DNA from: an uncultured Hyphomicrobiales bacterium
GTDB taxonomy: Bacteria; Pseudomonadota; Alphaproteobacteria; Rhizobiales; Hyphomicrobiaceae
Reading direction: 5' to 3'
Assembly: GCA_902826715.1 (NCBI GenBank)
Contig: CADEFX010000013.1
Span: 1-36,907 of the forward strand
DNA: 36,907 bases
Shown here in pieces: positions 1 to 36,907 of the stretch. The notes below the pieces were generated by a model. That model did not search any database, was not told where the DNA came from, and worked only from the letters and a program-made list of their open reading frames with translations. The position numbers and the translations under genes are program-made. Positions within the stretch are counted from its first letter, which is position 1; the number at the start of each line of letters is the position of its first letter.

Positions 1-3
1 TCC

Positions 4-612
4 CTAAGCTTTCATGAGCGCTTCGAACCGCTCCAGAAATACCTTCTGCACGACCGCGACAGGCCACGGCTCGACCAGCGATCCCGGGTCGCTTTCCGCA
101 GGCGAGCCGAAATACCGCTCCGCCTCATCGGCGTCAAAGCCCGCGAGTCGCGTCGCCTCGTAATACGCGGCGATGCGATCGGCTGCCTTGATCTCAGCCG
201 CAATCTCCGCCGGCAGCGCTGCCGGCAGGCCGAAACGTCGATGGATGGCCTCCAGCAGCCGCAGCTCGAACGCCTTATAGTCGAAGCCGATCGCCTGCTT
301 GAACGGGCTGATGAGATCGCCGATCACGTATTCCGGCGCGTCGTGCAGCAGCGTTGCCAGCAGCCATCGGCGCGGCCACGCCGGCGCCCGTGCCCGCATA
401 ATGCTTTCGACCAGCAGCGCGTGCTGCGCCACCGAATAGGCGTGATCCCCGACCGTCTGCCCATTCCAGCGCGCCACGCGCGCCAACCCGTGCGCGATGT
501 CCTCGATGGCGATGTCGCCGGGTTGCGGATTGAGCAGGTCGAGCCGGCGCCCCGACAGCATGCGCTGCCAGGCCCTGGGCCCTTCGTCCCTGCCGATGCC
601 GTCCGCCGTCAT
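4..612 (-). CDS. HD-domain phosphohydrolase (YfbR-like)
   Basis: Protein of about 202 residues in the HD superfamily of metal-dependent phosphohydrolases; relatives such as YfbR remove phosphate from deoxynucleoside monophosphates. The metal-binding pattern is visible: His64 (in VAQHALL), the His90-Asp91 pair (LLHDAPEY) and Asp145 (KAADRIAA). I place the start at 612 because that ATG overlaps the TGA stop of tag as ATGA, implying translational coupling; an in-frame start at 651 would give 13 extra residues and a 43-base overlap. It is the last gene of the ygfZ-tag-HD unit. The HD fold is clear; substrate is inferred, and an oligonucleotide or nucleotide-pool role beside a DNA repair glycosylase is only suggested by context. 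Confidence 0.85.
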   Translation of the reverse strand: MTADGIGRDEGPRAWQRMLSGRRLDLLNPQPGDIAIEDIAHGLARVARWNGQTVGDHAYSVAQHALLVESIMRARAPAWPRRWLLATLLHDAPEYVIGDLISPFKQAIGFDYKAFELRLLEAIHRRFGLPAALPAEIAAEIKAADRIAAYYEATRLAGFDADEAERYFGSPAESDPGSLVEPWPVAVVQKVFLERFEALMKA

Positions 613-1205
613 GACGCCTTCAATCGAAACGACCGCTGCAATCTCGCGCACGGCTCATAGCGATGGCACGACACGAGGTGATCGTTGACCATGCCCGTGG
701 CCTGCATGAAGGCATACATCGTCGTTGGGCCCACGAATCGGAAGCCCTCCGCCTTCAGCGCCTTCGACAAGCGCTTGGAATCCTCCGACGTGGCGGCCAC
801 CTCGCGGATCGCCTTGTGCTGATTGATGCGCGGCTTGCCGTCGAGCAGGCCCCACAGGAACGCCGCCAGCCCACCGTTGTCCGCCAGCTTGAGGTACGCG
901 CGCGCGTTGTCGATCGTCGCCTCGATCTTGAGCCGGTTGCGCACGATGCCCGCGTCCGCCATCAGCCGTGCGATGTCCTTGTCGCCGTAACGCGCAATGC
1001 GCTTGGCGTCGAAGCCATGGAAGGCTTTGCGGAAGTTCTCGCGCTTCCTCAAGATCGTGATCCACGATAGCCCTGACTGAAACCCTTCCAGCACGAGTTT
1101 TTCGAACAGCACCCGGTCGTCGATTTTCGGTACACCCCACTCCTCGTCGTGGTAACGCGCATACGCGGTATCGTCGATCCCTGCCCAGGGGCATCGTTCG
1201 CTCAT
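609..1205 (-). CDS. tag: DNA-3-methyladenine glycosylase I
   Basis: Base-excision repair enzyme that removes 3-methyladenine from alkylated DNA. The 198-residue protein starts MSERCPWAG and matches the Tag family along its length. The expected zinc ligands are visible (Cys5, His19, His176, Cys180), as is the conserved acidic residue of the active site (Glu40, in LVLEGFQSGLSW). The start at 1205 is set by the family N-terminus and by an ATGA overlap with the end of ygfZ; reading frames open further upstream are not Tag-like. Translation is probably coupled to both neighbours, as its own stop also overlaps the start of the HD gene. Confidence 0.95.
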   Translation of the reverse strand: MSERCPWAGIDDTAYARYHDEEWGVPKIDDRVLFEKLVLEGFQSGLSWITILRKRENFRKAFHGFDAKRIARYGDKDIARLMADAGIVRNRLKIEATIDNARAYLKLADNGGLAAFLWGLLDGKPRINQHKAIREVAATSEDSKRLSKALKAEGFRFVGPTTMYAFMQATGMVNDHLVSCHRYEPCARLQRSFRLKAS

Positions 1206-2083
1206 GGGGGCGCCTCGCTCTCGCGCGCCTGAGCCGACAGTGTATAGGGCGCCCACGCCGGCACGCGCAGAGCCACCTCCACATCCCCAGCCATCAGCGT
1301 CTGCCCTTTCGCCAGTACCTCCGCCGCGCGATCTAGCCGCACCAGCGCGAGGCCCGACACCCCCACACGCGAACCCATGACACCAATGACAGCGCGCGCT
1401 GGTTCCACTCCGGCCGTGATTTCCGTCGTCGCCAGCGGCAGCGTGGCATCGCCCGTCACGATCACGAACCGCTTTCGCGCCGTGCCGCGATGCTGCATGC
1501 GGGAGACGACCTCCTGCCCGACAAAACACCCCTTGTTGAACGCCACGCCGTGCAGAATGTCGAAGCATGCCTCGTGCGGAAAGGTGTCTCCCAGAGCGTA
1601 ATCCTTGTCCGCCTCCGGAACGCCCAGTGCGATGCGATGCGCCTCGTAGTCGTCCGAACTGCCGGTCTCGGCGATGCCGGCGTCTCTCGGCCTGATAAGG
1701 CGCACACCCAGCTCCGGCAAACGCGGATCGGCGTAGATATCCGGCGAGATCCTAGATGCTCCATCACCCCATGCTGCGTACACGTCCTGGTCCTCGCCGC
1801 AATCGCTGATCGCGATCTTGGCGCGTAGTTTGTACAGTGTCAGCCGCTTCACGAGGTCCCTCGCGCACGCCCGCACGGTGTCGAGCACGAAGCCGCGATC
1901 GCTGGGCACCACGATGAATTCGAACAGGATTTTGCCTTGCGGCGATAGCAACCCGGCATGCACGGCACTCTGCGTTTTCAACAGATCCAGATCGTTTGTG
2001 ATCAGATCTTGCAGAAATTTCTGTGCATCCGGCCCTTCCACCGCGACAGTGCTGCGTTCGGGCAGGCGGGCAATCCGTGCCAT
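1202..2083 (-). CDS. ygfZ: Folate-binding YgfZ/GcvT-like protein
   Basis: 293-residue member of the YgfZ (IbaG/Iba57-related) branch of the GcvT fold, cytoplasmic proteins that bind tetrahydrofolate and help assemble or repair some iron-sulfur enzymes. The family signature K-G-C-F-V-G-Q-E is present at residues 184-191, with the conserved Cys186. The N-terminus (VEGPDAQKFLQDLITND) is typical of the family. First gene of the ygfZ-tag-HD unit, whose promoter must lie in the 92-bp gap shared with the divergent dihydroorotase-like gene. Family assignment is firm; the target enzymes are unknown here. Confidence 0.92.
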   Translation of the reverse strand: MARIARLPERSTVAVEGPDAQKFLQDLITNDLDLLKTQSAVHAGLLSPQGKILFEFIVVPSDRGFVLDTVRACARDLVKRLTLYKLRAKIAISDCGEDQDVYAAWGDGASRISPDIYADPRLPELGVRLIRPRDAGIAETGSSDDYEAHRIALGVPEADKDYALGDTFPHEACFDILHGVAFNKGCFVGQEVVSRMQHRGTARKRFVIVTGDATLPLATTEITAGVEPARAVIGVMGSRVGVSGLALVRLDRAAEVLAKGQTLMAGDVEVALRVPAWAPYTLSAQARESEAPP

Positions 2084-2175
2084 TGTTGCGTCCAGCAGTT
2101 GCTCAGTCAGTCGCGCTCGAGCGGATTAGGTATGCGGGCTCTGCCTCGCGTGCAAGCGGAAGAGGAACCCGGCGG

Positions 2176-3501
2176 ATGACGGAATACTACGATGTCCTGA
2201 TCAAGGGTGGCACCGTCGTCAATCACGATGGCATCGGCCAGAGGGATATCGGCGTTATCGGTGGCCGCATTGCCGCCATCGGCCGCCTCGATGCAGCCGC
2301 TGCCGCCGACCTCGTGGACGCCAGCGACCTCCACGTGCTGCCGGGCGTCATCGACACCCAAGTCCATTTTCGCGAGCCGGGCCTGGAGCAGAAGGAAGAT
2401 CTTGAAACCGGCAGCCGGGCGGCCGTCGTCGGCGGCGTCACCGCCGTCTTCGAAATGCCCAACACCAAGCCTCTCACGACATCTCCTGACACGCTGTCCG
2501 ACAAGATCGAGCGAGCGCGCCACCGCATGTTCTGCGATTTCGCGTTTTACGTCGGCGGCACGCGCGAGAACGTTGACGACATCCCAACGCTGGAAAACCT
2601 CCAAGGCTCGGCCGGCATCAAGGTCTTCATGGGCGCCTCCACCGGCGACCTTCTGGTCGAGGATGAACCTTCGCTCGATCGCATCATTGCCCGCATCCGC
2701 CGTCGTGCCGCCTTCCACTCCGAGGATGAAACGCGGCTGCGCGAGCGCGCCGGGCTGCGCCGCCATGGCGATCCTTCCTCGCACCCGGTCTGGCGTGACG
2801 AGATCGCCGCCATGATCGCCACCGAGCGTCTGGTGCGGCTTGCCGAAACGCATCGCAAGCGCATCCACGTGCTGCATATCTCGACCGCCGAGGAGATCGA
2901 GTTCCTCGGCCGCCACAAGGAGTGGGCCAGCGTCGAGGTGACGCCGCACCACCTTACCCTCGTCGCTCCCGATTGCTATGAGCGCCTCGGCACGTTCGCG
3001 CAGATGAACCCGCCCGTACGCGACGAGCGTCACCGCGCCGCCATCTGGGCCGGAATCGCGTCAGGCGTCGTTGACGTGCTGGGCTCCGACCACGCTCCTC
3101 ATACGCGCGAGGAGAAGGAGCACCCCTATCCCGAAAGCCATTCCGGCATGACCGGCGTGCAGACGCTGGTTCCCATCATGCTCGATCATGTCAATGCAGG
3201 CCGCCTGTCGCTCACCCGCTTCGTCGACCTCACAAGCCACGGCCCGGCACGCCTGTTCGGTCTGCGCGGCAAGGGCCGCCTCGCCGTAGGCTTCGACGCC
3301 GACCTTACCGTCGTTGACATGAAGCGTACTGAGACCATTACCCACAACTGGATCCAATCGCGCAGCCGCTGGACGCCCTACGATGGGGTGCAGGTCAAGG
3401 GCTGGCCGGTCGGCACTTTCGTGCGCGGCCGCTGCGTCGCCTGGAATGGCGATATCCTGGGGTCCGCCGACGGCGAGCCCGTGCGTTTCCTGGAGGTCTA
3501 G
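2176..3501 (+). CDS. pyrC: Dihydroorotase-like amidohydrolase (class I)
   Basis: 441-residue amidohydrolase of the class I dihydroorotase family, which cyclises carbamoyl-aspartate to dihydroorotate in pyrimidine synthesis. Motifs in order: DTQVHFREPG (60-69), FHSEDE (180-185, His181), HVLHIS (231-236, His234) and GSDHAPH (303-309, Asp305). The usual metal motif is H-x-H; here the first His is Gln62, while His64, His181, His234 and Asp305 remain. My recollection is that this Q-x-H form is common in alphaproteobacterial relatives annotated as dihydroorotase, so activity is uncertain and a second pyrC may exist elsewhere. The ATG at 2176 begins the typical MTEYYDVLIKGG sequence; an upstream extension in frame is not family-like. 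Divergent from ygfZ. Confidence 0.85.
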   Translation: MTEYYDVLIKGGTVVNHDGIGQRDIGVIGGRIAAIGRLDAAAAADLVDASDLHVLPGVIDTQVHFREPGLEQKEDLETGSRAAVVGGVTAVFEMPNTKPLTTSPDTLSDKIERARHRMFCDFAFYVGGTRENVDDIPTLENLQGSAGIKVFMGASTGDLLVEDEPSLDRIIARIRRRAAFHSEDETRLRERAGLRRHGDPSSHPVWRDEIAAMIATERLVRLAETHRKRIHVLHISTAEEIEFLGRHKEWASVEVTPHHLTLVAPDCYERLGTFAQMNPPVRDERHRAAIWAGIASGVVDVLGSDHAPHTREEKEHPYPESHSGMTGVQTLVPIMLDHVNAGRLSLTRFVDLTSHGPARLFGLRGKGRLAVGFDADLTVVDMKRTETITHNWIQSRSRWTPYDGVQVKGWPVGTFVRGRCVAWNGDILGSADGEPVRFLEV

Positions 3502-3513
3502 AATTCCGCCGCT

Positions 3514-4299
3514 CTACTGGCGTCGCGCCCTCGCCTGCTCGCGGCTGGTGCCCACACGCTGCAGCGGCGGCAGTGCACGCGCGATGTCCACGGGAAGCCG
3601 CTCGACCACCGTCACCGAGGCTCCCACCTGCACGCGCCCGGCAAGATCGATCACCTGCCCGTTCAGCATCCGAAAACAACCCGACGACGCGGCTTGACCG
3701 ATGGTCTTGGCGTCGTTGGTGCCGTGAATGCGGTACAGCGTGTTGCCGAGATAAATCGCCTTGGCACCCAGTGGATTGCGTAACCCGCCCGTCATTTTCA
3801 CCGGCAGATTCGGATCGCGCTCCCGCATCTCCGCCGGCGGATGCCAGTCGGGCCATTCGGCAATGCGGGAAATCTTCTCCGTACCTTTCCATGTGAAGCC
3901 TTCCCGCCCGACCGAGATCGGATAGCGGTAGGCCTCGGTGCTCGACGACACGAAGAACAGTTGCTTGCCGTGCGTCTCGATCACGATCGAACCCGGCGTA
4001 TACTGGCTGGCGAACGGCACCAGCTCCGGCGCGATCGGCGACACGGAAGGCCGTGCGCCGCCATCGACCACGTCCGGATTTTCCCGGCCGCCGCGCTCGT
4101 AGGGATCGTCCCAAGGTGAATTCCACCAGCCGCCGCGGCGTCCCCGGCGCGGCTCTTCGTCATCCCATCTCGGGGAGGCATAGCGGTCGTCGTAATAGCG
4201 GCGGAAGCGCGGTCCGGTGTCGCCCCAACCCCAGGACTGCGCCAGCGCGGCATCCAACGGCGTCATAATAAACAATATGAGCATCAGGATGTTACGCAT
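3514..4299 (-). CDS. L,D-transpeptidase (YkuD domain), paralogue 1
   Basis: Exported cell-wall enzyme of 261 residues. L,D-transpeptidases use a catalytic Cys to form meso-DAP cross-links or to attach proteins to peptidoglycan. The signal peptide is residues 1-20 (hydrophobic core MLILFIM, cleavage near ALA-Q). An Arg/Asp/Gly-rich linker covers about 22-85, and the YkuD domain about 100-232 with His192-Gly-Thr and Ser-Ser-Gly-Cys208-Phe-Arg. I chose the ATG at 4299 because it starts the signal peptide and is preceded by AAGGGAAC; the frame is open upstream to 4434 without a signal-like start. Closely resembles the gene at 4879-5592 over the whole catalytic domain. Confidence 0.93.
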   Translation of the reverse strand: MRNILMLILFIMTPLDAALAQSWGWGDTGPRFRRYYDDRYASPRWDDEEPRRGRRGGWWNSPWDDPYERGGRENPDVVDGGARPSVSPIAPELVPFASQYTPGSIVIETHGKQLFFVSSSTEAYRYPISVGREGFTWKGTEKISRIAEWPDWHPPAEMRERDPNLPVKMTGGLRNPLGAKAIYLGNTLYRIHGTNDAKTIGQAASSGCFRMLNGQVIDLAGRVQVGASVTVVERLPVDIARALPPLQRVGTSREQARARRQ

Positions 4300-4468
4300 G
4301 TCCGTTCCCTTGGTGACTTGTGGAGCTATATGGGGGGCCAATTGGGGCAAAACGAGTCTGGGCGCCAGTGTCTTCGAAAATAGTTGACGCCGACCAAAAT
4401 TCCGGACGAAACACGGTGTCCGTTGACTGCGCATGGCCCTGCGCAGGCGTCCTTATGGGGAAGTTGAA

Positions 4469-4858
4469 ATGTCCGAGCATGCTTCCGGCCGTGATCTCGC
4501 TGACGTCGAGAAGGTGGTGTGGACATATCTCGACGGATTGCACGAAGGAGATACGCAGAAGCTGGCCTCTGCGTTTCACGAGGTCAGCCATCTCTATGCA
4601 CTGGGGCCGGACGGCGTCATGGATGTTCCGCGCGCGGACTGGCTGAAAATGGTCTCCGGCCGGCCGTCGCCGAAGTCTCAGGCGCTCGAGCGCACCGATC
4701 GCATCGTCTCGGTCGATTTTTCCGGCCCGGAAACGGCCTGCGTGAAACTCGAGTGCGCGGTCCCGCCGCGCTATTTCACCGACTACCTGACCCTGCTGAA
4801 GTTCAAGGACGGCTGGCGGGTCGTCTCGAAAACATTCCGCACAACCGTCCGCGGCTGA
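4469..4858 (+). CDS. NTF2-like (lumazine-binding-like) protein
   Basis: 129-residue protein of the SnoaL/NTF2-like cone fold, probably the family described as putative lumazine-binding. An N-terminal helix pair (ADVEKVVWTYLDGLHEGD) leads into the typical strand pattern ending DYLTLLKFKDGWRVVSKTF. The start at 4469 (MSEHASGRD) has a GGGGAAG ribosome-binding site 5 bases upstream; a longer frame from 4433 lacks one. It has no signal peptide, so it is probably cytoplasmic. It lies between two paralogous L,D-transpeptidase genes, divergent from the first and convergent with the second. NTF2-like proteins vary widely in function, so no reaction is assigned. Confidence 0.75.
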   Translation: MSEHASGRDLADVEKVVWTYLDGLHEGDTQKLASAFHEVSHLYALGPDGVMDVPRADWLKMVSGRPSPKSQALERTDRIVSVDFSGPETACVKLECAVPPRYFTDYLTLLKFKDGWRVVSKTFRTTVRG

Positions 4859-4878
4859 CGCCCGTCAATTTGCCGTGA

Positions 4879-5592
4879 TCAGTCGTCGTCACGGCTGGTT
4901 CGCGCTACGCGCGACGGCAGGCCTTTCAGCACAACGACCTGCGTGCCCACGCCGACGCGGCGCGACAGGTCCACGACATGGCCGTTCATCATGCGGAAGC
5001 AGCCGGACGAGTTGGCGCGGCCGATGCTCTGGGCGCTGTTCGTGCCATGGATGCGATAGAGCGAGTTGCCGAGATACAGGGCCTTGGCGCCGAGCGGATT
5101 GCGCACGCCGCCCGTCATTTTCTCAGGCAGGCTCCTATCGCGCTCGCGCATTTCCTTGGGCGGATGCCAGTCGGGCCAATCAGCCACACGCGAGATGCGT
5201 TCGCGGCCGGTCCACGAGAAACCTTCGCGTCCCACTGAAATCGGATAACGCAGCGCCGTCGATCGCGACTGGACCAGATAGAGCCTGCGACCCGAGGAAT
5301 CGATCACGATCGTGCCCGGCGCATAGTTGCCCGCAAACGCCACCTTCTCCGGCGACACCGGAGAAACCGATGGACGACCGCCACCATCGAGAAGCTTGGG
5401 GCCGGGACCCCGGCGGCGGCCCTCGCCCGCAAACGGATTAGGGCTGTTCTGCGGCGGCTCTTCGGAGCGCTGCGGAGCTGCATAACCGCCGCGGTCATAT
5501 ATGCTGGGCTGGTGCCACGGAACCCAATTCTGTGCCGCCGCTGGTTGGAATGCCGCAAACGTCAACGCTGCGGCGACGAAAACCCGCTTCAT
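4879..5592 (-). CDS. L,D-transpeptidase (YkuD domain), paralogue 2
   Basis: 237-residue exported cell-wall transpeptidase. The signal peptide MKRVFVAAALTFAAFQPAAA is followed by a short linker rich in Pro, Gly and Arg, and a YkuD domain with His182-Gly-Thr and Ser-Ser-Gly-Cys198-Phe-Arg. The ATG at 5592 has GAGGGA 7 bases upstream; an earlier in-frame start at 5610 is less likely. The stretch from SVSP through GREGF, WPDWHP and NPLGAKA to the catalytic Cys is nearly the same as in the gene at 3514-4299, so the two arose by duplication; the linkers differ in length and composition. The shorter basic/Pro linker here versus the Arg/Asp-rich one there may reflect different wall placement. Confidence 0.93.
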   Translation of the reverse strand: MKRVFVAAALTFAAFQPAAAQNWVPWHQPSIYDRGGYAAPQRSEEPPQNSPNPFAGEGRRRGPGPKLLDGGGRPSVSPVSPEKVAFAGNYAPGTIVIDSSGRRLYLVQSRSTALRYPISVGREGFSWTGRERISRVADWPDWHPPKEMRERDRSLPEKMTGGVRNPLGAKALYLGNSLYRIHGTNSAQSIGRANSSGCFRMMNGHVVDLSRRVGVGTQVVVLKGLPSRVARTSRDDD

Positions 5593-5803
5593 CGTTCGTC
5601 CCTCATGCAAATGGGATGGCCTTGAGCCCCGTATAGAGGGTTAACGCTCCCCGGCCAGTCTTCCTTGTCAACAAGGTTACCGCGCCAGCTCTCGAGCGCA
5701 AAGTCGCGTTGTCGTCACAAGAGGCTCGTGCGGCAACCGGCTTTGGCAGAGACGCCAGATCGGCTAGGTTAATCGCGTGTCGGTGAGGACGTGGGGAACG
5801 ACA

Positions 5804-6580
5804 ATGCAAACGACAGGAAGCGGCCTCAAGCCGGCCGGCACGACCGCCACGTCGATTGGCGTCGCGGCAGCACGAGAGGCCGCCGGCCGGACCGGCGAAA
5901 TCAGGATCAGCCCGCACTCCAACATGGTCTACTGGTGGATCGTCTGGGTCTACGGCTACATCTGCGCGCTCGCGATCAACATCAATCACGTCGGCGTCCA
6001 GCTGTCCGGCAAGCTCATCAAATTCCATCCGTCGGCCTGGGTCGGCCTTTCGTTCCTGCTGCTCGTCGTCTTCGTGATTGTTTTCACCAACGTGCGCGCG
6101 CGCGTGCTGCACACGTTTCTCATCATGGCGACCCTGGCGCTCATCGCCATCGGCATCGACTGGACCTACGGACTCAGCCGCATCGTTGGCTGGGTGCCCG
6201 AGCTGGTCGTCCAGATGAATCTCGCCTTCTACATGGTGTTTTCTACGGCGCTGATGGTGCTGTGGTTCCTCGTCGTGTTCCTCATCGACCGGTCCACCGT
6301 CTGGCGCTTCACGTCGGGCCAGGTGATGGAGACACATCGTCTCGGGCAGGCAGCGGCCCACGTCTACGATACGCGCGGCATGCTGATGAAGCGGATGCCC
6401 GACGACCTCTTCCGGCACAAGATCCTGGGGCTTGGCATTCTCGGCTTCGGTACCGGCGATCTCATCTTCAAGCCGGCAGCGCCCGGCGCCGAGCCCTTCA
6501 TTCTGGAGAACGTCTGGAGGGTCAACGAGCGGCAGCGGGAGATCGAACGCCTCATCATCTCGTCGGGCAGCCCGATCTAA
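5804..6580 (+). CDS. Conserved four-helix membrane protein, function unknown
   Basis: 258-residue inner-membrane protein that I do not recognise. Four hydrophobic segments are visible at about 42-60, 78-97, 101-120 and 138-161, followed by a soluble C-terminal part of about 95 residues containing a basic/aromatic stretch (DRSTVWRFTSGQ) and a Gly-rich patch (ILGLGILGFGTGDL). The N-terminal 40 residues are soluble and low in complexity. The ATG at 5804 is preferred because GGGGAA lies 5 bases upstream; a GTG at 5777 would add nine residues. It stands alone, divergent from the second L,D-transpeptidase and convergent with the hydrolase gene. Confidence 0.75.
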   Translation: MQTTGSGLKPAGTTATSIGVAAAREAAGRTGEIRISPHSNMVYWWIVWVYGYICALAININHVGVQLSGKLIKFHPSAWVGLSFLLLVVFVIVFTNVRARVLHTFLIMATLALIAIGIDWTYGLSRIVGWVPELVVQMNLAFYMVFSTALMVLWFLVVFLIDRSTVWRFTSGQVMETHRLGQAAAHVYDTRGMLMKRMPDDLFRHKILGLGILGFGTGDLIFKPAAPGAEPFILENVWRVNERQREIERLIISSGSPI

Positions 6581-6652
6581 GGTTGGAAGCGGACGCACGG
6601 ACGCCGAAAACGCGTCCACGCGAAATGAACGCTCTAGGCCGTGAACGCGCGG

Positions 6653-7411
6653 TCATCTTGCATGTGCCTTCAGGAATTTGCACACCCTATCGATGGTTCG
6701 AGCTTTCAGCTCCGGGGGCTCCTTCCAGGGATAGACCGTCACCTCGGCATTCGGCGCCAGCGAAGCAATGTCGACACAAGTCTGATAGGCGTGCGCAGGC
6801 GTATCGTCCGGCAGCACGAGTATCGGCGTCTGGCAGTTCCGCGCAAAGTCGCGCGACACGCTGAAAACGAAGTCCGATCGCGCACGGAAGAGGTTCTGCA
6901 GGTAAGTCTCGATGATCGCCATCGGCACCTCTGGCTTCCGCTCGCGGAATTCCTTGGCCCAGCCCACGCGACTATGGTTCACCATCACCTCCGGATCTTC
7001 CGGACGGAAGCCGATAGGCTGGCTGATGACCGCTCCGACGATGCGGTCTGGAGCCCGCTCCATCAGCTTGAGCGCAAAGGAACCGCCGATGCAGTTGCCG
7101 AAGAACAGGAACTGGCGGACGCCCAGGTGATCCATGAGCGCGAGTTGGTCGTTGGCGAAAGCGTCCCACGGCTTGTCGGCCGGCACCGGGCCGGTGGATT
7201 CACCGTTGGTGGCGTTGCGCTGGTCCATGGTGATCACACGGAACTCGGCCTTGGCCTCCTCCATCATGTTGATGACCGCGTTTGGCCAGTTGACGATCCG
7301 CGAGTTCAGGCCGCCGCCCGGAATGGCGAGGAGCGGGAAGCCCGAACCCACCTCCTGGTAGCGGAGGCGAACGCCGTCCTTCTCGTAGAACCCCGTTTTG
7401 ACTGAACTCAA
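6653..7411 (-). CDS. Alpha/beta-hydrolase-fold protein with Cys elbow
   Basis: 252-residue cytoplasmic alpha/beta-hydrolase fold. The oxyanion-hole region PGGG (31-34), the strand and turn VITMDQRNATNG (59-70) and the nucleophile elbow GNCIGGS (105-111) are visible. The elbow residue is Cys107 in place of the usual Ser, and an acid candidate lies at Asp202/Asp203. No His is present at the canonical position after the last strand (VTVYPWKEPPEL, 224-235), so the catalytic triad looks incomplete. The start is TTG at 7411, preceded by AAAGGGGGGG; no ATG fits. It stands alone. Possible roles include a cofactor-free dioxygenase-like enzyme, a thioester-type hydrolase or a non-catalytic binding protein; none can be chosen from sequence alone. 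Confidence 0.82.
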   Translation of the reverse strand: MSSVKTGFYEKDGVRLRYQEVGSGFPLLAIPGGGLNSRIVNWPNAVINMMEEAKAEFRVITMDQRNATNGESTGPVPADKPWDAFANDQLALMDHLGVRQFLFFGNCIGGSFALKLMERAPDRIVGAVISQPIGFRPEDPEVMVNHSRVGWAKEFRERKPEVPMAIIETYLQNLFRARSDFVFSVSRDFARNCQTPILVLPDDTPAHAYQTCVDIASLAPNAEVTVYPWKEPPELKARTIDRVCKFLKAHAR

Positions 7412-7533
7412 GTCACCCCCCCTTTGTTCTCGATCGAGGCGCTGCTTAGGTAATTCTGAGAGCTAACGCAGGTTAGCCGCGAGCGCAGCGATTTGTAAGG
7501 TGGCGATAACAGAGGCTGCGCACCCCGCCGCGC

Positions 7534-8145
7534 TCAGCGAATGAAGAAGTGCCACGTCCCGTCGGCGCCGATGCCGAGCTTATAGTGCGTGTATCGCCCC
7601 GTCTGCTTCATGTCCCGGAACGCCGCCCCCGGGACGAGACGCATGAGCTCGACCTCCTGCGCCGGCGTCAGCGAATCGAGCTTCATTTCGGCGAAGTAGG
7701 GCCACACGTACACCCTGTTGTTCTCGAGATCCTTGCCGATCGGCAGCACCGTGTATCCCGCATCGAGGAGCTGGCCGAGGATGGCGAGGATTTCCCGCCC
7801 CTCGCCGTCCGCCGATACCTGCCGCCAATGCTGGATAGGATCGGGCGTGGGTGTCTCGGCAATAATGGGCTTTATTTCATTGAGCTCGACGGCAATTCGC
7901 AAGTCGTCCATCTTGCCCGAACGCACAGCCGTCAGGATGGCCTCGCGCATTTCCCGCACCGGCTCGGGCAGATCGTCCGTGCCGTAGTGAACGACGGGCG
8001 CCGGCTTCGCCGCCCCGGCGGCGCCGGACTTCTGCCTGACGGTCTGCGCCCAGGCGCTGTCCGTTCGGCAAGCGTGGACAAGCCCCAGAAGCACAAGTAG
8101 GAATATCGCTACAGGAGCTGCCGCAAAGCGCATGTGATGCGGCAT
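7534..8145 (-). CDS. Exported conserved hypothetical protein
   Basis: About 203 residues from the ATG at 8145, with a signal peptide (MRFAAAPVAIFLLVLLGLVHAC) and a likely cleavage after AWA-Q. The mature part has an Ala/Gly/Pro-rich linker, then a helical region (REMREAILTAVRSGKMDDLR), and a C-terminal domain with GKDLENNRVYVWPYFAEMKLD and a final TWHFFIR. I do not recognise a named family; it resembles conserved hypothetical proteins of Rhizobiales. A Cys within the signal region (VHAC) is a poor lipobox because of the His. Other in-frame starts exist at 8133, 8199 and 8205. Divergent from the LysE-type exporter. Confidence 0.75.
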   Translation of the reverse strand: MPHHMRFAAAPVAIFLLVLLGLVHACRTDSAWAQTVRQKSGAAGAAKPAPVVHYGTDDLPEPVREMREAILTAVRSGKMDDLRIAVELNEIKPIIAETPTPDPIQHWRQVSADGEGREILAILGQLLDAGYTVLPIGKDLENNRVYVWPYFAEMKLDSLTPAQEVELMRLVPGAAFRDMKQTGRYTHYKLGIGADGTWHFFIR

Positions 8146-8272
8146 GGGAGGGTTCCATCTTGGATTTGCGGCACCACCATAGGGCGCAGGCTGGCGCATG
8201 CGCAAATGCCCAGCGAACTCTTCCGCGTGGCGCCACGATCGCGACTGTCAGGCATGCGCCGCGGGTAACTTG

Positions 8273-8944
8273 ATGACGTTTGTTCCCAACCCGTTGGTCA
8301 TTCCTGTCGGCATTATCATCGGCGTTCTCATAACTGCACCCGTCGGCCCCATCAACGTTCTGAGCCTGCAGCGCGCTATCGAACGTGGCTTCTGGGGCGG
8401 TGTGGCCGCCGGCCTCGGTGTCGCGCTCGGCGACGGCCTCATCGCTCTCCTGGCAGCGCTGGGCGTGAACGCGGTCTCCGGCGCCATCAGGCATCATCGC
8501 TTTGCCATCCAGTCGGTCGGCGGCTTGGTCCTGCTGCTGCTCGCGGCGCGCCTCTTTTTCACCGAGCCGCGCATCAATCCCGACCAGGGCCAGTCCGGCG
8601 AGGAGACTTCGCTCGGAGATTTCGCTTGGGACATCCCGCAGATGTTCTTCCTCACCATCACCAATCCCGGCGCGGTGCTCGGCCTGTTCGCCGTTTTCAG
8701 CGGCGTCGGCACCTTCGTTGAACTCGAAACCAACGTCGATGTGCTGACCATGGTCGCGGCCATCATGGGTGGCAGCCTGGTCTCATGGATCGCCTTGTCG
8801 CATCTCATCAGCAGCATCCGGCACCACCTGGACCTTAACAAGCTGCGCCTCATCAATCGGGGCGCCGGCGTGCTGATGTTCGGCTTCGGCCTGATGCTCC
8901 TGGGCGAGGTCATGTTGAAGGGGCCTGCAATCGTACCGGGGTAG
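8273..8944 (+). CDS. LysE/RhtB-family exporter
   Basis: 223-residue inner-membrane protein with about six hydrophobic segments. The N-terminal signature PVGPINVLSLQRAIERGFWGG and the following Gly-rich helix AAGLGVALGDGLIAL are typical of the LysE/RhtB translocators, which export amino acids or other small metabolites by exchange with protons. I place the start at 8273 (MTFVPNPLV), just before the first membrane segment; the frame stays open upstream over a non-hydrophobic stretch. Substrate cannot be told. Convergent with the racemase-like gene, which is suggestive for amino-acid metabolism but not evidence of a pathway. Confidence 0.88.
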   Translation: MTFVPNPLVIPVGIIIGVLITAPVGPINVLSLQRAIERGFWGGVAAGLGVALGDGLIALLAALGVNAVSGAIRHHRFAIQSVGGLVLLLLAARLFFTEPRINPDQGQSGEETSLGDFAWDIPQMFFLTITNPGAVLGLFAVFSGVGTFVELETNVDVLTMVAAIMGGSLVSWIALSHLISSIRHHLDLNKLRLINRGAGVLMFGFGLMLLGEVMLKGPAIVPG

Positions 8945-8972
8945 ATGTCAGCTCAGGGCACCCGGCCCAGAC

Positions 8973-9662
8973 CTACGCAAACGCCCACTCCACCACTGCC
9001 TGGCAATGCAGCTCAGTCGTGGAGAACGTCACGATGCTTGTATCGTCTGGCCGGATCAGCAGCGGAATCTCGGTGCATCCGAGAATGACGCCCTGGGCAC
9101 CTCGGCTCTGCAGACCTTTCATGATCTCGACGTAGCGCCGGCGGGTCTCGTCGCGGAAGATGTTATGGGCGAGTTCGCGCTGGATGCTGTCATGGATGTA
9201 CGCGCGCTCCGCATCGTTCGGGATCATCGTCGTGATGCCGTAACGCGCCAGAACGTCGGGATAGAAATTTTGCTCCATCGTGTCGCGCACGCCGAGCAGC
9301 GCAACTTTCTCCAATCCCGCTGATTGGATCTTGCGCGCCGTCGCATCTGCAATGTGCAGGAACGGGATAGAGATCTCCCGCTCGACCTGCGGCACGAACT
9401 GGTGCGCACCGTTGCAGCAGAGGGCGATGAAGTCGGCGCCCGCCCGTTCGACCCTCTGCGCGGCGGCGAGAAGTATGCTACGCGCCGCCTCCTCGTCCCT
9501 CCGGCTCGTCGCCTGCGCATACCCCTCCCGGTTCACGCTCGCCAGAACGAGATCGGCGGAATTGGCGCCACCGAGCCGCTCTTGCACGATCTCGTTGAGC
9601 CGGCGGTAGTATTCGGCCGTCGATATCCAGGTCAGCCCGCCGATCAGACCGATCCTCTGCAT
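8973..9662 (-). CDS. Aspartate/glutamate racemase-family protein
   Basis: 229-residue member of the Asp/Glu racemase superfamily, cofactor-independent enzymes using two Cys acid-base residues. The N-terminal IGLIGGLTWISTAEYY is the family start. The first Cys site reads LCCNGAHQF (Cys82/Cys83, Asn84, His87), where the common form is CNTAH; the second is LGCTEIPLL with Cys196. Both halves are therefore present. The Gly in place of Thr in the first motif may alter substrate. Alternatives within the superfamily are glutamate racemase, hydantoin racemase and maleate isomerase; the GGL-W-STA start and GCTEIP favour the aspartate racemase group. Confidence 0.88.
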   Translation of the reverse strand: MQRIGLIGGLTWISTAEYYRRLNEIVQERLGGANSADLVLASVNREGYAQATSRRDEEAARSILLAAAQRVERAGADFIALCCNGAHQFVPQVEREISIPFLHIADATARKIQSAGLEKVALLGVRDTMEQNFYPDVLARYGITTMIPNDAERAYIHDSIQRELAHNIFRDETRRRYVEIMKGLQSRGAQGVILGCTEIPLLIRPDDTSIVTFSTTELHCQAVVEWAFA

Positions 9663-9801
9663 TGCCCGGCTCCGGATGATTGCGCGCCGCCTGCTCAGAT
9701 TCTAGGCGAGAAGACCGATCCTCGGCAACATCGGCCGAGCGGCTCTTCGCGGATGGCGCTGCAATCGTGCCCGCCAACGACTGCCGTTGCGTCCGCGCAG
9801 G

Positions 9802-10053
9802 CTAATGGGCCGCGCGGGGCAGCGTGAACTCGCCTGACCGGATGCGCGTACCAAGACCGGTGGCCAGCACCGCCACGGCATCCTCGCCGTAGGCCGCCAC
9901 GAGGTCGCTCAAGGCCGTGAACAGCGCCGCATAAGCCATATGCTCCGGCGCCAGCCCGCTCGCGGCGCCGTCCTCCCACGCCTGCAAAATGAAATGCAGT
10001 GCTTTCAGCGAATCATCGTCGCTTGCGGCAAGGCCGAAGTCGTCCAGGTCCAT
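9802..10053 (-). CDS. Small conserved hypothetical protein
   Basis: 83-residue acidic, largely helical protein. It begins MDLDDFGLAASDDDSLKAL and ends with a short basic stretch (TRIRSGEFTLPRAAH). No signal peptide or membrane segment is seen. The ATG at 10053 has a GGGGG tract 4 bases upstream, which supports translation. It lies alone between the racemase-like gene and a palindromic repeat. I do not recognise the family. Confidence 0.6.
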   Translation of the reverse strand: MDLDDFGLAASDDDSLKALHFILQAWEDGAASGLAPEHMAYAALFTALSDLVAAYGEDAVAVLATGLGTRIRSGEFTLPRAAH

Positions 10054-10127
10054 GATCCCCCAGTCCCTTCAAAGTCACGTTCCGCGATGGCGACAGACGC
10101 CGATTCCAGAGCCGCTTGCTCTTGTGC

Positions 10128-10275
10128 CTAGAGCGATCGTTTCACATGGAAGCGCTTCCCGCTTTCATGTGAAGCGTGAATCGCACTCCAAATGTATGAA
10201 ATAGAGCAGGATTCACGTTTCGGCCGATGTGTCTCGTGTGAGGCGAGGCATTCCATCCGAAACGATCCTGCTCTA
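10128..10275. repeat. Mosaic palindromic intergenic element
   Basis: 148-bp non-coding element. It contains a strong hairpin, with TTCACATGGAAGCG (10141-10154) pairing with CGCTTTCATGTGAA (10160-10173) around a 5-base loop with one G-T pair. A second inverted pair joins 10203-10223 (AGAGCAGGATTCACGTTTCGG) and 10251-10274 on the other strand (AGAGCAGGATCGTTTCGG). The left end (AGAGCGATCGTTTC at 10130) is a third copy of the same unit. This layout is like the intergenic mosaic elements common in Rhizobiales chromosomes. It fills most of the 284-bp gap at 10054-10337; no gene is seen in the rest. Confidence 0.75.
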
Positions 10276-10337
10276 GCACAGCCACGCCGACGTGCGGCAG
10301 CGGCCTGTCGAAAAGGTGAATGAGCAACCCTACCAGC

Positions 10338-10715
10338 TCACGGCACGCTTTTGACGAGTGCATCCGAGAGTTGCGTTCCTTCCGCGAGGAAGCGGTCGAT
10401 GGCCGTCTGCGCGGACGGCGTGCACGTCTGGTAAGTGCGGCTGTAGCTGCGGTAACCGGTATTAAAGCTGCGCGTCAGCTTGGCCCGGCGCAACGCGGAC
10501 GATCCTTCGCCCTCCATGAGGTCACGCATGCGCTCGCGCCAGAGCTGGCCGTCACTGTTGCCGCACAGTTCGCGCAGATAGTGAACGGCACCCAGAATCT
10601 CCGATAGGCGCAACAGCCTTTCGTCGTAGGGCTTGACGTCCTGCGCGCGCGCTGTCGCGGCCGGGAGAAACACCAGCGCCAGGCAAACGGCAAGATGTGA
10701 TCCGCGTCGAGTCAT
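10338..10715 (-). CDS. TIGR02301-family exported protein
   Basis: 125-residue protein with a signal peptide (MTRRGSHLAVCLALVFLPAA, cleavage near ARA-Q). The mature part matches from memory the uncharacterised alphaproteobacterial family TIGR02301: YDERLLRLSEILGAVHYLRELCG, then WRERM, RRAKLTRSFNTGYRSY and a Cys in YQTCTPSA. Two Cys residues in the mature protein could form a disulfide. The ATG at 10715 starts the signal peptide; an ATG at 10748 would overlap the Nudix gene's end by 11 bases and add 11 hydrophilic residues. It is the downstream partner of the Nudix gene, and this pair is often adjacent in the order as I recall it. Function unknown. Confidence 0.85.
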   Translation of the reverse strand: MTRRGSHLAVCLALVFLPAATARAQDVKPYDERLLRLSEILGAVHYLRELCGNSDGQLWRERMRDLMEGEGSSALRRAKLTRSFNTGYRSYSRTYQTCTPSAQTAIDRFLAEGTQLSDALVKSVP

Positions 10716-10737
10716 ACGCCCACGATCATACTCGGAT

Positions 10738-11196
10738 TCACCGTTCATCGAGAGCGGCGAAAAGCTCCCAGGCGCGCTGAATGATCGCCTGTGCCCCCGG
10801 CGTCAGGCGATAGCCCGCAAGAGCGTCGAGGCGCACGAATCGCGCCGTCACCACATCGCTGCCCGCCATCGGCTCTCCACTAATCCAGCGCCCGAAATAC
10901 ACAGACAGAACATAATGCGCCGTGAGCTGGCCCTCGGCACCCTGGATCAGCACGTCATGCACATCCGTCAGCCCCAGGATCTCTGCCTCGATGCCGGTTT
11001 CCTCGCCGACCTCACGCAGCGCCGCCGCCATGGCACGTTCGCCCGGCTCGATGTGCCCGCCGGGCAGGCTCCACGTTCCCGGCAACGCCCCCTTGCCGCG
11101 CTCGACGAGCAGCACGAGCCCGTCGCGAAAGATCGCGGCGCTGGCAGCAGGGCGCGGCCACGTCGGTCGCGTAAGAGGGTCATGTGGCGGCATCAT
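10738..11196 (-). CDS. Nudix hydrolase
   Basis: 152-residue Nudix-fold pyrophosphohydrolase. The full Nudix box G-x5-E-x7-REU-x-EE-x-G-U is present at residues 47-69 (GGHIEPGERAM... REVGEETGI), which binds the metal and cleaves nucleoside diphosphates linked to another moiety. The N-terminal part AASAAIFRDGLVLLVERGKG is typical of the MutT/ADP-ribose-type group. The start at 11196 has GAAGG 6 bases upstream; in-frame ATGs at 11238 and 11217 are possible. Substrate cannot be assigned. The stop lies just before the TIGR02301 start, suggesting a two-gene unit. Confidence 0.9.
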   Translation of the reverse strand: MMPPHDPLTRPTWPRPAASAAIFRDGLVLLVERGKGALPGTWSLPGGHIEPGERAMAAALREVGEETGIEAEILGLTDVHDVLIQGAEGQLTAHYVLSVYFGRWISGEPMAGSDVVTARFVRLDALAGYRLTPGAQAIIQRAWELFAALDER

Positions 11197-11331
11197 GCGG
11201 GCCTTCACCGGACACATGCGCAACCTAACCAGTTGCATCGCCGGCGTCGATCATCCGGCATGCAATGCTTCGCTGTTGCGCGCTAACCATGCCCGGCTAT
11301 GGTGAACGCCACGGCAGCAGGGAGACACCGG

Positions 11332-12138
11332 ATGACGCCTTGGGCACGCGGACGATCGGCCGGGATGCTGGTCTTGGCCACGCTTGGCTCGCTCGCAGTC
11401 TCGCCTGCACCGCTCTCCGCCCAGTACGGCAAGGGAGGCGCCGAGGGCCGCGCGCCCTACGCTTACCAGCCGCGGGATCGCAACGAGGCCGGCCGCTTCG
11501 ACTACTACGCCCTGGTGCTCTCCTGGAGCCCGACCTTTTGCGCCAGCCAGCGCGACCGCGACGACCCGCAATGCAACGCCCGCGACGGCCGCCAGTACGC
11601 CTTCGTTCTGCACGGCCTGTGGCCCCAGCACGAGCGCGGCTGGCCCGAGAACTGCCCGACGCGTGATCGCGCCTTCGTGCCGCGCCCCACGATCGACCGC
11701 ATGCTCGACATCATGCCGAGCCCGCGCCTCGTCATTCACGAGTACCGCAAGCACGGCACCTGCTCGGGCCTCGCGCCCGACAGCTATTACGATCTCGCGC
11801 GACGCCTGTACGCCAAGGTGAAAATTCCGCCCCGCTTCGTGCGGCCCAATCAGTCGTTCTTCGTCACGCCGGGCGATCTGCGCGAGGAATTCCTGTCCGC
11901 CAATCCTAACTTGAAGGACGACTCCGTCGCCGTCAGTTGCGGCGGGCCGGGCGGACGCTTGCGCGAGGTGCGCATCTGCTTCTCGCGCGAGGGCGAGTTC
12001 CGCCCCTGCGGCCGCAACGAGGAGCCGCGACGCCTGTGCTCTCAGCCGCGCATGTACGTCCCGCCCGTGCGCGGCAGCAGTCGCAGCCCGGACCGCGAAC
12101 GGTCCCCCCTCCCGGGCCCCCTGGATCGGCGGATTTAG
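11332..12138 (+). CDS. Secreted ribonuclease T2
   Basis: 268-residue T2-family RNase, which cuts single-stranded RNA to 3'-phosphates through 2',3'-cyclic intermediates in the periplasm or outside the cell. A signal peptide covers residues 1-30 (cleavage near LSA-Q). Both catalytic segments are intact: CAS I HGLWPQH (94-100) and CAS II HEYRKHGTC (136-144), giving His94, His136, Glu137, Lys140 and His141. Cys70, Cys81, Cys108, Cys144 and others could form the usual disulfides. The C-terminal 25 or so residues are rich in Arg, Ser and Pro and look disordered. The start at 11332 has GGAGA 6 bases upstream. Confidence 0.93.
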   Translation: MTPWARGRSAGMLVLATLGSLAVSPAPLSAQYGKGGAEGRAPYAYQPRDRNEAGRFDYYALVLSWSPTFCASQRDRDDPQCNARDGRQYAFVLHGLWPQHERGWPENCPTRDRAFVPRPTIDRMLDIMPSPRLVIHEYRKHGTCSGLAPDSYYDLARRLYAKVKIPPRFVRPNQSFFVTPGDLREEFLSANPNLKDDSVAVSCGGPGGRLREVRICFSREGEFRPCGRNEEPRRLCSQPRMYVPPVRGSSRSPDRERSPLPGPLDRRI

Positions 12139-12195
12139 AAAGGAGATGGTGGTGGCGCCAGGGCAGCGTCATGCCGCGACCGTAAAGTCCAAGAC

Positions 12196-13071
12196 TCAAT
12201 ATCCGAAGACTTCGTAATCGCGCGCATAAAGCGCGCGGATCTTGCGGCGTTGCGCTTCGCTGACGGCAAATGGCCTGGAGCGCGCGGCTCCCGAGCGATT
12301 GAAATGGGGAACGCCGTCGAGGCCCTCGAGAAGGTCGCGTCCCGACATCTCCCCGATGATCCTCAGATCCTCCTCCAGCGTTTCGACCTTGCCGATATGA
12401 GCATAGTCGATGTGCTCACGCGCGATGGACAATGTCTGTGGCTTCCAGTGGATATTGACCTCTGCGGGCGCAACGGCCAGGCAATGTTCCAGATATTCGA
12501 GGAAAATTTCGAAGTTCCGATGCTGGTCACCGTCGGGATCGTAGCCAAGCGTCCACATGCCCTTTTCTTGGGCCGAGGCATGCTTCAATCGTTCGGGAGT
12601 GCCGAAGACCTGGGATGGCTTGCCGCCAAACAGCATCATGAAAGCGGAAACTGTTCGTGCGACGGGATCTCGCACGAACGTAAAGCGAAAGCAGTCTGGA
12701 TCGCCGAGTGAATCGAGATGCGCTTCGGCGTACCGGACGCCCTGGCGAATGCCTGACGCTCCGTGCAGTTTATGCAGTGGAACGAAATCTCCGCAGTCAA
12801 GTCGATGCACAAGTTGCGTCAAGCTGGAGCAAGCCGCTTTGGGATTTTTGACGTAAAGCATGCGTCCATCGCAGGACGAAACTGCCCGTCGCAAAGCCTG
12901 CCCCAGCGGCAAAGGCAGATCCGCCATCGCTGCCTTACCCCGGTAGTAACCAGTTAGCCTGCCGAGGACACGATATTTGAGCGCCCGAACGCCGCGCTGG
13001 GGAAGGCCGAATCTGGGGAATGCAATGTGCTTTTCATGGCTGCCGTCGCGCCCACCATTTGAAAAGCTCAT
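12196..13071 (-). CDS. Sulfotransferase family 2 protein
   Basis: 291-residue protein resembling the PAPS-dependent carbohydrate sulfotransferases (family 2). The 5'-phosphosulfate loop is VKNPKAACSS (74-83) and the 3'-phosphate site is FVRDPVARTVSAF (132-144), which are the two PAPS-binding motifs in the right order. No signal peptide or clear membrane anchor is seen, as usual for bacterial forms that modify polysaccharide or lipid precursors in the cytoplasm. The ATG at 13071 is preferred over two upstream GTG codons. Two counted 60-base rows give 60% and 48% GC, below the neighbours, so it may have been acquired. There are no glycosyltransferase genes nearby to name a substrate. Confidence 0.85.
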   Translation of the reverse strand: MSFSNGGRDGSHEKHIAFPRFGLPQRGVRALKYRVLGRLTGYYRGKAAMADLPLPLGQALRRAVSSCDGRMLYVKNPKAACSSLTQLVHRLDCGDFVPLHKLHGASGIRQGVRYAEAHLDSLGDPDCFRFTFVRDPVARTVSAFMMLFGGKPSQVFGTPERLKHASAQEKGMWTLGYDPDGDQHRNFEIFLEYLEHCLAVAPAEVNIHWKPQTLSIAREHIDYAHIGKVETLEEDLRIIGEMSGRDLLEGLDGVPHFNRSGAARSRPFAVSEAQRRKIRALYARDYEVFGY

Positions 13072-13265
13072 CACCACTTCGCCTTGTCACATCGACAGCC
13101 ACTGCAGAGTGGGCGGCGTTTCTTCGCTACCGCATGCACTCCACAGGCGGATAACGGCGATTTATTGTTCCGGCGAAGAACGTGCGCGGATTCGAACATG
13201 ATGGCAAATGGTGAGGCGAGTTCCACGCTTGCCTTCGTCCGGATGATGTGAGCGGAGTTTAGCGC

Positions 13266-14354
13266 ATGTCGATCGACAGAAGACTACTTTTGCGCGGCGC
13301 GCTTGGGGCCGGCGCTGCCAGTTTTGCTTCGCGGCGGGCAGCAGCGGAGCCCGGCAGTTATGACACAGCCTCCCAAGCGATACGAAGCCCGCTGCAACGT
13401 GCGCCCAGGGATCGGGAACTCGTGCGATTTGCGACCCTGGCGGCCAACAGCCACAACACTCAACCCTGGCAGTTCAGCACGAGCACAACTGGTTTCACCA
13501 TCGCTCCGGACCTTTCCCGACGATGTCCTGCGGTCGATCCGGACGACCATCACCTTTTCGTCAGCCTCGGATGCGCTGCGGAGAATCTCGTCCTTGCAGC
13601 AGCTTCGCTGGGGCTGCGGGCGGCACCTCGGTTAGACAATGGCTCCATAGTGGCCGATCTCGAAGCGGCGCCCGTGGTGCGATCGGCCCTGTTCGAGGCC
13701 ATCCCCCAACGGCAAAGCACACGTGCCAGGTATGACGGCCGGCCGGTGGCACCCGACGTCCTGGCCTCGCTGGAGAAGGCCTGCAGCGAGCCGGGCGTGT
13801 CTGCGATGCTCATAACCGACAGAAAAAAGATGGGAGCTGTTGGCGAGTACGTCCTCCAAGGCAATTCGGCGCAGATGCGCGACAAGGCCTTCATGGATGA
13901 GCTCGTGACCTGGATGCGGTTCAGCGAGGCCGACGCACTGACCACGAAGGACGGCCTTTTCTCGCGCGCCTCCGGGAATCCGGCCCTTCCAACATGGATC
14001 GCGCGGCCCCTGCTCCGTTTTGTCTTCACCGAAAGCGGCGAGAACCAGAAGTATCGCGAGCACATCCAAAGCTCCGCGGGAATCATCGTCTTGACGGCAG
14101 ACGTTGCCGACCGCGCGCATTGGATCGCGGTAGGACGCGCCTGCCAGCGCTTCGGACTGCAAGCGACGGCCCTCGGCCTCAAGTACGCGTTTATCAATCA
14201 GCCGGTCGAAATCGCATCTCTAAGGGCGGACTTCGCGTCCTATCTGGGTCTCGGTGAGCGCCGCCCGGATATCGTCGTGCGTTTTGGCGTCGGACCCGAC
14301 CTGCCGAAATCGCTACGCCGACCTGCGCATGAGGTGATGCGCGCGTCGCAATAG
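13266..14354 (+). CDS. Acg-like nitroreductase-fold FMN protein with Tat-type signal
   Basis: 362-residue protein resembling the Acg family, degenerate nitroreductase-fold proteins that bind FMN (the best-known member is mycobacterial Acg). The hallmark ATLAANSHNTQPWQF spans residues 57-70, and a second conserved part is GRACQRFGLQATALGLKYAFINQP near 300. The N-terminus has twin arginines followed by a hydrophobic stretch (DRRLLLRGALGAGAA), consistent with Tat export of a cofactor-loaded protein. Such proteins are usually poor nitroreductases and may sequester flavin. Divergent from the sulfotransferase across 194 bp and convergent with gatB. Confidence 0.85.
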   Translation: MSIDRRLLLRGALGAGAASFASRRAAAEPGSYDTASQAIRSPLQRAPRDRELVRFATLAANSHNTQPWQFSTSTTGFTIAPDLSRRCPAVDPDDHHLFVSLGCAAENLVLAAASLGLRAAPRLDNGSIVADLEAAPVVRSALFEAIPQRQSTRARYDGRPVAPDVLASLEKACSEPGVSAMLITDRKKMGAVGEYVLQGNSAQMRDKAFMDELVTWMRFSEADALTTKDGLFSRASGNPALPTWIARPLLRFVFTESGENQKYREHIQSSAGIIVLTADVADRAHWIAVGRACQRFGLQATALGLKYAFINQPVEIASLRADFASYLGLGERRPDIVVRFGVGPDLPKSLRRPAHEVMRASQ

Positions 14355-14375
14355 GATCACCAAGTCTGCGGTAGA

Positions 14376-15848
14376 CTAAACCCCGAGCTTCTTCTTCAGC
14401 GCGTCGTTGACCGCCTGCGGATTGGCCTTGCCACCCGACTGCTTCATCACCTGGCCGACGAACCAGCCGATCATCGACGGCTTTGCCTGCACCTGCGCCA
14501 CCTTGTCGGGGTTGGCAGCGATGATGGCATCGACAGCGGTCTCGATGGCGCCGGTGTCCGTCACCTGCTTCATGCCGCGCGTCTCGACGATTTCCGCTGG
14601 ATCGCCACCCTCCGCCCACACGATCTCGAACAGATCCTTGGCGATCTTGCCGGAGATCGTGCCCGACGCGATGAGATCGACGATGCCACCGAGCTGCGCC
14701 GCCGTCATCGGCGAGTGCTCGATGTCGAGCCCCTCCTTGTTCAGCCGCCCGAACAGCTCGTTGTTGACCCAGTTCGCGGCCAGCTTGCCATCGCGCCCTT
14801 TGGCCACCTGCTCGAAGTAGTTCGCCGCCTCCTTCTCCGCGACCAGAACGGCGGCGTCGTAGGGCGACAGTCCGAACACCTTCGTGAAACGCGCGAGCTT
14901 CTCGTCCGGCAACTCCGGCAGCTTCGCCTTGAAGGCATCGACATAGTCCTGCGTCATCTCCAGCGGCAGCAGGTCCGGATCGGGGAAATAGCGATAGTCG
15001 TGCGCCTCCTCCTTGGATCGCATCGAGCGCGTCACGCCCCTGGCCGCATCGAACAGCCGCGTCTCCTGATCGATCGTGCCGCCATCCTCGATGATGCCGA
15101 TCTGCCGCCGCGCCTCCACCTCGATCGCCTGGCCGATGAAGCGGATGGAGTTGACGTTCTTGATCTCGCAGCGGGTGCCGAGCGGCGCGCCGGGCTTGCG
15201 TACCGACACGTTGACGTCGGCGCGCAGGTTCCCCTTCTCCATGTCGCCGTCGCAGGTATCGAGGTAGCGCAGGATCGTGCGCAGCTTGGACACGTAAGCC
15301 TGCGCCTGCTTCGCCGAGCGCATGTCGGGCTTGGAAACGATCTCCATCAGCGCCACGCCGGAGCGATTGAGGTCCACGTATGAGCTGTCCGGGCTTTGGT
15401 CGTGGATCGACTTGCCTGCGTCCTGCTCCAGATGCAGCCGCTCGATGCCGACCGTCATGCTCTCGCCGTCGACTTCGATCAGGATCTCGCCCTCGCCGAC
15501 GATGGGCTGCTTGTACTGGCTGATCTGGTAGCCCTGCGGCAGATCAGGATAGAAATAGTTCTTGCGGTCGAACACGCTCTTGAGATTGATCTGCGCTTTG
15601 AGGCCCAGCCCCGTGCGGACCGCCTGCGCGATGCATTCCTCGTTGATCACCGGCAGCATGCCGGGCATGGCCGCATCCACCAGCGATACGTGCGAATTGG
15701 GCTCGGCCCCGAACGCCGTCGACGCCCCCGAGAACAGCTTGGCCTTGGAGTTCACCTGGGCATGCACCTCCATGCCCACCACGATCTCCCAATCGCCCGT
15801 CTCGCCCTTGACGAGATTGCTCACCTTGCCATTCGCCTTCGTCTGCAT
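14376..15848 (-). CDS. gatB: Asp-tRNA(Asn)/Glu-tRNA(Gln) amidotransferase subunit B
   Basis: 490-residue GatB, the subunit of GatCAB that phosphorylates and amidates the misacylated tRNA using ammonia from GatA. The N-terminal signature [12 protein letters not shown] and the following [21 protein letters not shown] and [17 protein letters not shown] are characteristic, and the C-terminal YqeY-like tail domain is complete (ends [13 protein letters not shown]). I chose the ATG at 15848; a GTG at 15884 overlaps the first palindromic repeat and is less likely. gatB is parted from gatA by three small genes and about 490 bp of repeats, so it may have its own promoter. Confidence 0.97.
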
Positions 15849-15881
15849 GCTCTCGCTCTCACTCACGCCCGCTTGGTCTAC

Positions 15882-15922
15882 CACCCCTCACCCCAACCCT
15901 CTCCCTAAGGGAGAGGGAGAAG
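15882..15922. repeat. Palindromic repeat, copy 1
   Basis: Contains CCCTCACCCC followed by the near-palindrome CCCTCTCCCTAAGGGAGAGGG. It shares the same orientation and sequence as copy 3 at 16112 and is inverted relative to copies 2 and 4. It overlaps the upstream edge of gatB, which argues for the internal ATG as the gatB start. Confidence 0.85.
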
Positions 15923-15990
15923 ACTGCCGTCGCATCACCACCGTGCATCACACTCACGATCCGCCATGCTCTGAAACGAGCCCATCCTCA

Positions 15991-16034
15991 ATTCCCTCTC
16001 CCCAAGGGGGAGAGGGTTAGGGTGAGGGGGCTCG
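15991..16034. repeat. Palindromic repeat, copy 2 (inverted)
   Basis: Reads ATTCCCTCTCCCCAAGGGGG, then AGAGGGTTAGGGTGAGGGGGCTCGC. It is nearly the same as copy 4 at 16276 and is the reverse complement type of copies 1 and 3. It forms the right arm of the first inverted pair with copy 1. Confidence 0.85.
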
Positions 16035-16111
16035 CATGGCGTCCGTCTCAGCTCAGCTATCCAACTCCATTCGCATCGCGTCGGCCAGTCGTTGCCCAAA
16101 ATAGGCTCTAT

Positions 16112-16150
16112 CACCCCTCACCCCGACCCTCTCCCTAAGGGAGAGGAGCA
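16112..16150. repeat. Palindromic repeat, copy 3
   Basis: Same orientation as copy 1, with ACCCTCTCCCTAAGGGAGAG; it differs from copy 1 at a few positions (CCCCGACCC instead of CCCCAACCC). Left arm of the second inverted pair. Confidence 0.85.
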
Positions 16151-16275
16151 GGCCGCCGCCGGTACTATCGCCTCACTTCACCCACTCCGGACACGCCAAC
16201 CTTTGTGGTCAATCGCATATTGTCGTCTTGACCAAACCGGCGCGCCATTGTTGCCGTCGCACCAGCCACACGCTC

Positions 16276-16320
16276 ATTCCCTCTCCCCAAGGGGGAGAGG
16301 GTTAGGGTGAGGGGGCTCGC
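16276..16320. repeat. Palindromic repeat, copy 4 (inverted)
   Basis: Matches copy 2 almost base for base across 44 positions, including the trailing TTAGGGTGAGGGGGCTCGC. Right arm of the second inverted pair, ending 14 bp from the DUF559 gene's stop. Confidence 0.85.
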
Positions 16321-16334
16321 AAACCATCGCCCTT

Positions 16335-16679
16335 CTATACGCCGCGCTGCTCCAACGTATGAAAAATCTCGTCGGGCACACCGTCCATATTGGCCAGCAC
16401 ATCATCGTTGCCGAAGCGCAGGACCAGGTAACCCATCGCACCCAGCGCGTCGGTTCGCACCGCATCGGCAGCAAGCCGCCCATCATGCGTCGGGCCATCA
16501 ATCTCCAAGATCAGCTTTGCATCGAAGCACAGGAAATCCACCACATAGCGATCCAGAGGAACCTGCCTGCGAAACTTGAAGCCTCCTAACCTGCGATTGC
16601 GGAGATGCGACCACAGAAGTTCCTCTGGCGCCGTCTGAGCACGCCTGAGATGACGAGCCAACCCAGCCTTGCGCCCCAT
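16335..16679 (-). CDS. DUF559 endonuclease-like protein
   Basis: 114-residue protein of the DUF559 family, a small restriction-endonuclease-like fold related to Vsr very-short-patch repair enzymes. The order of motifs is TAPEELLWSHLRNRRLGGFKFRRQ, then DRYVVDFLCFDAKLILEIDGPTHDG with the acidic strand Asp-x-x-x-Glu-Ile-Asp, and a Val-Leu-Arg-Phe strand near residue 88. The start is ATG at 16679, 5 bp after the upstream membrane-protein gene. Downstream lies an array of inverted repeats. DUF559 genes are scattered and variable in number among Rhizobiales. Its activity and target are unknown; insertion into the gat operon is an inference from its position. Confidence 0.9.
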   Translation of the reverse strand: MGRKAGLARHLRRAQTAPEELLWSHLRNRRLGGFKFRRQVPLDRYVVDFLCFDAKLILEIDGPTHDGRLAADAVRTDALGAMGYLVLRFGNDDVLANMDGVPDEIFHTLEQRGV

Positions 16680-16684
16680 CTCAC

Positions 16685-16966
16685 TTACGCCCGCTTGCGC
16701 GTAATATATCCGATCCAGGTCCAGACGAATCCCAGCAGAAACGACACGATGAATACGCCGGCGATGAGCCGCGCGTGCACCTCGACCAGGCCCAGCGCGC
16801 GCAGCAGTCCGGCAAACATGATCCCGCCCACACCCGAGGCGAATGCGCCGACCACGATCTTCTGCGCCTGGTCGGCATAGCGCCCGACCATGAATCCGGC
16901 GAGAACCGTGCCGAGGTTCATGAACGACAGAACCAACACCTCGACCAGCTCCGGTGGCAGTTTCAC
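16685..16966 (-). CDS. Small membrane protein, function unknown
   Basis: 93-residue protein with three likely membrane segments at roughly 9-28 (LVLSFMNLGTVLAGFMVG), 36-58 (IVVGAFASGVGGIMFAGLL) and 66-87 (LIAGVFIVSFLLGFVWTWIG), then a basic end. The start is GTG at 16966, 13 bp after the end of the chorismate mutase-like gene, with a weak GAGG upstream. I recognise no named family; it appears to be co-transcribed with its upstream neighbours. Confidence 0.75.
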   Translation of the reverse strand: MKLPPELVEVLVLSFMNLGTVLAGFMVGRYADQAQKIVVGAFASGVGGIMFAGLLRALGLVEVHARLIAGVFIVSFLLGFVWTWIGYITRKRA

Positions 16967-16979
16967 GCGCGCGCTCGCC

Positions 16980-17300
16980 TCACGATGTCTTGCCTTCGAT
17001 CTGGTCGCGCAGCTTCTCTTCCTCGTATTGGATGAACCAGCCGATCATCTGCCGCCACAGCGCCTCGCACAAATCCGGCGGCAGGCCTTTCTCAGTGGCC
17101 AGCGCCCGCACCTTGTCGAACACCTGCTGATTGCGCCACGGCACATTGGCTTCCTGCTTGAGGTCGAGCTTGATCTGCCAGGCCCGCTCGACGTAGCCGA
17201 ACCGCTCCGCGATCATGCTGACCAGCGCCTTGTCGCACCGGTCGATCTCGACACGGACCTGACTGAGATCGGCGCAATCCTTGGGTGCCCGCGGGCTCAT
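16980..17300 (-). CDS. Chorismate mutase / PchB-like AroQ-fold protein
   Basis: 106-residue all-helical AroQ-fold protein. The active-site pattern is clear in the first helix and after it: VRVEIDRCDKALVSMIAERFGYVERAWQIK (residues 15-44), with Arg33 and Lys44 in the expected places. The GYV...A..K run and the C-terminal ...WFIQYEEEK resemble isochorismate-pyruvate lyase (PchB) as much as chorismate mutase, so the reaction may be chorismate to prephenate or isochorismate to salicylate. The ATG at 17300 has AAGGAG 8 bases upstream. It follows gatA by 38 bp on the same strand. No other aromatic or siderophore genes are adjacent. Confidence 0.85.
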   Translation of the reverse strand: MSPRAPKDCADLSQVRVEIDRCDKALVSMIAERFGYVERAWQIKLDLKQEANVPWRNQQVFDKVRALATEKGLPPDLCEALWRQMIGWFIQYEEEKLRDQIEGKTS

Positions 17301-17338
17301 ATCTCGTCTCCTTGCTTGGCTCGCGGCATGGAGGCCGT

Positions 17339-18844
17339 CTAGCCCTTTGCTCCAACCCACCACGAATTATCGACGTGGAAATGCCCCGCCGCATCCTCGA
17401 TCACCTGCGCCGCCGAGAACAACGTGGCCTCATCAAACGGCTTGCCGATCAGCTGCAGTCCGAGCGGCGTTCCCTGCCCCGACAATCCGCCCGGAACGGA
17501 GATGCCGGGCAGGCCGGCCATGTTCACCGTGACCGTGAAGATATCTTCAAGGTACATGGCGATCGGATCGCCCGCTTTCTCCCCGAAGCCGAACGCCGGG
17601 CTCGGCGTCGTCGGCGTCAACACCACGTCGACCTTGCTCCAGGCGTCGTCGAAATCCTTCTTGATCAGCGTCCGCACCTTCTGCGCCTTGAGGTAATAAG
17701 CGTCGTAGTAGCCCGCCGACAGCACGTAGGTGCCGATCAGCACGCGCCGCCGCACCTCCTTGCCGAAGCCTGCTGCACGCGTGCGCTCGTAGGTATCGAT
17801 CAGATCCTCGCCCGGCACGCGCAGCCCGTAACGCACGCCGTCGTAGCGCGCGAGGTTCGACGAGCACTCGGCCGGCGCCACGATGTAGTAGGCCGGTAGG
17901 GCATATTTCGTATGCGGCAGCGAGATATCATGGACCGTCGCGCCCGCCGCCTTGAGCCAGGCAATGCCGCGCTGCCACAGATCGTCGATCTCCGGCGACA
18001 TGCCGTTGACGCGATATTCCTTCGGCACGCCGACCCGCAGGCCTTTGATGCTCCGCCCGAGCGCCGCCTCATAGTCCGGCACCGGCGTATCGACCGAGGT
18101 CGAATCCTTGGGATCGTAGCTCGCCATGGTGCCAAGCAGAACCGCCGCATCGCGCACGGTCTTGGCAATGGGCCCCGCTTGATCCAGCGACGACGCGAAC
18201 GCCACGATGCCCCAGCGCGAGCAACGCCCGTAAGTCGGCTTGATGCCCACCGTGCCGGTCAGGGCTGCGGGCTGGCGGATCGACCCACCGGTATCCGTGG
18301 CCGTTGCGCCCAGGCACAAATCGGCAGCCACTGCCGCAGACGAGCCGCCCGAAGACCCGCCGGGCACGAGGTTGGTATTTGAAAGCGCGCCGCTCGCGGC
18401 CTTGCGCCGCCACGGGTTGACCACCGGCCCGAACCGGCTGGTCTCGTTCGACGAACCCATGGCGAACTCGTCGTTGTTGAGCTTGCCCAGCATCACCGCG
18501 CCCGCATCGAACAGGTTCTGCGTCACGGTCGATTCATAGGTCGGCGTGAACTCGCCAAGGACGTTGGAACAGGCCGTGGTGCGCACGCCGGCCGTGCAGA
18601 ACAGGTCCTTGATGCCGAGCGGCAAGCCTTCGAGCGGGCCGGCCGTCCCCTTCGCCAGCCGCGCATCGCTGGCCGCCGCCTGCTTCAGTGCCCGCTCCGG
18701 CGTCGGCAGCACATAGGCATTGAGAGCGGCATTGCCAGCCTCGATGGCCTTGACGAAAGCCTGTGTCAGCTCCGTCGCGCTGAACTGCTTTTTCTTCAGG
18801 CCTTCGCGTGCGTCGGCCAGCGTCAGCCGTGTGACATCGCTCAT
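17339..18844 (-). CDS. gatA: Asp-tRNA(Asn)/Glu-tRNA(Gln) amidotransferase subunit A
   Basis: 501-residue amidase-signature protein that hydrolyses glutamine and channels ammonia to GatB. The Ser-cisSer-Lys triad is visible: Lys79 (PLGIKD), Ser164 (GGSSGGSS) and Ser188 ([12 protein letters not shown]). Full-length relative to family. The start at 18844 overlaps the stop of the GNAT gene (ATGA), so translation of gatA is probably coupled to that gene. The tripeptide stretches SRFGPV and [13 protein letters not shown] are typical of GatA rather than other amidases. Confidence 0.97.
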
Positions 18845-19323
18845 GCGCCGGCCACTCCTTCCGCCACAAGCGCTTTCTCGTAGAACACGGAGTAGCCCGA
18901 GTCCGGGTAGTCGAGCACCGCGCCACAGCGATTGAACCCGCCGCGCTCATAGACGCGCCAGGCCGCAGCATGCCGATCACCTGTCTCGAGCACCAGGCGC
19001 GTCAATTCCTCTCGCCGCGCCAGCGTCTCGACCTCCGCCAGGATGCGCCCACCTATCCCCTGCCCCTGATGCGACGGCCGCGTGTACATGCGCTTGACCT
19101 CTCCGATGCCGTCTTCGTGGCGCCGCAAGGCACCACAGGCGACGGCATTGCCGCTGTCGCGCGCCACGAACACAGTGGTATCCGGCCGCGCCATCTCCTC
19201 CGCCGTCATGTGGAAGACAAACTCGGCCGGCGTCAGCGCCAGGAGCGTCGTGTTCAACTCGGCGATGAGATGGCGCACGTCGTCCTGACGCGGATCCTCG
19301 GGGCGGATTGTGATGCTACCCAT
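18841..19323 (-). CDS. GNAT-family N-acetyltransferase
   Basis: 160-residue GNAT acetyltransferase, which moves an acetyl group from acetyl-CoA to an amine. The CoA-binding motif A is [13 protein letters not shown] (82-94), preceded by strand VKRMYT and followed by RLVLETG and a VYERGGF motif typical of motif B. The target is unknown. It is placed between gatC (3 bp upstream) and gatA (ATGA overlap), so the three are translationally linked. The close packing suggests a stable inclusion in the operon. Confidence 0.92.
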
Positions 19324-19326
19324 GCC

Positions 19327-19614
19327 TCACTCGATCACCTTTGGCACCACGAAAAAATGGTCCTCCGAAGCCGGCGCGTTCTTCACGATGTCGTCGGCCT
19401 TGTCGCCGTCCGTTACCACATCCGCGCGCTTCTTCAGCGTCATGGGGATGACGCGCGTCATCGGCTCCACGCCGTCCGTCTGGACCTCGTCGAGTTGTGT
19501 CACCCAGTCGAGGATGCCCGACAGCTCGCCTTGCAGCGACGTGGCCTCCTCATCGGTGATCCTGATCCGCGCCAGGCGCGCGATCCGGCGGACGGTCGCT
19601 TCATCGACCTGCAT
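19327..19614 (-). CDS. gatC: Asp-tRNA(Asn)/Glu-tRNA(Gln) amidotransferase subunit C
   Basis: 95-residue GatC, the small belt-like subunit that stabilises GatA-GatB. The family start [15 protein letters not shown] and the central [22 protein letters not shown] are clear, and the C-terminus keeps [16 protein letters not shown]. First gene of the gatC-GNAT-gatA unit; its promoter lies in the 108-bp gap shared with the divergent ybaK-type gene. Confidence 0.96.
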
Positions 19615-19722
19615 GGCCCGAGCCTTTATGCTGGAAATTCAACACGCGTTGCGGCATCTCATAACCTCGATACCCGTGCCGCGCAACGGGCCCGCAGACG
19701 CAGTTCGAGGAGGCAGGATATC

Positions 19723-20199
19723 ATGGCTGAGCTCAAAGAGGCCGCACAGCGCGTCCAGCAGCGCGCGCAGGACCTCGGCCTCGACATCACCGTGCGCCAG
19801 ATGCCGGGATCGACACGCACAGCGGAGGAGGCAGCGACCGCCTGCGGCTGCGCCATCGGCCAAATCGTCAAGTCGTTGGTGTTCAAGGGCCGCACCAGCG
19901 GCAAGCCCTACCTGCTGCTGGTCTCAGGGTCGAACCGGGTCAACGAAAAAGGCGTCGCCGCCGTCATCGGCGAGCCTCTGACACGCCCCGATGCCCAGTT
20001 CGTCCGCGACATCACCGGCTACGCTATCGGCGGCATTCCGCCGCTCGGCCATGCCAGCCCGCTCGCCACCTATTTCGACCGCGATCTGCTGCGATACGAC
20101 GTGGTCTGGGCTGCTGCAGGCACGCCCGAAGCCGTCTTCTCCGTAGCGCCGGTAGCGCTCTCAGAGAAAACCGCCGCCACCGTCATTTCCGTGAGCTAG
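19723..20199 (+). CDS. YbaK/ProX-type aminoacyl-tRNA deacylase
   Basis: 158-residue YbaK/EbsC-family protein. Members hydrolyse mischarged tRNA, for example Cys-tRNA(Pro) or Ala-tRNA(Pro). The conserved Lys50 sits in QIVKSLVFKG, followed by YLLLVSGSNRVNEKG and a Gly-rich GYAIGGIPPLGH typical of the substrate pocket. GAGGAGG at 19707-19713 precedes the ATG by about 9 bases; a long upstream extension of this frame runs antisense to gatC and is spurious. Its stop TAG is embedded in CTAG, shared with the stop of the convergent membrane/spermidine-synthase gene. Confidence 0.9.
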   Translation: MAELKEAAQRVQQRAQDLGLDITVRQMPGSTRTAEEAATACGCAIGQIVKSLVFKGRTSGKPYLLLVSGSNRVNEKGVAAVIGEPLTRPDAQFVRDITGYAIGGIPPLGHASPLATYFDRDLLRYDVVWAAAGTPEAVFSVAPVALSEKTAATVISVS

Positions 20200-22487
20200 C
20201 TGCGTGCCTTGCGCCACAGGGCCGAGATGATGTTGGAGAAATCATCCGTCCAGGGCGTCACGCCCACGTCGTCCACCGCATTGACATACGGCAGCGACAG
20301 CACCTCCCGGAAAGCTTGGGGCGAGCGCGTCACCAGCACGACACGCGACGGCACCGCGTCGAGCCCGCGGCCTTTGTTGCGGTCATCCGCCAGCGCCACG
20401 AACGCGCCCGGCAGCGCCTTGGCCGTGGCCGAGGCCACGGTTTGCAAGTCCAAGTGCCTGTTGGACACATGCAGCGCCAGGATGCCGTTCGGCGACAGCC
20501 TGTCGAGATAAAGGGCAATCGCTTCCTGTGTCAGGAGATGCACGGGAACGGCATCGGAGGAGAAGGCATCGATAAGCAGGTAATCGAAACTGCCCGCACC
20601 CTCCCTGGCCAAGGTCAGCCGCGCATCGCCCAGCACCACGTCGGCATTGGGCTGGCACGCCGCCAGGAACGTGAATTGCTTTCGATCACCCGCGATCTTC
20701 AGCACAACCGGATCGATCTCGAAGAATCTCCAGCGCTCGTCGGCCCGCGCATGGCACGCCATGGCGCCGGTGCCCAGTCCCACCACGCCAGCACGAAAGC
20801 CCGCGCTGCTCTTGCCGGTCGCACGCCGGGCGGCCGTAACGGCGCGGGCCGCCGGCCCGCCAGGATGGTAGTAGACCATCGGCACCGGAGCATGATCAAT
20901 CGGCTGGCCGTCCTCGTCCTTGATCCGCTGTGCGCCGTGAATGGTCGTTCCATGCAGCAGCGTGCGCACCTGGCCATTGGCGATCGTGGTCACCCGATGC
21001 ACGCCGAAGAAGCTACGCTCCGCATCGCCACGATTCATCGCCGATGGCAGCAACACCACGGCCAGCGCACCGAGGGCGATGAACGTCGTCTGGCGCAGCG
21101 CGCTGGTCGAGTTTACAACCGCGAGCGCACCCACGGTCACGATGATAGCCATGCGGCCCAGCTCGGCCTGCGCCACCGTCATCATTCCCGCCGACAGCGC
21201 CGCGGTCATCAGCACCAGGACCAGCGCCGCAGCGCCACCCATCACCGCAAGCTCGCGCAGATCCTGCTTGCCCGGCCGCTTCAGGAAGCCCGGACGCATG
21301 GCCATGCCGAGCACCAGCAGCAGCGGAAACTCCCAGATCGAATTGAAGAGCTGCGGCGCCGCGAGGGCCGAGAAGGTTCCGCCCAGCACGCCGCCGAACG
21401 ACATCCACAGATAGAACTCCGTCACGTGCCCGCTCGAGGGGCGCTGATCATACAGCTCCTTGTGGCACACCATCGTCGTGACGAAGAACGCCAGCGTGCC
21501 TCCCGCAGCCGTCATCATCCAGCCGTGGCTTCCGGTCATGGCGATGCCGAACAGCACGATCGCGGTGACGAGCGGCTGCAACAGCAGCATTACGCGATGC
21601 GGAACAAGCGGCGAATCGCGAAACACCAGGATGAAGGTGCCGAGGAACATGGCCAGCGGCACCACCCAGAGGAACGGCGCCGCGGCGATATCGGTCGTCA
21701 CGTAGCTTGTGAACGCGACGAGCAAACCGGACGGAACGAACGCCAGGCAGACCCACCCGGCGCGCCGCGCCCAGGTCGGGCGATCCGTCGCGACATCGCC
21801 CGCCGTAGGAGCCACCGCCGTCTCGCTGGAGGCACGCCCAACGCTCAGCGCGCCGCATGTTGCAATCATCAGGCCCAGCACGATGAAGCCGGCAGTCCAC
21901 ATCCCTGCCTGAGTCTTCAAACCCGCGAAGGGCTCCAGCAGCACGGGATAGGCCAAAAGGGCGATCAGGCTGCCGAGGTTCGAGGCGCCATAGAGAAAAT
22001 ACGGGTCGGCGGCGTGCGGATGGCCGGAACGGGCAAACCAGGCCTGCAGCAGCGGCGCATTGGCCGATATGGCGAAGAACGGCAGCCCGACGCCCGCAAC
22101 GAGTAACCCCATCAACCACAGATACGCATCGCCGGCCATCGGCTCGGACCACGCGGTCGGCAGCCCGATGGGCAGCGACACCACGGCGGCACCCATCACG
22201 CAAAGATGCACCAGTGGCACCAGACGAGCCGGAAGTAGGCGGTTCAACGCATGCGCGTAGCAGTAGCCTGCCAGCAGCGCCGCCTGGAAGAAGCACATCG
22301 ACACCGCCCACACGGACGGCGAGCCGCCGAGTTGCGGCAGCACCATCTTGGCGAACATCGGCTGCACGGAGAACAGCAACACGGCGGAGACGAACAGCGT
22401 CACGGTGAAGGCCGCCAGCACCGTCGTCGCATCCCGCGCGACCATCAGTCGGCGAGCGGCCTTTGCCCCCAAAGCAGTGGCGTTCAT
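20196..22487 (-). CDS. Membrane-fused spermidine synthase-like protein, paralogue 1
   Basis: 763-residue fusion of an N-terminal membrane half and a C-terminal spermidine-synthase/methyltransferase-like domain. The first half, to about residue 480, has about a dozen hydrophobic segments and the conserved [23 protein letters not shown]. The second half has a Rossmann-like fold: GLGTG near 566-570, FFEIDP, GDARLTL, and [15 protein letters not shown] near 639. The acidic residues of the polyamine site are only partly recognisable, so polyamine synthesis is uncertain; a transporter coupled to a group-transfer domain is as plausible. It follows paralogue 2 on the same strand with a 121-bp gap. Confidence 0.9.
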   Translation of the reverse strand: MNATALGAKAARRLMVARDATTVLAAFTVTLFVSAVLLFSVQPMFAKMVLPQLGGSPSVWAVSMCFFQAALLAGYCYAHALNRLLPARLVPLVHLCVMGAAVVSLPIGLPTAWSEPMAGDAYLWLMGLLVAGVGLPFFAISANAPLLQAWFARSGHPHAADPYFLYGASNLGSLIALLAYPVLLEPFAGLKTQAGMWTAGFIVLGLMIATCGALSVGRASSETAVAPTAGDVATDRPTWARRAGWVCLAFVPSGLLVAFTSYVTTDIAAAPFLWVVPLAMFLGTFILVFRDSPLVPHRVMLLLQPLVTAIVLFGIAMTGSHGWMMTAAGGTLAFFVTTMVCHKELYDQRPSSGHVTEFYLWMSFGGVLGGTFSALAAPQLFNSIWEFPLLLVLGMAMRPGFLKRPGKQDLRELAVMGGAAALVLVLMTAALSAGMMTVAQAELGRMAIIVTVGALAVVNSTSALRQTTFIALGALAVVLLPSAMNRGDAERSFFGVHRVTTIANGQVRTLLHGTTIHGAQRIKDEDGQPIDHAPVPMVYYHPGGPAARAVTAARRATGKSSAGFRAGVVGLGTGAMACHARADERWRFFEIDPVVLKIAGDRKQFTFLAACQPNADVVLGDARLTLAREGAGSFDYLLIDAFSSDAVPVHLLTQEAIALYLDRLSPNGILALHVSNRHLDLQTVASATAKALPGAFVALADDRNKGRGLDAVPSRVVLVTRSPQAFREVLSLPYVNAVDDVGVTPWTDDFSNIISALWRKARS

Positions 22488-22608
22488 CGCGCGACCTCCA
22501 GCAGAACCCTGCGCGAAGGCTAACGGGCAAAGCTTGAGGTTCGTTAAATGATACCGTTAATCAATGATGAAGGGTCTGCCCCGAAGCCGCGATGCGCCCG
22601 ACGGCTGA

Positions 22609-24921
22609 TCAGTCGTTGACCTTGAACTTGGACAGGAACGGCCCGATGACATCGGAATAGTCATCGGTCCACGGCCGCAAGCCTCTGCTGTTCAGCTCGT
22701 ACACCTCGCCGAGCTTGCGGAACGGATCGAGTGCTGCCGCGCTCTTGGAAAAAACAACGACGGTCGAGCTGGTCGACGCATAGCTGCCGTCCGCGGCATC
22801 GTCCGATACAACCAGGCCATGCCCCTCCGGCACGAGCGGAGCGATGGCCGCCAGCACGCCTTCGAGATCGAGATAGCGGTTGGAGACGTGCAGCACCACC
22901 ACGCCCGTCGGCGTGAGCTTGCGCAGGTACAGACGCAGCGCCTCCGCCGTCATCAAATGCACAGGCACCGCATCGGAGGAAAACGCATCGACGACCAAGG
23001 CGTCGAATGTCTCATCGGGCTCCTTGGCGAGTGTCAGGCGCGCGTCTCCCAGCACGATGTCCGGGCTGGGCTGGCAGTTCGCCAGATAGGAGAAATTCCG
23101 CGCGTTCTTGGCGATGCCCACCATCACGGGATCGATCTCGAAGAAGCGCCACGCCTCGCCGTCCTCCGAGTGGCACGCCATAGAGCCGCTACCCAGGCCG
23201 ATCACCCCGAAGCGGCCCTTGGTCTCGGCCGGCAGCGCCTCACGCACGAACTTGATCGCGTGCCCCATCGGGCTTGCCTCGTGATAGTAGGTGCCGGGGG
23301 TCGTATCGACGACGGGCTCGCCGAACTCGTCACGCACTTTCTGGGCGCCATGCAGCGTCGTGCCGTGCATGAGGATGTTGTATTCGCCCTGCGGGACCAC
23401 GCGGTAGACGCCGAAGTAGCTGCGCTGCGCTTCGCCCCCCTTTCGTACGGCCGACGGCAGCCACACCACGGCCAGGCACATCATCAGCGCCATCGCCAGC
23501 TGCCGCGGCGGCCAGCGATACATCGCCAGCAGAACAAGCCCGAAGACTGCGGCAAGCACTGCGGTCGACCCATAGCGATAGAAGTTGAACTCGAACTTGT
23601 CGGCTCCCCAGGGCAGCCACACCAACGCCAGGATAGAGCCGGCAATCATAAGCCACAGCGTCAGCAGCTCATCGCGATCGCGTAACCCCACCCGCAGCGC
23701 CCCCGGCCGGCATGCCATCGAGAGCGCCAGCAGAACCGGATACTCGAGAACCTCGGAAAAAATCTTTGGCGCGATCAGCGCGGCGAACAGGCCGCCCAGC
23801 ACACCCCCGAACGACATCCAGATATAGAACTCGGTGAGATACTGCGGCGCGGGCCGCGATTCATAAAGCGTGCGGTGCGCCACCGTCGCGGACGCGAAAA
23901 ACACGATCACGCCGATCGATGACGTGATGAACCAGCCCTCGTGCCGCGTTTGCGACAGCATCACGAGCGCTACGACGACCGCAGCCAGGTGCAACGGCAG
24001 CAGGATTGGCTGCGGGATCAGGGCGCGCTCGCGAAACACCAGCACGAACGTCAGCAGGTAAAGCGCCAGCGGCAGCACCCACAGCAGTGGCGCGGAGGCA
24101 ACGTCCGTTGTCACATGATTGGTGAACGCGGTGAGCAATGCCGACGGCACGAAGGCAAGCCCGACCCAGCCCAGCCGGGCCAGCCCGCTTGGCGCCTCGA
24201 CCGGCGCGCCCGTGGGCGTCGCGGGCACGCTCGCATCGCGCACACGGTAGAGCATGAAGAAGCAAGCGCCGATCATGGCCCACAGCACCAGGAAGCCGCC
24301 GGCCCAGGTTCGGCTCAGCGCCTGCAGCCCCAACATCGGCTCCAGGACAAACGGATAGCTCAGCAGCGCCAGCAGGCTGCCGAGATTGCTCGCCGCATAG
24401 AGAAAGTATGGATCGCGACCGTGCGGATGCCCGGAGCGCGCGAACCAGGCCTGCAGCAGCGGCGCATTCGCCGCTACCGCGAAGAACGGCGGGCCGATCG
24501 CAATCGCGAACAGGCTCATCTGCCACAGATACGGATCGCCCGCAGGCGGCTCGAGCCAGCTCGCCGGAATGCCGATGGGCAGTGCCACCAGTGCTGCGGC
24601 AAAAACCGCGAGGTGCACGAAGCCACCGGCGCGTGGCGGCAGAAACCGGATTAGCAGGTGCGCGTAGACGTATCCCGCCAGCAGCGCCGCCTGGAAGAAG
24701 CACATGGCGACCGCCCACACCGACGGCGAGCCGCCGAGCACGGGCAGCACCATCTTGGCGAACAACGGTTGCACCGAGAACAGCAGCAGCGCCGAGACGA
24801 ACGTCGTTGCCGTATAAAGCCACAGCATCGGCGCCGATCCGGGCTTCGTGGCCACGACCGCGTCGGCACGCGGAGCCGCCGGCGCGCCATCGCCGGACGA
24901 GTCAGCGATGGCATCGTTCAT
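22609..24921 (-). CDS. Membrane-fused spermidine synthase-like protein, paralogue 2
   Basis: 770-residue protein with the same architecture as the gene at 20196-22487. A short polar N-terminus rich in Ala, Pro and Asp is followed by [25 protein letters not shown], about a dozen membrane segments, then the soluble domain with GLGSG near 575, [17 protein letters not shown] and [15 protein letters not shown] near 643. I place the start at the ATG 24921, with GAAGGCGGAG upstream; a GTG at 24942 is an alternative. Tandem duplication is clear from the near-identical motif order and spacing; divergence is spread along both halves, so it is not recent. Confidence 0.9.
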
Positions 24922-24972
24922 GCTGCTGGGCTCCGCCTTCACTCGAACCGGGGGTATGGATTGGTCTCCCGA

Positions 24973-25665
24973 TCAGACGCTCACAGTCTCCCCGATCTTC
25001 GGCACGGCGACCTTGTGGCCTTTCATCTCCGCGACAAACTTGCTCGCATCGGGGTCGAGCATGCCCTCGAACGTGCCGTAGTGGCAGGGCAGGATAGTCT
25101 TGAACGAAAAGAACTTCTTGCACGCGAACGCTGCCGCCTTGGCGCCCATCGTGAAGCGGTCGCCGATCGGCACGATGCCAACGTCAGGTTTGTGGAACTC
25201 TGCAATCAGCTCCATGCCGGAGAACATGTCCGTATCACCCATGTGATAGACCGTGCGGCCTTCCTTCGACGTCACGACAATGCCGTTGGGATTGCCGAGG
25301 TACGCGCCGCCGCTCGAAGACGAGTGCAGCGCGTTCACCAACGTCAGGTCAAAATCGGCCGTATAGACGGTGCCGCCGGTATTCATCGGCTCCAACTTCT
25401 CGGCCCCCTTGGAGTTCAGGTGCAGCGCCAGCTCGTAATTGGCCAGCAACGGCGCACCGCTCGCTTTGCAGATCTCACCCGTATCGCCGATGTGGTCGTC
25501 GTGTCCGTGCGTCAGCGCCACGTGCGTCACGCCCTTGGTTGCGGTCTCGAAACTGACGCCCGATTTCTGAAACGTCGGGCTGCCTTTCAGAAACGGATCG
25601 ATCAGCAGCACGCTCTTGCCGGTCTCGATGCGGAAGCAGGAATGGCCGAACCAGGTGATTTTCAT
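24973..25665 (-). CDS. UPF0173 metal-dependent hydrolase
   Basis: 230-residue metallo-beta-lactamase-fold protein of the UPF0173 type. The start [14 protein letters not shown] is the family signature and fixes the ATG at 25665. The metal motif is HGHDDH at 53-58, with further ligands in GDTDMF and [10 protein letters not shown]. It is similar to YtkL/UlaG-like enzymes; the substrate of this group is not established. Divergent from ruvX across 63 bp, a pairing I recall as common in alphaproteobacteria. Confidence 0.92.
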
Positions 25666-25728
25666 GGGCACGTCTCTCACTTTTGCTCGTGCATTGGATT
25701 GAACGCTCCAGGCGAGTATAAGCTCCCC

Positions 25729-26247
25729 ATGCGCTCCGACAAATCTCAAACGCCGCCGGCGGCGAAAGCCGCGCGCTCAGGCCCCACGCTGGCGCTCGAA
25801 GACTTTCACGCCGCGCTTGGGCCCGGCGCACGTCTGATCGGCATTGATGTCGGAACCAAGACACTCGGCCTCGCGCTCTCCGACGTCCTGCGCACGGTTG
25901 CCTCCCCGCTCGAGACCATCCGCCGCCGCAAGTTCTCGCTCGACGCGGCGCGCCTCCTCGAGCTCGCCGCCGAGCATCGGATCGGCGGCCTCGTCATCGG
26001 CCTTCCCGCTAATCTCGACGGCAGCGAAGGGCCGCGCGCGCAATCAACCCGCGCCTTCGCCCGCAATCTCGCAAACCTGACGCCGCTGCCGCTGCTGTTC
26101 TGGGACGAACGCCTGTCGACGGCCGCCGCCGAGCGCACGCTGATCGAAGCCGATACCTCCCGCAGGCGCCGCGGCGAGCTCATCGACAAACTCGCCGCCA
26201 CCATCATCCTGCAAACGGCGCTCGACCGGATGCGCTCGCTCACGTGA
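25729..26247 (+). CDS. ruvX: Putative pre-16S rRNA nuclease / Holliday-junction resolvase-like RuvX
   Basis: 172-residue YqgF/RuvX protein with an RNase H-like fold, which helps mature the 5' end of 16S rRNA. The motif [16 protein letters not shown] (37-52) has the first catalytic Asp, followed by the family motifs [21 protein letters not shown] and [10 protein letters not shown]. The N-terminal 30 residues form an extra polar extension before the domain. The ATG at 25729 is chosen because it directly precedes the domain; the frame is open far upstream but antisense to the hydrolase gene. Confidence 0.93.
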
Positions 26248-26331
26248 TTGTGATGCAGTTGACGAACCTGCTGCCTTGCTGGACGAGGGAGCAGGTTGAG
26301 GCGCGTTGGCAAGGCCTCGACCCCGCCCACG

Positions 26332-26472
26332 GTGTCATCCTCGCGCTTGTCGCGAGGACCCATAGCTCCGCGAGTCCGGAATGCAGATGGTTGGAGGAAG
26401 CGACGACGCGCGCTCCAACAACGCTACGCCCTGTCGCGCGATAGATCCTCGGACCAAGTCCGAGGATGACAC
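26332..26472. repeat. Inverted-repeat intergenic element
   Basis: The left arm GTGTCATCCTCGCGCTTGTC (continuing GCGAGGA) and the right arm ending GAGGATGACAC are inverted copies of one unit: the reverse complement of the right arm begins GTGTCATCCTCGGACTTGGT. Each arm also forms its own hairpin (CCTCGCG/CGCGAGG and CCTCGGAC/GTCCGAGG). The 80-bp middle has no reading frame of note. It is similar to a TGTCATCC-type palindromic unit that I recall in many alphaproteobacterial intergenic regions. Confidence 0.75.
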
Positions 26473-26513
26473 TTGTATTTGTTGTGCCGCCTCAGCTTGA
26501 GGACGCCAGTCGA

Positions 26514-26580
26514 CTAAACCAGCCTGCTCTGCTCCACCGCCGCCGCAATAAAACTCGCGAACAGCGGATACGGATCGAAC
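26514..26580 (-). pseudogene. Displaced duplicate of the pyrG 3' end
   Basis: 67-bp copy of the last 22 codons (with stop) of pyrG, matching 27674-27740 at 64 positions. The first 51 bp from the stop codon are identical. The three differences are at 26565, 26570 and 26574: one is synonymous, one turns His into Tyr and one Glu into Asp, giving FDPYPLFASF in place of [10 protein letters not shown]. It has no start and is preceded by unrelated sequence. It is best explained as a gene end displaced by insertion of the SIR2-like segment, with the 51-bp identity acting as the recombination core. Confidence 0.85.
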
Positions 26581-26607
26581 AGCCACCACGCCTTTAAGGC
26601 CCCAAAG

Positions 26608-27666
26608 CTAATCGGCGCTTAGAGTGCGCCGATATTGGCGAATGAACTCGACACATTTGCAATCCGACAAGGACAGTGTGGGCTCTCTGACCGATCCAGA
26701 CGAAAACATAAGCTTGAGTTTTCTCTGCACGCTCGCCTTGTCAGACTCCGACATACCGTGTGCCGTACCAAAGATTGCCCTTCGCCTTTTTAGCTCCGGC
26801 ATCGACCCCGATGAGGCGTCACGCAGTACATCCAGATTCTGCAGGTGATAAGCGCACCCGAGGAAAACGACAATCTCCGCGTTTGCTACGCTCTCTCTAA
26901 TTGCAGATTGCAATTTCTCGTCTGCCATTTGCTCCGCAAACGTTCTGATGCCGGCGGCCAGATGCAGATACCTGCCCTCGGCCTCACTTCCAAAGTCCGC
27001 CTGAGGCGAACCACCAACTGGCACGTGCAGCCTTCCAACAGTGCCGTAAGGTTTGAGTATTCGAACAGTCGCCAGCAGCTGGATAGCTCGGCTGGCAGGC
27101 AAGTCGTACAGGCTCGTGAGAGCATGAAACATAACTTGCTCGAAGCAGCGGTCGTAGTTGAAGTCAATCACAGAAAGCCGACTTAAGGCCGCCTCGATAT
27201 CTCCGACCCCCACCTTCTCGAATAGAAGCTGAGCAAACTCTTGGTACCAAGTATCGTCAAGTGCGGCAGGCTTAAGTGAAGAAATTCGTGCTCGCTTGTC
27301 TTCGATCAAGTTCGACGCTCGCTCTCCGGCGAGAATGAGATGTACAAGCCCTGCTTTTGCTAGCGTTGCAATGTCCGGATTATCGCGCCGCACATCGAGG
27401 AAATTATCTATTGAACTCGCGAAGACGATACCCTTCGACAGCTGTCGCGAGGCTGTCAGGATGCGTTGTCTATTACCCTTGAATTCATCAAGGCGCTGTA
27501 TCTCCGAAAAGATCGGTTGATTGTCTCGCGTGTACTTTAGGTCGTGGTATTCAGTTTCAACGCGCATAAGGTCGGCAATTTGAGCCTTTAACGTTGGCCC
27601 AAGCGGAAGTCGAACTTCACTACTTGCCCCCGCCCCCAAAATTAGCGTTGTCTTGCGCCTGAGCAT
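26608..27666 (-). CDS. SIR2-like domain protein (candidate defence gene)
   Basis: 352-residue protein. The N-terminal LILGAGASSEVRLPLG (8-22) is the nucleotide-binding start of SIR2-like domains. SSIDNFL (84-90), IDFNYDR (167-173, Asn170) and VVFLGCAYHLQNLD (266-279) match the motifs I recall from SIR2-like proteins that degrade NAD in anti-phage systems. The catalytic His normally found in a K-x-H-G sequence is Tyr207 here (KPYGTVG). No second domain or membrane segment is seen. The ATG at 27666 lies 7 bp after the pyrG stop, with no room for a promoter, so expression would depend on pyrG. Two counted 60-base rows give 47-48% GC against 63% in a row of pyrG. It is flanked by direct repeats of the pyrG 3' end and appears acquired. 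Confidence 0.8.
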   Translation of the reverse strand: MLRRKTTLILGAGASSEVRLPLGPTLKAQIADLMRVETEYHDLKYTRDNQPIFSEIQRLDEFKGNRQRILTASRQLSKGIVFASSIDNFLDVRRDNPDIATLAKAGLVHLILAGERASNLIEDKRARISSLKPAALDDTWYQEFAQLLFEKVGVGDIEAALSRLSVIDFNYDRCFEQVMFHALTSLYDLPASRAIQLLATVRILKPYGTVGRLHVPVGGSPQADFGSEAEGRYLHLAAGIRTFAEQMADEKLQSAIRESVANAEIVVFLGCAYHLQNLDVLRDASSGSMPELKRRRAIFGTAHGMSESDKASVQRKLKLMFSSGSVREPTLSLSDCKCVEFIRQYRRTLSAD

Positions 27667-27673
27667 CGCACGC

Positions 27674-29811
<2,138 letters not shown>

Positions 29812-29931
29812 GGAACCGAAGTCCTTGGTTGGAATGTCGCGACAGGACCGGCCCGCGCAGAAGTTGAGGGGCTTCTACACCAGCAGGTTCGCTGCCGCCA
29901 GCCCTCCGCAGCGGCGCGGCGTCGCGCCTCC

Positions 29932-30579
29932 CTATTGTTTGGGCGCCGCCTTCTGCGCTGCAAACGGATCGCCACCCGACGTAGTGCTCGCCGGAGGACG
30001 ATAGGCGTCATCCACTTTCGGACGCGGCTTGGCGGTCGTGGCCGCCGTCGGTTTGGCTTGCGCCTCGCCGCCCTTGCTCTTCTCGGCCTGAGGCTTCGGC
30101 TTGGGCTTGGTGCCCGCGGAAGCGGCTGCGGCCCCCTCGAGCCCCTTGGCCTCCTTTGTCTTGGCAGCCTTCACGGGCTGCCTGGCCTTCGCTGGCGCTT
30201 GGTCAGCCGCTTCACCCGATGGCGCTGGCTTCGCCGGGACCGGATTGCCCTTCTCATCCACCTCCTGCTCACCGCCTTCTTCAGTCTGAGGCAGGTTCAC
30301 GCGCAGCTTGGCGAGGCCGCAGCGGAAGTTCAGCTGCTCCTCTACCGCGATGAAGCGCTGCACGACCTGCAGCCTGTCGGGCGGCAGATTGGCTTTGCCC
30401 CATTCGGGGCCGCGATCGAGCTGCGCGCGTACGCCTGCCGCCGTCAGCTCGGTCTGTTCCACCTGGAGCTTGTCGCATTCCTCTTTGCCGAGCGGCGCCG
30501 CTACGGCCGCCGGCAACCCAAAAGCAAGCCCAGGAATACAGATAGCGATTGCGGCAAGGCAACGTCGCACGAGATGCAT
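29932..30579 (-). CDS. Exported low-complexity conserved protein
   Basis: 215-residue protein with a signal peptide (1-28, cleavage near AVA-A). A structured helical part follows (35-98: KEECDKLQVEQTELTA... LNFRCGLAKLRVNLP) with two Cys, Cys35 and Cys87, which could pair. The rest is a Lys/Ala/Pro-rich low-complexity tail to DPFAAQKAAPKQ. Probably periplasmic. I recall it only as a conserved hypothetical protein in this order. Placed between tpiA and secG on the same strand. Confidence 0.8.
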   Translation of the reverse strand: MHLVRRCLAAIAICIPGLAFGLPAAVAAPLGKEECDKLQVEQTELTAAGVRAQLDRGPEWGKANLPPDRLQVVQRFIAVEEQLNFRCGLAKLRVNLPQTEEGGEQEVDEKGNPVPAKPAPSGEAADQAPAKARQPVKAAKTKEAKGLEGAAAASAGTKPKPKPQAEKSKGGEAQAKPTAATTAKPRPKVDDAYRPPASTTSGGDPFAAQKAAPKQ

Positions 30580-30655
30580 CCTCTTCTCGAATCCGGCCGC
30601 AGCTTAAGCTGGTCCGCGGCGGCAATGTGGCGCGGAGCCGTCAACGCACAGCGGG

Positions 30656-31423
<768 letters not shown>

Positions 31424-31616
31424 GGCGTTCCCGACGTGTTGACGATGCGACCGTTCCGCCACATTTGTCGCGAAGGGCCTTGCTTGCAGCGGCGTGCCGA
31501 GATTCCTATGATGCGGCCGCCCCGCTTGCAATCGCGGGGAGCCTTTTGCTGCGCTATGACGCGGGGCGTCGCGGCGAGCGTCCCTGTCGTCCCACACCTG
31601 ATGGAAGACCAACCCG

Positions 31617-33503
31617 ATGATGGAAGCTTTGAGACGTGGCGCCTCGGGATGGATCGCCAAGATCTTTCTCTCGCTGCTGATTCTGAGCTTCGCCGTCTGG
31701 GGCGTGGCCGATGTCTTCACCGGCTACGGGCAGCGGTCGCTGGCTCGCATCGGCGCCACGGAGATCTCGCCGGAGGAGTTCCAGCAGGCTTTCCAGCAAG
31801 AAATCAGTATGGTCTCGCGTCAGGTCGGCCGCCGGCTTACACCTGAGCAGGCGCGCAGCTTCGGGCTCGACACGCGCGCTCTGTCACGGCTGATCGGCTC
31901 GGCCGCCATCAGCACCCACGCCCACGACCTCGGCCTTGCCGTGCCCGACAGCGACATCGCCGCCGAGATCCGCACGGATCCTGACTTCAAGGGCGTCACC
32001 GGCACCTTCGACCGTGCCGCCTTCAACGAGGTGTTGCGCCAGAACGGCATCTCCGAGTCGCGCTACTTCAAGGAACGCAAGTCGGCCGAGGTGCGCGAGC
32101 AGCTCACCGACGCCTTGCTCGAAGGCACGGTGATCCCGAAGACCCCGGTGGAGATCGTCCATCGCTATCGCGAGGAACAGCGCACGATCAACGCCATCAC
32201 GCTCGACCCCGAAAAGGCCGCCAAGGTGCCCGAGCCCGACGAGGCCAAGCTCAAGGGCTATTACGAGCAGAACAAGGCGAGCTTCGTGGCCCTCGAGACG
32301 CGCAAGCTCAACGTTCTTCTGCTGACGACCGAAGAGGCCAAGAAGCTCGTGCCCGTCAGCGACGAGGACATCCGCGCCAGCTACGACCGTAACCCTGCGC
32401 GTTTCAACGAGCCCGAGCAGCGGCGGATTTTCCAGCTCTCGTTCCCGGACCTGCCCGCGGCCGAAAAGGCGGCCGCCGAACTCGCCAAGGCGCCGAGCTT
32501 CGAGGAAGGTGCCAAAATCCTCGGCCTTAAGGAGAGTGACTACGATCTGGGCGTGCTCACCCGCGATCAGGTCATCGATCCGGCCATCGCCAATGCCGCA
32601 TTCGCCTTGGAGAAGGGCAAGACATCCGCGCCGATTGCAGGCAAGTTCACCAACGTCATCGTGCACGTCATCGATATTCAGCCCGGCAAGCAGCACACGT
32701 TCGATGACGTGAAGGCACAGATCTCGGAACAGCTTGCCATCGAGGCATCGGGTCGCGCCATCCAGGAGCTGCACGACAAGGTCGATGACGAGCGCGGCGC
32801 CGGCAAATCGCTGCAGGAGATCGCCACCGCTTTGAAGCTCCGCTTTGCCGAGATCCCTGCCACCGACCGCAACGGGCGAGCGCCCGACGGCAAGGCTGCG
32901 CTCGACCAGCCCGAGTGGCAGACCATCGTGCGTGCCGCATTCGCTCCGGGCGCCGGCATCGATCGCGAGGCCGTCGAGCTGCAGAACGGCTATGTCTGGA
33001 TCGATCTGGCCGGCACGACGCCCGAACGCCAAAAGCCCTACGAAGAGGTCCAGGCCGACGTGAAGGCTCAGTGGCTGGCGGCCGAAACCAAGCGGGCTCT
33101 GGCGGCGGCAGCCCAGGCGATCGTCGACAAGATCAACGGCGGCACGACGGTGGATGCCGTCGCCACGGAGCAAGGACTGAAGGTCGAGGCCTCCAAGCCC
33201 TTCAAGCGCCTCGGCGAGACGCCAGCCCTCACGCAAAGCGGCGTGCGCCAGGTGTTCGCTCTCGCCAAGGGCAAGGCCGCCTCGGTCGAAACGCCCGATG
33301 GCAAGTCGCGCAGCATCGTCGTGGTGACGGAGGTCACGCCCGCCGAGCCGCCGACCAAGGAGCAGGTCGAACAGCTCTCGGCCGAGCTTAATCGGCAGTA
33401 TCAGGGCGACGCGCTCGCCGAGTACGTCAGCGCCCTGCAGGCGCGCTACGGCGTGTCTGTCAACCAGACCGTCCTGAAACGCACGCTCGGCGTCGAGCAG
33501 TAG
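31617..33503 (+). CDS. ppiD: SurA-N/parvulin peptidyl-prolyl isomerase, PpiD-like
   Basis: 628-residue membrane-anchored periplasmic folding factor. An N-terminal membrane anchor at about 13-33 ([21 protein letters not shown]) is followed by a SurA N-like chaperone region (40-180) and a parvulin-type PPIC region at about 261-354, where the match is weak and may be non-catalytic as in many PpiD proteins. The C-terminal third is a second helical chaperone-like domain. The ATG at 31617 is followed by a second ATG at 31620, so either may be used. The trpE start lies 5 bp after its stop, so the two are probably co-transcribed; this arrangement is common in Rhizobiales. Confidence 0.93.
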
Positions 33504-33508
33504 TCGCA

Positions 33509-35047
33509 ATGAATCCGCGCCCCGATATCGAAGCCCAGCCGTCGCAGGACGCCTTCGTCGAGAGCTTCGATCACGGCACGTCGCAGCTTGTGTGGACGCG
33601 GCTGGTGGCCGATCTCGAGACGCCGGTCTCTGCCATGCTGAAGCTCGCGCGCGACCGGCCCATGAGCTTCCTCCTCGAGTCGGTCGAAGGTGGGGCCGTG
33701 CGCGGCCGCTACTCCATGATCGGCCTGGAGCCTGACATCCTCTGGCGGGCTTTCGGCAACCGTGCCGAGATCAATCGCAACCCGGCCGGAGCGCCCGCAA
33801 AATTCACCGAGGAAAAGACGGACGCGCTCGCCTCGCTGCGCGCGCTGCTGGCCGAATCCAAGATCGACGTGTCCGCAGACCTGCCCCCGATGGCCGCTGG
33901 TGTGTTCGGCTACATGGGCTACGACACCGTGCGCCTCGTCGAGCATTTGCCCGACATCAATCCGGATGTGCTCGGCATCCCCGACTCCATTCTCGTGCGC
34001 CCGACCGTCATGGTCATCTTCGACGCCGTGAAGGACGAGATGACCGTCGCGACGCCGGTCTATCCGCGGCTGCGCATCTCTGCACAGGCGGCCTACCAGG
34101 ATGCGTTGGCGCGGCTGGCCAAGGTCGTTGCTGCGCTCGACGAGCCGCTGCCGCACATTGCCCACGCCGCCATCGACGCGAGCAACGTGGCCGAACCGGC
34201 CTCCAACACGACACCCGCCGACTTCCGGAACATGGTGCTGCAGGCCAAGGAGTACATCGCCGCCGGCGATATCTTCCAGGTGGTCCTGTCGCAGCGCTTT
34301 TCCGTCCCGTTCTCCCTGCCGCCGTTCGCCCTCTATCGCGCGCTCCGCCGCACCAACCCCTCGCCGTTCCTCTTCCATCTCGATTTCGGCGCCTTCGCCC
34401 TCGTCGGCTCAAGCCCCGAGATCCTGGTGCGCGCCCGCGACGGCCAGGTCACCCTCCGGCCTCTCGCCGGCACCCGCCGCCGCGGCGTCACGCCCGAGGA
34501 GGACCAGGCGCTCGAGAAAGAGTTGCTTGCGGATCCCAAGGAGCGGGCTGAGCACCTCATGCTTCTCGACCTCGGCCGCAACGACGTCGGCCGCGTCGCC
34601 CGCATCGGCAGCGTTCGCGTGCCGCAAAGCTTCGAGATTGAGCGCTACAGCCAAGTCATGCACATTTCCTCGACCGTGCACGGCGATTTGGACCCCAGGC
34701 ACGACATCATCGATGCCCTGATGGCGGGATTTCCGGCGGGCACTCTGTCGGGCGCACCGAAAGTCCGCGCCATGGAGATCATCGACGAGTTGGAGAAAGA
34801 CAAGCGCGGTCCCTACGCCGGCTGCGTCGGCTATTTCTCCGCCGATGGCGATATGGATACGTGCATCGTGCTGCGCACCGCGCTGGTGAAAGACGGCATC
34901 GTACACGTTCAGGCCGGCGCTGGCGTGGTCGCCGACAGCCAGCCCGAAGCGGAGCAGATGGAATGCGTGTTAAAAGCCCGCGCCCTGTTCAAGGCCGCGG
35001 AGGAAGCCGTGCGCTTCGCCGGGATGGCGAAGCGCGGCAACGCGTGA
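33509..35047 (+). CDS. trpE: Anthranilate synthase component I
   Basis: 512-residue TrpE, which makes anthranilate from chorismate with ammonia from TrpG. The N-terminal tryptophan-sensing motif LLES is at 55-58, with Ser69 of the feedback site following. The chorismate-binding domain spans about 230-500 and contains GDIFQVVLSQRFS, HPLAGTRRRG-like RPLAGTRRRG, LDLGRNDVGR and GTLSGAPKVRAMEIID. Full length and not fused to TrpG. It follows ppiD by 5 bp. No trpG or trpD is downstream here; the next gene is convergent. Confidence 0.97.
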   Translation: MNPRPDIEAQPSQDAFVESFDHGTSQLVWTRLVADLETPVSAMLKLARDRPMSFLLESVEGGAVRGRYSMIGLEPDILWRAFGNRAEINRNPAGAPAKFTEEKTDALASLRALLAESKIDVSADLPPMAAGVFGYMGYDTVRLVEHLPDINPDVLGIPDSILVRPTVMVIFDAVKDEMTVATPVYPRLRISAQAAYQDALARLAKVVAALDEPLPHIAHAAIDASNVAEPASNTTPADFRNMVLQAKEYIAAGDIFQVVLSQRFSVPFSLPPFALYRALRRTNPSPFLFHLDFGAFALVGSSPEILVRARDGQVTLRPLAGTRRRGVTPEEDQALEKELLADPKERAEHLMLLDLGRNDVGRVARIGSVRVPQSFEIERYSQVMHISSTVHGDLDPRHDIIDALMAGFPAGTLSGAPKVRAMEIIDELEKDKRGPYAGCVGYFSADGDMDTCIVLRTALVKDGIVHVQAGAGVVADSQPEAEQMECVLKARALFKAAEEAVRFAGMAKRGNA

Positions 35048-35048
35048 G

Positions 35049-35083
35049 TTTGCACCTCTCCCGCCGGCGGGAGAGAATGCAAA
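35049..35083. terminator. Bidirectional hairpin terminator candidate
   Basis: A perfect 20-bp palindrome at 35056-35075 (CTCTCCCGCC / GGCGGGAGAG) is extended by TTTGCA (35049) and TGCAAA (35078) as an outer stem. It lies between the convergent trpE and DUF883-like genes and could end transcription from both sides. The flanking T/A runs are short, so Rho-independent strength is uncertain. Confidence 0.65.
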
Positions 35084-35087
35084 ATGT

Positions 35088-35480
35088 TTAGCCCCAGATA
35101 TTCTTGCGCAGGCTGCGCAAGTGTGGCTCGGCGTAGGACGAGAACTGGCTCGCCAGACGATCCGAGGTGGACTGACTGCGTGTCAGCTTCCACAGCGCGC
35201 CAGCCATGAAGCCGATGGCTACCGCGCCTGCCAGCGTCGCCAACGGCTGCTCGCGCGCCGTTTTACAAACCGTCGTGTAGATCGTGCTGTCCTGCACGCG
35301 CTCCGCCATTTCACTGGCTTTGTCGCCTACGACATGAGCGGCGTCCGTCGCCTTTTTCTTGGCAGCCGAAGCCAAGTCTTCCGCACCTTCCATCATCCGA
35401 TCCATCGTCTCACCTGCCTTGTCCTTGATTGCTTCGGTGGAACGGCCGTTGGCCGTATAATCGCCGGTGTATTGTGCCAT
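35088..35480 (-). CDS. DUF883-like membrane-anchored protein
   Basis: 130-residue protein resembling the YqjD/ElaB/DUF883 family. A long amphipathic helix rich in Ala, Glu and Lys (about residues 15-75, AIKDKAGETMDRMMEGAEDL...) leads to the conserved REQPLATLAGAVAIGFMAGALW (about 82-103), a single membrane segment, and a polar C-terminus. Family members in enteric bacteria attach ribosomes to the inner membrane in stationary phase. The ATG at 35480 is chosen; upstream sequence in frame is not family-like. A candidate EcfG promoter lies 40-64 bases upstream, consistent with a stress role. Confidence 0.8.
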   Translation of the reverse strand: MAQYTGDYTANGRSTEAIKDKAGETMDRMMEGAEDLASAAKKKATDAAHVVGDKASEMAERVQDSTIYTTVCKTAREQPLATLAGAVAIGFMAGALWKLTRSQSTSDRLASQFSSYAEPHLRSLRKNIWG

Positions 35481-35838
35481 GACCGTCGCCTCACTCTTGA
35501 AACCGGGAAGTGCCCTGATAACCCCGGCGGACCCGCAAAGTTCCATGCGCTCGTCGTTCATCGGCGTGCCGGCTCCTTCAGAGGACCGATGCGCAATAGC
35601 CACGATCCTGCGCGGAACATATGTCCGTACTTTTTGGAAATGGTTGCGGTCCGGAAATATCCGTGCTCTGCATATGGCATATTGTTGCGATTGTGAGTGC
35701 GGGTGAGCGACGACGCCAACGCCGGAATTTTCCGGGGAGTCATTTCGGCGTCGACCACCTTTTTCCTTCCCGGAAAGCAGCTATAGTCGCGGCGCTCTTT
35801 TGGCCGCGCCTCTGATTTCGATCCGCACGCACTGATCC
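35481..35838. other. 358-bp divergent intergenic region
   Basis: Lies between the DUF883-like gene and the SixA-type gene. It holds a candidate EcfG promoter for the former (35520-35544). Three GGAA/TTCC palindromic motifs (35651-35663, 35722-35735, 35767-35775) lie toward the SixA-type gene. No protein-like reading frame was found; the middle is relatively AT-rich (for example CATATGGCATATTG near 35671). Confidence 0.6.
35520..35544 (-). promoter_or_regulatory. Candidate EcfG general-stress promoter
   Basis: On the minus strand GGAAC (35544-35540) is followed after 16 bases by GGTT (35523-35520). The alphaproteobacterial EcfG consensus is GGAAC-N16/17-CGTT. Only one base of the -10 core differs. 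The spacing to the DUF883-like start at 35480 allows a leader of about 30 bases. Membrane-anchored small proteins of this type are common members of the EcfG regulon. Confidence 0.5.
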
Positions 35839-36351
35839 ATGCTGACGCTATTCCTCTTCCGCCATGCCAAATCGGCCTGGGACGATGCGTCCCTATCCGA
35901 CTTCGACCGTCCCCTCGCGCCACGCGGAGAGCGGGCAGCGCCGCAGATGGCAAACTACATGCGCGCCGCCGGCCTGCGGCCGGACCGCGTCCTGTGCTCG
36001 GCCGCCCGCCGCACACGCGATACCTGGGCGCTCATGGCCGGCACGCTCGACGAGCCACGTACGACCTATCTCAACGAGATTTACGAGGCCAAAGTCGAAG
36101 CACTTCTGACTTCGATCCGCCGTGCCCCAGCCGACGCGCGCCGCCTCATGCTCATCGGGCACAACCCCGGCCTACAGGACTTGGCCCTCAACCTCGTCGG
36201 CTCCGGCGACCGCGCGGGGCGCGAAGCCCTGACCGAAAATTTCCCCACTGCCTGTCTGGCCGTCATCGACTTCGAGATTGAGGCTTGGCGCGACCTCGCA
36301 CCCGCCTCCGGCCGCCTCACCCTGTTCATGACGCCCAGGCGCCTGCCTTGA
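35839..36351 (+). CDS. SixA-type histidine phosphatase
   Basis: 170-residue protein of the histidine phosphatase superfamily, close to SixA, which removes phosphate from phosphohistidine in phosphorelay domains. The catalytic RHAKS motif is at 8-12 (Arg8, His9), a second Arg is in SAARRTRDTW, and the second His108 is in LIGHNPG. The size fits the family. The target is unknown; no phosphorelay gene is adjacent. The start ATG at 35839 directly precedes the first strand. Confidence 0.93.
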   Translation: MLTLFLFRHAKSAWDDASLSDFDRPLAPRGERAAPQMANYMRAAGLRPDRVLCSAARRTRDTWALMAGTLDEPRTTYLNEIYEAKVEALLTSIRRAPADARRLMLIGHNPGLQDLALNLVGSGDRAGREALTENFPTACLAVIDFEIEAWRDLAPASGRLTLFMTPRRLP

Positions 36352-36676
36352 CGCTGGCCCGCCCTCACCGTCGCCGCTTTGCCTTTGGTTTTCTTAGTTG
36401 CTTCGCAGGCACTTTCATTGTGAGCCTGTCTCTGCGGCTTGCCGTGCTCCCGTTCTACGCACTCCGCGAAACGTTGAAATTTTTGGGCTCGCCAAAGACG
36501 AGGTTATGTGTGCAATCGGACATGGATTAGCAATAGCTGGGCTTATTATCGAACTACTTCCCGCTAAACGTACTAGTAGCAAGCAGTGAACGATTAGGAT
36601 GGAAGAATGACGCGCTTTGTTGAGGTGCCAAGCGCTCACGCCCGATCTTGCAATCTGCATCGAAGAAATAATGACG
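36352..36676. other. Stretch without a confident gene
   Basis: Short open frames occur on both strands (for example 36398-36589 plus and 36415-36660 minus), but none has a good ribosome-binding site or resembles a known protein. The middle is lower in GC than the surrounding genes. No RNA gene or repeat was seen. Confidence 0.5.
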
Positions 36677-36907
36677 CTAACTCGCCGCGATCAATAGCGC
36701 GATCACTTCAGCCACGATAGCAACAGTCGCCAGCACTATGCCGACGCGCGGCGGCTCAAGCCCGACAGCGCATCGGGGCGAGCCGCACGCAATGAGCACG
36801 AAACGCCTCGCATGCGCGAGATCAGCGCGTACTTTGTCCCACGATGATAGTTGCGTGAATTTCCCGCACGGCAGCGCACCGGTTCTTCGATCCGTCGCGC
36901 CATACAT
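36677..36907 (-). CDS. Possible small membrane protein, maybe partial at the window edge
   Basis: Open frame of 76 codons reaching the edge of the window. The last 25 residues contain a hydrophobic stretch (VGIVLATVAIVAEVIALLIA) that could be a membrane segment at the C-terminus; the first 50 are polar. It could be the end of a longer gene starting outside the window. I do not recognise it, and it may not be a gene. Confidence 0.3.
   Translation of the reverse strand: MYGATDRRTGALPCGKFTQLSSWDKVRADLAHARRFVLIACGSPRCAVGLEPPRVGIVLATVAIVAEVIALLIAAS

Follow-up and report, generated by a model that had tools for sequence, protein, structure and literature searches.

A SIR2-like gene at the 3′ end of pyrG

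The window analysed here is a stretch of 36,907 nt from an uncultured Hyphomicrobiales bacterium of the family Hyphomicrobiaceae (GenBank assembly GCA_902826715.1, contig CADEFX010000013.1). On its reverse strand, translation, reading frame and a fold model identified a SIR2-like gene at positions 26,608–27,666, which starts with an ATG at 27,666 and encodes 352 amino acids followed by a stop codon. An alternative start for the same frame, a TTG at 27,708, lies inside pyrG (CTP synthase; 27,674–29,326, reverse strand), the host gene, whose stop codon is found 7 nt before the SIR2-like ATG. The 3′ end of pyrG is present twice as a direct repeat of 70 nt with 94% identity and a spacing of 1160. 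The upstream, attL-like copy (27,671–27,740, reverse strand) is the present intact pyrG end, and the downstream, attR-like copy (26,511–26,580, reverse strand) bounds an insert of about 1.1 kb (26,581–27,670, reverse strand). A duplicated gene end is a usual mark of an island, and pyrG was full length despite the insert, the flanking duplication keeping the target gene whole as in integrative elements. This repeat was absent from an earlier note on the same DNA. An imperfect inverted repeat of 35 nt (77%; 26,332–26,366 and 26,438–26,472) was also seen just past the downstream pyrG-end copy.

The SIR2-like gene is the sole cargo and fills the insert, with 27 nt between its stop and one repeat and 4 nt between its start and the other; the remaining frames, of at most 113 aa, overlap it. 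The G+C content of the insert, 0.528 against 0.641, was lower than in every one of 671 overlapping stretches of equal size elsewhere in the window, and third-position G+C was 0.56 in the SIR2-like gene versus 0.81 in pyrG. No recombinase or integrase was found within the insert. The genome to which the window belongs gave eight tyrosine-recombinase matches, six of them above the cut-off, all on other contigs. From its position, the SIR2-like gene may be expressed as a tail of pyrG.

The 70-mer was matched in 98 of the 102 genomes of the family, and among the matches listed a strong second copy was present only here. In the window's own genome the 70-mer matched six times, and the three matches listed, the third of them 17 nt long, revealed no donor element carrying a pyrG-type site. 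A protein search with the pyrG C-terminus gave matches in 84 of the 102 family genomes, among which a second copy adjoining pyrG occurred, besides the window, only in genome G066; the pyrG end was thus not borne out as a frequent insertion site. The G066 locus (L186; G066:C8:97555-98688), in another genus of the family, has a small insert at the pyrG 3′ end in which a diverged copy of the last 70 pyrG codons encloses different short frames. Other C-terminus matches were two on different contigs in G078 and one weak match elsewhere in each of G066 and G094. An empty site was not shown at the DNA level: among the 102 genomes, no other belongs to the window's genus, and the 511 nt past the downstream repeat gave only matches of at most 47 nt in the 29 other pyrG loci tested.

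The encoded protein has a predicted SIR2 fold

The translation contains GAGAS (residues 11–15), SIDNFL (85–90) and FNYDR (169–173), the last including Asn170 (codon 27,157–27,159, reverse strand), which translation and profile alignment mark as the equivalent of the catalytic Asn. It also contains LKPYGTVG with Lys205 (27,052–27,054, reverse strand; placed by the family alignment), Pro206, Tyr207 (27,046–27,048, reverse strand) and Gly208. The earlier note had described a SIR2-like protein with GAGAS, S-I-D-x-F-L, F-N-Y-D-R, KPYGTVG and Asn170, and all of these were present. Searches with the single sequence gave weak signals. Pfam SIR2_2 (PF13289) was matched with an E-value of 0.039 and 14.5 bits, short of the curated cut-off of 24.5, and PADLOC gave weak matches to Aga_SIR2 (E 1.6e-4) and DruL (0.051). 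The protein had no match in NCBIfam or PHROGs, and a phmmer search of the PDB returned only two ribosomal proteins (E 0.51 and 1.8), which were taken as chance.

An AlphaFold2 model built from 116 aligned sequences reached a mean pLDDT of 91.9, and a VIA fold comparison ranked SIR2 proteins at the top: PsSIR2 of SIR2-HerA (Z 14.9), BcThsA (14.2) and SPARSA (14.0), followed by DSR2 (13.9), KomC (13.7) and the Sir2-NAD structure 1ici (13.5). The aligned ranges ran from residue 1 or 2 to 347–352. In the model, a single SIR2 domain makes up the whole protein, with helices inserted at about residues 45–163. Membership of the SIR2 group is weak by single sequence and firm by the predicted model, and the protein combines the SIR2 fold with the GAGxS and NYD motifs that define the superfamily. 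Since the true sirtuins SIRT5 (Z 13.1) and CobB (12.8) scored nearly as high, the fold alone tells defence SIR2 proteins and deacylases poorly apart. The comparison with known defence SIR2 domains that the earlier note had proposed came out in favour of SIR2, and its profile search did so in part: the best Pfam family, SIR2_2, stayed below its cut-off, but a profile of the family described below found KomC at E 4.6e-6.

A tyrosine stands at the catalytic-histidine position throughout a family

To collect relatives, genomes, plasmids and viral contigs were searched. Of 103 genomes from the window's taxonomic family, 10 contained a member, as did 15 of 397 from the order and 8 of 398 from the phylum, each count including the window's own genome; members also occurred in 16 plasmid records (10 Agrobacterium, 4 Rhizobium and 2 Hymenobacter). 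A genome-contig scan confirmed 325 stretches, of which 80 were kept. The viral-contig scan gave 44 family members with the alignment as query and nothing with the single window protein, and annotated phage records held no family match. The resulting alignment has 150 rows, with some genomes represented twice; one truncated row (L170) leaves 149 that can be scored at positions 205 and 207.

Position 207 is Tyr in 146 of the 149 rows, Phe in two and Leu in one, mostly within H-P-Y-G. Position 205 is His in 128, Arg in 18, Tyr in two and Lys in one, and the only Lys is that of the window protein. Ser15, Asp87, Glu115, Asn170, Asp172, Arg173, Glu245 and Asn277 were each kept in 140 to 150 of the 150 rows, and Asp87, Glu115, Asn170, Asp172 and Arg173 in all 150, although the FNYDR columns are biased in the genome-contig (80 kept) and viral-contig (44) rows because both scans required that pattern. 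In the 26 rows collected free of the pattern, Asp87, Lys104, Glu115, Trp140, Asn170, Asp172, Arg173 and Glu245 were invariant (26/26) and Tyr207 was present in 24. A decayed protein would not keep the Tyr together with the key residues, and Tyr207 is therefore a rule of the family rather than a lesion. The earlier note had taken the Tyr as the unusual residue, which was not upheld: Tyr207 is the norm, and what is rare in the window protein is Lys205 (1/149). Its suggestion of a subfamily using other residues fits the retention of Tyr207 alongside the eight conserved residues. One relative, L028, reads FNRDR and HPLG and may be a decayed member. In our judgement from the alignment, the family is widespread and appears conserved enough to be functional.

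The place of Tyr207 was compared with two references. In a profile search of the PDB, the family HPYG was aligned to K-F-H-G of KomC, so that Tyr207 falls on His146, which is the residue altered in PDB entry 9xvc. A profile–profile alignment with 26 Pfam SIR2_2 stretches put LKPYGTVG on LLKMHGTI, that is, KPYG on K-x-H-G. The two alignments agree and confirm, at the level of sequence, the earlier claim that Tyr207 occupies the place of the catalytic His in SIR2 NADases. An x-x-H-G His after the NYD motif is a hallmark of SIR2_2 proteins, and the window protein has Tyr207 instead. Among the best-scoring 30 SIR2_2 loci, taken one per genome from 200 genomes of the phylum, the NYD motif was readable in 26 and unreadable in four. 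The expected x-x-H-G was found in 25 of the 26, the other being a Q-H-G of unsure kind (L274), and none of the 26 had Tyr-Gly in place of His-Gly. A plain shift of the catalytic His by two residues was rejected, because position 205 sits on the Lys of K-x-H-G.

Every scorable row has a histidine at position 205 or 274

Codon 26,845–26,847 (reverse strand) encodes His274, which the family alignment and tree mark as a candidate displaced His. All 149 scorable rows have His at 205 or 274, and among ten His-rich columns only these two form a pair that covers every row. His274 was present in 21 of the 21 rows that lack His205, the window protein among them, versus 57 of the 128 rows with His205. 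A tree was made by a quick method from 144 rows, after dropping five repeats and L170, and had 140 tips. The 19 tips without His205 fall in eight separate clades, every one with His274, and random clades of equal sizes gave the all-His274 pattern in 34 of 20,000 placements. When 841 column-residue features were ranked against the loss of His205 by Fisher's test, His274 came only fourth, after Asn168, Ala80 and Leu76, and much of the association thus follows descent; among the 12 top-ranked features listed, it alone was present in 21/21.

The pattern was spotted post hoc, nine other His-rich columns could have paired with 205, and the evidence is one of sequence. For these reasons we treat as a hypothesis a displaced His, and with it a SIR2 branch that would work with Tyr plus a His elsewhere, and regard His274 as a candidate for another His in the pocket. 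Position 274 aligns with the residue directly before the Asp of G-Y-S-L-S-D in KomC. In human FAM118B, according to the available part of PMC12700824, Asp D255 is modelled next to the catalytic His, and D255 would correspond to the loop of position 274.

Partner genes and known SIR2 systems

To look for partners, frames of at least 60 aa within 4 kb of the family genes were grouped into clusters by BLAST (E 1e-8) at 145 loci. This set includes more than one locus from some genomes and loci truncated at contig ends, and distant or non-adjacent partners would escape the design. No cluster within 1.5 kb occurred in more than 6 of the 145 loci, and by eye the larger clusters look like phage genes, serine recombinases or a uvrA site. 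No conserved partner was therefore found across these loci, in line with the single-domain protein and lack of a visible sensor partner described in the earlier note.

Several defence systems share features with the protein. The fold of ThsA (Thoeris) is similar (Z 14.2) and Asn170 is equivalent to ThsA Asn112, but ThsA His152 is Tyr here. ThsA carries a C-terminal SLOG domain (excerpts of PMC7272460 and PMC10973363), whereas the window protein is all SIR2 domain, and it has no recurrent ThsB-like neighbour. The SIR2 subunit of SIR2-HerA (Nezha, GAO_19) was the best fold match (Z 14.9); that system requires a second protein (PMC11514479, in part), and none recurs in the family or stands in the one-gene insert, where the upstream neighbour is pyrG rather than a HerA gene. 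KomC (Kongming) was the top match of the PDB profile search and, like the window protein, has one SIR2 domain, but it has His146 in place of the Tyr, and PDB titles show a KomBC complex. DSR2 shares the SIR2 fold (Z 13.9) but carries a C-terminal sensor domain (PMC10973363, in the portion available), and its His171 is Tyr here. By architecture the protein is not ThsA, DSR2, SIR2-HerA or Kongming.

AbiH (PF14253), which is named after abortive infection and defends alone, is the nearest named one-gene relative. Its motif order, FNYT then x-I-H-G, resembles FNYD then H-P-Y-G in the family, and 7 of 116 family members matched PF14253 at E ≤ 0.01 (47 of 116 matched SIR2_2 at the same threshold). 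An hhalign comparison put the family HPYG on H-I-H-G and Y-I-H-G of two AbiH proteins with a probability of 15% and an E-value of 0.0018, the AbiH profile consisting of these two sequences, the full yield of a profile search over 249 genomes. In AbiH, however, the place of Tyr207 is still taken by His. Since the window protein had no PF14253 match at E ≤ 10, it is not filed under AbiH, but by analogy its mode of action is probably that of a single-gene abortive infection protein. Among the matches listed, titles and abstract openings of the open-licence literature did not name this Tyr family; the searches covered Tyr-type, lone and integron-borne SIR2 proteins, FAM118, AbiH, one-gene non-autonomous cassettes and a pyrG attachment site.

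Relatives as cargo of other inserts

Two relatives were found in comparable positions. In a genome of another family (L043, G192), the relative is the only frame picked between duplicated gene 3′ ends, again with a spacing of 1160, and the target gene looks by eye like an XRE-type regulator. In L047 (G249), a tRNA-Asn 3′ end stands on either side, the relative was the single frame picked in between, and the interior holds additional arm-like repeats. A third relative (L116, in a Rubrivivax MAG) is a cassette in an integron-like array (4218–10600), between two sites that we take to be attC-like. Flanking repeats as a general feature of the family were not upheld. A flanking-repeat score of at least 20 was reached by 8 of 145 loci versus 9 of 679 control positions, and inspection leaves three of the eight. 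The repeats at L053, L117, L064 and L093 (and, weaker, at L088, L124 and L050) were judged by eye to be dispersed or chance repeats, and only the window, L043 and L047 were therefore counted as gene-end duplications.

Four separate genomes carry the relative next to the 3′ end of a gene that by eye is uvrA. The two genes run the same way in L033, at a distance of about 110 nt, and in L045, at about 11 nt; they converge in L039, about 16 nt apart, and in L072, at most 10 nt apart. No second uvrA-end copy was seen on the far side in any of the four. The end of uvrA may be a site that the gene prefers. For most relatives, the entry route has left no trace. A tree neighbour of the window protein in another genus (L034; G013:C64, 7872–8882 and 10,686–12,317) lies about 1.8 kb upstream of pyrG.

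Discussion

We give about an even chance to the reading that the SIR2-like gene encodes a single-gene, NAD-consuming SIR2-fold defence effector of the abortive-infection type and makes up the whole cargo of a very small cassette integrated at the pyrG end; defence, NAD cleavage and mobility are each what we infer. Transcription and translation of pyrG would run on into the gene as a tail. Its product would by itself sense a phage cue, perhaps via the helical insertion at about residues 45–163, and would then cleave NAD using Asn170. Tyr207 would sit at the ribose, and the acid-base group would be His274, or His205 in most relatives. More tentatively, the family could represent a widespread branch of SIR2 proteins with a relocated catalytic His, Tyr having taken its place and the chemistry being carried by His205 or His274. 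It would serve as a one-gene immune effector that spreads in a nearly minimal, recombinase-less cassette and is expressed as the tail of a host gene.

The Tyr could instead mark a protein that binds NAD, or a signal of the ADP-ribose type, and works through a change of shape or oligomerization without cleavage, which we consider rather unlikely. In SIRT1, a His-to-Tyr change at the same site (H363Y) is a loss of function (PMC2642761, in the part available). For ThsA, the accessible portion of PMC7272460 reports that N112A and H152A each abolish NAD cleavage and that H152A does not bind NAD either, though it also loses the proper oligomer. Since these mutants are inactive, the natural Tyr may mean that no cleavage takes place. 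A DSR2 N133A/H171A double mutant is a dead control in the excerpted text of PMC10973363. The Phe at 207 in 2 of 149 rows further suggests that the hydroxyl may be dispensable. The near-invariance of Asn170, Asp172, Arg173 and Glu245, however, suggests chemistry, as does the retention of at least one of the two His (205 or 274) in every one of the 149 rows. An NAD-dependent enzyme for ADP-ribosyl transfer, production of a signal molecule or protein deacylation, rather than for bulk NAD depletion, seems to us improbable. With Tyr standing in for the base, transfer might be favoured at the expense of hydrolysis, and the true sirtuins match the model nearly as well as the defence proteins, but the top-ranked folds (PsSIR2, ThsA, SPARSA, DSR2 and KomC) come from defence systems, and the 145 loci show no conserved adjacent partner or target gene.

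The last alternative concerns the locus itself. The insert could be the remnant of a larger pyrG island from which the integrase was deleted, leaving the SIR2-like gene as a passenger, and we regard this as very unlikely. Duplicated gene ends are usual for islands and the insert has no integrase, yet the frame is open and has the family-invariant residues, and the close fit of the repeats around the gene (27 nt past its stop, 4 nt ahead of its start), with a spacing of 1160 that recurs in L043, is tidy for a random deletion. Under the preferred reading of a one-gene effector in an integrated cassette, the insert resembles islands at gene 3′ ends in that the end of a conserved gene is duplicated around it, and the L116 relative extends the likeness to integron cassettes; it differs from both in being about 1.1 kb long with one gene and no recombinase.

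In our judgement, the fold is a known one, the family departs from the solved SIR2 effectors at the key residue, and the cassette is strikingly small. Should the family prove to cleave NAD, the catalytic His accepted for SIR2 NADases would be replaceable, and the calling of SIR2 proteins as inactive from their motifs would need to be revised. If it does not, a large conserved class of SIR2 proteins would work without cleavage. The cassettes suggest a route by which one immune gene could travel without its own recombinase.

The surroundings of further relatives varied. On a plasmid of R. ruizarguesonis the relative is near two Ku genes and a terminase, on pAt of A. fabrum a restriction endonuclease and an ATP-dependent helicase and endonuclease are encoded no more than 8 kb away, and on a plasmid of R. 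acidisoli it is surrounded by an IS66 element and genes for the transport of sugars and phosphate. On a set of related viral contigs (L131, L146, L149, L152, L157 and L165), the gene lies 58–209 nt from what by eye is an apparent major capsid gene, and in L165 the displayed frame is on the opposite strand.
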